Assembly (NCBI GenBank): GCA_025786725.1
Contig: JAHLTZ010000031.1
Location: forward strand, 248,001-312,000
DNA length: 64,000 bases
Direction of reading: 5' to 3'
Source: Syncephalis fuscata
Lineage: Eukaryota > Zoopagomycota > Zoopagomycetes > Zoopagales > Piptocephalidaceae
Part shown: positions 1 to 64,000 of the stretch, in pieces
Layout: each line of letters begins with the position of its first letter
Numbering within the stretch: position 1 is the stretch's first letter
Position numbers and translations under genes: made by a program
Notes under the pieces: model-generated
Database searches by the model: none
What the model saw: the letters and a program-made list of their open reading frames with translations, nothing else
What the model was told of the DNA's origin: nothing

Positions 1-112
1 ATACAATTTATTTATAAAACTAAAAGAAAATACTATTGTCAGATTAATTTAAACGCCATGTTTAATAAAACACTCTGCCTATTATTGCAAATATTTTCGC
101 TCCCGTGCATCT

Positions 113-592
113 TCAAATCGTTGGCTGGTTTGCCAAATTGCGCTTTATCAATAAGCGACTGAAGTAGTGATATAATTGAGCACGGTTTTCCAGCGAAAAT
201 CCCTTTCGCCACTTTTCATTTTGAACCACGATAAGAACGTCATCATTTTGGCGTACACCCAAGGTGCTACGACGCCAGTCATTAGTCCAATGGATATGAG
301 CACTGATGGCCAATCCACCAGAATTACGATCCTCCCAGCGAAGTCCCAAGTCGTCGGTCGGCACAACGGCCATAATTTTCTCAATAGGGAATGTACGCGA
401 CCAACCAGCCATGTAATAATCATATAGCTTGAGGCTTTTATTTGTTAAGCAAGCAAATCGGTCCTTGTAAAGCACTAGTTCACCCTTGCGGTTGACATAG
501 GCAGCAGCTTCGTTAGCATGTGTACTCGTATTCTTACTGCTGCTATCAGTGCTGAAAGAGGGGTTTTTTGCTCGGATACTGAGACGGTTCAT
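113..592 (-). CDS. Small PH-like domain protein, copy 1
   Basis: Intronless 159-residue protein, no signal peptide. Residues 1-30 are Ser/Thr-rich and probably disordered. The rest is a compact fold of alternating hydrophobic strands containing the segment GELVLYKDRFACLTNKSLKL and, near the end, a W-R-K-G-F-S motif followed by a helix. The same order (E-x-L-V-x-x-D-R-F, then R-K-G-F-S-I/L-E) occurs in the gene at 2477-2914, so the two are paralogues. The strand pattern plus C-terminal helix suggests a PH-like fold, which could bind lipid or protein; that is inference. It is not a named family I can assign. The ATG at 592 is the first in frame. Confidence 0.6.
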   Translation of the reverse strand: MNRLSIRAKNPSFSTDSSSKNTSTHANEAAAYVNRKGELVLYKDRFACLTNKSLKLYDYYMAGWSRTFPIEKIMAVVPTDDLGLRWEDRNSGGLAISAHIHWTNDWRRSTLGVRQNDDVLIVVQNEKWRKGFSLENRAQLYHYFSRLLIKRNLANQPTI

Positions 593-2476
593 GGTGAGGT
601 GGATATTGTTGCGAAAGATAACGGCCTACAAGAAAAGCAAAAAAGAAGCGGTTTTAAAAGCGGCATAAAATGATGCTTGAATGGAAGGGGAAATATGCAG
701 CACTGCATAACCAAATTGGCCTTTGCTGTAATGATGGCATGATTGCTGAAACAGCACGAAAGATAATCAATTTGCAAAGTGGCCACTATTTAGGAAACAC
801 GTCAAGTAATTCTTTATTAAGGCTTTATACCAGCATTTTTCACGCTTCCAAACTAACAACATTGTCAAGATAACACTATTTAATTAAAGTCTGAATAAAT
901 TAAAAATAATTAAAATGCCAATAAACAATTAGATACACATGAAACCAATTGATTTTTGTTTTCGAAACAAATGTATACAATTCATTCAAAACTACTTATA
1001 AACATATACTCGCAATAAGGACTTATTATACTCCGTCCCAAAACGCTAATCCCTAATCCAGCGAAGCGCCGATGCCAAATAATGCGCCACTGCCTTAATG
1101 GCATTATGAAATACAACTGCGTAACGCTCAATCCTTGGCAAACTCTTGGCCAGCTGTAATCTACAAGAGTACAAAACTCTTGGCCAAATACTTTGGTTAA
1201 AAGAATAAGCAATGTCATTACCATCTTTGGTAATTGTAATTATCTGGTTTTTCTCACACAAAAGAATTATAGACCAATAATATACGTCCAAATACAGCAT
1301 TTATTTTTAACAGCCATCACATCGCAATTCCACGCTGCATTGTAAATCTTGTACTTGACTATATCACGTATTTTACATTTTAATATGACAGATTCCATGT
1401 TATCCAATTTTTTATGTTAACCTTGTTAAAAAAATTGACTTATCCAGAATTAATTGACAAGCAAATATAATAGAGACATTAAAATGCTGTTGATCTTTAT
1501 CTATATCACTAATGATACAATGGTAATACTATTTATGCGTTATTGAAAATGTCTAATAGCTGTTGGTATAATAACATTACTGTCATATAACAACTTGATG
1601 GTTTTTTAGTTAATAACGGTTGGTTTATTGACAGTCTTTGTGTGCGATACTCTATTTGTTTTTCAATTTATTATCCAATATACATATATCATTCCCATAC
1701 TATCCCTACTGCCATGTATCATTCTATGCTGTACTAGACACAATTTATTCAATATATACTTTAGCACACGCTACTCATTCTACTTACTGAGCTATATACA
1801 TTACAACCTCAACACCGCTACTTACACTCTTCCCGTCGTATATTCATTCCGTTTTATATAGTTGTGGAGTCTATTGATTACAGCCTATTAGTAAAAGCTA
1901 TTCTTTTATCGCAAACTGTATCTATTATAGATTTTAATTTATTTCACCTACTGAGTTTTACGTATACTGTAATTTTAATTATATCATTTATTTTATATTT
2001 ACATGCTTATAAATAAAAACTTTTACTAAAACACCATGAGTTGGCACGTTATTTAAATGACACAAACTGTTTAGACTTGAGCCACTAAACCATATGTTGA
2101 TAGATCATTAAGAAATGATATAATAGTTTTATAGCTTGTATAGCTTGTATATGTATGGTATATGTTTGCAAAAACTATTGGATCAATATTACAAGATATT
2201 CAGTGAGTACTGTTTTTTTAACTTTATCAATTAGCCATAGTTCTTTCTGAATAATAATTACATTTGATAATTAACTAGAAATAAGCAAACAGACATCAAT
2301 TAGCTGTACTATATCATACATCCATCCTACTGCAATATCAATGAAATTATGAATATTACAAACATCATTGTTTACTAGTATAACATCTTAAAAAGCATTT
2401 ACAATGGCCATCTTTATTGCGTAAAGCTATTAGGCGACAACACATATACTACAATTGATTAAACAACTCCTCGGCT
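593..2476. other. Intergenic, with a diverged dispersed-repeat copy
   Basis: AT-rich. About 1620-1860 on the plus strand is a diverged copy of the dispersed repeat seen at 23.9 kb and 62.8 kb, sharing blocks such as CATATATCATTCCCATACTA and the track toward an ACACCGCTACTTACACTC-like end. An open frame on the minus strand at 1046-1300 has protein-like composition (W, R and aliphatics in balanced use) and could be a leftover exon, but it has no recognisable domain and no support from neighbours. Nothing else supportable was seen. Confidence 0.4.
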
Positions 2477-2914
2477 TTATGCTATTTTCTGTAGCCTTAC
2501 ATCCTCAATCGCCTGCCGAATAAATGGCATAAACTTCTTGGGATCTTCAATTGAAAATCCTTTGCGCTGGCACTTCTTGTTTACTTTAACAATCACCGGA
2601 TAAAAATGTTTGATGCCTGGAATATCGCGACGAAAGTCAAGCGTCCACCAGATGCCCAAGTTAAGCCCGATGCCCATTGCTTTACGCTGCCAGCAAGGTA
2701 CGCCAATATCCTGAGCCCCGTCAACAGATATAATCTCTCGTAAAGGAATCTTGTAGCTGACTCCTGGAAAGTAGCAGTTCTTTAGAATAAGATACTCGGT
2801 GGTCAGACGAACAAACCGGTCACAATACACCAATTCTTCGCCCTCTACCAGTGTAAGAATAGAGCTGGCTGCATCGTTATCAGCTTTATCAGTACTGGGT
2901 TTTACGGCAGCCAT
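2477..2914 (-). CDS. Small PH-like domain protein, copy 2
   Basis: Intronless 145-residue protein. After a short polar N-terminus it contains the segment EGEELVYCDRFVRLTTEYLI, a central W-W-T-L-D-F-R-R stretch and a terminal RKGFSIEDPKKFMPFI helix region. The paralogue at 113-592 has the matching landmarks (LVLYKDRFACLT, W-T-N-D-W-R-R, RKGFSLENRAQL). The two probably arose by local duplication; only repeats lie between them. No signal peptide or membrane segment, so a cytosolic or membrane-peripheral role is likely. A PH-like fold is my inference from the strand pattern. Function unknown. Confidence 0.6.
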   Translation of the reverse strand: MAAVKPSTDKADNDAASSILTLVEGEELVYCDRFVRLTTEYLILKNCYFPGVSYKIPLREIISVDGAQDIGVPCWQRKAMGIGLNLGIWWTLDFRRDIPGIKHFYPVIVKVNKKCQRKGFSIEDPKKFMPFIRQAIEDVRLQKIA

Positions 2915-5002
2915 GGCGAATATAGTTTGAGAAGTAGGTATAAGAAGTTTAATATATCAAAATCTTAGCGGTGTTGGTTTAGACAAAAAAGGCTATACGC
3001 TTGTCCCAGTTTATATTGGGTCCGAAACAACACAGTAGAATACTCTTGAAAGCTTGTGGAAAAGCAGCCTTTGGCCAATAAGTTTCTTGGCATGTTTGCA
3101 TGCAAATGAATCAATAGTGTCATGTTGGAATGCCAAGAATTGCCATATTATGCAGATAACACGCATTGCTTAGACTTGCGTCACTAGGCTATACTCTGTC
3201 TTATCAGTAAATGGTACACAGGTTTCTATATGGTGCATAAACTTGTATATGCATGGTCTGTATTTTCAAGCACCGTTGATGTAAGACGACTAGACCATCA
3301 GCCACTATGACTAACTTGTTGCTTTTTATTTTTTATATACTGACGAAAGAATGACGATCGTCATATTCGAGCATGGCAAATGACAATTAATTTATTTACT
3401 CCATTACAATATGTTGTTAACACAATAAATAAAACTAGTTTTTATTTATTATTTTAAACTAAGACTTCAAAGACCTTTTGTTTTTTAACAATGATGTTTA
3501 CCAATAAAGTATACTTAATATACGACACTATGAGTAAGCAAATGCAAGTGTATGGATATCGCTGAGGCTATAATGTACATAACAATGAGATAAATGAAAT
3601 AGCTCACAATATACAATAAATACAATTGGAAATAAACAAGCATATTTTACTAATGGTGTGTAAGCATTAGGTCATATACTGATACACAATAGAATGGATA
3701 TGCAATGAGAGAAGCATGAATAGCGGTGTTAAAACTATAGCATGCGTATATGAGTGGACAAGCAAAATACCTCGAAATTTATTAATAATAAAGCTAGAAC
3801 AAAAGTAAAACAGATTTGGATAAATAATGACTTGTGTATAGAATGATTTATAAAATGATAAATGTACGGTGAAAAAGTACATAAAACAATGTTAAAGTTA
3901 TAGTGCATATAATTTAATGAGGGACATGGGTAGTGTTTGTTGGTTTATATAAAGAATAGAATGTTCCTAGTATGTCATAGAGTATCATATAACAATTGGG
4001 ATAACTGGGAATGATATAGGTGAATATATATACATACTGGATAATAAAGTTATGATTATTATTATGTTGGTGGCTGATGTCGTTCATTACCCAGTTCCAT
4101 GGTCAATAGAGCAAACATTTAGTTTAATTATGCAAATATTATAGAATGTACTTATTTAACTTTCAGATCATATTAAATGGCTAATAACAACTTACCATAA
4201 AATTAAATTGCTTGATTACTTAAAATGACACAAGTAAATAACATCAGATTATACAGGGCAATAATATTTTATAGTAATAGTTATTGGTTAATCACAATAA
4301 TTTATGGTAAAGAATCGCTATTAGTTTATAAATGGTATTGCAATTACCTTGCTAATGATATAAATAAAAATAGAATAGATAGTATAAATATGATGGTATT
4401 AACATTGCTTATCATTTACATCGTATGTGCGTATTTATAACTTTGTGTAAAAATAATAGAATAAACATGTATAGAATATGCTGAAGGATCGTGTAATACT
4501 TATGATAGTGCCATTCGTAATAGAATTAAAAAATTGGCAATTCAAATGGGCAATCTACGCTGAGCAGTCTTTAATGATGACCATATTACAACATAACAAT
4601 GTTTGTTAAAACTATTACTTTTAGCATTCAAATAACGATATGAAAAACTTTTATTACATGTAGATTGGCAAAAAGGACAATTAGCATACTAAGGCGTTAC
4701 ATAAACCAAAGTGTTTAGTCTTGATGAAATATAGGAATGGATAGGGTAAATACGAATGCCGAATTTCCGATATGCAGCATGAACAACTGTTTCATGCATT
4801 ATAGCGAGTGTTTAGTATCAAAAATGATTGCATGCCAGTCGCTGCATGTTAGTAATAATTTATCCGATTTACCGACACTACATTTAAATACTGTTTTTTT
4901 GGTATACCACGATACCTGAATCTATATCTACATCTTCTCCCTATTAACTTTGAATTTATCCATTGCTACTTTGTGTGTGTGTGTGCAGCTGTAGTATCTA
5001 AC
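2915..5002. other. Intergenic, dispersed-repeat copy on minus strand
   Basis: About 3660-4170 is a minus-strand copy of the dispersed repeat found at 7.2, 13.3, 23.9, 25.1, 26.1, 27.0 and 62.8 kb. It is recognisable by the track TATGCAATGAGAGAAGCATG, the segment GGGAATGATATAGGTGAATA and the end resembling CCATGGTCAATAGAGC. The remainder, including 4225-4440, is AT-rich sequence whose open frames look random. No RNA gene was seen. Confidence 0.45.
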
Positions 5003-6798
5003 ATGCGCCATTTCTCTTTTCTTCTTTATTCGGTGGCCGCCTTGCTGCTATTTGCCAACGATAGTAGTACTGCTAAATCAACAGCCGCTCACAGTACTAA
5101 AATCAACATTTAAAGTCATCAAATTTTTTAAACAGCCGCTAAAGATTGCGTTTAGTGCTGGGTTTGGCGGGAAAAGCCATGCAGCTCCTCAGTTAGTTCT
5201 AGCTGATATTTTAGTTGCCCGAGGCCATGATGTTAGTTTTATCACATATGACGATGTGGCTACTGCGTGGACAGCTGACTATCCACGTGTAAAACCGGTG
5301 AAGTTGGGACTAAATCCACAATCACCTGAGCGCTTTCGGAAGCTTCAAGACCCAATATTAAAGGAAAATCCATCTCCCCTTACCGCAACTAGCACTCTTT
5401 TGAATAAGCTAAATATACAATATCCCAAAGACTACAAATTTTTCCATCATTGGATATCTACCAATAAGGTGGATGTAATGGTTTGTGATTTTTTTATGAG
5501 TGGCTGTTATGACGCAGCCTACGAAACCAATACCCCGTTTGTAATTACTACATCGGCAATTGACCTTCAAGGTGAGTAGCTAACGATGCAGCTAGCTATA
5601 TCAATACACTAATAGTATGTATCACTATAGGATATGGTAGCACGTCTTATACGTCAAATCACCTATCTCGTCTATCGTCATCTACTCATGATAAAACCAG
5701 CTTTTTTGAACGATTTTACGACAAGATAATAATGCCTACAGCTATGGCGTGGAAATCAAAGAGTTAATTCAAGAAAAGCGAGCGACTTATTCGGAGCTCA
5801 ATGTAACGCCATATATGACTGTATCAGAACGATGGAGACATGGTTTGTGCTGGTCAATAATTTACTCGCGCTGAGGTAAATTTCATTTTAAACAATATAC
5901 AAAATACTAATAGTCTACTTAGCCGCTCGCCAACTACCTTCAAAACATTTTTAATCGGGCCCGCTATACCACACAAGTATGCATCGCTATCTAGTGAATT
6001 AATTGAATTCATGGATGCGCGTAAAAATGTCGTGTATGTTGGATTTGGTGGCAATACAATCTTGTCTCGTAGTCAAATTTTCACTATCCTTAGCTCTTTG
6101 CTAGTTGCCTATGATGACAAATTAATTGATGGTGTTGTGTGGGGATGATGCGTACTGCAGATAACCATGACCTTATACACGAAACAGTCACTGCCAATGA
6201 TGTTGTACATAGCATTAAAGATATGCAATCAGGTAAACATGCAGCAGTTCGTCTGTTGAATCGGGCACCACAACGCGCTGTACTGGAACATCCATCTACG
6301 AGATTGTTTATCAGTCATTGCGGTATTGCATCGCTATTTGAATCATTGTTCGCCGGTGTTCCTATTCTAGGCCTTCCGGGCTTTGGTGATCAACCAAGCA
6401 ATGCCGTTAAATTGACTGAAAAAGGATACGGTTTATGGCTAGATAAAACAACATTGACAGAAGCAACTATTGTGAGTACTCTTCGTCGCTTACTGGCAAA
6501 GGACTCGGCCGAAGCAGCCTCATTTAAGGCCAATGTATTGTTGGCACAAAGAATGATCCAAATTGCAGATCGAGAGCGTATGCGAGGTGCCGATCTAATT
6601 GAGTTGGCCGCCATTCCTGGTGCTATTAAAGCATACGAAAGCGCTGATTGGCGTATGCCTTGGTGGACAGCAAACAATTATGATTTATATGCATTTTTAC
6701 TGTTTATTGTTTTATCTGTTGTTTATTTGAGTTTAAGAGTAGTTAAAGGTGCGATTAGTGTCGTGATGTCTAAACAATCTAAACAAAAGCAAGCATAA
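5003..6798 (+). pseudogene. Secreted/ER UDP-glycosyltransferase, frame-broken
   Basis: Family 1 UDP-glycosyltransferase, which moves a sugar from a UDP-sugar to a lipophilic acceptor, usually in the ER lumen. The start chosen is the ATG at 5003, which encodes a signal peptide (MRHFSFLLYSVAALLLFAND); an intron of about 50 nt would join it to the body (IAFSAGFGGKSH, then ILVARGHDVSF). The C-terminal donor-binding region is clear: LNRAPQRAVLEHP, FISHCGIASLFESLFAGVPI and GFGDQPSNA, followed by a transmembrane segment (about LYAFLLFIVLSVVYLSL) and a basic tail, as in ER-anchored UGTs. Introns lie near 5571-5629 and 5874-5921. Three places (about 5755-5761, 5830-5836 and 6141-6147) each need one extra base to keep frame. 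It may be a young pseudogene or an allele carrying assembly errors. Confidence 0.75.
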
Positions 6799-7854
6799 TA
6801 AAAATACTATTTAGTCATTTACTTATATTTATTAAACATTCTATTAATAATTTATTGTAATTTGAATGTAAAATGGCTAATATTTAATAACGCCCAATCT
6901 ATTGAACATGATGGTGGGTAGTTAATGACATCAATAATCAAACACTCATCATTATAGATTCGTTATCCAGTACGCATATATTTTCTATTTAACTATATTG
7001 TTAACAGTGTATAATTATACTATTATATATCATTCTGTGCTATACTGAATACATTATTGTTATATGTTTCAATTACATATAGCTTGCTAATTGAATGAGC
7101 TATGATACATTATTAATAAAGCTAGAGCAAAAAGGGCAACTTCAATAGCCAGCGTGTATCTACTAAACAATAAAATAATATGCACTATAATGAATATGCA
7201 ATACAAAGTGACAATTAGTAATGTCAGAGTTATTCGACATATATGCATGATCAATGACCAACATTAGTTGACATTTATAAATAATAAATTTAGAACAAAA
7301 AGTAAAAACAGCTTTGGATAGATGAAGGATGAGTGGACTAAGTAAATTATATTGGTGTATGTAAAGAATAGACTATGCCTAATATAGCATATAATGATAT
7401 ATAATAATGTGGAATAGAATGGGAATGATATAAGTAAATAGAGGATATATGCATACTGATGATAAATCTACAATGATGAGTATTTTATACTTTGATGTCA
7501 TTTACCACCCATTATCATGTTAATAGATTGAGTGTTATTAAATATAGTCATTTAATCACAAAACAAACAGTATGATTAAGCGATTTAATTATTGAATAAA
7601 ACTCACCATCTGTCCCATGTTCAATAGAACAAATATCTAGTTCAATTACACAAATACTGTTATGTTTATTCATTTGTCTCCAAATCACATTAAATAGTTG
7701 ATAAAATGGTATAAAATAGGTTTATGACAACATACATAAATATGTTAATCACGTTGTATTAAAATTTAATATTTATTTAACATATGAATACTGAGTAGAA
7801 CAAGCTATTTACAAAATATTGCCTGACAATTGTTGAATTAGTACGTGTAACAGA
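6799..7854. repeat. Intergenic repeats and left inverted arm
   Basis: About 6885-7060 is a plus-strand fragment of the dispersed repeat. 7169-7749 is nearly identical to the reverse complement of 13242-13820, about 580 bp with only scattered differences. This arm carries the shared dispersed-repeat landmarks, for example GGGAATGATATAAGTAAATA and ACTCACCATCTGTCCCATGT. No gene was seen. Confidence 0.75.
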
Positions 7855-10502
7855 TCATGTCAATAAACACTTACAGTTTTTGACTTTTTTGGCAGGACGT
7901 TGGTCGCTACTTGTTGAGTGGGACCGTTTAACGCCATGTTGATTCATAGGGGCAACAGCATGATCTTGGGCTGCTTCATCTTCCGCATCTGTTGCAGTTA
8001 AATCCTTGCTTACTTTCTTTTCGGCATCGCTTGTTACTATTTCTTTTCTTTGGCTGATGCTTCATCTTTTATAGCCACCTCTTCTTGTTGTTCAGCCTTT
8101 GTGGCTGTGTCTTCTGCTGCATTATTGGCTTTTATTTCTTTTTCTTCTTTTTCTTCTTCTTGTACGTCTTGAGTTACTTCTGACTCACTGAATTCTTCTG
8201 ACGATTCAGTAAACCAGGCACTTTCTAAAGCCTGCTCGGCTGTTAGGCGCAAGTTACGGTCGATAGCTAAAAGACCACCAATTAAGTTTTGCGCTATAAA
8301 TTGCATTAGTTTCTTTTGTAACTTTAGAATAAAGCTACTTACCTTCAGTTGATATGCCATTCCAGCTATCGTCAAAATCTAGTGGATTGCTGAATATATT
8401 GATGATATGGATCAAACATGTGTTATTGACTTTAATTTCAAATGGAAGAGTGCCTAGATTCAAACAGTAAGTTAACAAAACTACCAAATCTGCAAATACT
8501 TACGCGTGAGCATAAAATACAATATAAGACCAAGACTCCATTGGTCGGCTTCTTTTCCATAGCCTTGCTCATGGAATTGTTCATTCAACATAGTTGCCAG
8601 GTCAGCATCATACTTTTCTATATTTTTAACCAGCTGATTTTCAAACTTGGATCTAAGAATGACATCCGGTGCCATGTAGCTAGTGGTACCACACATATTA
8701 TCAAGCATGGGCGCTTCTGCGTTAAGTTCACGCGCTGTGCCGAAATCCGTAATTAAAATAGACGGATACTTGACTGGACGCCGAACCAGGACATTTTCTG
8801 GCTAATGCATGGTTGGAATTAAACTAACATATATTAACATAGCTAATTACCTTTAAATCTAAGCGATGGCCATTGCAACAACAATAGTTTTTTAGTTATG
8901 TAAATAAATACCATCTTTAATTTACCACAATGTACAATGCCTTTACTATGCAAATGCTGGTTTAGAGTTAGTAACAAATCAGTAAATATAGTTGTTGCTT
9001 ACCTTGACTCCTTCGAGCACTTGCTTGAAAATATGCTTGGCTTCCTGTTCGGATAGCGGACCATAGCGCACGCAATAATCGAACAGGTCGCCACCAGCTG
9101 CATACTCAAACATCAAGTAGTTGTGCATTTCCGTATCACATGCATCAACTAGCTTTATTATGTTCGAGTGACCTTGTGCAGTGGTAATCACGTTCTTTTC
9201 TTCATTGAAACTATTTAAAATGTTATTTTCTATTGCGTTCATAACTTTCTTCTTATTGCAGATCTTAACGGCAATGGGCATCTTATTGCCGCGTGTTTCC
9301 CCATAATAGACGTCACCAAAAGAGCCACTAAACTAAGTTATAAACAATATGGTTTAAATTAGACAAATACCACCTGCCAAGCAACTGCTCTGTTACAGCA
9401 TATTTGATGCCGACGACCTAGCACTGTGTTAGTTGTCATAAATTATTATAGCTAAATACTATTAGCTTACTGTGCCGAAATCACAACTTTTGTCGCTAAT
9501 TCTTAATTCCAGCTTATTGATTTTGTATACCATAAGTACTAGTATTAGTAATGGTTAGTCTTGCTTATTGTAGATTAATAAAGCTTACTATTATTTTCAT
9601 CAAGCCGGACATAATTATTATTTTTCATAATGGCCATAGCTCCTTGTCGAATTTCCCTACCATCCACTAAATACATAGTCAGCATTATGTATAATTATTA
9701 ATGACTGTATTTACCAATGATGTCGTTGATCATCAAATTCTAATAGCATATTTAGTACTAATATTGATTAGCATAGCAATTACTTACTCTTAATCTCATG
9801 GTATTTCCCTCCTAAATATGTGTTATAATTGTTATTACTATTTAACACAAATTTATATGCTACTTACCATGAATATGCAAAGTATTCGGTTTTGCTGGCC
9901 CCTGACCTTCTTCTGTGCTAAATAACATAAATCATCATATCAGTAAAAGCTGTACAATGTTGTCTATTAGTGTTATATCAAATCAAACCAGAATAGCCTG
10001 ATATGTATACATTTGCTATACAATAGCAAACCATAATATAGCAATGAAAGCCCATTATTATGCGCTGTATAACTTACTTGTTTTTGTCTTGAGAAAGAGT
10101 AAACGGCTTGTTCCGTTTTAACAGGAACTCTTCAGATATATGGTTAATTCAACCATTCATTAATAATGTGTTTACTTACCCATGCCTTCAACACTAAATA
10201 CTTCAACCCAGCCTACTGTTTCTGCCTTCTCTGCTTCACTCATTTTGCCCATGCAGTAGGGAGTCTTTCGTAAATATCTCCTACTGAATTGTTGGGCGCA
10301 ACAAATGATGAAGCAAGAGTGGGCAGATGTGCTGTTGCTGTTGCCTGAGCCGCTGCAGATAGCTCACAAGCAACAGCATTTGTAGCGGAGTGTGTATCAG
10401 GCTCAGCTACAAGTGGTAAAATAGAAGATGGCAGTAAAATGTAGGGAAATCATTTAAATCCGAAGTAGTACTGCTACAGCTAAGTGATTTTGGGCTGTCC
10501 AT
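7855..10502 (-). CDS. FHA plus Ser/Thr protein kinase, Chk2/Rad53-like
   Basis: Multi-exon protein kinase. The N-terminal half, in small exons from about 9480 to 10240, resembles a degenerate FHA (phosphothreonine-binding) domain; the stretch reading IIVDGREIRQGAMAIMKNNN matches the N-G/V-D-G-x-x-I...G core. The kinase domain has the Gly loop LLGSGSFGDVYYGE, VAIK-like lysine AVKICNKKK, catalytic HCDLKPENVLV, DFG (ILITDFGTARELN), APE as MAPDVI and a conserved DQWSLGLILYFML. The catalytic motif is HCD rather than HRD, and its second half lies on an 8-nt exon at 8851-8858. The acidic tail ends in a nuclear-localisation-like KRSHSTSSDQRPAKKVK. A DNA-damage checkpoint role is inferred from domain order. 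Three one-base gaps (about 8038-8050, 10255-10262 and 10430-10436) break the raw frame, so exact termini are uncertain. Confidence 0.75.
8851..8858 (-). other. 8-nt microexon of the kinase gene
   Basis: The exon is ATTTAAAG on the minus strand. It is preceded by an acceptor ending CTTAG and followed by a GTAATT donor. It joins the upstream exon ending ...CATTGTG (8926-8956) to the downstream exon starting CCAGAAAAT, giving H-C-D-L-K-P-E-N. Without it the catalytic loop cannot be made, so its reality is well supported by conservation of the motif. Confidence 0.8.
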
Positions 10503-13500
10503 GATGTATATAAGTTTAGATAGTTAGAGACGTTATAATACTGCAAGATAAAAGCAAAATACACGTATCAAATAATGACATAAAAGTTTTTAGAAAAGGT
10601 CCATTACGCAATACTATATTGAACGACTCATATATTTATTTAATAAATAGGCTAACAACATGGGCGGTGTGTCATAGTACATTTGAAACAGCACCATTAC
10701 GACATGGCTAATTGCGCTATGATGTGTTTCTAAACATTTGGCTTTTTATTAATCATATGTCAGTACATGACCAATTGGCTAGCAATTGTACAACAAATCA
10801 ATGAGTACAGCTGATTGTCAAGCTTGAACGATGTGCTGCTGAAACCGCCATTACCGATTGGGAAATGCACTGTGCACACACGTAGTAGCACAGAGTAAGC
10901 ATTTTGAAGTTAGTTTGGCCGACATTCATACGCAAATAGTGGGCATATTTTAATAAAGTTTATGCAGAAATATCTGGCAATATGGATGCTACTGAGATAA
11001 ATAAATATAACACGTATTCAAATAGCATATAATATTTGTTAGCTGTATGTAGTTACTATAATATAGCAAGTTGTATAGGAAAGTAGACAAGTGCTAATGA
11101 TTGATGCTAATGACACTGTGTAACATGCATGAAATACCAAATAAATCGGCTTTATAAAAACGTTTGTTTTATAGCTAAGGCTTGAATGTATAGCTTACTG
11201 TACATACTTGTAGATCATTTTTAGCAAAGGTATTTAAGAATTCAGTTTAAAGCCTTTTATTTCAACTGGATGTTATTTCAATATCGATTAATAGCATGCA
11301 TATCTTATTTAATTGGTAAATTGCTTAGACATATTCCATCAACTGATGATGATTTAAACAAGACTGCAATCTTGAAATGGTAATACGCCTATTTTTATGT
11401 TGCACCTTTTTTCATAAGCTTGCATTTTTTATTAGCACTGACGTGCATATCCATTGAAGAAAGCAATGAAACAAGTTCAGACTATTTCGTAATTGTATTA
11501 CCGCGATAGATAAGTAAATCACCATTATTTGTTTATTTACATTAGATTGGTATATTGGTAACGCAATAATCCGTATTCAACCATTTTATTTTTACTGAAT
11601 CATCGCACTGTCCAATTGAACAAATAGTTCTTTGCCTTGCAATGATATTCGCCCTTACTGAATATGCATTTATGTTACACACCATTGCATAACACGCCTT
11701 TCTTTAAGCTGGCCTATTCTGTTTCTTTTTTTCACTCTGCTTAATGGATTCAATCCATTGGATAATGCTGAGTGCTCGCTTCTGCGCTAAACGTACACAC
11801 GTGTGCCTACACAACACATTCCCCATTAAAACACGTAATCTTAATTACGCCTTTTGATTTTACATTTGTTCTTTAACTAATTGGCAGGTGCATTCTACTA
11901 TTTCATATGTTCGTAACTTACAATGTTTAGTGGAATGCATAGCTTTATATGGCGCACTGTAACTGCTTGCTTGTGAAGCCATACAATATACAACTGCTCG
12001 GCATACTTAAGCTGTCTAGAAGAAGTACTCAGACAGTATAAACTCTTGAGACCCTCGATGGTACAATGTCAAACAACCTAATCTATGCTGTAGAACACTA
12101 TGTGTATTGTATGGTGGTGCTTGTATATACACTCAGGTGTGGTATATACATATCACTATTCCTTGCTTGTGGGTGATGTTAAGCAGTTGTCATAATGGCA
12201 TTGTTGTTTTAGCAGTTAAAGCGCCTTAATTGGCACAACTTTGGTTTAAGGTGCTATACTGTTTGTGCCATCTAAGTTGTTATCTTCACTGCGTAAAAAT
12301 GACAATGTGGTTGTGTTGGCTGTATAATATCGCAACAGTGTGCTATTGCACTGCTGTTATTGCATTTTAGATTTCTTGTTTGTGTGTAGATGGCCTAGAC
12401 GTGGGTATGGGCTCAGCGTTATTGGTTGTTCGTTTCTGTTTATCTAGTCATGTATGTCGCCTGGATGAATAGTTTTCTGATATTGTTGTGTTATAAGCAA
12501 TGGTAAAACAGCATCCACGGCACATCGTGATTATGATAGCTGAAGACCGTATAGACCGACGCTGATGGGTGGGAGTCTAGGTCGTCAACATACATCAAAT
12601 AGACCATTCCTGGTGCAGTTGTTATGCTATGATTGCATGTGGACTGTTAAATATTATAGACATTTGTTTAAATTTATCAAGACGACGTAGTGACCATTAT
12701 AAAGGTAAATACCATTGTGTTTTACTAACACTTGCTAATACGGAACAACATACATTGATGAATGTCTGCTAGAATTGCGATTATGAATACTGTACTAGCA
12801 TGCACAGGTGTAAGAATCAATATATTACTAACTGTTCAGCAATCTAATATGCTCACTACTGGAAACTCGAGTCAACGTAAATTATGCGTTCTACTCAATA
12901 CTACTTCAACTCTATTTACTTGTACTGGAGATGTATATGTAAACTAGGATTCTAGACTTTTCTTTTTCACCATAGTCCATATCTTTATTAATACAATAAA
13001 GATATTTTGGTTATATTTTATAGCATCTGTAGACAATGTAATGCCACAATGCTACTTTGAATATGATTAGCATGCTAGTACAACTACAAATATATATCAT
13101 TTTAACAAACATTAGTAATTTATTTAGTTAGCTGTATTATTTATACTAATAAATGTGTGCTGTGTGATATTCCTTTTAGTTGTAATATAAAAGTGTGTGG
13201 ACCATGTTATTTATTAAATTAAACGACATACATGATATGTAATTAACATATTTATGTATGTTTCATAAACCTATTTTATACATTTTATCAACTATTTAAT
13301 GTGATTTGGAGACAAATGAATAAACATAACAGTATTTGTGTAATTGAACTAGATATTTGTTCTATTGAACATGGGACAGATGGTGAGTTTTATTCAATAA
13401 TTAAATCGCTTAATCATACTGTTTGTTTTGTGATTAAATGACTATATTTAATAACACTCAATCTATTAACATGATAATGGGTGGTAAATGACATCAAAGT

Positions 13501-14371
13501 ATAAAATACTCATCATTGTAGATTTATCATCAGTATGCATATATCCTCTATTTACTTATATCATTCCCATTCTATTCCACATTATTATATATCATTATAT
13601 GCTATATTAGGCATAGTCTATTCTTTACATACACCAATATAATTTACTTAGTCCACTCATCCTTCATCTATCCAAAGCTGTTTTTACTTTTTGTTCTAAA
13701 TTTATTATTTATAAATGTCAACTAATGTTGGTCATTGATCATGCATATATGTCGAATAACTCTGACATTACTAATTGTCACTTTGTATTGCATATTCATT
13801 ATAATGCATATTATTTTATTACATATTGGTTATGTGCTGTCTAGTGCCGTTGTCTGTTTGATTCTGGCTCCATTACTATAAATTTAGTCATCGCACTTAA
13901 TATTGAGTTATGTTGGTAGAAAAAATACTACAGGTATGTGTAAACTTTTGCTTTATTAAAAGTATTTATTAGGCTAGTTGTTAATGGTTAATTATGGACG
14001 AATCAATTAATGGCAGTTAGCTATGACTTTAATGGTATCCAAGCTATGTGGCATTGATAGGAATGACAAGCTCAAAAAGAAACAAATTGGCACAGAAATA
14101 AAATAAACCATGAATAAAGTCAGTGCAAATGCAAAAGTGATAAGTGAATAAAAGTTATACGCATACTAAATAATAAATCTATAATAATAATAGTGTAGAT
14201 CTAGAAAAGTACGCAAAATATACAGCTTTCTTGTATTTGGCGGCGCTCCAAACCGATTTGGATCCAGCTTGAAATAAATTTCCCAATCAAGCTACACGTG
14301 TGCTTGCATCACACCAACGACGCAAGCAACCAACTGTCGTCACAGCTATTTCGTTAACAGCAAATTTCACA
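10503..14371. other. Long intergenic region with right inverted arm
   Basis: No gene recognised over 3.9 kb. The open frame at 12762-12947 is short, compositionally random and unsupported. 13242-13820 is the right arm of the inverted repeat pairing with 7169-7749. The stretch 10560-13200 has scattered direct fragments of AT-rich sequence but no coherent repeat that I could define. The last 150 bp upstream of the twinfilin ATG presumably carry its promoter. Confidence 0.5.
13242..13820 (+). repeat. Right arm of 580-bp inverted repeat
   Basis: Nearly identical to the reverse complement of 7169-7749, with identity stopping sharply at both ends. It contains the dispersed-repeat core (CACTCAATCTATTAACATGA and CATATATCCTCTATTTACTT). 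The near identity implies recent duplication, gene conversion or mobility. Confidence 0.8.
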
Positions 14372-15903
14372 ATGTCTCATCAAAGCGGTATTCAAGGTAA
14401 GTAGCTGTATACATCAACAAGTTTTTTAGTAATTACAATGCAACAATAGCTTCAAAAGAATTAATCGAGCGGTTTGCACAAGCTATCGCTAGCGACAATG
14501 ACCGAATCATCCGAGTATCCATTAAAAACGGTAAGTCTTGGCATTTAACAATGACTAGCTAATCATTTAACGATAACGAAACCATTTATTTATATCTAGA
14601 ATCATTGGTAGAAGACGGTGTTGTTCCCGTGAAAGACAACTGGGAAACAGGCAAGCATATTAAAGTAAAGGTCAAACATATTGGTTAACGATAAGCTGTG
14701 TAGATTTCTCGCTAGTGGAAGGACTTCTTGAGGAGCGTACACCATCCTATATACTGTATCGACTGGACAGTAAGAATAGTTCAGATGATCATGAATGGCT
14801 ATTTATGGCCTATGTACCGGATCGTGCATCAGTACGCGACAAAATGTTATACGCCTCAACACGGGCCACTCTAACCAAAGAACTGGGCAATGCTCGATTC
14901 ACCGATGCACTTTATGGTACAACACGGGTAGGCAATATTTGTAATAATAAACAATAAGCCGTGTATACTAAATATTGATTAATAGGAAGAACTTACACTG
15001 AAGGGCTATAAAGATCATTTGCGTCATTTAAAAGCAGCCGCACCACTTACCGAGGCAGAGGAACAAATGGAACAACTACGTGTTACCGAGGTAATGACTA
15101 TTAGAAAGCACAATGCAGTAACAATTTATTTATTTTATACCATTCAATAATTTGCTATTAATTGATAAACTAGGCGGCAACTAGTGTTGGTAATGGTAGC
15201 CGTCGTAATCATATGGCAGCTTTAGGATTTCCAATTGAAGATGCGGCCCAAGATGCTTTGAAGCAGCTTCAATCAGAAGGCCATAAGGACAATTGCGTAA
15301 TATTGGTAAGTCAGATGCCAAAAGCGACAACAATTTACTGACAAACTGCATTAGCGATTAAACATCAAAGAGGAAAAGGTTGAACTTGATACAGTACAGA
15401 CGGTTACTGTCTCGAATTTAGCAACAACAATACCCAAGGATCTACCACGCTATACCTTTTACTCTTACAAGAAAGAAGATTCAACCGAAGCAATTGGTAT
15501 GTAGTAATAAGATGGCTAATGCCTCAATAAGACCAATAATGATAACGACAATAACTATTAGTATTTATTTACACTTGCCCTTCTGTGGCTAATGTACGCG
15601 AGAAAATGATTTACTCGTCGGCGCGTGAAACATTATTAAATACCGTCAGCAATATGGGTTTAGTTGTAGCAAAAAAGGTTAATAGCATAAAAAGTGTAAA
15701 GGTCAATTACTAACCCAACTTTAATAACAATATAGATGGAAACGGATGATGTTAGCGAATTAACAACTAAAGAGATAAGCGATTTATTTCCTCCAGAAGA
15801 AAAGAGTAGCACGGCTGGAATACGACCAGCGGCCTTTAAACGTCCTCCACTACCAGGTCGCGGTCGAGCCCGCCCTACAAATCGTACAGCGCAATTGGAA
15901 TAG
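14372..15903 (+). CDS. TWF1: Twinfilin (two ADF-homology domains)
   Basis: Actin-monomer-binding protein that regulates filament turnover. Exon 1 (14372-14396) encodes MSHQSGIQ. The first ADF-H domain follows (SKELIERFAQAI, then YILYRLDSKN, EWLFMAYVPD, VRDKMLYASTRATL, LGNARFTDALYGTT); the linker contains LTEAEEQMEQLRVTE. The second ADF-H copy has PRYTFYSYKK, YTCPSVANVREKMIYSSARE and LGLVVAKKMET-like blocks (here NMGLVVAKKMETDD). The tail is basic and ends R-P-P-L-P-G-R-G-R-A-R. One intron, after ...NWETG, appears to use a GC donor (GCAAGC). Domain order and length fit the family. The neighbour downstream is transcribed toward it (convergent). Confidence 0.92.
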
Positions 15904-16116
15904 TTTTCCATTCAGCATCTACAACATTGTCTATGACAAGAAATAAATATGATAAACAACATGAAGCGCTTACTTAATGTGAACTGATTGGAATAAATGA
16001 AAAATAATAATTTATTAGTAGATATGATAAACAACAATTTATAACAAAAAGTCAATGTTATACTTAATAGATTATAATGATCTTTCTACATTTATTAATA
16101 TACTATTATTGGTTAT

Positions 16117-18369
16117 TTATACATCGAATGCGGTACCATAATAAAGTGAATTGGCCGATGCCGCCCACAATGATGGCCTCATTGCACTTTGTTGCTCTAT
16201 TGATGCTAGGTGTGTACGCCCTGGACACAATGGTCCATACCACTGAATTGTCGGTACTACTTGCGGCAATGGATCTAAAGGTCGTCGAAGCTGTTCGCCC
16301 GTCATAGTCGACCAACAACGAATGTTTTTATCTTGTCCCGCTTGATAAATAAACTTGTGGTTAATCTTCTCTCCCTTTGTATTAATTAATTTGATGCTAT
16401 GTTACTTACCGGCTGACAGCACAACTCCTGTACTATCGAGGGCAATACCAAGTCGCTGCGTGTATTCATTAACATGACCAGCAAATTCCAACAAAGGTGC
16501 TGCCATGGCACGTTTGGAATAACTATCGGTCGACCTAGACTTTACCGCAGCAAATCGCATATCCCACAACCGAATCTAGATGATTAGTATAAAAATGATG
16601 ATGATTAGTAATAGCACAATAAGCTTTTATAATTCATCTGCTTACTGATCCATTCATAGCACTTGAAATCAAATGCCAGTCATTTAGTGGTAATAGTGAG
16701 CACACCGCAGATGAATGCTTTAATCCAGAAATTGTTGATGCCTTATAGGACTAGTCTCTCGTAAATCAAGTAATCGAATACGGCCATCACGACAACCAGC
16801 TTTTACAATGGGCTAGATTGATAGTAATTAATATGGAAAGTGATTGAAACTGTAATTTAGTAATTATCGTATTACCATAGATCATTAGTGACTGTGATAG
16901 CAAATACATCACTGGATACAGAAATACGTGTATTGACAATGCCGTCGGGAGAAATAATTCCTATAATTTTACTACCACCTACATTTACATTAGTACTGCA
17001 GTTGTAGATAGAACTGGTTTTTAATAACTACCAAGTGCTACGACCGAGTCTGCAATATCAGAACACCAAAGAGAAGAATTGATTATAGGATGGTTGGTGC
17101 CGGTACTTATATCTATTACAAATATTATAAACATTATTTAACATGTCTATTCCTATTAGTATCCTACAGTGTTGATCATGATCCACGTCTATTCGATGTA
17201 TAACAGCAGTACCAGGCCATCTTGATTACCCAGACTAGTTGCTCTATTGTAACAAAGGTATAAGTCTGTGTACATTCTAATAATATGTAGGTATAATACT
17301 TACACAAAATAATTATCTTTTCGCAATGAAATAGACGTAATCTGCTCATTTGTATATTAGCTGTGCCACATACTTTCAACAAATTATCATATACTTGCTT
17401 GTGATGTCATAGTTATTGATGAACTGGAGGAATGTGCCAATACTGGCTGATTTTGACGATCGACTGACAAACGACGCAATCTATATTATATGTTATTATC
17501 GCCTACAACTGTACTCTAATTAAAACTAACTCTAGACTGCCCTCTTTAGTACCCAACAGCATAAATCCGCCATGATCGGCTATCTATATTCATTTTAATT
17601 GGCAAGCTTAATAACAAACATTTAATTATTACCTGCATATCTGTGATATCGCTATGAGTGACATTTTCATCCGTTAAGCCAAATGATTTTATACCAATGG
17701 TGGCTGCGGCTGCATAATGTCTATTGAGCACTATTAGCATCCATAGCAATAACGACAATTTTATTAAATCACTCACCGATAAGACAAGGGCCTTGCATTT
17801 AATTCTCGTCTTTTTAACATACTGTGTACATTATAGTTGCGTCGCCATTCTGCTCCATATTGTTTCTGCTCGATTTTTAATTGATTTAACTATCGATACA
17901 TACAATTAACCATCTATAGTATAGTATAGTAAATCATATAGTTTGCTTACCTGTTCTTCTAAGCGCTGCTTTTTACGAATAGTTTCATAGCTTGAAGGCA
18001 GTGGACCAGCTGCCCCTTGATTGACAATTCGGAAATAGCGACGACGTTCTACATCATAGTAGAATCCTGGTATTTCTGGCATTATAGAGCCGCTAGTGTT
18101 CGGTGATGCCATGGCTGGCGCACTAGCATCCGAATGCCCAACCAATGCTGTCGACAGCACTACTCTAGACTGCCCGTGCCTGCCTCGCTGTCTCCTACTA
18201 GAATCTCCTCTATATCCACCTCCTCCTGACTGCTGATGAGTTGTTCTTTTATAACTGCCGTTCTGATGATGTGCATTATGATTGTGTCGTCCGCGGTTAG
18301 AATTGCTGCCTCGTTGGCCACGTCTACGATATGTATTGGATCCAGGTCGCGCTCACGACTATTACTCAT
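16117..18369 (-). CDS. WD40 protein, DCAF4/WDR21-like
   Basis: Probable WD40 beta-propeller of the DCAF4 type, usually a substrate receptor of CUL4-DDB1 ubiquitin ligases. The diagnostic N-terminal motif is IPGFYYDVERRRYFRI, followed by a basic coil (ETIRKKQRLEEQ). It is preceded by a long RG/H/N-rich tail (for example RRRGQRGSNSNRGRHNHN). Short exons with interspersed introns cover the propeller; the last blade reads FIYQAGQDKNIRCWSTMTGE and the protein ends ...GTAFDV. The ATG at 18369 starts in a frame that must gain one base near 18336-18345 to enter the RG-rich frame. The next gene starts 93 bp away on the other strand, so the promoter is shared. Confidence 0.75.
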
Positions 18370-18462
18370 AGTGTATTGAAATAAAAATGTTTATTCAACT
18401 ATTGGCTGTGGCGATTTTTATTTTAAACTTTTTTTATTCTTTATTGTCGTAACTACAACAAC
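18370..18462. promoter_or_regulatory. Short bidirectional promoter interval
   Basis: Only 93 bp separate the divergent ATGs of the DCAF4-like gene and the Cns1/TTC4-like gene. It must contain both 5' untranslated regions and core promoters. It is T-rich near the plus-strand start (TTTTTTATTCTTTATTG). No clear TATA box in a canonical position. Confidence 0.6.
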
Positions 18463-19775
18463 ATGGATATTCTTGAGGCGCACTTGGGACCTGCCGCTAA
18501 CCGTCCAAACAAGATAATGGACGAAGCGGGAATGTTGGCGATGCTAAAAGAGACACCGTTGTTTATGCAAGATCTGCCAGAGGATTCCGGTGATAATGTA
18601 ACTTTGCAAGCATTACAATCGTTGGCTTATGCTGGAACACCTGAAGGTGAGTAAATAATTATAAATAAAATGTATTTAACACCATGTTTGATGAAAGAAA
18701 ATGCTGAAAACTTTAAAAAACACGGCAACGATTGTTTCCGTGGGGGTAAATCGCGCTATCTAGATGCTATTCAGTATTATACGCGTGCACTCGATGAGAA
18801 ATGTGATGATACGGCGCTTAATGTGGCCTGCTATATTAATAGAGCTGCCTGTAATCTAGAACTTGGTAAGTAGCAATAGTTACATCTATATCCTATAATT
18901 ACTAAATGTTGTATAGGAAACTATCGTCGAGTTCTTAATGATTGCGCCAAAGCTATTACACTGGATCCCAAATGCGTCAAAGCCTACTATCGATCTGCCA
19001 AAGCCTGTAGATTGTTAGAGAAGATTAAAGAAGCATTGGATGCTTGTAATCGTGGACTGGAAGTAAGCGGCTGTTTCAAAGACTAAACTATGATATATTT
19101 AGTTATATTACTATTACGTAGATAGATCCAGATAACGCCACACTAATCAAGGAAAAAGAGGCTATTCATTCGTTAGAAAACAGTTTAAATGAAAAACAAA
19201 AAGCAAAAGAAGCGCGGGACGAGAAATCACGCGCGGCAGAAGAACAAGTAGCACTAGCCATCCAGGTTAGATAAATGGATATGCATAGCTATCTTAGTAA
19301 ACTAACATTGTGACAGGAACGCGGCATTCGCACGATTACACGGCCACCAATTCCTGACAATCCACACAAAGTGCATATTGATCCGGAATCGGGCCACTTG
19401 CAATGGCCGGTGTTTTTCTTGTATCCAGAGTACAAAGAATCTGACTTCATTGCGGCATTTGACGAACAATCTACGTTCGAAGACCATTTGAACATTATGT
19501 TTGATCCTACTCAGCCACCAGCGCCTTGGGATAAGACGGGCTCGTATCGGCCCGAGCTATTAGAAGTCTACTTTGAGGCCATTCCACTGCTGGCTTCAAA
19601 CGGACAGAAGCAGAACAATAGCGAAACGCGGCTAGTAAAGGTTGGTCGTCGATGCACTCTTGGCCAAGCATTGCGCCATCGATCATTCACGGTGGTTAAC
19701 AATATGCCTTCATTTATTATTCTACCGGCTGTGTCACCATTTAAGGCTAACTTTTTGGCACGACATGCCAAATAG
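18463..19775 (+). CDS. CNS1: TPR co-chaperone of Hsp90/Hsp70, Cns1/TTC4-like
   Basis: Tetratricopeptide co-chaperone. Exon 1 encodes an N-terminal segment with TPLFMQDLPED, typical of Cns1/TTC4. TPR units follow: NAENFKKHGNDCFRGGK-type start (KKHGNDCFRGGKSRYLDAIQ), YYTRALDEK, CYINRAACNLELGNYRRVLN and KAYYRSAKACRLLEKIKEAL. After a charged coiled coil (EKQKAKEARDEKSRAAEEQ) comes the C-terminal wheel-like domain: LQWPVFFLYPEYKESDFIAA, FDPTQPPAPWD and YRPELLEVYFEAI. About four short GT-AG introns join in frame with no breaks. It ends FLARHAK. The open frame is clean across all exons. Confidence 0.9.
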
Positions 19776-20919
19776 TAAAATAAAATACATTTTTTAGTTT
19801 ATACGAAATAAAAAACAACAAATTTTTATCCATTTATCTTTGTTTTGAATACCAAAAGCAATCGTTTTAAGATGCATCATACTCTTTCAAAACTGTAATG
19901 GTGTGCTGCCATTGATTTGCGGCCTAGCAAGGATGTGCTTTGGTATAACTATTATTGGAGATATAATCAGTGTAGATTATACGCTCAATTCTATTATTTT
20001 AGCTATATTACACTGAATATATAACTGTGGATATATCTTTCCTCTTTCGTTCTGCACTATGCCTTTATTAAAATGAAATAAAATACCTTTTCAATACTCT
20101 ATGACTCTATCATACTATATTTTCCTTTAAACATAAGCTATTATATTGTTGCGAATATTGTGATATTCAGGAAGAAACATCATAGCTTCTATTTTAAACA
20201 AATGGTCAGATTATGTAATAAAAATACAGGTTAATCTGTGCATTTTATTACATGTGTACTGGATCATTGGCTAAGAGTATATTTAACATCAAACAATAAA
20301 TAAAACATTAAATTCTGCATATTAATATACTAGCTTTACGTTAATAGGGCATAAGTGGTGTTATGCTGACTAAAAGTCTCCTTAAATATTATTTACTATA
20401 ATTATTTATAAATACAGAATAACTGGCTCTCCCAAGACACTAACATTGGTAGTGCAGCTGTATCACTAGTCTAATATACTTTAAATATGTGTTTAGCAAA
20501 AAGCAAGATCATTCAGCAACTGCCGTCTAGTTCATTCATACATCAATTCCCTGCCAATGTTCCGGTTTATTTATCTTCTAATCAATGGAATTGTTATATT
20601 ATTAATAAATTTGAATTTAATTAAATAGATTTAATTATGCAAACTGGTAGTAATAAACGTTTCTTTTTATTTTAATTATATTTGCTTTCTGCTTGCCAAT
20701 CAGTAGAATAATGCTGTGGCAATAAAACTATTGATTGATTAACACAAAATATCCTGCTAGATTGCTGGTCATTAACAAAATGTTTTAGATGCTTAGATAC
20801 CAGTTTGAGAACAAATACCCAAGCGTTACTCCTGAAAGTCTCCTTTTGCACATTTAAAGATCATTTGTTTGCTGACGCTTGCCGTTCATTTTTCTGCTCA
20901 TTACTCTATCTTTATTAAA
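19776..20919. other. Intergenic, nothing recognised
   Basis: 1.1 kb of AT-rich sequence with no convincing open frame, RNA gene or repeat-family member. The first 60 bp carry AATAAA-like signals that could end the Cns1-like transcript. Confidence 0.4.
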
Positions 20920-21306
20920 ATGTTAAAGTATTTTTCTGCCTTGTTAGTAATTATTCTGATGTTGAGTACCGCCATAGGTGCTTCAACACTCACCGTCAAC
21001 AATGATCTACGAAATTATAACGCATCAACTGAGCAGTGCGTAAACAATATGGGTTGCATGTTTTGCACACTACAAGTGCCAACTTGCCAACCAGAATGTG
21101 GTGAAGATTCCATTTGCGAAGTTACACCACAAACGTGCTGTCAATGCGCAACTGCCCATTGCAAGCCTAAGAATAAGTACAAGCCTTGCATCAACTGTTT
21201 ATGGCGTCCTACATGCGACCGAGTTAGATGTCGTGGAGGGACACATTGTGTTGAAGTGGCACCAACATGCCATTCATGTGGTAGTGCTAACTGTGTCCCC
21301 AACTAG
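20920..21306 (+). CDS. Secreted protein with two Opy2-like Cys modules
   Basis: 128 residues, single exon. The ATG at 20920 is chosen because it starts a clean signal peptide (MLKYFSALLVIILMLSTAIG); the in-frame ATG at 20869 would add a non-signal leader. The mature part has 18 cysteines in two tandem modules with pattern about C-x2-C-x5/6-C-x3/4-C-x5-C-x6-C-x2-C-x4-C. Each has a P-T-C and a T-C-x-x-C-x-x-x-x-C element like the extracellular cysteine module of yeast Opy2. Unlike Opy2 there is no transmembrane segment, so the protein is probably fully secreted. Function is not known. Confidence 0.8.
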   Translation: MLKYFSALLVIILMLSTAIGASTLTVNNDLRNYNASTEQCVNNMGCMFCTLQVPTCQPECGEDSICEVTPQTCCQCATAHCKPKNKYKPCINCLWRPTCDRVRCRGGTHCVEVAPTCHSCGSANCVPN

Positions 21307-21591
21307 TCACAAATATTATTACAACAAATTTGTTGCATGAAATAAACTAGTATAGTAGCAATAAAGATGCTTGCTATTCGTTTTTTAATAATAATAATAA
21401 TAATAATAAAACTCCTTGGTATTAATGTGTTAGCAAATAGCCCCTTAAACAGAATCTACTGCTTGAGAAAGCACACGGTCATAGCGTTTTGTTAAAAATA
21501 TTTATTGTAATGAATAAAAACCAGCTATAATAATAAAATCTAATTTATAAAATGAATAATGATATTGATACACTAATAATATTGCTATATC

Positions 21592-23070
21592 CTATGCTAA
21601 AGTAAAATCAAAAATACTAACAGCTCCCGAGATGGGCTTAAAAAACAAAAAGGTAGAATACACTTCGATTAAAGGCCAGTTGACCTGCTTAGTAGTAACA
21701 ATAGTAGTTTTTGGAATACCGGAATAAACGTCAATTATTTGCGTGCTATTCTTTCCTGTCGATAAGAAAAAGCCACCGAGGATTGGCTTCAGATTTAGTA
21801 ACGCGCCATAGCTGTAGGCGTGCAGTATATCACCAGTTACCAAATCAACAATGTTACAAAAATATTGCGTTTCAACAAGTGCCGTTGTACGATCCAGACG
21901 ATAGGCAGGCCATGCTTCTTCAAAGCAGCAGAGCGGTTCCTGTCCACCAGTCACGTTGGCGTCATATATAGCTAATGTAGGATACATTCCATTATTTTGA
22001 TATTCTACATAAACGTAATCTGGTCCCAGTCGACTTATTGCAACTCGATCAGATTTGGCAGTTATGCAAAAGTATCCTTTGCTCAATAGATCTACTACTA
22101 GTCCATTTGTCAATAGATCACAGCGATACTGGCGCCAGTCGATCCGATACTGTGAACTGGCGGTAGGAGCAGTTAACAGTACAACGCTATCTGTTTCAGC
22201 AGCGATAATGGCATGAACGTATTGAATATTCAATGGTAGCCGCGAATACTGACAGGTGGCCAGATTTACCAGCCAGATTGGATCTTGGTCAGAGTAGCCT
22301 CGGAAAACCACCCAACGGCCAAAAGTTATAGTGCGTTTAAAGTCATTATGATGGTATGAAAAGCCAGGAATTTCAAATGGCACCCATTTGTCATCAGAGT
22401 AGGTTGGACGAACAAAAAATGTGTTTCTAGCCTCTACTACGGTATAACAACCGTTACTTATTATCGGTTTAACATGTCTTGCGTGCCCATCTTCAGTCTT
22501 ATCGAATGTGGATAGCGTTGGTATATCGTTAAGTGCCGTGGTGATATTGCCAGGCATTTCTGCTGGACGTAGATATGTCAGCCGAACACTTTCCTGATTA
22601 ACTAGCTTTAGCGGTATGCTAGAGGCACTTGTAGGCATTATATGGATACCTGAAATGGTTTCGGGTGAGTATTCATCATAGTGCCATTGTCTATGATGTT
22701 TTCCAAGCCAATTATCCTGTACTGTTAAGCGGTACTGGTACGCCATCTTCCAATTGACTCCTGAAAATGCCCAGTGCTCTTCCAGATTGTCCAGCAAATC
22801 AACAGGCGCATTTTTGCCACGTCTAAACTCTCGCCAGATTTTGTTGCGGTACCACATCAAAAAGTCTTGTTCATGCTCAACGTATTGCCAATGAAAACTG
22901 CGTCCATAGCATCCACGCCAGTATTGATTTGACTGTCTTAGCGATGTATGGATTGCACGGCTAGTGCATTCCAACTCTAGCAAAGCGTCGTCATCCAGCT
23001 TTTTTAATAAATCGTCACGTTCGCTTGGTGGCAATAGCACCAATATTATTTCTAATTTAGAATAAATCAT
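21592..23070 (-). CDS. F-box-like protein with WD-like C-terminal region
   Basis: Intronless, 492 residues, unusual among its intron-rich neighbours. The N-terminus has an F-box-like helix set (LVLLPPSERDDLLKKLDDDA, LLELECTSRAIHTSL, YWRGCYGRSF), which normally binds Skp1 in SCF ubiquitin ligases. The remaining 350 residues have recurring hydrophobic strands with W and aromatic turns (for example WVVFRGYSDQDPIWLVNLAT and FCNIVDLVTGDILHAYSYG), suggesting a beta-propeller for substrate binding. No membrane segment. The lack of introns could reflect retroposition, but no poly-A tract or duplication was noticed. The substrate is unknown. Confidence 0.65.
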   Translation of the reverse strand: MIYSKLEIILVLLPPSERDDLLKKLDDDALLELECTSRAIHTSLRQSNQYWRGCYGRSFHWQYVEHEQDFLMWYRNKIWREFRRGKNAPVDLLDNLEEHWAFSGVNWKMAYQYRLTVQDNWLGKHHRQWHYDEYSPETISGIHIMPTSASSIPLKLVNQESVRLTYLRPAEMPGNITTALNDIPTLSTFDKTEDGHARHVKPIISNGCYTVVEARNTFFVRPTYSDDKWVPFEIPGFSYHHNDFKRTITFGRWVVFRGYSDQDPIWLVNLATCQYSRLPLNIQYVHAIIAAETDSVVLLTAPTASSQYRIDWRQYRCDLLTNGLVVDLLSKGYFCITAKSDRVAISRLGPDYVYVEYQNNGMYPTLAIYDANVTGGQEPLCCFEEAWPAYRLDRTTALVETQYFCNIVDLVTGDILHAYSYGALLNLKPILGGFFLSTGKNSTQIIDVYSGIPKTTIVTTKQVNWPLIEVYSTFLFFKPISGAVSIFDFTLA

Positions 23071-25400
23071 CGTACGAAAGTATTCAAAAACTATAATTGG
23101 AAATAGATATTACAGCGATGAACTGGTTATTAAAAAGATATGTCTCTAGAACAAGGCTACACGGATATGCTATATTAAAACGATTTGAAGAAAGAAATGC
23201 GTACCCGGAGATTCAATGGCAGACTTGTAATTTTGAGAACAAGGCACGCGAATCAACAGTCTTGTGCTCTTTCCTTTTTCGTCAAATATATAACAGTCTC
23301 AGCACCGATCTATCAAAAACTGGTGTTGTATTCAAACTACACCCGCCTTGAAATCATCCAGTAGTATGTAATAACAAATACAAGAATATAATATGTAACT
23401 AGTAGCTTATGGATAATATTGGTTAGTTTTAATGCGTTGATATTGGTTAAACAATATAGCCTACTGAACCATTATTTGATCTCACATGCCAATTAGCAAT
23501 ACCACGTTGCTCTGTGTTTGAACGCATGGTAGCGCCACGCATTTATTGTACATGGCACATGGCGCATGGCACACATGATAATATTATAATATACAATTAT
23601 TTATTTAATCAACTCCTTTTTCGTGAGATTACATACTACAAATTATCATTCAATACTTGAATGGTGCGTTTTAGTTTGTTTGCTTATTATTACATTATCA
23701 TTAAGCAATATGTTAATCATTTATTGTCATTTAGTTGTAAATGAATATTTTAATAACATTCGCGCAATTGAACTGCACATTCATTTATTGAACATGGGAC
23801 AAGTGGTGAGTTTTATTTAATCGTCACATCATCACACTTATTGCTTTTTTGGGGGATAAATGACTAATATTTAATAACGCCCAATCTATTGAACATGATG
23901 ATGGGTGGTGAGTGACATCAGTCATCAAATACTCGTCATCATAGATTCGTTATCCAGTATGCATATATCCACCATTTACCTATATCATTCCCATTCTGTC
24001 CCACACTACTATGTATCATTCTACGATACACTAGACAAATTTTATTGTTTATACGCGGCAATATACTTTGCTCCTTCCACTCATTCCACTATATACACTG
24101 TAGCTTTGACACCGCTTTTTATGTTTTCTATGATCGCCCATCTTTCCTCTATCCAAAATCATGTTTATTTTTGCACCAGGCTAATTATTAACAAATCGAA
24201 TTATTGTAACCGTCTGCTAGACAAGCCGGCAATTGTCAATTAGCAATGGCTTTGGTGTTGATCAAGCAAAACAATGCGTATCCACAGTAATGGCAAGGTC
24301 AGCCGGAAATGGCCCAATGGGTGGCTGTATTACTACGGGCTCTGGAGTTGAATGTTAAACCGAGTCACGGCAATACTCCATATTAGGAAGGTGGTACAAA
24401 AAACGGAAGTGATGTAGTGGCGTGCTGTGTACATTGAGGCCAATATGAGTGAAATAGAACGAATAAAGCGTACCACTACATAGCTCAATAGCCAGAAACA
24501 ACCCGGGCAATGCAATCGATGCATACGCGACGTAAAACAAACAAAATACGTCAGCTGATATACGAGTAAGAACCTGCAAGGACCATACTGAGTGGTCATT
24601 AGCTGAAAGCACTGCAATGACTGCAATGACTGCACTAGAATAAGCCAGATTGGCAGCCAGCAGCCAGTATACTATACACCAATCGACAAACTAGCATAAT
24701 AAACAAATTATAGCGATAAATAAACAAATTTATATTTATATTTAACGATTTTCACCAATATTTGACCAATATTGCTATGATATGCATATACAATTCTAAA
24801 TAAAAACAATAAATATTTAGACATTTTATTTTATTGGTTTATTATAGCCAGAATTGTCATGCGAGTACGCAGAACCAATCGGATTTGCAGTATATATATT
24901 CGTTAATGTACTGTTAACTTTATCAATATGCCCAACTGTGACTGTGTAATATGGTCATTAGCAGAAAAAGCGTAATGAAGGGCCAATTCAACTATAAAGC
25001 TAGAGTCGAATGGACAACGCCAACCGATAGAGTGTGGCCAATATACTGTATAACAATGTACAACAACATTTAATAAAATAAAAGTGTACAGCATAAACAG
25101 AATGGAAATAATGCAAGTAAATGGTGGATATATGCATACTGGATAATAAAGCTACAATAATGAGCATTTGATAATTGATGTCACTCACCGCCCATCATCA
25201 TGTTCAATAGATCGGGCGTTATTAAATATTAGTCATTTAACCACCAAATCACAATAAATGTAATAATGCGACGATTAAATCAAACTCACCACTTGTCCCC
25301 ATGTTCAATAGAACGAAAATGTAGTTCAACTACGCGAATGTTACAAAAAAAAGTCATTTGACCCCCAAATCACACTAAGCAATAAACGATTTTAGTTAAA
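23071..25400. repeat. Repeat-rich intergenic region with broken membrane-protein fragments
   Basis: 23720-24240 is a long plus-strand copy of the dispersed repeat; it contains an 112-codon open frame shared with the copy at 26817-27077, probably only because the copies are recent. 25100-25400 is a minus-strand copy. 24340-24650 on the minus strand has overlapping open frames with membrane-like residues (ADVFCLFYVAYASIALPGLF) and a segment resembling SANDHSVWSLQ. About 24930-25010 repeats a related piece (AFSANDHITQSQ), so these are probably remnants of a duplicated membrane-protein gene. No intact gene. Confidence 0.5.
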
Positions 25401-25404
25401 AAAA

Positions 25405-25930
25405 GCTATAATGTGATATATAATGGTATATAATGGTATATAGTGGTATATAGTGATATATAGTGATATATAGTGGTGCATAGTGGTGTATAGTGATATA
25501 TACTTTCTTATACTGCCTTACACCGCCTTATACCGTCTTATGGAGCTGTATGGAGCGGTACGAAGCGGTACGAAGCGGTATAAAGCGGTACAAAGCGGTA
25601 TAAAGCGGTACGAAGCGGTATAAAGCGGTACGAAGCGGTATAAAGCGGTACGAAGCGGTATAAAGCGGTACGAAGCGGTATAAAGCGGTACGAAGCGGTA
25701 TAAAGCGGTACGAAGCGGTATAAAGCGGTACGAAGCGGTATAAAGCGGTACGAAGCGGTATAAAGCGGTACGAAGCGGTATAAAGCGGTACGAAGCGGTA
25801 CGAAGCGGTATAAAGCGGTACGAAGCGGTATAAAGCGGTACGAAGCGGTACGAAGCGGTACGCCGTCTTATACCTTCTTACACCGTCTTATGGAGCGGTA
25901 CGCCGTCTTACGCCGTCATATAATGGTATA
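25405..25930. repeat. 10-bp / 20-bp tandem satellite
   Basis: The core at about 25551-25860 is made of 10-bp units CGAAGCGGTA and TAAAGCGGTA, alternating mostly strictly to give a 20-bp higher-order unit, around 31 ten-mers. The left flank (25405-25500) is TATAGTGGTA-type repeats. Both edges hold variants in the opposite sense (TACCGTCTTA, CACCGTCTTA), close to the reverse complement of the core unit. Confidence 0.92.
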
Positions 25931-27860
25931 TAACAATATATATATTTTTATAATTGTTTATTTAATCATTACATTATTACATGTAGTGTGATTTGGGGGT
26001 CAAATGACTAAATTTAATAACATTCGCGCAATTGCACTGCACATTCACTCTATTGAACATGGGGACAAGTGGTGAGTTTTATTTAATCGTCACATCATCA
26101 CACTTATTGCTTTTTGGGGGACAAATGACTAATATCTAATAACGCCCAATCTATTGAACATGATGATGGGTGGTGAGTGACATCAGTCATCAAATACTCG
26201 TCATCATAGATTCGTTATCCAGTATGCATATATTATCACAGTATGTGTTGTTACTATTTATACCCGTCATTTTGCTTGATTAATATTAAAACTATATCTA
26301 ATTGACATGATCTAGTTTATTTATAAATAATTTTAATAAAGCATAACTTTATTTATATTCATATTATTTGTTCTATCAATATAACTCAGTAAACAAACTA
26401 AGTGCGATATTTCAATATTTATTAATAAAAAAGCTGAAACCATACCAACGACGGTTATAAATAGCGTATAGTCAATATACAATAAAATAATAAGCATTAT
26501 AATGAATACACAATATTGAACGAGATTAGCAATGTTTAAGTTATTGAGCATATATGCATGAACAGATGACCGACATTAGTTGGACTTTTTTAATAATAAA
26601 GCTAGAACAAAAAGGACAACTGCAATAGCTAGTGCGTATTTACTGGACAATAAAGCAGTATATAGAATACTAAATATGCAATATAGAGTGACGATTAGCA
26701 GTATTAAAGTTATTGAGCATATATGCATGAACAGATGACCGACATTAGCTGACATTTATTAATAATAAAGCTAGAACAAAAGTAAAAATATATTTGGATA
26801 CAGAAAGGTTAGACAATTATAAAATGATATATAAAATAATAAATGTACGGCAAGAAAGCATATAAAACGATGTCAAAGTTGCAGTGTGTATAGTGGAATG
26901 AGTGGAATGAGCAAAGTATATTGCCGCGTATAAACAATAAAATGTGTCTAATGTATTGTAGAATGATACATAGTAGTGTGGGGCAGAATGGGAATGATAT
27001 AGGTAAACGGTGGATATATGCATACTGGATAACGAATCTATGATGACGAGTATTTGATGACTGATGTCACTCACCACCCATCATCATGTTCAATAGATTG
27101 GGCGTTATTAAATATTAGTCATTTGTCCCCAAAAAAGCAATAAGTGTGATGATGTGACGATTAAATAAAACTCACCACTTGTCCCTATATTAAATAAGAC
27201 AAAAATGTAGTTCAGTTGCGCGAGTGTTATTAAAATATTCATTTGGAACCCAAACAACAATAAACTATAATAAACTATAATTATTACAACATATATGAAG
27301 ACTGGAAGGGCGGCTGGTGGATAAATGCGGTCAAGTGTGAAGAAAAAAGGAAAGTTATGACGTAGATTAGCAGCTATACAATTGCCAGAATAGATGTATA
27401 GTGCTGTTAGTCAAAGCGATAAAGTAATGCGAATGATAAACTAATGCATTTGGTGTCAAACAGTTATTTTAAATGATATTTGCATAATAGAACTAGACAT
27501 TTGTTTTATTGAATACTATTATTCGTTTGTTGCTACCTCCAGTATTTATAAACTTTACTTGTTTTACTCATTCACATATGCAGATATACACTGTAAAATT
27601 AATGCTACTAATTACATTCTTTTACTTATATATTAATGTACTTGCAATATATATTGTTTATTTATTTACATTACTATTTAATAGTAATTGCTGTCTATAG
27701 TCATATATTAACAATAATAGTATCTATTTATTTATAAGTATTATATATATGATTATTGATGTAGTTATGAGTGTTGCGTACAGTCAAATAGTAGCAATAA
27801 CAATAAGATTTTACGTAAACTAAAAATTACGAACGAGTTGCAAAAAACTGCTTCCATTTC
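25931..27860. repeat. Dispersed-repeat copies beside the satellite
   Basis: About 25975-26240 is a plus-strand copy and about 26560-27240 contains a minus-strand copy of the same dispersed family. The sequence on each side of the satellite is therefore inverted relative to the other side (25100-25400 minus; 25975-26240 plus). 27500-27780 is AT-rich and holds a chance open frame. No gene until the 5S rRNA. Confidence 0.6.
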
Positions 27861-27978
27861 AACTACGTTCATTGCGCCTAGAAAGCACCGGATCCCGTCC
27901 GATCTCCGAAGTTAAGTTAGGCCGCGCTTCTGTAGTACTGCGGTGGGGGACCACGCGGGAATGAGAAGTAATGTAGTT
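27861..27978 (+). rRNA. 5S ribosomal RNA
   Basis: About 118 nt. The conserved loop AGAAAGCACCGGATCCCGTC is present, as are GATCTCCGAAGTTAAG and GTAGTACTGCGGTGGGGGAC, all hallmarks of eukaryotic 5S rRNA. Terminal sequences AACTACGT and ATGTAGTT form the closing helix. No T-run follows before the tRNA, which starts 9 nt later. Confidence 0.95.
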
Positions 27979-27986
27979 CCAAGCTA

Positions 27987-28058
27987 TCTCTGTTAGTATA
28001 GTGGCAAGTATACCCGCCTGTCACGCGGGAGACCGGGGTTCAATTCCCCGACAGAGAG
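27987..28058 (+). tRNA. tRNA-Asp (anticodon GTC)
   Basis: 72-nt cloverleaf: acceptor TCTCTGT/ACAGAGA, anticodon arm CCCGC-CTGTCAC-GCGGG, and T arm CGGGG/CCCCG with GGTTCAATTCC as B box. No intron. The discriminator base is G. Confidence 0.97.
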
Positions 28059-28061
28059 CTC

Positions 28062-28066
28062 TTTTT
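28062..28066 (+). terminator. RNA polymerase III terminator
   Basis: A run of five T directly after the tRNA, and the first such run downstream of the 5S start. It probably ends a transcript containing both RNAs. Confidence 0.75.
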
Positions 28067-28101
28067 GCGCCGTAGCGCTTTACTTTTTGCAAATCTAGAT
28101 T

Positions 28102-30742
28102 ATGAAGGACGAATTAGCGCTGGATCGCGGTAGCGACAGCGATCTTTTATTTTTTAAAACGCAAAAACGGTCAGGGGAAGTTGAAGATGGTAGATCGCCA
28201 GATGATCAGCTTCAAAAAAGGCCACGTACTGCAGATCAGTCTGCATATATTCAGGTAGTTCAAAATTCGCTTGAAATTGTTTTAGGACAAGAAAGTTTTT
28301 TATTTGAGCAAGATGAGTTAAATCTATTTAGCATATACCGTCAACTTGCGGGTAATTTATTGTGTATAAAGGAAAGGATTAAACTAATGTTTTAGCATAG
28401 TGTCAGCACAACTGCTGTTTGTTCGGCTATATGCGCGAAAGCATAAGTGGATACGCGTGAGCAGTATTGAATATGATGAGATCAACAATGTTGCCCAGGT
28501 GCTGGTTCAGCTAAAAGCTGCGCAGTTGATCGATCAGCATGATGCTGCAGAGAGAATACAAGAATTACTATATACGCTGACTAGTGAAGAGTTGCGTTGT
28601 CTAGGACGTGTACGATCCACTAGCCAGAGATTGTCAAAAAAAGATGAGCTGATTGAACATATTGTGGATCAAGCTCGAACGCAACGCAGGTTAATGTTCC
28701 AGCGGAATACGGATCAACAGCCGTCATGTCTAGCTATAGATAAAAATAGCGGTTTGAATACATTGCTAGCACAAGTATTGAAGATTACAGGTAAATAATT
28801 AAAATATATATTTAATTATAATAACATCATATAGGTGGCGTAGTTCGTTTAAGTAATATGGCTTTGAATGCATTCAATCGATTGCATACAGTGCGATATC
28901 GCTGTGTGCAAATAGATAGTTCTACTATGTTGTCAGCAACGTTGCTTGCAGCGTTTGGTTTACGCCGTTATCCTGCATATACCGTAAAAAGGTCGTGCAA
29001 AGTCTTTCCAAATCGATCTGCTTTATTAGCATATGAAGCGGCTGTTGCAGTTGAACATAAACTACACGAATTAATAGCCGACAATAGCAGCGAAAGTATT
29101 GAACATGCCTGGCTTCTTTGTCAAGAAAACGAGGCTGTATGGGATCTGACGCTAGTTGAAGCAATGGAAAGCAATGCATACGATAAAAACAACTATTTTT
29201 TAGCTAGATTTACAGCAGGTGAGGTATATATGTAGCTAAAATCATTTGTATTTAACGGTAAATCAGGATGGGTATACACAAAGATTATGGAGCATGGCAG
29301 TGAGTTGCTGGGTCGTTTAAAACGTTATCAAGACGAAGCAGTATTATTACAAAAACTGCTTAATCAGCACAGCTTTCGTTTAGGTACACGTGGTAGCTGG
29401 TATGAACGACTTGCACTGGTACAAGAACGATATTTAAAAGATAAACGAGCTGCATTGGCCATTTGTATCAAAGGAATAGAAGACCCAAATGTTTGGATGG
29501 GTAAGACTAATGTACTTGCTTATTATTTACTGATTTAAGTAATTATTTTAGCCAAATTACAAAGTTTACAGCAACGTATACTTCGACTGCAAAAAAGTAT
29601 TAATTTGCCCATAGAAGAGCGCCGTTGTTTTGATCATATTCAAGTCAAACAAACACCTCAAATATTCATTGAAGGTGTCCGTGCTAATCAAAAAGGACCT
29701 GGAGCCAAAGCTAAATATGTTTTAACAGATGGAAGTGAGGGAACTGTTGAAGAGCTGGCACTTGAATATTATACAATGAATGGCTATCAAGGGTAAATAA
29801 TTAACTATTACAACATATAACAATAGTATTTATTAACTTAATACAGAGTTCATTCAGAAACAAGTATATTAACAACACTGGTAAGTAGTAGTAGTTATTT
29901 GTTTAAAAAATATATCTAATAAACATATAGTTTGCATTATTATTTTGGGACATATTGTTTAGTAAACATGAGGGTGCATTTGAAACACCTGAGCAATCAG
30001 CGCCTTTAGATCTAACTACTGATGCATTTTATATAGGTAAATAGCCAATAAATAGCCAATTTATTTACTATTTACTAAGTATTATTTAAAGGACGCAGAG
30101 ACAAGATTGAGAAGCGCCTAGAACAACTAGCAATGCCGAATATATCTACAAACGACTCAACATTTTATTTAAAGCAATTGGAAAAAATAGATGATGCCGA
30201 AAGAGCACAACTTACCGTTTGTCGAGGTGTTTCTTGGGAGTATTGTAAGGAAGATTTAATGGATATTGCCCAGGTAAGAACCATTTATGATTATTTATTT
30301 GATTATTTAGTAACACATCCATATAGTGTTTAGGTGGGCGTGCATTATCAGCCATTTGCCGAGTATTGGCTCAAGAATATGGTAAACGTGCCTCTGGTGC
30401 ACCTGATCTATGGTAAGTATTAATATAATATAAAATAATGCCATCTAACAATAACTATAGCTTATGGAAGAAAAATGAACGTATTTGCAAGTTTGTAGAA
30501 GGTTTGTAACAAATTTATTACTAATTAATTACTAATTAATTAATTAATACAGTAAAAGGACCAGGTGATCGTTTGTCTGAAACTCAAAAGGTATGCTATA
30601 TATTACAATTCAATATATACTCATACCATTGTTTTTATTGCTAATCTGATTAACATTTAACTGATGGTTATAGATTTGGTGTAATGTGTTCATACAACAT
30701 AATATTGATATTGAAGTATGCCATGTTCGTTTAAGTAAATAA
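28102..30742 (+). CDS. FAN1: FAN1 DNA-repair nuclease
   Basis: Structure-specific 5' flap endonuclease/exonuclease acting in interstrand cross-link repair. Residues near the start are basic and polar. Next comes the SAP-containing and TPR-like middle (FVRLYARKHKWIRVSSIEY; later RGSWYERLALVQERYLKDKR). The C-terminus carries the VRR-NUC catalytic domain: GVHSETSILTTLFALLFWDI, RALSAICRVLAQEYGKRASG, A-P-D-L and CKFVEVKGPGDRLSETQKIW, with the PD...E-V-K nuclease signature. Many short introns (first 352-400 after 28000) join cleanly. A stop precedes the ATG in frame. The ATG lies only 35 nt past the tRNA terminator. It ends R-L-S-K. Confidence 0.93.
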
Positions 30743-31092
30743 ATATTATTAAATAGTATTAGCCAGTTCATTGTTAATAGAGAAACACCATTATTATTCT
30801 AATATGCTGTAGTTGATCTATTATATTTGCTAATTACTTTGAATATCAATACGCTGTTTATTACTAATATTACGATACATTTGTTAGTATATAAAATATA
30901 GCCAAATCCCAAGCAATAAAGTAAATAGTAATGATTTAATAGTATGGCATATTTATTTATTTATGTATATAGATACATTACTATCATGGTCTACGTTCAG
31001 GCGTCCGCTGCTGTAACGCAATGTGATCTATTTGTCGCAACTCTGCAGCACTAAAATCAAAGTCAACACAGTATATTGTGCCTATCGTTAGC

Positions 31093-32101
31093 CTACCCTG
31101 CTAGTAATGCTTTCAATCGTAGTAATGCCTCAACAGCCCGTGGTATTTGTTCAGAATCTGGCGAAACAGCCGTGGCTTCAACAATCCAATCGGTATCAAC
31201 GGGTGATGCACTAGCGATTGATTGTCGTACATTTAACTAAATACACGTCAGTTACTACCTTTAATCATACACACACCCACTACCTTGTAGCATTGATAGA
31301 CGTGGACTTCAATCGTTCCGTCGAAAATAAATAGGTAGCCACGACGAGCATATTCCAATAGAAATCTATATAAATTATTCAATAAATGATGATTGAATAC
31401 ATTTTAAAACAGACCCATAGCCCAATGCTGTAGTAAATAGCAATGCATTGCCTTCAATATTAGTCTGTAAAAAAGGACGAACAGTTACTTGTCGGCCTGG
31501 ACGTGTTTCTGGATGGCCATATTGACCAAGTAGCCTTTGTTATTACAAAATTAAATATATCCACTATCGATGAGTATATGTATAGAAATAAACAGGTATA
31601 CTTACCAATCGCGACAGTGTAGCACGTCAGTATGAAGTTCATCGTGTCGAATCCAATCGGTTGGTGATATATCACGTCGTAACCGTAGCTGAACCTCTTG
31701 GGCGGTCAGGGCAGTGGTAGTTTTACGGTTATCTAAGTCATAGATAATCTTTTGCATTAAGATCTAAGCGTGCATGCATGCAGTACTTACTTACCAGTAG
31801 GTACAAACGCTATAATATGGTCGGCAAACGGCTTTCCTGGGCCATGGCCGCATATTGCTTCAAGACGATCTAGTAAACGCGTACATACATTACCTGAAGT
31901 AACACTAGCATGAAGCGAAGCTTCATACTGACCGGCATTGCTAGCGTTACTAGCACCGCCACTAGCACCGCCACTCGCAACGCCAGCTGTAGTAGCTGTA
32001 GCAGCAGTCAATGATCCACTGGCCAGATTGGCTGGTGGCCCAACGCTAATACCAGCCGCTGAAGACGGCACTAGCATATTCGGTTGTAGTTGACCTGACA
32101 T
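31093..32101 (-). CDS. MED18: Mediator subunit 18-like
   Basis: Mediator head-module subunit linking activators to RNA polymerase II. The start at 32101 gives MSGQLQPNML; an upstream in-frame ATG would only add 5' leader-like residues. The first exon is Ala/Gly/Ser-rich and ends with the family opening YEASLHASVTSGNVCTRLLD and RLEAICGHGPGKPF. The C-terminal exon has LNVRQSIASASPVDTDWIVE, ATAVSPDSEQIPRAVEALLR and LKALLAG, resembling the Med18 barrel ending. Several short introns lie between. The gene is tail-to-tail with FAN1, 350 bp apart. Confidence 0.75.
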
Positions 32102-32625
32102 ATTGTAAATGTAAATGTAAACGTATAGAAATAGTATTATGCAATGGGTAAACTGTATACTAAAAGCCAAATAAAATAAAGCAATATAGCTATTGTTACA
32201 AAGGCGATATTACACATATACACACGTCTTTTGTGTTTATATTGTTTTGTTTTGGGAATCAAATAGATTTATTTGGTAATATTTACGCAATTGAACTACG
32301 CAGTCGTTCTATTAAACGTGGAGCTAAGTGATGAATAACATTAGCCATCGAATTACTCATTATTATAGTTTGTAAGCCTAACTAGTCACAGGCCTTTGAA
32401 GATATACGTCACCTCTATAGCTGTAATACATGGGTAATATGCACTTAATATAAATACACACATAAGTATATATCTCTTAATAAAGTATTGATCTTTATTC
32501 TGTTGCTATTTTATTGCTGTTTACTGTGAATTCTATTACAGTAGCACGTAGTGATAGCTAGCTAGTTGATTAAAGCAGTATTATTTGTTTATTACTCGTA
32601 AATAGCCAACGTTTAGTTTACAATC

Positions 32626-33279
32626 ATGGATAGTAGCCACAACGATAAACAACCAACGTTTACTGAAGATATCGACTTGTTGGCTGGGTTTGCCGTCACT
32701 CCTCGGTTAGATTGTCCACACGTACTTGGATTACAAACAACTTTACAGTCATCAATACCGCATTTTAACCGTAAGTTATACAGCCCTGCTTCTTTATAGT
32801 ATTCATAAGCCATCAATGCTTTAGTTGATACACCTTGTCAAGAGTGTCAAGATAAAAGCGAGAATTGGCAATGCCTTACCTGTAATAAAGTATTCTGTAG
32901 TCGGTAGGCCATGATAAATAAACAATATATATAGACTAGCCATTGATGTATACAAAATAGATATGTTCAAGGTCATATGGCTGAACACACAGCTGCTCAA
33001 GAGAAAGCACCAGAAGATGAACATGCCATATGTATAAGCTATTCAGATCTATCTTTCTGGTGTTTCCGCTGCAATGACTATATAGAACACCCAGTATGTA
33101 AATTATTATATTCATAATCCTTTATTTATTTATTATATATTTATTAGATATTAGAACCTGTACGATCTGCCCTACACATGGCCAAATTCAACACAGTACC
33201 TGGAGAACAAGTAATAGTACTGAGCCATGATACAAGCAATAAAGATGAATCGTCAAGTGCCAATCGCCCCTGTAAATAG
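32626..33279 (+). CDS. Stand-alone UBP-type zinc finger protein
   Basis: Short multi-exon protein (about 150 residues). Exon 2 has the UBP zinc-finger core PCQECQDKSENWQCLTCNKV followed by FCSR; exon 3 has YVQGHMAEHT and DLSFWCFRCNDYIEHP. The C/H spacing (C-x2-C...C-x2-C...H...C-x2-C...H) matches the ubiquitin C-terminus-binding BUZ finger of HDAC6, USP3/USP5 and BRAP. There is no protease or deacetylase domain attached, so a ubiquitin-binding adaptor is the likely role. Three introns, each about 55-65 nt. Confidence 0.8.
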
Positions 33280-33345
33280 TAATGTATAAATTACAAGTTT
33301 ATTCTGTAGTAGCATTGTTGTTGGCCATTATCATCATCGTCATCA

Positions 33346-33924
33346 TTATCCCGGTCCAACCTAGTTTAATAAAGTTAGACTATGATCGTTAAATAAAAAT
33401 ACAAATAAGTACCTTTGGAATATCGTAATGTTCACTTAAATTGCCCAAATACTCGTTGAATTCCTATTTATATTCCACATTATTAGTATACTGTTATTAG
33501 CATGGCTATTAAAATACGTACAGCTACTTTTTCTTTATGTGATTTGGCAGCCGCCTTCTTAATTCTATCCTCCTCCTAATCATTATAATTAGTATTGCAT
33601 TGTAATTTAGTTATTTATTTATCTATTAGGCAATATTTATCTTATTACTTACCCGTTTACGCTGCACTTCCTCAAAGCGAATCTCAGCTTGTGTTTTGCC
33701 ATCTGAATATTCTACTGCACCAGAAGATGAGTCGATTCCTGCATCTTTTAAAGCAGCTACCAGCTTTGCCTTCTCTTCTTTCTTCTTCTTTTTACTCTTT
33801 CTATTGATTCTATATTTAAAGGACTGATACTTGTAGATCTATCGACTTACTTTTTAATACCACCACCACCGCTGCCGCCTTTTATCTTCAACGATGATCG
33901 AATAGTTAGATCATAGTCCGACAT
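33346..33924 (-). CDS. FAM32A: FAM32A-like nuclear protein
   Basis: The family functions in the late spliceosome and is small and basic. Exon 1 starts MSDYDLTIRSSLKIKGGSGG and later has a K-rich tract and AEIRFEEVQRKR. The C-terminus reads AAAKSHKEKV, EFNEYLGNLSEHYDIPK and VGPG. These match the FAM32A pattern P-L-K-L-K-G, K-K-K-K and T-H-K-x-x-V...H-Y-D-I-P-K-V. Four exons. A splicing link is of note because this window holds extreme exon architecture. Confidence 0.85.
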
Positions 33925-34267
33925 GATGATTAACTAGGTAATCCACCAGAACTATGTTCAATAGCTGTAAGGGATAAGTAAAAGAGTCTAGAGTAAATTC
34001 AATCAAGGTTATGTGATATGACAAATGTGTGTGTTTGTGTGTGTATCTATTTGTGTACCTGTCAGTGTATTGAAGTGAAAATGGAATGCACCCAGTTTGT
34101 AACAGCGGCTATTATCGGACCGATTAAACTGTTTTTTTATTTTTGATCGGCAATTACATATCCGTGTCTTCAGTTATCTTTAAGTAATTATTTTTATTTA
34201 AATATCAGGGGGAGAAGCTTATATTTGTCATTATTGGCAGAACAGTACGCTTAGTATCAAATTATTT

Positions 34268-36007
34268 ATGTTTTCTTTAGTTATGGCATTTCTACAGACC
34301 ACTTGGGATTGGTTGACATTTACGTCGCGTGTACATTTAATACACCATCCTACAACCCTGCTATTAAAATATACTGACGAGGATAGTAATGAGTCAACTG
34401 CCACCGATACGACCAACGATACGTTGAACAAAGGTGATACACTTAAAAACTACTTATCTCCTCGGTGTCCGTCGTTATTTGGTCCCAAGGCTTTTTATCG
34501 TTCGACGCCATGGCTAGCCAATGGACATTTACAGACAGCATGGGCCGCATTTAACGACTTTAACGAGTGCCATAATATTGTTTATGACCGGTAATGAATA
34601 GTAGTTAAATAGATATTATATATATATATATATATATACTAATGTAACTATTGTAATAGTGAAATGCTTAATTTGCCCGATGGAGGTCAGATTGCTCTTG
34701 ACTGGACACCAGCCCGTCCTACACCAGAGACAGCATCTATGCCAACATTCATTGTGGTTACTGGATTAACTGGTGGCAGTCAAGAGGCTTATGTACGCAG
34801 TCTACTTGAACGATTGACCGTAGTCGATCCCAATCATCCAGATCGTCAGCCTATTTGCCGTGGTGTTGTTATGAACTTCCGTGGCTGTGGTAATACTAAA
34901 TTAACTACACCACGACTTTATTCTGGTGCATGGACCGATGATCTACGCTATTCTGTATCTTATATAAAAAAGAAGTGTCCAGATGCACCCCTTGGTGCGG
35001 CTGGCTTTTCACTAGGCTCGAATGTGCTAGTTAAGGTGCGTTGTATTGATATTAACTATATATATACATATAGCTAGATATTAATCATAATATATAGTAT
35101 TTGGGCGAAGAGGGCGACAAGTGCGACTTTAAGTTTGCCATGTCTATTTCGAATCCATTTGATCTATTTCTGTAAGTTATAAGTGCCAATAGAGGAGTAA
35201 GCTTTAACCAATGAATTAGTGGATCGATTGTCTTGGAGCGTACATTCCTAGGTCGCAACGTTTATTCTCCTCAGCTATGCCGTAATCTACAACAGTTATA
35301 TATAAAACACTATGATCAATTGAAGGATGATCATCGTTTAGACGCTGAGAAGATATTAAATGTAAATATTGGTATTTATAGTATTAATAGTATCATTGCT
35401 AACTGTAGTATGGTTAGGCAAAGATGTTACGTGAATTTGATCGTCATACAACTCGAGCCTCTTTTGATTATGATACAGTTGATGATTATTATCGTGATGC
35501 ATCTTCATCTCGTTGGATAACCCGAGTACGTGTGCCATTACTATGTTTAAATGCCAGCGATGATCCAGTCACTTCAATAGAAAGTGCACCTTTAGATGAA
35601 GCCAAGTAAGTAGTGTGTGTCATTTAGACGAGTGACATACTAATGATGTGTAGAATCAATCCATATGTTATTGTTGCTATGACATCTTGTGGTGGACATA
35701 TTGGATGGTTTGAGAATATGTTTAATCCACGTCGATGGTGTGATAGACCATTGACCGAATTTGCCACTGCTATGTTTTCTGTAAGTAGTTTAAATGACGT
35801 ATTTGTATGTACATTAGCTAATCTGTAAATGAATTACAGCTTAATGCCACCTATGATACTACACAAGTTATTAAACCAGGTATACCACCACGTATGTTAC
35901 CTGGTTCATTTTTAAATGCTGGTCCAGTTGGACTAACTGCCTCATCCACACTTATACCCACCTCTGATATTGTCAAAGATGATAGTAAATTAAGTGTTAT
36001 GGCTTAG
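34268..36007 (+). CDS. Alpha/beta hydrolase, EMB8/YheT (ABHD1/3) type
   Basis: Membrane-associated esterase/lipase family. The N-terminal segment reads SLFGPKAFYRSTPWLANGHL. The oxyanion region FIVVTGLTGGSQEAYVRSLL and NFRGCGNTKL lead to the nucleophile motif GAAGFSLGSNVL. The acid is in LNASDDPV and the histidine in SCGGHIGWFE, so the Ser-Asp-His triad is complete. A GSIVLERTFLGR-type cap block lies between. Seven short introns join in frame. The ATG at 34283 is an alternative start. It ends K-L-S-V-M-A. Confidence 0.88.
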
Positions 36008-36206
36008 TAATATCAGTTATAGTAAATAAAAATAGTTTATTTCATACACTTAATAAATAGCGTCTATTGTTTATTAGTAAATATTAGTAACTAGATGATT
36101 GTATTGTGTTAAATGGATTGACTTTAATATTTATTTAATGTGATGACAGTGCCAAAATGGATAATTCTATTTAAATACTTTTTTTTATTTTTACAATATT
36201 ATAAGA

Positions 36207-38247
36207 ATGCCCAAGACTAAAAGTAAAAAGAGCAAGGCAAAGCGATTGACGCCTTCAAATACGCCAGAGTCTAAACAAGAGAATACACCTACTGTTACAA
36301 CACCAGTAGAAGTAACACCAGTAAAAACACCCACCAGTACGGTAGTTGAATCTAGTAATGAAAACAAAAAACAAAACAAAAGCTCTAGTAAACGAAAGAG
36401 TAAAAAGAAGAATAAAGCTATTAAAGGAGAACTAGTAACAACTACACCGGATAAACCATTAGAATCTACACCAGTTATTGAATTATTAACACCAAATCAA
36501 CTTGACAATATTTATAATAATAGGAATAATAATGGTAAGTAATCCTGTAACTAGTGTTAATAGATTGATATGTAATAGTCCTTACTAACTATAATATAGA
36601 AACTATTAATGGCAGTATAGATAATGATAGAAATACAAATACAAATACAAATACAAATACAAATACCGACAAATCATTAAATGGTATTGATATGGCAAAA
36701 TCCATGGCTGTATTTGCATCTAAAGCCAAGAAATTACAATCAATAGGAAGACAGGCTATATCAACACTATCTATAGGAATAAGCCATAATATCAATCTTG
36801 TTAATAGTAGTGGTAGTAGCAGTAGTAGTGAGGATGAAGAGGATGGATTACAAGATCTAATAGCTGATGATGATCGAATGGATCCATTAGATAAACAAGA
36901 TATACTTGCCAAACATAAGAAGAAAAAGAAAGAGAAAACAGTATTAGTAAATGAAGTATCTAATGATATTGCTACTATTGATGGTACAAATCTATTAGTA
37001 CAACAATTAATGGATAAAGTAAATCAACTAGAAAATCAACTAAGCAATGCATCTAAATTACACCAAAGACTAAATCAACGTAAGAGAATACCGTGTATAC
37101 TATACATAGTGTTAATATATTAATATATATATTAATATGTATATATATATCTATTAGATTTGACATGTAGTATATGTGTTGAACCATTAAATATGCCACA
37201 TGTCATTCAATGTGGTAAGTAGTTATATAATACATCTATTAATTGTTAAAGAGTGAGTAGGACATGTTTACTGTCTGGATTGTCTACGCCATTGGTTCTC
37301 TCAAAGTAAATCGTGTCCTAGTTGTAGAAGACAATTGACTCGACGACCAGTACCTGTATTGATCCTACGTAATCTAATCGATGAATTACCAAAATATATG
37401 ATATCCAATGATCAACAACAACATAATATATTACATTTATCAAATGAACGTCGAACTGCTTTGTTGGCCAGTCTATTAAAAAGTGATGATCCATGGAGTG
37501 ATTGGTTTCCGGCAGAGACATCACCTACAAGTGTCATTTTAGATGAAGAGGATGGTGTACAGTAAGTAGTTGTATTATAATCTATTAGTATATTAAGCAA
37601 TACTCTATAGTCGGTGTCCTACTTGTGCCTGGGAAGTTGTTGGTCGTAGTTGTGTTAATTGTGGTCTAGTATTTCCACATCTAGATGATGTAGAAGAAGA
37701 ATTGCCATTATCAGCTATGGAAGATAGTGACCATGAAGGGATTGAAGAACAACATAGTGAAAATTCATTTATATGTAGTGATGGACATGTATCTTATGAA
37801 TCTGATACAGGGGATGAAGTAGAAGAGGAAGTAGAAGAGGAAGAAAAATTTGAAGATTTTAGACAAAAAAGACTAATCAAAAAGCATACGATACCAGTAA
37901 TTGAATCAAATGAAGAAGAAGAAGAAGAAGAAGAAGAAGAAAAAGAAAAAGAAGAAAAAGAGTTAAAACAAAGAAAGAAACGTAATATATCAATCATTGA
38001 ATCAAGTGATAATACAGATAATGATGATGATGATGATGATGATGAGGAATTACAAACACCTGTATTACGTAAAAGACATTTTAATAATAACCAGACTATT
38101 ATTAAAGGACGAAGAAGACAACAATTGTTAAGTGATACAGAAGATACACCAATGGAACAGTCAAGTGATGATACATCTGTTGTAATAGAGACTAGTAAGA
38201 AAGTAAAGAAGAGACGCACTCAACGGAAACACCGTAATAACAAATAA
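36207..38247 (+). CDS. RING-finger E3 ubiquitin ligase, Psh1/CHFR-like
   Basis: Large low-complexity protein with a clear C3HC4 RING: LTCSICVEPLNMPHVIQCGH, VYCLDCLRHWFSQSKSCPSC, R-R-Q-L. The region after it carries a second metal-binding pair (RCPTCAWEVVGRSCVNCGLV), like the C-terminal cysteine cluster of Psh1/CHFR-type ligases. The N-terminus is K/T/P-rich, a T-N repeat lies near residue 120, and a coiled coil (LVQQLMDKVNQLENQLSNAS) precedes the RING. The C-terminus is very acidic (E and D runs) and then basic, suggesting chromatin or histone contact. Introns lie near 36535-36599, 37082-37157, 37213-37261 and 37564-37612. Confidence 0.75.
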
Positions 38248-38301
38248 ATTAATAAATTAATAAATTAATAAATTAATAAATTAATAAATTAATAAATTAA
38301 T
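38245..38301. repeat. TTAATAAA short tandem repeat
   Basis: An 8-bp unit (TTAATAAA) repeated about seven times directly after the RING-gene stop codon. It supplies multiple AATAAA poly-A-like signals. Confidence 0.8.
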
Positions 38302-38434
38302 AATAACATTCTGTATACAATAAATAGTGTAATAGTCCATATATTATATTGAAGAACGGTGATGGTAGAGGGATAATAAAGCAGGTTATAGATATCATTT
38401 TGTCTTTTACTAGTTATTAGATAGACGGGACAGA

Positions 38435-39231
38435 TTAGAACCAGTAATAGCGTAGATAGACAACAAGGATCATAGCCAGTATGACTACAGCAGGTAGACC
38501 GTATTTACGATAGAGCATCTCTAAATTGAGTCGTTTTGCATCTCGTCGATATTGTGCCGATTGATCACGTAACGTGCTTGACATTGTGCTCATACCTGAA
38601 AATAGATAGTTAATAGATTAAATAAGTTAAATAGATTAAATAGATAGTTAATAGTTAATCTATGTTATACTTACGATCTAAACTATCACCACGCCATAGT
38701 AAATCTTCCATATTCTTTGTCATAATTCGATGTACATCTTGTAAATCTTCATTTAATTTAGTCAAATTACTTTGAGCACGTGTATCTTGATAGAGACGCT
38801 TTGTTTTTTGCATAAATGTATCTATATACATATATGTATATATATAAAGTGTTAATTAATATATAATTACTATATAGCTACTTACCAAACTTGATAAAAG
38901 CATAGGGACGCAGTCCTTGTTTCTGGGCTTCAGCGCCATAGCTTGCATCAAACTCTTTCGACAATTCATCCAAATAAGAGAAGGCTAGTTTACGTGGATA
39001 GGAGCGATCACACACACATAAGTAACAGATACCATTATTGATAAGATAGTGGAAGGTAAATGTGTTGGCCTCAACAGAACAACGTGGTTCTGAATTAGGC
39101 GTCAATTTACGAAAGAGAATCTTGGCCTGCGACTTGGCTTCTGTCAATTCTGATTCCGATTGTTCATCGTCAACTGATGCTGCCAATGGTAATGCATCAG
39201 CTACACGAGCAATAATAGTAGTGCGCACCAT
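38435..39231 (-). CDS. SEC22: Sec22 R-SNARE
   Basis: ER-Golgi vesicle SNARE. The start at 39231 (MVRTTIIARVADALPLAAS) matches the usual longin start; the ATG three codons upstream is less typical. The longin domain has CSVEANTFTFHYLINNGICY, LAFSYLDELSKEFD and Y-A-F-I-K-F. The SNARE motif is LTKLNEDLQDVHRIMTKNME and DLLWRGDSLDRK, followed by a second exon ending in a transmembrane anchor (LPAVVILAMILVVYLRYYWF). Three exons. Size fits the family (about 215 residues). Confidence 0.92.
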
Positions 39232-39461
39232 AGTTATCAATAATGAGTAGATGAATTAGAACAGTGATGGTGTGTGTGTGTGTGTAGTGAAGAGAGAGAG
39301 AGAAGTAAAGAAGTAAAGAAATAGAAAGGGAATAAAGAATACCATGAAAGGAAATACTGCCACGTCAGAGATTAATTTAGAATCATCATTATCATCATTT
39401 GATGGATCCATTTATAATAATAATAATAATAATAAAGGTTATTTGGTTATTGTTATTCATC

Positions 39462-40941
39462 ATGTCGACTGCATCAGTTAAGTCGTCTACTTCTACTACT
39501 TCTACTACTACTTCTACTAGTCAAGGGTATATAAATAGGTTAGGTGATCACTTTACTTTCCGTAATACATTATGGGTAGCTATTATTCTACGCACTGTAT
39601 TACTGATCTATGGCGAGTGGCAAGATGCCACTATGACCGTTAAATACACGGATATCGATTATCGTGTCTTTACCGATGCTGCTCGTTTCTGTGCAGAAGG
39701 TGGTTCGCCGTATGAACGGGCCACCTATCGCTATACACCACTACTTGCTCTACTACTTACACCTAATATATGGTTACATATGACATTTGGCAAAGTGTTA
39801 TTTGTAGTGGGTGATTTGATGGCCGGATGGCTTATTCAACAACTATTGACCCTAAGAGGTGTGCCCTCCTCTATGGCGGTTAAATACAGTGCACTCTGGT
39901 TACTTAATCCATTTGTCGCTACCATATCGACTAGGGGCAATGCCGAGTCACTTTTAGGGGCACTCGTACTATTGACCCTTTATTATTTAACTGTGAAGCG
40001 TATTGATGCAGCGGCTATTATATTTGGTATTGCTGTACAGTTGAAGTTCTATCCAATTATCTATGCCCTGCCATTTTGGTGTTTTATCGATAATGATTAC
40101 ACGGGTCGTTCATCAGGACCAGCGCGTTCTCAAACGATAAAACAGCGTTTACATCAATTTATACTCAGTGGACCACGACTACGATTTGGTTTGATAGCCG
40201 GTGGGGTATTCCTTGGTCTATCTATGGCTATGTATGCCTTGTAAGTAATTATAGCCATACCGACTAGTTCTAATTATAGTATAGATATGGATGGGACTAT
40301 CTAGAACATACCTATCTATACCATGTTACACGTCGTGATCATCGACATAACTTTTCTGTATGGTTCTACAATATGTATCTTGGTTCTTATAGTGAAGAGG
40401 GTGCACCTAAATTACTGGCTTTCTTGCCTCAATTACTGCCGGTTATTTGTTTGGGTGCAGTCTATGCTAAAGATCCAGCATTTGCGCTATTTACTCAAAC
40501 ATTTGCATTTGTAGCCTTTAATAAGGTGTGCACGTCACAGGTAATTGGAATAGCTAGTATAACTATAGATAATTAATATAGATGTAGTATTTTATGTGGT
40601 ATCTATGTCTATTACCACTCGTACTGGCCAGTAGTCGTATGCAGTTTTGGTGGCGTGGTATTACACTTATTATCACTTGGGTCATTACACAGGTAGATAT
40701 TAATTACGATGACCAGTATTGATTACAATAATTAACCATATAATAGGGGTTATGGCTTAATTATGCCTATCAATTGGAATTTCTTGGACAGAATACATTC
40801 TATGCACTATGGCTAGCTGGACTATCATTCTTTATGGCTAATGTGTGGATATTGGTTGAAATGATCCAATGGCATGACTATAGTGCGTGGTTCTACCAAG
40901 GACAGTTACGTCGTGTACAATCCATAAAGTTAAAGAATTAA
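39462..40941 (+). CDS. GPI14: GPI mannosyltransferase 1 (PIG-M/Gpi14)
   Basis: ER multi-pass enzyme adding the first mannose to the GPI core. The start at 39462 gives MSTASVKSSTSTT; an upstream ATG at 39399 would add an Ile run encoded by an AAT/ATA microsatellite. The family motif YTDIDYRVFTDAARFCAEGG (with the luminal D-x-D), SPYERATYRYTPLL, STRGNAESLL and VQLKFYPIIYALPF are all present. Later exons carry [31 protein letters not shown] and a long helical C-terminus. Four exons. Product supplies GPI for the DUF7137-like proteins at 44-47 kb. It ends 9 bp from the convergent NMNAT stop. Confidence 0.93.
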
Positions 40942-40950
40942 TGGCATTTA

Positions 40951-42063
40951 TTATAATGCTTTATAAAGACCTGCTGTCTCTATATACTCGATGACTGGAT
41001 CAGGCAATAAATATTTTATCGATAGACCTCGTCGTAATAGTAATCTATAAATAGACGATGAATATGATGATGGTCTTTATTTACTTCTTACCTAATCTTT
41101 GTTGAACTAACATCGTTCTGTACCACTTGTTTAACAATATGTATATTATTCTATCCAGTTATTAGTATTATAGGTATAAATGAACTATGAATAGATAGTT
41201 ACCTGATGTTTATATAGAATATCATGATTTAATATGATTTGCCATAAATCAGAACCATCTCGTTCCACAACCACACAACCAAATTGACCCAGAATAGTAT
41301 GCATCTAATATAATTAGTATATATAATTAGTATATATATATAATATAATATAAATATAAATATAAACTTACATCAGGTACTGACCATAGATTAGGTACAT
41401 TCATCGAATCTATTAAATCAGCACCAGCTAGTAACATTACTCTAATGGGTCGCTTCTTTGTATTTGTTAATGTATCGACCAATACACCTCCATCTTTATT
41501 TAGACATCTATTGAATCGTTCTAATACACGGGCACTGGGTAGATGATCTGGTTGTTGTGACTCCCAACGATCTACACTGATCCAATTGGATGTATCATTA
41601 TTGACGGCCAATTCACACATATTGATACGATCTACAGCAGATGCTAGATACTTTTTACCATACGCATCGTTGACGGGTGAGATATAACCAGCAAGTACTT
41701 CATACTTGTTAGTAGTATGTAAATAGTCACGAGATATTTCTATTAATAATAGTTGTATATATTATAGATATATTATAATATGAATAGATGAATGGATGAA
41801 TAGTTACCAAATAGACGTAGATGAAGATAAGTTATAGGTGAAAATGAGCCACAGGCTAATAAAACAATAGGTTCTTTTGTTCCATCTAATTATAATAATA
41901 TTAATGTATAAATGATTAATGTTTTATTAATGTTTCTATTAATGTTTCTATTAATGTTACCTTGTAAAGTAGTCTTTAATTTCTGGCGTGGAATATCGCC
42001 ATCACCTTCTAATACACCCAAAGTATTTGGTGTATTATGAATTGTACTAGTTACTTTACTCAT
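40951..42063 (-). CDS. Nicotinamide mononucleotide adenylyltransferase
   Basis: Makes NAD from NMN and ATP. The start at 42063 gives MSKVTSTIHNTPNTLGVLEG. The nucleotidyltransferase signature is LLACGSFSPITYLHLRLFE (G-S-F-x-P-x-x-x-x-H/Y-L-R). Next come YISPVNDAYGKKYLASAVDR, ISVDRWESQQ, VMLLAGADLIDSM and the C-terminal S-S-T-K-I-R motif that binds ATP, then LLLRRGLSIKYLLPDPVIEY. Six exons with short introns. One copy of the GSFSP motif is on its own small exon. Confidence 0.92.
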
Positions 42064-42308
42064 TGTATCTATTGAATAGAATCACTATAAAGTATATATA
42101 TATAGTTGGTATATAGTTGGTATATAAACGTGTCAATAGATAGACAAATAGAAAGCGTAGACTTACAGAAGAAACAAGTCGGTGTTGTTTGATGAGTAAT
42201 CCAATATATAATTTATATTATATCTATTAGGGTGTATAAGCCTCTTCTATTACTTTTCGCTTTTGCATTCCTTTCTATCCTTACCGCATTATTTGTCATC
42301 TAGTCTAT

Positions 42309-43390
42309 TTGTTAAGTATGTTAAATGAGTTGAATACAGTGAGTAATAGTGAGGATTCAGTTAATGAATCACGGCGTTTAACGTCTCACTCTTCATCTTC
42401 TTCATTATCTTCGGTCTATTCTTCTTCGTCTGAAGTCATTGATCTTGACGATATTACGGTTGCTACTACTACACCAGAAAATACAACAACAGAAAATACA
42501 ATAAATACAATAAATACTACAACCACTGCTACTTCAGTCATTGCTGCATCTACAACTACTCGGTCAGAATTATTACCAAGTGTAACTTCTACTGTGACCA
42601 CTTCATCAATTTCTACAAATACTACTACATCGACTATTAATTCAACTAATACTGGTGCATCTATAACCACCCAAAATGTTACTAAAAAGGAACCATTTAC
42701 TGCACCACCATCTATAAATCAATCACGATCTAGTCTATTAAAGCCATGTAAGTTTGTATAATTTATAAATAATGATAATGGCTAATAGATATGAATTAGC
42801 TATTCCTGCACCTGCCTTTCCATCTTTAAATAGTCCACAAAGATCGGCCGGAGATAGGTTGGGGAGTAAACCGGCTAAACGACTTATTAAAGTGCCATTG
42901 GAACCTGGCATTCGGCATTAGACTGGGCCGTCTTAAATCATCTGGTAAAGATTTACGAGTAAGTTATAATACACATATATATGTATATGTATATGTATCG
43001 GTTAATGTTTATTAATGGATTGAATAGGGCGTCGCTCAACTTGGACGGTATACCCTGGCTGATGTTCGTCAACACCGTACTGAATCTGACTGTTGGTGTG
43101 TACTTCATGGCAAAGTATATAACATTACAAGTTATATTCCATTCCATCCTGGAGGTAAGTAAAATAAGATGGATATTAATCATGTTAATCATATAATTAG
43201 GTAAACGTGATTTAATAGCTATTGCTGGTAAAGATGCCACCAAGTTATTTAGTAAGTTAAATGGTAGATAAATAGTCATTATAATTTATTGATTATGGTA
43301 TAATATGATATAGTGGAGACACATGGATGGGTCAATGCTGATATGATGTTGGATCAGTGTTTAGTTGGATTTCTAGTTAGAGATCATTGA
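42309..43390 (+). CDS. Cytochrome b5-domain protein, Irc21/RLF-like
   Basis: Heme-binding redox protein. The first exon is a 145-residue Ser/Thr-rich tail with runs of TTT. The middle has the family block P-G-H-S-A-L-D-W and, in a different frame, R-L-K-S-S-G-K-D-L-R, which lie next to each other in relatives; one base is missing near 42907-42910 and another near 42926-42930 (both inside GGCC-like contexts). The cytochrome b5 domain is clear: YTLADVRQHRTESDCWCVLH, GKVYNITSYIPFHPGG, then D-A-T-K-L-F and ETHGW. Both heme-ligand histidines (HPGG and the second in ETHGW) are present. Three short introns follow HPGG and LF. Confidence 0.82.
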
Positions 43391-43498
43391 TTAGATTGAT
43401 GTAGTTTTTATTCTATTAGATATTAAATAAACATTGTTATTTATTTATTTTTCTTATAATTTTCTTTCTTTTTGTGTGCGTATTTTTGTTATTTGACT

Positions 43499-44026
43499 AT
43501 GAATGAAGCAACGGCTACTACATTTGTACGATCACTTTATCGTCAGTTATGGCGGGCATGTAAACCAGCAGCAGATCACCGTTCTAGTGGTATTCGTGTT
43601 CTACAAGGCCATGTACGCCATTCATTCCGTGAAACGCGTGATGTAACTGATCCCATTACCCGTGAGGCACTACTAGAACGAGGTAATAGATACTGGATAG
43701 TTTAAAAGTGATGTAATAATGAATTAATGTTATTTAGGTGAAAACACACTAAAGTTTTTACAATCGGCAGCCCATAAAAATAGTACAGAACAGCAACTAG
43801 TAGCCAATCTTATTTCCATTAACATCTATCGTAATAAATATAGTGAGCGGTAAGATAATAGTTATAATATTAGTTGTATAGTATAGTATTAATCGATGTA
43901 TTTATTAGATCGCCAATATCACGACAATTAAAGCCAAAAGAACAATCTATACATGATGATACATATGCAGCCTATGATCAAATTGTTGCCGCTCTTAATG
44001 CCACATTCAATCTAGGATTACGTTAA
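43499..44026 (+). CDS. LYR-motif mitochondrial protein
   Basis: Small protein with an N-terminal LYR-type helix (FVRSLYRQLWRAC) and downstream basic helix VLQGHVRHSFRETRD, then ENTLKFLQSAAHKN and LVANLISINIYRNKYSER. LYR proteins bind acyl-ACP and act in assembly of mitochondrial complexes or Fe-S enzymes. Which member this is (Fmc1-like or other) I cannot say. Three exons. It ends NATFNLGLR. The start at 43499 is the first ATG compatible with the helix. Confidence 0.65.
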
Positions 44027-44182
44027 TATATATATATATATATATTACAATTGTTTGTTTAATAACTTTATAAATAATAATAATTAGAATTAATGATCAT
44101 ATTAATGTAAACCGATTAATTGGTATTTATTGATAACGAAATGTGTCTACCATGATATACTATGTGTATGAAATAGAATTAT

Positions 44183-45252
44183 CTAAGCCATTAAACTAGT
44201 AAAAATACTGGTCACTGCTACAATGCCAAATGTAGCAATGGTAGGTAGAATTGAGCCATTAGCGCCGCTACAGTCTGGGCACGATGCACCGCCAAGATAA
44301 AGAGAAAATTCCTTGGAGAAGGTCATAAGACGGCCGGCTGTTTCGGTGACGTTGTTACGACCACGTTCGTCATAAATGTAAAGGTTGTATGAACCAGCAG
44401 CTAGCGAGAAGCCAGCGGCTTGGGCATCCCATGCACCAGTATCCCAATTGAACTTTGATGGATTGCTATAGCCGACCGTGCCAATAATAAAGAAGTTTTT
44501 ATTTGCACGAGCAATTTCAATGGTCACGTTCTTTGGCTTAATTCTTAAGGTGGTCTCGTCGTATTTCCACTGGAAATTGATAACTTCACCAATACGGAAT
44601 TTTGGTGTTTGTTGCCAAATGAATGCTGGTTTTTCCAATGTAAGAATCGAGGGAGGATCATCAAAATTGATATTATCTTCATCTGATCCACTGCTGCTAT
44701 TGCCATTGCCGTTACTATTGCCATTACTGTTACTATTGCCATTACTGTTGCTATTGCCATTACTGTTGCCGTTGCCATTACTGTTATTGCCATTACTGTT
44801 GCCGTTGCCGTTGCCGTTACTATTGCCGTTGCCGTTGCTATTCTATTGCCGTTGCCGTTGCTATTGCTATTGCCGTTGCTATTGCTATTGCCGTTGCTAG
44901 TTGCCGTTGCCGTTGCTATTGCTATTGCCGTTGCCGTTGCTATTACTATTGCCGTTGCCGTTGCTATTACTATTGCCGTTGCTATTGCCATTACTGCCTG
45001 TACCACTGCTGTTTTGTGGCGCTATTTATCACAATGTTAGTAAGTATATATTGTCAAATGAGTAAAGCATAGATTTAAATAAACCAATGCAAATCAAAGG
45101 ATAAACTTACAACGTGCAAGTAGATTGACTGAATGTCCACTAGCTGCAGTGGCAGACACTAGGCCGTCTGAAAGATTGGACTGTGCATTAAACACAGCAA
45201 GAGCAAGAACGCACGCCACCAAAGTGGTGCGTCCAAATAAAAGTTTAATCAT
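44183..45252 (-). CDS. GPI-anchored DUF7137-like surface protein, copy 1
   Basis: Signal-peptide exon from 45252 (MIKLLFGRTTLVACVLALAV) ends ...NLLAR and joins to SPQNSSG. A long tract of S/N/G codons (about 44690-45000) follows, then FDDPPSILTLEKPAFIWQQT and the DUF7137 fold: KFRIGEVINFQWKYD, VGYSNPSKFNWDTGAWD, GSYNLYIYDERGRN, F-S-K-E-F-S-L-Y. It closes with CPDC and a hydrophobic GPI-addition tail (ILPTIATFGIVAVTSIFTSL). Such proteins sit on fungal plasma membrane or wall. In-frame continuity is lost inside the S/N/G repeat (near 44840 and 44900), probably by repeat-length error. It is a tandem duplicate of 46116-46962, sharing the ...AR-S-P-Q-N-S junction. Confidence 0.8.
44690..45000. repeat. 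S/N/G-coding minisatellite
   Basis: Tandem 6- and 9-bp units (minus strand AACGGC, AATAGC, AACAGT) encoding Ser-Asn-Gly. They make a flexible stalk between the signal peptide and the DUF7137-like domain. Internal length changes break the frame in this assembly. Confidence 0.85.
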
Positions 45253-46115
45253 GCTATAGGAATGATGAGAGGTTTCCGTTGAGTGTATATCGAGGGGAAA
45301 AGCACTGAGTATGGCTGGCTAAAATAGCGCTGTATTAATTAAGGATAGGTAGCACACAGGCTGTATGGAGAGAAAATAAATGTAAGAAGGAAGAAAGACC
45401 AAACGAGAGGAGGCGGAGAAGGAATGGCCTTCAAAAGTCGGTGATTGGCCATTAATAAGGAGAGATTGCCGCTGTTCACGTTTGGCACTTATGCAGCATG
45501 TACTCGCGGTCAAACTGCCTTTTTTACGTTGTGCCAAAACAAGTATTACGTTGTTTGCAGCCGATGCTACCGAATAAAAAAAGACTGGCAAATTCGTTTT
45601 AATTGATATAAATAATGTTTGTAGAATGTTGAATAGCGGGCCTTTAAGCATGTATAGGATGCATGCGGCGTCAATACTTTACAGTCTATCCATTTAGATT
45701 ACACAAGTGCTACTGGAAATATAAATGAAGCACATAGGCAATAAATAGGCGTGTAGTTTTAATGTTTGTATTGACTGTGTTGCTGGCACTGTACGTCTAT
45801 GATGATTGCTGTAACATTGGTTATTGATTCAATTGCCGATATTCGTGGCACACATGTATCCAAGATGCTGATAGCAAAGGCGGTCAGGTAAAAATAGCAG
45901 CCAATACAGTATTTGCTAGACTATAGTATCATGATTATACTGCATGCTGTTCTAAATTGAACGATCAATTACTATTAAATGGCGATATGTTTAAGCAATT
46001 TGCCGGACTAATTGGTGTTATGTCATTTTATTTTGTAGTATAATATGATTTACGTATATCTATGTATATTAGAAAGCAGTAAATAAGAAGATTTGTTATT
46101 ATGGCCATCATAGTT
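45253..46115. other. Intergenic between the tandem DUF7137-like genes
   Basis: About 860 bp. An open frame on the minus strand (45319-45651) has no domain and overlaps the probable promoter of copy 1. Nothing else supportable. Confidence 0.35.
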
Positions 46116-46962
46116 CTAGCACCATGTTACAGCAATAGCAGCTAGTGTTATAATTGTTGGTAATAGTAAATGTTGTATTGCTTCAAAACTTAGATCACCA
46201 ACCATGCTTGACTTGCTGTTACGACGCAGTGACGGTGCAGCCGATTCTAGACAAGCAACACAAATACCAGAGCCAGGATTATAGAGATAAAAGTACGTGC
46301 TACTGTATGGCGATAAACGTCCATTGGAGCTAGTGCCATTACCGTCTCGACCACGCTCATCAGAAATAAACAGATAGTAGCGCTCCTCTGTAAGCAGATA
46401 GTTTTGGTCTTGGTCGTTCCATTTTGACGTCTCCCATGTGAACGTCGTTGGTTGGTAGCTGATATTGGCAATGGTAACGTATTGGCGTCGGTCTCGTGTT
46501 ATTTCAAAAGCCAAATATCTTGGTGCAATATGAAGATATTCATCGTATTTCCACTTGAAAGTAATATTGCTGCCAATAGCGTATCTTGGCACTTCTCCCA
46601 TAGTAAGTGATGGCTGCTCCATAATAAGTCGTCCAGCAGGCTCATCCTTTTTTACTGGCCCCGCATCTTGATCTGTATTTTCGTCTTTTGTATCGTTTTT
46701 GGATGGTTTAGTTTCTTGTGCCTTTGCTTTATCTTTATCTTGTTGCTTTGCATTATTTTTGTTTGGAGTGGGGTCACTATTTTGCGGAGCTATGTTGTTG
46801 TTGTAATTAATAAAGTTAATAATCATTATTGCCATTTTAATCATAACAAATATACTTACATCGAGCAAAAATATTACGGTGTGCGTCTGTTTCTGCCGCT
46901 ATTGCAATAACTAGACAGAAAAGTAGCACCGCAACATAGATTAGCGGTTGCTTCTGAAACAT
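46116..46962 (-). CDS. GPI-anchored DUF7137-like surface protein, copy 2
   Basis: Signal exon from 46962 (MFQKQPLIYVAVLLFCLVIA) ends N-I-F-A-R and joins to SPQNSDPTPNK. The stalk here is K/D/E/T-rich rather than S/N/G. The fold has LIMEQPSLTMGEVPRYAIGS, ITFKWKYDEYLHIAP, ANISYQPTTFTWETSKW, YYLFISDERGRDGNG and S-S-T-Y-F-Y-L-Y, with a C-x2-C pair. The C-terminal hydrophobic GPI signal is HLLLPTIITLAAIAVTWC. The paralogue at 44183-45252 has the same exon boundary and module order. Different stalk chemistry suggests divergence in wall spacing or adhesion. Confidence 0.82.
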
Positions 46963-47829
46963 AATAACCAAATTATTGACAATAATAACTTATAATAAAA
47001 TAGTACGCTTTCAATTAGTTTACAAAACTGGGCAGTATATACTGATGACAATGTCCAACATGTACACACTCGAGATTCTTGGATTCAATTAGAAGCTACG
47101 GCTTTAAAAGGGGCCACTGCTGTTATCATTGACAGTAGTCAAAGAAAGACAAAACGGCTACACTTTCAAAAGGAGGGCTGACTAGGATGGCGCTATTATG
47201 GCCGCCAGGTCAAGTAGTAAAAATAATAGTAGATACGCACACAATTAATGGCGTAAATAAGGGGAAATAGCGTACTTGCTAAGTAATTTATGCTGCTGTA
47301 GAGTTCAAGGGGTCTAGTAGACGATATTAGGTGTGGATAGCAGAAGGATAAGCTTTTAACAAATAAAGGTTATGTGTTCTACAGCTAGAAACTATAGTGA
47401 GGTGTAGAACAGAATACGGTGAAAAGAAAACGAAAACACATGGCCGTGATGTGTGTGTATATGTGTGCGTGTGTGTGTGTGTGGCTAGAAAAGGCCGAGT
47501 TGATGTTCGATGGGCTTTGCTCATAAATTGGTAGAATCCAGTGACATGCGTGACCGTCTGCATGCGAGCATGGGTGGCTGTTGGCCGTTTCATTGGTAGA
47601 TTGAGACGGTGTGCTTGAACAGACGGTTTTGTTGTCGTTAGGGATTACATTCCTTTAATGATACTTGCAGCAAGTAGGCTGCTGGACACCAAGGGACGCT
47701 AGAGCGTAGATCTTGTCGTACCGTTCACTGACCAGCATGATAAAGTGTAGCCTATTTATAAACATACGAGATGGCTTGTGCCCCTTCTGCTTTTTCTTCT
47801 CAACATGCCAGATTGTTTTCCGCACCACC
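46963..47829. other. Intergenic with TG-rich microsatellite
   Basis: Contains the promoter for the minus-strand DUF7137-like gene and for the plus-strand kinase-like gene (divergent). A GTGTGTGTGT-rich stretch lies near 47450-47485. Short open frames look random. Confidence 0.35.
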
Positions 47830-50800
47830 ATGTCGTTTCAACACTATGAAGATGTTTGTCGGAGCCATTTGCACCTACTCGAGCAATGGGAGGCCTCGGG
47901 CCGGGCTCTAGCTCAAAAGCAAGCCAGCTATCCAATGGCCAGTGATGAAAATGATGAGCTGCGACTACGTCATGAAATTGAAGCAGCTGACCACGAAACG
48001 AAGCGTTGGCTCAATCAAGCAATTCAATCCTGGTGTCATTTGGCGCCATTACTCTACATTGCCTTTCTTGATTACCGCGAAGCATCGGGCAATCATTTAA
48101 TTATGGCGCAGAATGAACTTGCCAAAGTCAGTCTTGGTGAGCAATCATGTATAATTCAGGATATTCTAAGTGCCAATGAAGCTGGCTATGTGCCTCGATT
48201 TCAATCATTGTACTTGCAACTAAGCCGGCCACCTGCTGGTTGTAAGTCATAGCTATGATACTATCGGTTCTACAAGACTAAACTCATTATAGGGCCACAC
48301 CACTATTTTCCTATTAGGTAGGCAAACTAGATGGCGGATTAGTCGGTTAGTAATTAGCGATAACATATAGATTAAACGAACGAGATCCATGGAATAGTTT
48401 TTTATGTGACAATCAGATACAAGAACAGTCACTTTTATTGAATTAAATAATTTAGTAGTTCATTTAGAATGTCCCATAGTAGGTGCCATGCTTCAGGAGC
48501 TTACTGCTTTGCGTAAACGGTTGGTAAGTAGTAGGTTTATTTTAATAATGGCAGCTATAGATTATACATATGTAGTGTCAAACTGTTTTACCAGCAAGTT
48601 TAAAACATGTTTATGCACAAGACAATATACCAGTCAACGTGAATGGCAATTATGGTAAATTATTCTTTATTGGTAATCAACACGAACTAGATAGTATTGA
48701 TTTTCATGTGAGCCAGCTACAGCAAAAGCCCAATAATGTCCGCCGCCTTCGTATGGCGTATCAACGTCGACACATTATTGCAGCAATTTTCGATCCTGTT
48801 ATGCGATCTCTAGCCAGCTCGGACCCGGGTATTCGTCCAATATGGTAATGCATCTTGTCTATAATACTTAATACTAATGTATTATGAATAGGAAAGAGGA
48901 GTTTTATGGCAATCTGGCTACCTTTTACAACGTTGAAAATCAAGCAGAAACATTTCGATTTCCATTTACGCCGACACTGGCCATAGCCATTCCTTACGAT
49001 GTTTATCGTTGTCCATTAGCTCAAAGGGCCGGTATAAGCTATCAAGGAATGGCTCGTAAAGAGGTTGGCGAGTTAGGATTTTATATACTAGAAGCGGTGG
49101 ATGACGCACAATGTGATATACAGCAAGCCAAGTAAGTGTAGTAAATACGTATTTAATTATTAGTTGTATAACAAATGCGTGTAGATCAAAGTTTTTTGTT
49201 CAAATGATTACTGCTGTTTGCGGACAGGAATTAGTGTGTGGCGGTTTAATTGATGCACAGCATACTTATAAGCCATTTTGTATGGGTATATTACTTACTA
49301 ATACACAAGTCCAGTTTTATTTGGCTGCCCGGCGTCTAAAAGGTAAAATGTCGTGTGTATCTTTAATTATAATTGATAATAACACTATAAATCATATGGT
49401 GCTAATCGTTAGTTGATTCACCCTTTGAGATATATCACTATGCTAGCTGTGATCTGTATAGCGTTGATAATCGTGGCAAACATTTTAATGGCTCAGGCCT
49501 TATTCAAGCCTCTGTATTATTTAGAAATCAAGTGGATATGATACGAAGGCATTTGCAGCATTTCGAGGCGACTCCTAGTCAGCAACATGCTGGCGAAAAT
49601 GTTAATGATGGCTTTCATGATTACCGCACGGTAGTTCAACGGCTATTGGAACTGTCGGCCTTGCCAGAACTCAAGGCGGGTGATTTTGTACGTGTTGGTA
49701 GTCGAGATAGCATTATATCCATTTGTAGCACTGAAGGGGAAAAAGAAGCGGTAAATGATGATATGATGATCGACGATGACCGTCACCGTCATTCGCCATT
49801 AAAGATGCTAGCCAAGAAAAGCTCAATTAGTCTTGAAAAAAGAATAGCGCAAATTACCGGAGATGCTGAGGAATTACAGACATTAGTAGCAAATTATGTA
49901 AAGAATAATAATTTAATGGCAAGACTAGTCCATATACATATGATTGATTCGGCATATGTTAATGCTGCCAAACATGTAAGCTAAATATACTTATACTAGT
50001 ATATTTATTGATAAAAGTAATAGAAATGGCGCTTTTTGGTTGAAGACAATCAAGGACGACAACTTTATATTAGGCTATCACAGCATCGGGTAGTTAGACT
50101 TGAACAGCTTGAGGTTAATGTGCGACTTCAGCGTAGTAATGCACTACACGGAAGATTAACGACTATCCGACATGTTGGCTATTTACTTGGTATGCAACTT
50201 ATAGCTGCAGACTATATTGATCAACGCTATGGATTTCCGCAGAATCCATATGAACTTGCACACTACATAATTGAACTGGCTAAGGTACTATTTTATAACA
50301 TTGTTTATATGGTTAACCTTTAGTATTTAGACATTAACGATTTTCCATGAAGAATTTGGTATATGTTATGGCAATTTAAAAGCATGTCGAGTATTGGCCG
50401 TGAATGTCAGTGGACAGCTACCGGCAATACTATTAAACAACGCCAGCACCTTTTGCAGTGTAGGGGTAGAGTAAGTGATCAAATACAATATTAATTAGCA
50501 TAGTATGCTAATAGCAATATTTATAAATAATGTTCAATAAACAGCAATGCAGGCACTGGATATGTCAGCGATGTATTGGCCCTTGGGCAGCTTGCTCAAT
50601 ATCACCTTCAGGTATGGCGTACTACGTTCATGGTAACAATAGTATAACATTATTTGTTTTGAATTAGAATGAGAACAATCGACATGTTGCACTTGACAAT
50701 TTAGTTCAAAGCATGCTGACTTGTGTGCCAAAACAGCAATTGCCCATGCGCAGTATAGTATCACAACTAGACGGTTTAATGCCTCAAATATATAAACAGC

Positions 50801-51089
50801 ATATAACTATGGAAAAGCCGGAATTAACAAGGCTTGAGCGTCAATTATCGATGCATGACATTTTAGCTAATGTAATTTATTGTTTGCCCATATTATTAAT
50901 TACTAATTAGCTATGTTTTATTCTGCTTAGATGTCAAGTAAAAGTGATTCTTCATTAAATATAGCTTCTTGTCGCCATGTTCGTAGTATGCCACTAAGGA
51001 AACGTGCCAGTCGATTGTCAGCACACTCGTTGTCAAAGGAGATAAAACAGCCGCGTTTTGGTGAATCTAACATATTTTGTGACAATTAA
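47830..51089 (+). CDS. FunK1-like protein-kinase homologue, probable pseudokinase
   Basis: Large multi-exon protein (first exon MSFQHYEDVCRSHLHLLEQW, an in-frame earlier ATG at 47713 is possible). N-terminal half: helical, with AYQRRHIIAAIFDPVMRSLA. The middle reads FEIYHYASCDLYSVDNRGKH and LIQASVLFRNQVDMIRRHL, resembling the pre-kinase segment of fungal FunK1 proteins. A kinase-like C-lobe follows: LTIFHEEFGICYGNLKACRV in the place of H-x-D-x-x-x-x-N, and GTGYVSDVLALGQLAQYHL in the place of the D...LG helix. The catalytic aspartate is replaced (CYGNL), so catalysis is doubtful. Exon structure at 48290-48480 is uncertain. It ends NIFCDN. Confidence 0.55.
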
Positions 51090-53595
51090 GCGATGATGAT
51101 TTAATTAGAATATGGGATATATTGTACTTTGAGTTTATATCCTTAAACTGGGATAAAATAGTCCGTAATTCGAATAGTAAACCGTTGATCAGTTTTTAAT
51201 ATCATATTAGTGTTAGTAAATGTAAATAGTATTCATGTTACTTACAATAAAATATAAAAAACAGATAAAAGTTAATTTATATTATTGTTACTGTAAAGTA
51301 TTCAAAGTGTTATAATTCGACATTTAATATAACACCATTTAATTCCATGTTTAGTGGAATAACAAATATGTAATTAATCAAGGATGTCAATTTTAATCTT
51401 TTACACTGACTCACATGAGTCTACTAATAAATTATTTAATATTATGTATAGTTACAGCAATTTCTATCATTTCTTATTTACTCATTTCACTCTTCTTTTT
51501 TGATACTTTTAAATACAATTAAATATCCATTTATTACTATAACATGCATAATATTACATTCAGAATTAATTAATTCATGTGTAATTAATTAATTAAATTT
51601 ACTATTTTTTTAATATATATATTGTCATTATGATATTAATTGTTCAAATCCCATTTATTTAGTCAGATTGACTATAGTGAGAAGTGGTTGTTTAATAAGC
51701 GACATTTATAATAATTATATTAATATTGCTCTTGCATCGCAAATATGTCCAAAATGCAACAGTAGAAGAATAGAAAATAAAAGAGACCATTTAGATGCAA
51801 TAATCAATGATGTACATAGATGTAATAACAACAAATGCGAAATAACATGAAATCAATCATATGATTTTATTAATATTCGATCAATTTTTCTACGCAGGGC
51901 CAACAACAATAACAACAATCAACTTCAAATGTTTCAGCGTAGTAAATGAAAACATTATAACTATGTTCTTGTACATAACAGCATGTTTTCAATTGAAACC
52001 AATTTTGCTTTAGGACTCAAAATATGAAATTCAAGGCAAAATAGGGGAATTTGAAAAAGCTAAAAATGCTTGATAGAAAAAGCTAATTACAATAAATGCA
52101 ACAAATTCTAATTTAAAGTTTCGCTTATTTACGTAATTTGGTTCATTGTAACAACATCAACAGCAATGCCAATCGTATTTTATTTGGTAAAGACTTTTAA
52201 CAATATACTTGTGGCAAATGCAACTCAAAAAATACAATACAAAAACATGCTATGTAAAGATTAGCACTAATTGTGTTGAAACAGTAGTTGATGCTGAAAC
52301 AAACGTTTTTATTGAATAAATACAAACTACTAATGGAACAACTATCAAAATAAATAAATGTAATACAAACAAAAATAATTTAATTAATAAATATTTTTAG
52401 ATTTTGAATTTAACCAATAAATAAGATTAGATTGGTTTAGAGTATTTAAATATCAGATATAGCAATTAAATAATTCCGAATTACATAAGTGTTATTGCTT
52501 TGATCAACTTAAATTAATTAGTTAATGTATCAAGCAAGAGTGAAGATGTGCAAAATAAAACCGTCAACATGGTATTTGTCATTGATAAGCTAAACAATCT
52601 ACTCGTAACATCCATTTTAAATGTCGCAGTAGTCGCTCCAATGTTCAATTTAAAAACTGTGGAACATGGGAAAGAAGCTTAAGAGGTGCTGTGGCGGATC
52701 ATTTAACCACTTGATTTGTATTAATCTTATAATATTTATTAACTAAATAAAGAACTTTTTCCACAATATTAGCATGCTATTGGTTGTTTATGTGATTTGG
52801 CAGTTAAATAGCTATAATAGCCACACATTTAAACTAAATATCCTGTTATTGAAGATGAAACTGGTGTGAGTGTCATTGGTTATTAAACTATTTAGTTATC
52901 ATTATTGTTATGCTGCACATATCTATCCTGTATACATATACTATATGCCGTCTATATCATTAATATTGTATATTGCAAAAATATATTAAAAAAGCTAAAA
53001 GCTTATTGCTAATGTATTCTTTTAGCAGATCTTGATCCATTTCGTTCATCGCTCTTGGTCATTGCATACAGATAGTTTACCATCACTATTCACATTGATT
53101 GCTTATTTATTTTTTATAATATCTATGCTTATTGCCATGTTTTATAGAAAGCGTTTTTATTTTAATTTCAGCATAATATTTTTGGCTATATGATGCTGAT
53201 AGCTTTGCTACTATCCATACCAATCTATGTTTATAGCTAATACAACATAATCGCACATGTCTTTTGTTATTTTAACTATTTAATTAATAGTTTCATATTG
53301 AATAAAATAGAACATGATTATAGATATAGCAATTTGATTGTATATAGCTAAGATGAACCATAAGTTTATTACTATAAGCTTGCACAGTTGAATAGAAACA
53401 ACTAGATGCAAACATGTTGGTAACATAATGATTCCATTGATTAAAGACTGGATAAACCGGAGCATTGGACAAAACTTGATATATAAATAGACTGGACGGT
53501 GTAGTTGTCAAATGGTCTTGCTTTTTACCGAATATATACCTAAATTGTATTGGACTAGTGGCTTGATTGCACTACCAATGCTGATGTCCTTATGC
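51090..53595. other. Gene-poor AT-rich region
   Basis: No intact gene. About 51640-51930 shares a diverged 200-bp block with 58540-58850 (both contain ACAGTAGAAGA and CTACGCA near the same spacing). Open frames at 53280-53511 on the minus strand lie just downstream of the microexon gene and read through its possible 3' untranslated region; I see no domain in them. Confidence 0.45.
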
Positions 53596-56444
53596 TTATG
53601 GATTAGCTGTATTTATAAATAAATATGTTGCATGTCATATAGTTAATGTATAGATTAGCAATATAAAATATAACTTACCTTCTATTAGTATTAAGTTATT
53701 GGTACACAAAATAAATAACATGTAATTAGTAAGTAACCAATTAATATGAAATGCTACTTACGGCCTATTAGTATTAAGTTGTTAGTACACATGATGCATA
53801 ACATGTAATTAGTAAGTAATCAATTAATACACAATACTACTTACATTCTATTGATATTAAGATGTTGTTGAATACAGTATATAGTATAAATTAGCGCATG
53901 TTCTATTGATATGCAATACAACTTACCTTCTATTATTATTAAGTTGTTAATAGATACAGTAAATAGCATGTGGTTAGGGAGTATCCAGCTAGTATAAAAT
54001 ATAACCTACTGTCTATTAATATTAAATTATTGATGAGCACAATACATGGTATATAATTAATATGTATTCAGTTAGTACATAACACAACTTACTGCCTATT
54101 AATATTAATTTGTTGATGCATATAGTAAATAGAATGTAATTAATATATAATCAATTAATATACAATACTACTTACAATCTATTATATTAAGTCGTTGATG
54201 CATACAGTACATAATATATAATTAGTAGATAGTTAGTTAATATAAAATATCGGGGACGTTGCTAGCCCAGTTGGTAAGGCAGCGTCTCCCGAGCTGAAGG
54301 CTCCGGGTTCAAACCTCAGTTTGAATCAATCCTTAAGTGGAAAATCCCCCCCTCCAGTTTTCTCTAGTTAACAAATTGCAAACCAGAACCCAATAAGTAG
54401 GTCCGGAAACAAGACCTTGGCCAGAATAGCCGAGGAAAACCCAATTGGGACCAACTTCAAGAGAATAGTGCTGTGTAGCACCATTTAAAGGAAGATGGCC
54501 CCCGTGTAAAATCTATATGGACCAGATTTTGCGCAAAAACGTGGCAGTCCACCCGTTAAAAGTTTGGAAAAGTCCAAATATAGTGGGAAGCAGCGCAAAT
54601 TCTTTAATTATGCGCAGCGGGGGCTCACAAGCTCTTCAAAATAAAAAAATAAATAATATAAAATATCACTTACTGTCTATTATATCAAGTTAATTCATAC
54701 AATGAGTAGCATAGTTAATGTATAGTCAGTTAATATACAAAACCACTTACATTCTATTAATATTAAATAGTTGGCACATCAGTGAATAACAGCTAATATA
54801 TAGTCAGTTAATTTACAATATTACTTACCACCTATTAATATTACATAATTAGTATAAGCAGTAAATAACAGTTGTTGTATAATCAGTTAATATACAAAAC
54901 CACTTACAAACTATTAATATTAAATAGCATAGTTAATATATAGTCAGTTAATATACAATATTACTTACTGACTATTAATATTAAATAAGTACAATTAGTA
55001 AATAGCATAGTTAATGTATAGCCAGTTAATATACAATACCACTTACACCCTATTAATATTAAATAGTTGGTATAGTTATTAAATAGCATAGTTAATATAT
55101 AGCCAGTTAATATACAATACCACTTACTAACTATTAATGTTAAATAGTTGATATAGTTATTAAATAGCATAGTTAATATATAGTTAATTAATATGCAATA
55201 CAACTTACAGGCTATTAATATTAAATAGTTGGTACAATCGTTAAATAGCATAGTCAATGTATAGCCAGTTAATATACAATACCACTTACGACCTATTAAT
55301 ATTAAATAGTTGGCACAATCATTAAATAGCATAGTTAATGTGTAGTCAGTTAATATACACTATAACTTACGACCTATTAATATTAAATAATCGACACAGT
55401 CAGTAAATAGCAGTTAATATATAGTCGATGGATATACAATATCACTTACCACCTATTAATATTAAGTTATTGGTACACACAATACACGATATATAATTAG
55501 CCAATGCCCAGTTAATATACAATACCACTTACAATTTTCTAATATTAAGTTGTTGATATACACAGTGCATGATATGTAATTAGTGAGTGATTGGTTCATA
55601 TACGATACAACTTACTTCTTTCTGTATTAAATTGTCCACACAGTACAAAATATATAATTAGTGCATAGTCAGTGAATATACAATATTACTTACTAACTAT
55701 TCCATCAAGTTATTGATGCACATAGTGTATGGTATATAATTAATTTATGAGTAAGCAACATACAATACGACTTACCGCCTATTATTATTAAGTTATTAAT
55801 ACACACAGCGCATAATATATAATTAGCCACTGTACAATTAGTATACAATATAACTTACATTGTTCTAATATCAAGTCATTGATACATACAACACATAATA
55901 TATAATTAGTTAATACTCAGCTAATATACAATACAACTTACCCACTATGGCATTAAATTGTTGATACACATAATACATGATATATGATTAATTTATAAGT
56001 CATCAATATACAATATCACTTACAGCCTATTATTATTAAGTCATTGATACACATAGCGCATAGCATGCAATTAGTGCGTAATCAACTAATATACAATATA
56101 ACTTACAGTCATCTAATATTAATTTGTTGATAGATACAGTATATGACATATAGTTAATGTATAGTCAAGTAATATATCATACAACTTACACCCTATTAAT
56201 ATTAAATAAACGGTACAATTAATAAATAGTATAGTTAACGTATAGTCATTTAGTATACAATACAGCTTACTGGCTATTATAATTATTAGTTAGAAATACT
56301 GTTAGTAAACAAAATATTATGACATATTTATTGTTATTGTAACACACCATCACGGCGAACTAAGGCCGGTTTAGCATCAACCATGGATGTACTAGCCACA
56401 ATAGCCACGACAATGGTGCAAACAACGGCAATGGAAAGCTTCAT
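53596..56444 (-). CDS. Secreted Cys-rich peptide gene built of 28 microexons
   Basis: Predicted 67-residue precursor. Exon 1 (56348-56444) encodes a signal peptide (MKLSIAVVCTIVVAIVA...) and a short pro-part with a dibasic RR. It ends with one base of a codon at a GTGTGT donor. Then come 28 microexons of 3 nt (24 of them) or 6 nt (4: 56107-56112, 55859-55864, 55616-55621, 55533-55538). Each is bounded by an AG acceptor (mostly ...TAATAG) and a GTAAGT donor. The last exon starts at 53606 and stops after three residues (TAA 53596-53598). In this phase the 35-residue mature region is open, basic, and has six cysteines spaced C-x3-C-x5-C-x7-C-x3-C-x3-C. All introns are phase 1. I do not recognise the peptide family; a defence, signalling or effector role is only speculation. 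Confidence 0.82.
53607..56347 (-). repeat. Array of 29 homologous introns (about 80-bp unit)
   Basis: Successive introns share sequence along their length: GTAAGT, then a block like TATTGTATATTAACT, an AT-rich middle with ATTAACTATGCTATTTA in one subgroup, and a 3' end like TATTTAATATTAATAG. Lengths from first to last are 74, 78, 77, 80, 79, 77, 80, 79, 72, 77, 80, 76, 78, 78, 78, 78, 75, 58, 76, 75, 74, 495, 80, 80, 80, 79, 80, 80, 72 nt. The 495-nt one carries the SINE. Neighbours in 54911-55380 are most alike. Confidence 0.85.
54238..54667 (+). mobile_element. tRNA-derived SINE with 14-bp target duplication
   Basis: Body 54252-54653, about 402 bp. The head resembles a tRNA: A-box-like TAGCCCAGTTGG (54263-54274) and B-box GGTTCAAACC (54306-54315), 31 nt apart. 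The body is unrelated to the flanks and higher in GC, and ends in an A-rich tail (AAAATAAAAAAATAAAT). It is flanked by a perfect direct repeat TAATATAAAATATC at 54238-54251 and 54654-54667. It lies in the opposite sense to the host gene, wholly within one intron. Confidence 0.92.
56348..56444 (-). other. Signal-peptide exon of the microexon gene
   Basis: 97 nt: 32 codons plus one base. Hydrophobic core, small residues at the likely cleavage zone (S-T-S-M-V-D-A), then K-P-A-L-V-R-R-D. The donor GTGTGT at 56347-56342 leaves phase 1. The alternative donor 2 nt further (phase 0) gives an open but cysteine-free peptide and is disfavoured. Confidence 0.85.
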
Positions 56445-56640
56445 GGTGATATTGACTTGTTAAGACAAACAAATAAAAGAGATAGTAGAGTGTGGTTGGT
56501 ATAGAATGGAGAGTAGTGCGTGTATAGCAAGAAGTAGAGTGTGGTCGGTATAAAGTGGAGAGTAGTGTGTGTTTAATAAGAAGTAGAGTGTGATGATGAT
56601 ATCGCAGTTGGTTGTGTATATTTTGTGGGCTATTTATACT
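56445..56640 (-). promoter_or_regulatory. TATA box and 49-bp leader repeat of microexon gene
   Basis: A TATA box (TATAAATAGC on the minus strand, 56629-56638) lies about 190 nt upstream of the ATG. The presumed 5' leader contains a 49-bp direct repeat: CACTCTACT blocks starting (plus-strand AGTAGAGTG) at 56484, 56533 and 56582. The leader is C/T/A-rich, typical of an efficiently transcribed fungal gene. Confidence 0.6.
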
Positions 56641-56644
56641 TATG

Positions 56645-59157
56645 ATTATGCTGAAATGCTAGTATACTGTAGTATACGAGATATACCATTGATGTGTAAT
56701 ATGAACCAATAAAGCAATCCAAATAGTGGTTTGAGATGCATATGTACCAATAGATTTATAATGTTGTAGGATGCTTTCCAGGCTTGATTTTAACCTGTCC
56801 GGTCTTTATTTTAACCTGCCTGGTCTTTACTCCAATCTGTTAGTTATTTGCACGAGTACTGTAACGGTGTTCATAATCCAGTACATATGGGATAAAAATA
56901 AACATATTAACCTGGTTTTTGTTACACGGTCTAACTATTTGGTAAAAACAAATATATTGTTCGGCTTTGTAAAACGATAATGATGTCTTTGCTGTCACTT
57001 CCATTGAATGACTCGGGCCCCAATATTTGCATACATACAAATAGCTTACAACATTGTCACAAAAACAAGCTTATGTATTAAACTAGTATTTTATACAGGT
57101 TTTTACTGCTATACATAGGCCAGCCATAATTTTTAAATTATAAAGTGTGTTGATTGGTACATGCGTGCATTTCATTCGACATTATGCCCATTGCTATGGA
57201 GTAATCATTGCTTTGAATTCACAAATGTATCACATCCAGGCATATTATGCTACATGTTGTGCAACTACCATCATTCAAATGGCGGCCAATCCAAGTTACT
57301 TGAAGTCGACTATACAATAAGTACTGTTTATGCATGATGCATCACAGCATTTTGAGCAATGGAACATTCCAACAAGTCATTTTTTACCAGTTTCAGCTGT
57401 AAACTAAATTGCATTGTCTAGATTCTATGCAATGCGATATACAAACGAGAGGCTAGGCACACCAAACAATTCTATTCAAATATTAGCAACTTTGAGTGAA
57501 TAGTGGTAATGGATTACACACCAATCCCTAATTATTCAAGGTTTAAACGCTGCTCAGTCTGTGGCATAATTCAGCACGACATCTTTAACAATAGAACATT
57601 TCATCCAACTAATGATGTTGTCCGTTTTTGTCTATAAAGTAGGCTGTATCGGCTAAATTACACACAATGCAATATGCAGACACTAGATTGGATACAATAG
57701 AAAGTTTTAGCCAAATATCAATAATTTCGAGTGCATAATGTCAATGGACTGCATATCAACTGGTAATCATACAAGGCTTAACTGCTGCTTACATTTCTGA
57801 AACCAATCCTGGCAAGTCAAGCAAGATGGAATATAGAAGAACAAATTAAAGCAGAAACCAATGGAGAAACAAGTGGCAGCTCAAAGGCTTACTAATTTGA
57901 CCTATAGCAAATCATTATGGGCATGCTAAGTTGGACAGTATTTATCAAAAGTTGGCTGTTGCTGATGCGACCAAAACTGCAGCAACGTCAAACCGAGATA
58001 ACGCATAAAAAACAAAGAGTTGTAAATAAAATTGAATCGATGAGTTTTAGTAATTAAATAACTTATTATTGTCAATATAGCTTATAACACTGGCTGTTTG
58101 TACGATAAATATTTACAATCACATTGTTTTCTTATATACTCACATTTACACGACCATCAATTAAGCCAACTATTACAAGACTTAATCTAATTATTTATTA
58201 GAGTAAGCAGCTAACATTATACATTATTGCAACAATAAAAAGACATTTTGTTTTCTACATTTTTATTTACTCATTTCACCATATTTCTTATTACCATTTT
58301 ATTATTCTATTCAGTAATATATTACATGATAATGTTAAATATAAAAATATAAATAGTATGCGTATTTGGACATCAATAAAAACATTATTCAATCCCTAGT
58401 CTTTATTTCTCTTATTTTACATCAACACCTGTTCAAGTAACCTCAACGGCATGCCGTATATTCTGGCTACAACTGTCACCACAAGGTCTTTCTGGTGAAA
58501 ACACTCAAACTAGCATTATTGCATATGATGGAGGTTATTTGCTTCATCAATGGTTGGCAAATAAACTGCACCTATTAAGTTGATACCAACAATGCTCAAG
58601 ACAATGGCGAACATCAGAGATGCTAGCCGTTCTATCTTTTTGTCACCATAGACGGGTATCTTACATGGCAAATATGCCCAAATACAACAGTAGAAGATTG
58701 GAAAATAGAAGAGACCATTCAGGCGCAATAATCCATGCTGTACGTAGTAACAACAATAATAATTACGAAACAATATGGAACTGCAATCATATGGCTTTTA
58801 TTAATATTCTATCAACCTTTCTACGCATGGTCAACATCAACAATGATTGGCCTTAAATGTTCCAAAGAGATTAAATAGCATGTTACATTGTTTATTTAAA
58901 TGTTTAAAATAGCAGTTACTGCTACAATGTTCTGTTACATTTAATCCTATTTTATGAAAATAATAGTATTATTACATTACATTAATATTTATTATGAATA
59001 ACAATTTAAACACAAATTAATTATTTAGATCATTACAATGGATTGCGTAAAATAATTTATTACGTTGAATGGGGGAAATCAAAATAATACCAAATCTGCG
59101 TATTTTCTTTATTGTTTCCAGCTTCTACTACTTTTGGTGTTTGCACAGTCAGTATTT
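56645..59157. other. Gene-poor AT-rich region
   Basis: No intact gene. A minus-strand open frame at 58516-58773 encodes membrane-like residues (LFYFPIFYCCIWAYLPCKIP, LMFAIVLSIVGINLIGAVY) and overlaps the 200-bp block shared with 51640-51930, so it may be the remnant last exon of a duplicated membrane-protein gene. 57160-57900 contains two loosely similar halves (both with ACACA...CAATG...AAATATTAGCAA-type text) that may be an old tandem duplication. Confidence 0.4.
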
Positions 59158-60691
59158 ATGAAGCCATTTGATCCTACAGCTGTCGGATTACCGGCCGACT
59201 TTCGTTTCAGCACCTATGCAGGCCTGAAGGGGTGAGGCTGCAAGGGTAAGTAATGCGTATTAAATGAATTCGTTGGCTTAATCTTTCGCGTTCCTTGGTG
59301 CTGTTCAGTGCCTCAAGCCGAGCTACTTGCTTTGCTTGAGGCGTCGGGGATGGGTGAAGTAGATGGCGACGGATTGATGCAGAGCGGACAGGCACCAGAG
59401 CCTGTTGGTACGGATGACTGTAGTATTACACCTACTGCAGTTGAAGGTGTATGGCTAGCGCAGACCACGGATTTCTTTTATCCATTGGTGGATGACCCTT
59501 ATATTATGGTAAGTTCTACTGTTATTGATTATTGACTGCTCTATCCTAATAGAATTTCTATGACGCTAATAGGGGAAAATAGCGTGTGCCAATGTACTAT
59601 CGGATCTTTATGCCATTGGGGCCGTCCAATGTGATACTATGCTTATGTTATTGGGCGTAAGTACCCAACTGACCGATCCTGACGTGCGTCGCAAGGCAAC
59701 AACACTGTGCATGCGCGGTTTCCGTGATTTAGCCGCAGAAGCTGGCACTCGTGTTACAGGCGGACAAACTGTGCGTAATCCTTGGTATTTAGTGGGTGGT
59801 GTGGCTAGTGCAGTAGTAGCTGAATCGAAGTTAATCAGGTAAGCTAGTTTACCAATTAAACTATCTGTTCAGGTTTAGGTAATTAACATATATATATATA
59901 TAGACCAGAGAATGCTCAACCAGGTGATGTTTTAATACTTACTAAGCCACTGGGTACCCAGCCAGCTGTTATGGCTTATGGTTATTTAGCCAATGAAGAA
60001 AAACAACGGCGTCTGGATGGAATAGCCAGTGTTACAGAAAGTAAGCTATGACGACATATTTAGCATTTAGTAAATGGCTTAATTTTTGTAATTATAGTTT
60101 ATCAGTGCTATAACCAAGCAGTGGCATCAATGGCCCGTTTAAATCGTAATGCTGCTATACTAATGCATAAATACGGTAAGTAATATATGCTTAGTTAGAA
60201 CGTACTAATGTTTTAAGTTTATAGGTGCCCATGCTGCTACAGATGTTACAGGATTTGGTTTACTTGGTCATGCTAGTAATTTAGCTGCTGGTCAGAAACA
60301 ACCAGTTGATTTTGTTATACATACACTGCCTGTACTGCCCCATGCACTTGCACTGGATCAAGTTACTGGTTTTGGATTATATGCCGGTAGATCTCCTGAA
60401 ACTTCAGGCAAGTACAAAAAATGAGCGATAATAGGTCATTTATCTAATACAGTATCATTGTTAGGTGGTCTACTCATTGCTCTGCCGTCTGAAGTGGCTA
60501 CTCAGTTTTTGGATGAACTATATACGTTAGATGGCTGGCCCGGATGTATTATAGGCGATGTAGTAAAAGGTAAGTAGTTATTAATATATTAGAGTGAGTG
60601 TGTCTACTTACGCTGTATAGGTGCTGGAAAAGCACAATTACTACCACAAGACCAAATTACTGTCAAGACGATTGAGGTTGATTTAGTATAA
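59158..60691 (+). CDS. SelD: Selenophosphate synthetase with in-frame Sec codon
   Basis: Makes selenophosphate from selenide and ATP for selenocysteine synthesis. Eight exons: 59158-59245, 59309-59508, 59573-59838, 59904-60040, 60098-60175, 60225-60407, 60465-60569, 60621-60691. They give 375 residues, counting TGA at 59233-59235 as residue 26. The catalytic loop reads G-L-K-G-U-G-C-K-V-P, where Sec (U) or Cys is the family's active residue. Also present are [88 protein letters not shown] and the ETSGGLL loop. Intron 6 is GC-AG (donor GCAAGT at 60408). The frame is otherwise clean, so the TGA is recoding and not decay. Confidence 0.93.
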
Positions 60692-60734
60692 ATAACCGTT
60701 TTTAATATGGTCTGTTCGCATTGATTTCTACCCA

Positions 60735-60815
60735 GACAACTCGATATGAAAGCTTTAGACGTCAAATCTATACACTCATCTTGGTGTAGCGTCCAAGTGC
60801 TTGATATGTCGTGTC
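60735..60815 (+). promoter_or_regulatory. Form-II SECIS-like element in the SelD 3' UTR
   Basis: Starts 44 nt after the stop. ATGA (746-749 of the 60-kb block) faces GA at 60803-60804, which allows the tandem G.A pairs of the SECIS core. Helix 2 pairs 60751-60762 with 60789-60801 with one bulge and one mismatch. AAA at 60764-60766 is the conserved unpaired A run. A mini-helix TACAC (60771-60775)/GTGTA (60784-60788) caps it, which defines form II. Lower helix GACA/TGTC is short. It was folded by eye. Confidence 0.75.
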
Positions 60816-60829
60816 TCTATGGCTTATCC

Positions 60830-61943
60830 GAATCCCCAGATAACCCATTGATTCATGTTCCGATTGTTGCGATTGTGGTAAAATGTGCAGAACGACAAGT
60901 TAATAAAAAAATCTATTGAAACATTATTGGACTTATTCTGTACTCTCATAAACAGACTATGTTTATTCAATTATATAGCAATCTATCAAAAATAGAGATA
61001 AGTATGCTACTTTACCATATAATTTTTATACTAAATAGTAATCACATTATATACTAATACGATGTCATGCAAATACACTCAATTATGTCTCTAACATATA
61101 TAATTGCAATACTTGCATATTGAGTTATCTTTTGAATTGCAATATAGCTACAAAGTATCGATTTATGTTAGCGATCAATGAATCTCATTTGTACAAATTT
61201 AGTGTTATTACGCTTGTTTAGTTAATCAATTAATAAAAGTTATTAAACATATTATCAATATAGCATTCCCAATCAACAATGGTTAACACCGATACGACAT
61301 TAGTTCTAATACATTAAACCTGCACTTTTTTTAACGAATATTCACAAGTGTGCGTAGATATTCGTAGTTTTGTAAACTTGAGAAATACACAGATCCTTTT
61401 TAATAGAGCAAGCTTTATTAAATATAGCCATTTAACGCAGAATCATACTAAATGATTAATGAATTCAATTAAATTCTATAATAATGTTAAATGACATACA
61501 ATATTTTATATGATGATGCAGTTTATTTAACTTAATAGATAGATATCATAATCCAGATACTCTTAAAATTAAATTTTAGAGACCGATAACACACAGTAAA
61601 TGCTTGCTAGCTTATTAAAACTAATATAAATAAATGAACTGTTTTACGGCCATTAGTTTGGTGGCGACATATGAATGAATTAATAGTAAATTCAGAACTA
61701 CCAAATAAAGAAATTGTTTGAGCCTTGCGTAGCAGATAGTCTTTTGCGTGAGGAAGAAAAGGTGAAACGAAGACGTGTGAATGATATCACAAGACATATG
61801 CGATCACTGTCATTGAGCTGCATGACAAGCGTGGTTCACAAAGGCCGATAGAGGCACACAGTATCACTACGTGTGCATCTTTCTAAATCCTTTCCTTTAA
61901 ATAACACTAATAAATAGCTAGAGTATTCCTCCGTTATTCCACC
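60830..61943. other. Intergenic, nothing recognised
   Basis: AT-rich. A fragment near 61385-61520 resembles the edge of the dispersed repeat (GCTTTATTAAATATAGCCAT, ACGCAGAATCATACTAAATG). No gene. Confidence 0.4.
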
Positions 61944-62502
61944 ATGCAGCCAAACTACTCTTATTGTTTATTGCTCTTATTACCGTCAACTTCGTTATGG
62001 CCGAGTCACTTGATGATTTGAAGGTTGCCTATGAAAATTTGCGCCAAAAGCAGGGCAAGTTTGCTGGTGGCAATAAATTTCTTCCTGATGTTGATGGATT
62101 TGACGGCGAAAAGCATAAAGTGATGAAGGTAGGCGATTCAGTTATAGTCGGCTATCTTATGATCAAACATGCTAATTGGTATATTTTAGGCGCTACAAGA
62201 AAGGCTGGATCAGCCAAGCACTACTGTGAACACTTTGTTTAAGTATATGGGCGAGCCGGACAAGAGACAGACCGTAAGGCCGGGCAAACTATCGAAAGCG
62301 TGCGAACCACTTGCTTCAGAGATTCAAACAATGCCTGGCCCTGCTATACCAGGTGGTGGTGCTAGTTCGACTGCTAGTGCAGATAATGGACCTATCTATT
62401 TTATCTATCAATGGCGTGGATGTCATGACTATCTCTGGTTCGAGATGAATAGCAAGACCAGCAAGGTGATCAAGTCTGGCTGGCATATGGATTTAGAGTA
62501 AT
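61944..62502 (+). CDS. Secreted protein of unknown family
   Basis: About 185 residues after allowing two one-base gaps. The ATG at 61944 starts a signal peptide (M-Q-P, then KLLLLFIALITVNFVMAES) once a base is added near 61949-61953. The first half is charged (DDLKVAYENLRQKQGKFAGG, DGFDGEKHKVMKVGDSVIVG). A second one-base gap near 62228-62231 joins KHYCE to NTLFKYMGEPDKRQTV. The second half ends in a W- and Y-rich strand set (YFIYQWRGCHDYLWFEMNSK, KSGWHMDLE). Few cysteines, so not a knottin type. It is intronless. No family recognised. Confidence 0.6.
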
Positions 62503-63483
62503 CAAGTGTTATTGTTTATTTGTAAATAACAGCTAGTAGTGCTATGTTTGGCAGATTAGACTATAAAGATTACCTACTGTATTGATTCAATATGTTTATT
62601 GCTTTAAATAGTTGGCAGAATCCAATAAAAGAGTCTAGTTATAGCTGATGGTGTCTATGATAATAAATGCTATTTAGTCTTTAAATTGCGTTTTATTATT
62701 AGAATATTTATTTATTTGTTATTATTATTTTATTAAACATTTAACATGATTTGGTAGTTAAATAACTAATATTTAATAACGCCCAATCTATTGAACATGA
62801 TGATGGGTGGTGAGTGACATCAATCATCAAATACTCATCAGCATAGATTCGTTATCCAGTATGCATATATCCTCTATTGCAAATACTACATATGCCATAC
62901 CTATTATATATTCATCCTACTATATATCGATTCATGCTCAATTAGTTTTACTTTATCCAAAACAGTTGTCTTTCTGTTGCTAACTTTATTATTAACAAAT
63001 CTCGACTCATTTAACTCATTCACAATGCACATTGTATTTATCCCACCGCTATTCGTACCTTTTATTCTATATAGTCATTACATTCTATATTATTATAAAT
63101 TATAATGGCCATGCTTTATCATAATAGTAATAATAACGATAACAACAATAACAACATCAATATTAACAAAGGTAATATTTAATAATAATATTGATGAATA
63201 ATTAATTTGAATAAACAGTTCTCAGTGGTCAGTTGTATTGTTTTCAATCTTTAACACTCACTTTGATCTAGCTTTCACTTTTCATCATCGTGTCAATCGC
63301 GTACAATTCTATTGAATTGAATTGAATATATGCACATACCAATAATACGATCCGATAACAAAGGCGGAGATCGCTGATTGTATTTTGGTGCAATTACGGC
63401 TTCTGGTAAAAAAGATAGTATTACACGAATTGCACAGGATTCTTTTGTTTGGTTCCATATATACTTAGACAGTATCAATCGCT
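62503..63483. repeat. Dispersed-repeat copy (plus strand)
   Basis: 62750-63100 is a copy of the dispersed family: AACGCCCAATCTATTGAACA, then GATGGGTGGTGAGTGACATC, then TTCGTTATCCAGTATGCATA, with a tail toward ACCGCTATTCGTACC. 63120-63180 is a short AAT/AAC-rich stretch. No gene. Confidence 0.7.
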
Positions 63484-64000
63484 ATGGATCAGAACAGTGA
63501 AATGTCTTCTGCTATGCAGGATTTGATGAGAAGTCTCGGCGTTGAAGGCGAAGAGGAAGGGTCAGATACGAATCTTGATGAGGCACTAAGGGCACTATTG
63601 GGCAACGGTACCGATGAAGATATAGCGATGTTGCTTAATAGTAGCAATTTACAAAATAATGCAACGACAACAGTGGCGGAACAAGCGGAAGCTGCACCAG
63701 TAACATCTACATCATCGCCAGATGTTTTAATGGAGCAAGAACCGACGATAACAACACCAAGTAATGCATCCACCTTTTCATCTGCTCATAATCCAAATAG
63801 ATTACGCGAATCATTAAATGCACGGCCATTAAACACATCAGCAGGTAAATTTATAACTAGCAAATGATAGCCATTGATGATGACAATAATTGTGATTGGT
63901 AGCGTCACGGGTTGCTATACCACCTTCTACAACATTTGGCAACATTATTAGTGAATTAAATCCAAAGAACCAAGCACGTATGCAGGAGTTATTGTCTTTA
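63484..64000 (+). CDS. Unrecognised protein, truncated by window end
   Basis: Begins MDQNSEMSSAMQDLMRSLGV and has an acidic, Leu-rich N-terminal region (NLDEALRALLGNGTDEDIAM) and then a T/S/P-rich linker. A GT-AG intron (about 63846-63902) joins ...LNTSA to ASRVAIPPSTTFGNIISELN and PKNQARMQELLSL, open to the last base. It could be a nuclear or regulatory factor from composition, but I recognise no domain. Confidence 0.6.

Follow-up and report, generated by a model that had tools for sequence, protein, structure and literature searches.

Can a mature peptide be spread over a run of consecutive exons of only 3 and 6 nt? This question is raised by a gene on the minus strand, at positions 53596-56444, of a 64,000-nucleotide stretch of DNA (the window) from Syncephalis fuscata (Zoopagomycota), a fungus whose hosts are other fungi and that belongs to a lineage of mycoparasites. 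A preliminary description had claimed that the mature peptide of this gene is split in this manner, and the claim is backed by the reading frame, the cysteines, the dependence on exon order, and paralogues that either share the architecture or lack introns. We are highly confident that S. fuscata has a large family of genes with one-codon exons, encoding secreted cysteine-rich peptides and evolving by duplication and recombination of repeat units.

In the proposed explanation, a conventional first exon would provide a signal peptide as well as an RR processing site. Up to 42 consecutive exons of 3 nt, or in a few cases 6 nt, would encode the mature peptide, which mostly has about 30 to 45 residues; each exon would begin at codon position 2, introns of about 78 nt would lie between them, and a short last exon would hold the stop codon. 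Ordinary GT-AG splicing would take out the introns to yield the secreted cysteine-rich peptide, and the units, each a 3-nt exon plus an intron, would duplicate and recombine. Because each unit is frame neutral, an array could gain, lose, or swap single codons.

Structure of the window gene and its family

All 28 microexons of the preliminary description are present in the sequence where it had placed them (Table 1). They amount to 96 nt (24 of 3 nt and 4 of 6 nt), the coding length that had been estimated, and every one lies between an AG acceptor and a GTAAGT-like donor as described (GTAAGT in 26 of 28, GTAAGC and GTAGGT once each). With a signal exon of 97 nt, which has many copies across the genome, and a terminal exon of 11 nt, the coding sequence is 204 nt, specifying 67 residues and a stop. 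The peptide is predicted to be secreted and has a Kex2-like RR site and six cysteines in its mature part. We infer from the sequence that the predicted exons are joined by ordinary GT-AG splicing.

Table 1. Features of the window gene, as read from the sequence
Feature	Position	Strand	Remarks
Signal exon	56348..56444	-	ATG, signal peptide, dibasic RR (Kex2-like); ends 1 base into codon; donor GTGTGT
Microexon 1 CCA	56271..56273	-	
Microexon 2 GGT	56190..56192	-	
Microexon 3 ATGACT	56107..56112	-	
Microexon 4 GCT	56024..56026	-	
Microexon 5 TGG	55942..55944	-	
Microexon 6 AACAAT	55859..55864	-	Passed over by first chain finder; in final chain
Microexon 7 GCG	55776..55778	-	
Microexon 8 TTA	55694..55696	-	
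Microexon 9 AAAGAA	55616..55621	-	Weak acceptor ATACAG; correct in final chain only, not in two earlier finders
Microexon 10 AAAATT	55533..55538	-	
Microexon 11 GTG	55450..55452	-	Sole exon differing from close paralogue L013 (GCG); synonymous Cys change
Microexon 12 GTC	55371..55373	-	
Microexon 13 GTC	55290..55292	-	
Microexon 14 CCT	55209..55211	-	
Microexon 15 TTA	55128..55130	-	
Microexon 16 GGT	55047..55049	-	
Microexon 17 TCA	54969..54971	-	
Microexon 18 TTT	54908..54910	-	
Microexon 19 GTG	54829..54831	-	
Microexon 20 AAT	54751..54753	-	
Microexon 21 ACA	54674..54676	-	
Inserted repeat element	54252..54653	-	In intron after microexon 21; SINE-like by eye
Microexon 22 ATT	54176..54178	-	
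Microexon 23 GCA	54093..54095	-	
Microexon 24 ACA	54010..54012	-	Donor GTAGGT
Microexon 25 AAG	53927..53929	-	
Microexon 26 AAT	53845..53847	-	
Microexon 27 GCC	53762..53764	-	
Microexon 28 AAG	53679..53681	-	
Terminal exon CTAATCCATAA, including stop	53596..53606	-	3' flank common to intronless paralogues (L009)

The inserted repeat element, which the preliminary description does not mention, has a 14-bp direct repeat on both sides (54654-54667 and 54238-54251), and 41 near-full copies were scored in the genome. The intron at the corresponding place in the paralogue L013 is 79 nt.

The spacing between acceptor and donor is specific. Within 53596-56444, the minus strand has 23 occurrences of AG-N3-GTAAG[TC] and 4 of the AG-N6 form, with 0 to 2 for each other gap from 0 to 30; the AG-N3 form occurs only twice on the entire plus strand of the window. 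Genome-wide, TAATAG-N3-GTAAGT was counted 2,716 times versus 5 for its backwards control, compared with 14 versus 20 for the N4 spacing and 15 versus 7 for the N6 spacing. The excess of CAG-NNN-GTAAGT was weaker (554 versus 172 backwards), with ordinary sites mixed in. Extrapolation from the motif counts and the arrays suggests that the genome may hold roughly 3,800 3-nt exons. A merged branch-point/acceptor element was considered as the reason that 3-nt exons work and was dropped; the window's candidate ordinary introns gave no clear sign of it.

Such arrays are borne by 39 of 42 further loci picked by a match to the signal exon. In the window gene and its paralogues the signal-bearing 5' exon is 94 or 97 nt and encodes a hydrophobic leader (translations by eye). 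A frame-blind chain finder, applied to 20 genes with L022 left out, returned 553 exons of 3 nt, 25 of 6 nt, and 11 of other lengths, one of them 30 nt and 10 not divisible by 3. Later chains imposed the phase and restricted exon lengths to multiples of 3, with up to 21 nt allowed; exons with weak acceptors were found only after acceptor scoring was relaxed and length and phase were imposed. Under this length restriction, 33 arrays contained 913 3-nt and 51 6-nt exons, 964 in all. Among their 964 introns, 905 were 70 to 83 nt long, 948 had the acceptor TAG, and 832 had the donor GTAAGT. The array of L022 has collapsed, and that of L026 has an internal stop. At the three array loci that were compared (P0016, P0017, and P0021), the deposited gene models depart from the arrays.

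Evidence that the microexons code

When the microexons of the 33 arrays were joined, the frame dictated by the signal exon had 2 stops and 171 cysteines in 982 codons. Of the other two offsets, one had 86 stops and 39 cysteines and the other 6 stops and 7 cysteines. The chain imposes the phase in which internal exons begin at codon position 2, and the stop and cysteine counts of the three offsets agree with it.

Many family members have the cysteine framework C-x2/3-C-x3-C-loop-C-x3-C-x3-C. This framework, which was written after the peptides had been seen, was present in 11 of 18 spliced genes, including near relatives (the window gene and L013 have the same peptide), compared with a mean of 0.008 and never more than 1 when exon order was shuffled 500 times. 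It was not fitted by 7 of the 18 arrays or by 11 of 23 intronless peptides. The same order-shuffle test gave 106 cysteines for the real order and at most 67 for the shuffles.

Intronless paralogues provide a further comparison. Among 24 loci picked for longer matches, 23 had a single open frame with a signal peptide and a cysteine-bearing mature part but no introns; these paralogues are predicted to encode peptides of the same kind as the spliced arrays. The window peptide aligned with the intronless peptides with a score of 62, which none of 200 shuffles reached, and for 11 of 18 genes between 1 and 19 of 200 shuffles aligned as well as the real order (19 for L026, 11 for L015, 7 for L025, and 6 for L024). 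A protein-word search of the genome with the mature part alone gave no match, and no contiguous genomic copy was found for 23 joined spliced arrays; both are empty results of searches with no positive control. No retrocopy was found, and thus the junctions are not proven by one.

The mature peptide would most likely be a disulfide-stapled helical hairpin. The structure model was a single-sequence prediction for an intronless paralogue, with a mean pLDDT of 66, and a fold search with it matched no solved structure (best E, 2.8). We propose that the secreted peptides of the family are helical hairpins resembling effectors or toxins and carrying a hypervariable loop. Their likeliest function would be to act on fungal hosts or rivals, as effectors or toxins that diversify.

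It is possible, although we regard it as rather doubtful, that the exons are used combinatorially, with subsets included by skipping so that one gene yields many peptides. Nearly all exons are multiples of 3 even when no frame rule is applied, so any subset would remain in frame, and in part of an account of schistosome micro-exon genes (MEGs) symmetric microexons are taken as favoring alternative splicing (PMC4671649). However, the cysteine framework in the 11 genes was seen with all exons included, and frame-neutral units would be expected equally under selection on the gain and loss of units in the genome.

Repeat units and the origin of the fragmentation

The array in the window repeats in tandem with a period of about 80 nt. 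Introns within one gene are about 74 to 78% identical, compared with 62% for shuffled letters, and are therefore homologous. Units also duplicate together with their codons. In L019, near-identical units include 12, 14, and 17 as one set and 15 and 19 as another, each set sharing its codon. Within-gene pairs with an identical downstream intron had the same exon in a fraction of 0.545 (11 pairs), versus 0.062 for the 1,163 pairs with more than 10 intron mismatches, and some identical introns have different neighboring exons. With mid-array units duplicated along with their codons, the arrays behave like a minisatellite that gains or loses one codon per repeat. When related genes were compared, both array ends corresponded in order. 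The middle part, coding for the loop that lies between the third and fourth cysteines, was the most variable.

We lean toward the view that the units act as codon cassettes, nearly every codon having a unit to itself, in which recombination between near-identical introns would insert, delete, and swap individual loop residues. This would be exon shuffling at single-codon resolution, across about 3,800 3-nt exons.

Introner elements are many near-identical short introns in one genome. The S. fuscata family resembles them in having homologous introns but differs in that the similarity, compared among family introns only, lies within one gene or family, head to tail with a 3-nt exon. It is unlikely that an introner-like element put introns one by one into an intronless gene, with the 3-nt spacing resulting from the insertion mechanism. 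The homology of the introns, the identical introns beside different exons, and the existence of intronless relatives, which include the rows that diverge most in the flank tree (rooted at its midpoint only), are consistent with such insertion. However, a spliced insertion is frame neutral anywhere, and hence insertion alone gives no reason for 3- and 6-nt exons in one phase; furthermore, identical introns tend to keep the same codon, and blocks repeat.

In the flank tree, which has a midpoint root only, most rows cluster by type and few changes are needed, and one origin is not rejected; L033, L036, and L050 are left unplaced among the microexon rows of this unrooted tree. We tentatively regard the intronless form as probably the older and fragmentation as probably a single event. 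The reverse, that the fragmented form is ancestral and the intronless genes arose as cDNA copies of microexon genes, seems distinctly improbable. Intron loss templated by cDNA would be expected to leave what is seen, a continuous middle with the 5' side, the signal exon, and the 3' flank in common. Against it stand the empty search for contiguous copies of the 23 spliced arrays and the sorting by type in the flank tree, each read with the limits given above.

Exon change was also compared with intron change. Between the window gene and L013, introns had 54 changes in 2,070 sites and exons 1 in 96, which was synonymous. In 21 close gene pairs, which overlap among related genes and hence are not independent, exons had 21 changes in 288 sites and introns 181 in 6,462. 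The pooled exon changes fell 7, 5, and 9 at the three exon positions, without an excess at codon position 3. Among units within a gene, exon letters differed at 0.56 to 0.60 of sites when introns differed by 3 to 4% and were saturated (about 0.7) at 5% intron difference. Because exon differences saturate so early, only close pairs are informative. The comparison of rates was discarded as proof of coding; pooled exons change more than introns. The pooled rates argue against purifying selection of a simple kind and in favor of diversification or recombination.

That the array is a noncoding intronic minisatellite, with the signal exon spliced directly to the terminal exon and the 3-nt intervals as by-products of a repeat containing AG-NNN-GTAAGT by chance, is extremely unlikely: although the array is a tandem repeat and the signal and terminal exons of the window gene would join in frame (three residues and a stop, by eye), this reading is rejected because of the scarcity of stops in the joined codons, the cysteine excess confined to the right frame, and the order dependence of the framework, and it is also opposed by intronless relatives whose mature peptide is of the same type, by 3 nt that differ far more than the introns in closely similar units, and by the synonymous nature of the sole exon change relative to L013.

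Relation to known systems and implications

In recursive (ratchet) splicing an acceptor and a donor lie almost back to back around a zero-length exon, whereas the S. fuscata genes keep three coding bases at each predicted step. Schistosome MEGs, as described in part of PMC4671649, encode small secreted parasite proteins and have a long signal-peptide exon, central and mostly symmetric microexons of <36 bp (26/33 symmetric in MEGs 26-32), and a long last exon. The S. fuscata genes likewise have a long signal-peptide 5' exon, a central part made of exons of <36 bp, and symmetric exons, a trait found here in the frame-blind chain (later chains assume multiples of 3). Unlike those of MEGs, their exons are nearly all exactly 3 nt, and their introns, of about 78 nt, form homologous tandem units. 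A word-based protein search with an approximate query, its first row partly misspliced, returned 12 relatives, all from S. fuscata and none from elsewhere, and thus no homology to the MEG families. Aphid bicycle genes, putative fast-evolving effectors with about 17 exons on average, have many small internal exons, nearly all starting from codon position 2 (PMC9168663, in part), as the S. fuscata microexons do. Single-codon exons are a trait of S. fuscata not mentioned in that partial account; the comparison covered exon structure and the protein search described above. Very small exons can be required in fungal genes. The fungal examples, a lone microexon in Trichoderma Xlr2 (PMC11121469) and a 1-nt exon in Fusarium CYP621A (PMC12940212), are, in the excerpts of these sources, lone small exons in ordinary genes, in contrast to the arrays of S. 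fuscata. In the literature searched, which left most subscription journals and bioRxiv outside its scope, nothing like arrays of one-codon exons and no publication linking Syncephalis with microexons was found.

If the genes are spliced as read, exon size goes down to one codon, in up to 42 consecutive exons, across a large family of one fungus. This would raise the question of how the spliceosome copes, dozens of times in each transcript, with a donor 3 bases beyond an acceptor. The departure of the three compared gene models from the arrays indicates how genes of this sort can escape standard annotation. The family further points to a repertoire of secreted cysteine-rich peptides that has stayed hidden in a mycoparasite lineage. 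It is a tangible example in which the gain of introns, tandem repetition, and the diversification of proteins may amount to a single process. Exons cut this finely may allow a peptide to be reshuffled by single amino acids. If the codon-cassette reading is true, the arrays would be a diversity-generating system in a family of secreted peptides, acting on the loop between conserved cysteines.

Microexon array and evidence that it codes

The preliminary description had proposed that the mature peptide of the gene is split over 28 consecutive exons of 3 or 6 nt. All 28 were recovered, each flanked by AG and a GTAAGT-like donor; 24 are 3 nt and four are 6 nt long. A count along the minus strand gave 23 occurrences of AG-N3-GTAAG[TC] at the locus and four of the form with six free bases, versus zero to two for each other gap of up to 30 nt. 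From the sequence, the microexons are predicted to be spliced together. When the exons are joined computationally, the predicted mature part that follows RRD is ARYDCLEQCVKRKNCGRPFRFICEYNCNKECQ; the terminal exon then contributes ANP and the stop codon.

Features of the window and loci elsewhere in the genome (C, contig of the S. fuscata genome)
Feature	Position	Strand	Remarks
Signal exon	56444-56348	minus	signal peptide with KPALVRRD at its end; breaks off one base into a codon
Terminal exon	53606-53596	minus	source of the stop codon
Repeat element, about 400 bp	54252-54653	minus	inside one array intron
14-bp direct repeat	54654-54667 and 54238-54251		on both sides of the repeat element
Adjoining open frames	44183-44842 and 46116-46898	minus	DUF7137 (PF23585); one bears a long Asn/Gly/Ser repeat
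5S rRNA and tRNA-Asp genes	27861-28059	plus	tRNA-Asp begins 7 bases past the 5S gene
Tandem repeat	25554-25860		20-bp period, 15.4 copies, 96%
L053	C2:225200-229000		array highly similar to L054
L054	C2:244600-248300		array highly similar to L053
L055	C1:475200-478500		array highly similar to L056
L056	C1:531300-534500		array highly similar to L055
L067	C278:52600-53435		intronless
L073	C1:523450-524300		intronless

A chain finder blind to reading frame, applied to 20 genes (L022 excluded), found 3-nt exons 553 times and 6-nt exons 25 times; the other 11 exons measured 2 nt (five), 28 nt (three), 30 nt (one), and 59 nt (two). Training of the gene finder drew on the window gene and its relatives. 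Later versions presuppose the frame and exon lengths divisible by 3: the later chain finder took its frame from the signal exon, allowed only such lengths, and also admitted weak acceptors. The frame-imposed chains of 33 arrays, a set that includes the window gene and leaves out L022 and seven short loci, comprise 913 exons of 3 nt and 51 of 6 nt. Introns of 70 to 83 nt (905 of 964), the acceptor TAG (948 of 964), and the donor GTAAGT (832 of 964) predominate. Read in the signal-exon frame, these arrays have 2 stops and 171 cysteines over 982 codons; one of the other offsets gives 86 stops with 39 cysteines, and the remaining one 6 stops with 7 cysteines.

The order of the microexons was also compared with shuffled order in 18 arrays (L017, L021, and L022, incomplete or collapsed, and the later-fetched L053 to L066 are not in this set). 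The pattern C.{2,3}C.{2,5}C.{4,25}C.{3,4}C.{2,4}C, which was drawn up post hoc from the peptides of these arrays, themselves related by kinship, fits 11 of the 18, versus a mean of 0.008 and a maximum of 1 when microexons were shuffled 500 times within genes. The spliced peptides contain 106 cysteines in total (shuffled mean, 51; maximum, 67). The mature part of the window gene aligns to the best intronless peptide with a score of 62, which none of 200 shuffles equaled. The real score was likewise unmatched in 7 of the 18 genes, the window gene included; in the remaining 11, shuffles scored equally well against intronless peptides 1 to 19 times out of 200.

Extent of the family in the genome

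Genome searches scored the signal exon at 40 of 205 candidate places and the whole peptide at 150 of 314. Forty-two further loci (20, 4, and 18) were fetched because of a match limited to the signal part, and microexon arrays lie downstream of it in 39 (19/20, 4/4, and 16/18). Among the last 16 array loci, six were fetched as stretches shorter than 1 kb and L058 was cut short by the end of its contig; in these seven, only the first seven to nine microexons are visible. Of the three loci lacking a full array, L022 has just six microexons, and L067 and L073 are intronless. The latter two carry a family-type signal peptide and different mature parts; cysteines are few in one of these parts and absent from the other, so this leader goes with peptides of more than one type.

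Arrays hold 15 to 42 microexons (33 arrays, some cut by the fetched stretch). The motif TAATAG-NNN-GTAAGT occurs 2,716 times genome-wide and five times in the backwards control, versus 14 (control, 20) with four free bases and 15 (control, 7) with six. The exact motif is found at 646 of the 913 3-nt exons, from which about 3,800 3-nt exons can be extrapolated for the genome. These genome-wide figures also count near-identical copies of loci. The pairs L053/L054 and L055/L056, in the same or opposite orientation, look like segmental duplications that reveal which units are the first to change.

The protein collection contained 12 relatives, all from S. fuscata, of which six deposited models were compared with the loci. 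P0016 (L061), P0017 (L015 and L004), and P0021 (L069) lie at array loci and run into contiguous array DNA past the leader; thus, these models depart from the microexons after the first ones at the latest. P0015, P0023, and, in large part, P0020 match intronless loci. The portions of the literature covered by our search record microexon genes in schistosomes (PMC4671649) and aphids (PMC9168663) and single microexons in fungal genes (among them that of PMC11121469), and no array of single-codon exons was found in them.

Proposed turnover of array units, and intronless paralogues

Within one gene, intron identity is about 78% between neighbors and 74 to 75% between distant introns, versus 62% for shuffled letters. 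The first eight or nine units of related genes, L019 and L024 among them, match in order, as do the last six. The middle units, which code for the loop between the third and fourth cysteines, are near-identical inside one gene (L019, L015, and L028 were examined unit by unit). In L019, for example, the exon CAA comes with an identical 78-nt intron in units 12, 14, and 17, whereas TCT recurs with another common intron in units 15 and 19. Between less related genes (the window gene versus L016 or L023), the best unit matches are mostly out of order.

Units were compared pairwise among 530 units of 20 genes, restricted to introns of equal length. Within genes, where downstream introns are identical, the two units of a pair share their exon in a fraction of 0.545 of 11 pairs, versus 0.062 of 1,163 pairs with more than 10 intron mismatches. 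When the downstream intron alone is compared, exon differences are frequent even at 2 to 4% intron divergence. Between genes, exon agreement is 0.926 of 27 where both flanks match closely and the downstream intron is identical. In pooled close comparisons exons change more (21 in 288) than introns (181 in 6,462), which counts against simple purifying selection. The closest comparison, between the window gene and its paralogue L013, shows the opposite trend (1 change in 96 exon sites and 54 in 2,070 intron sites), and the sole exon change is synonymous, in a cysteine codon. Aligned units number 29 in L031 and 24 in L026, a close pair, but L026, which has an internal stop, may be a decaying array; between L053 and L054, only a few units differ. 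We read the unit duplications, the pairing of introns with exons, and the middle units as products of recombination between introns, which would duplicate, remove, and swap units, together with selection for new loops.

Some peptide-search matches continue unbroken through the mature part. Among 24 intronless or partly intronless loci (L009 to L012 and L033 to L052), 23 show a frame that begins at the same start and stays open; in L051 none was found. L009, for instance, encodes C-x3-C-x3-C-x8-C-x3-C-x3-C, and the cysteine pattern of the arrays fits 12 of the 23 peptides. Intronless and microexon genes have the 3' flank in common, and also the 5' side where it was read further upstream. A tree built from the signal exon and flanking sequence, with 22 rows of microexon genes and 21 of intronless genes (L017 and L021 left out, as were L027, L038, and L041, which had no anchor; L051 absent), needs two changes of type, versus 14.5 with shuffled labels. 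It is compatible with a single clade of microexon genes (AU p 0.53); 16 of its 38 inner branches are open, its middle is poorly resolved, and its root is a midpoint root only.

The repeat element in the window array has, on its other strand, what we take by eye to be a tRNA-like head; ARAGORN made no tRNA call for it. Sixty candidates genome-wide gave 43 scored matches, 41 of them near-full after two fragments were dropped. Twenty-four of the 41 are found no more than 4.5 kb downstream of one of the listed family signal exons (about one expected by chance), 23 in the same orientation as that exon.

Predicted product and role

The predicted products have a signal peptide, a dibasic site, mostly about 30 to 45 residues, and helically spaced cysteines, typically at least six. 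A single-sequence structure model of P0015, an intronless paralogue, has helices at residues 36 to 46, 52 to 58, and 63 to 68 (block pLDDT 74 to 80 from residue 31 on; overall mean, 66), and a fold search with it against solved structures gave no match. These features suggest that the mature peptide is a helical hairpin stapled by disulfides and bearing a variable loop. S. fuscata belongs to the fungal order Zoopagales (Zoopagomycota), and Syncephalis species are parasites of other moulds. Because the family is predicted to be secreted, changes fast, and is amplified, its members may be effectors or toxin-like peptides that act on fungal hosts or rivals.
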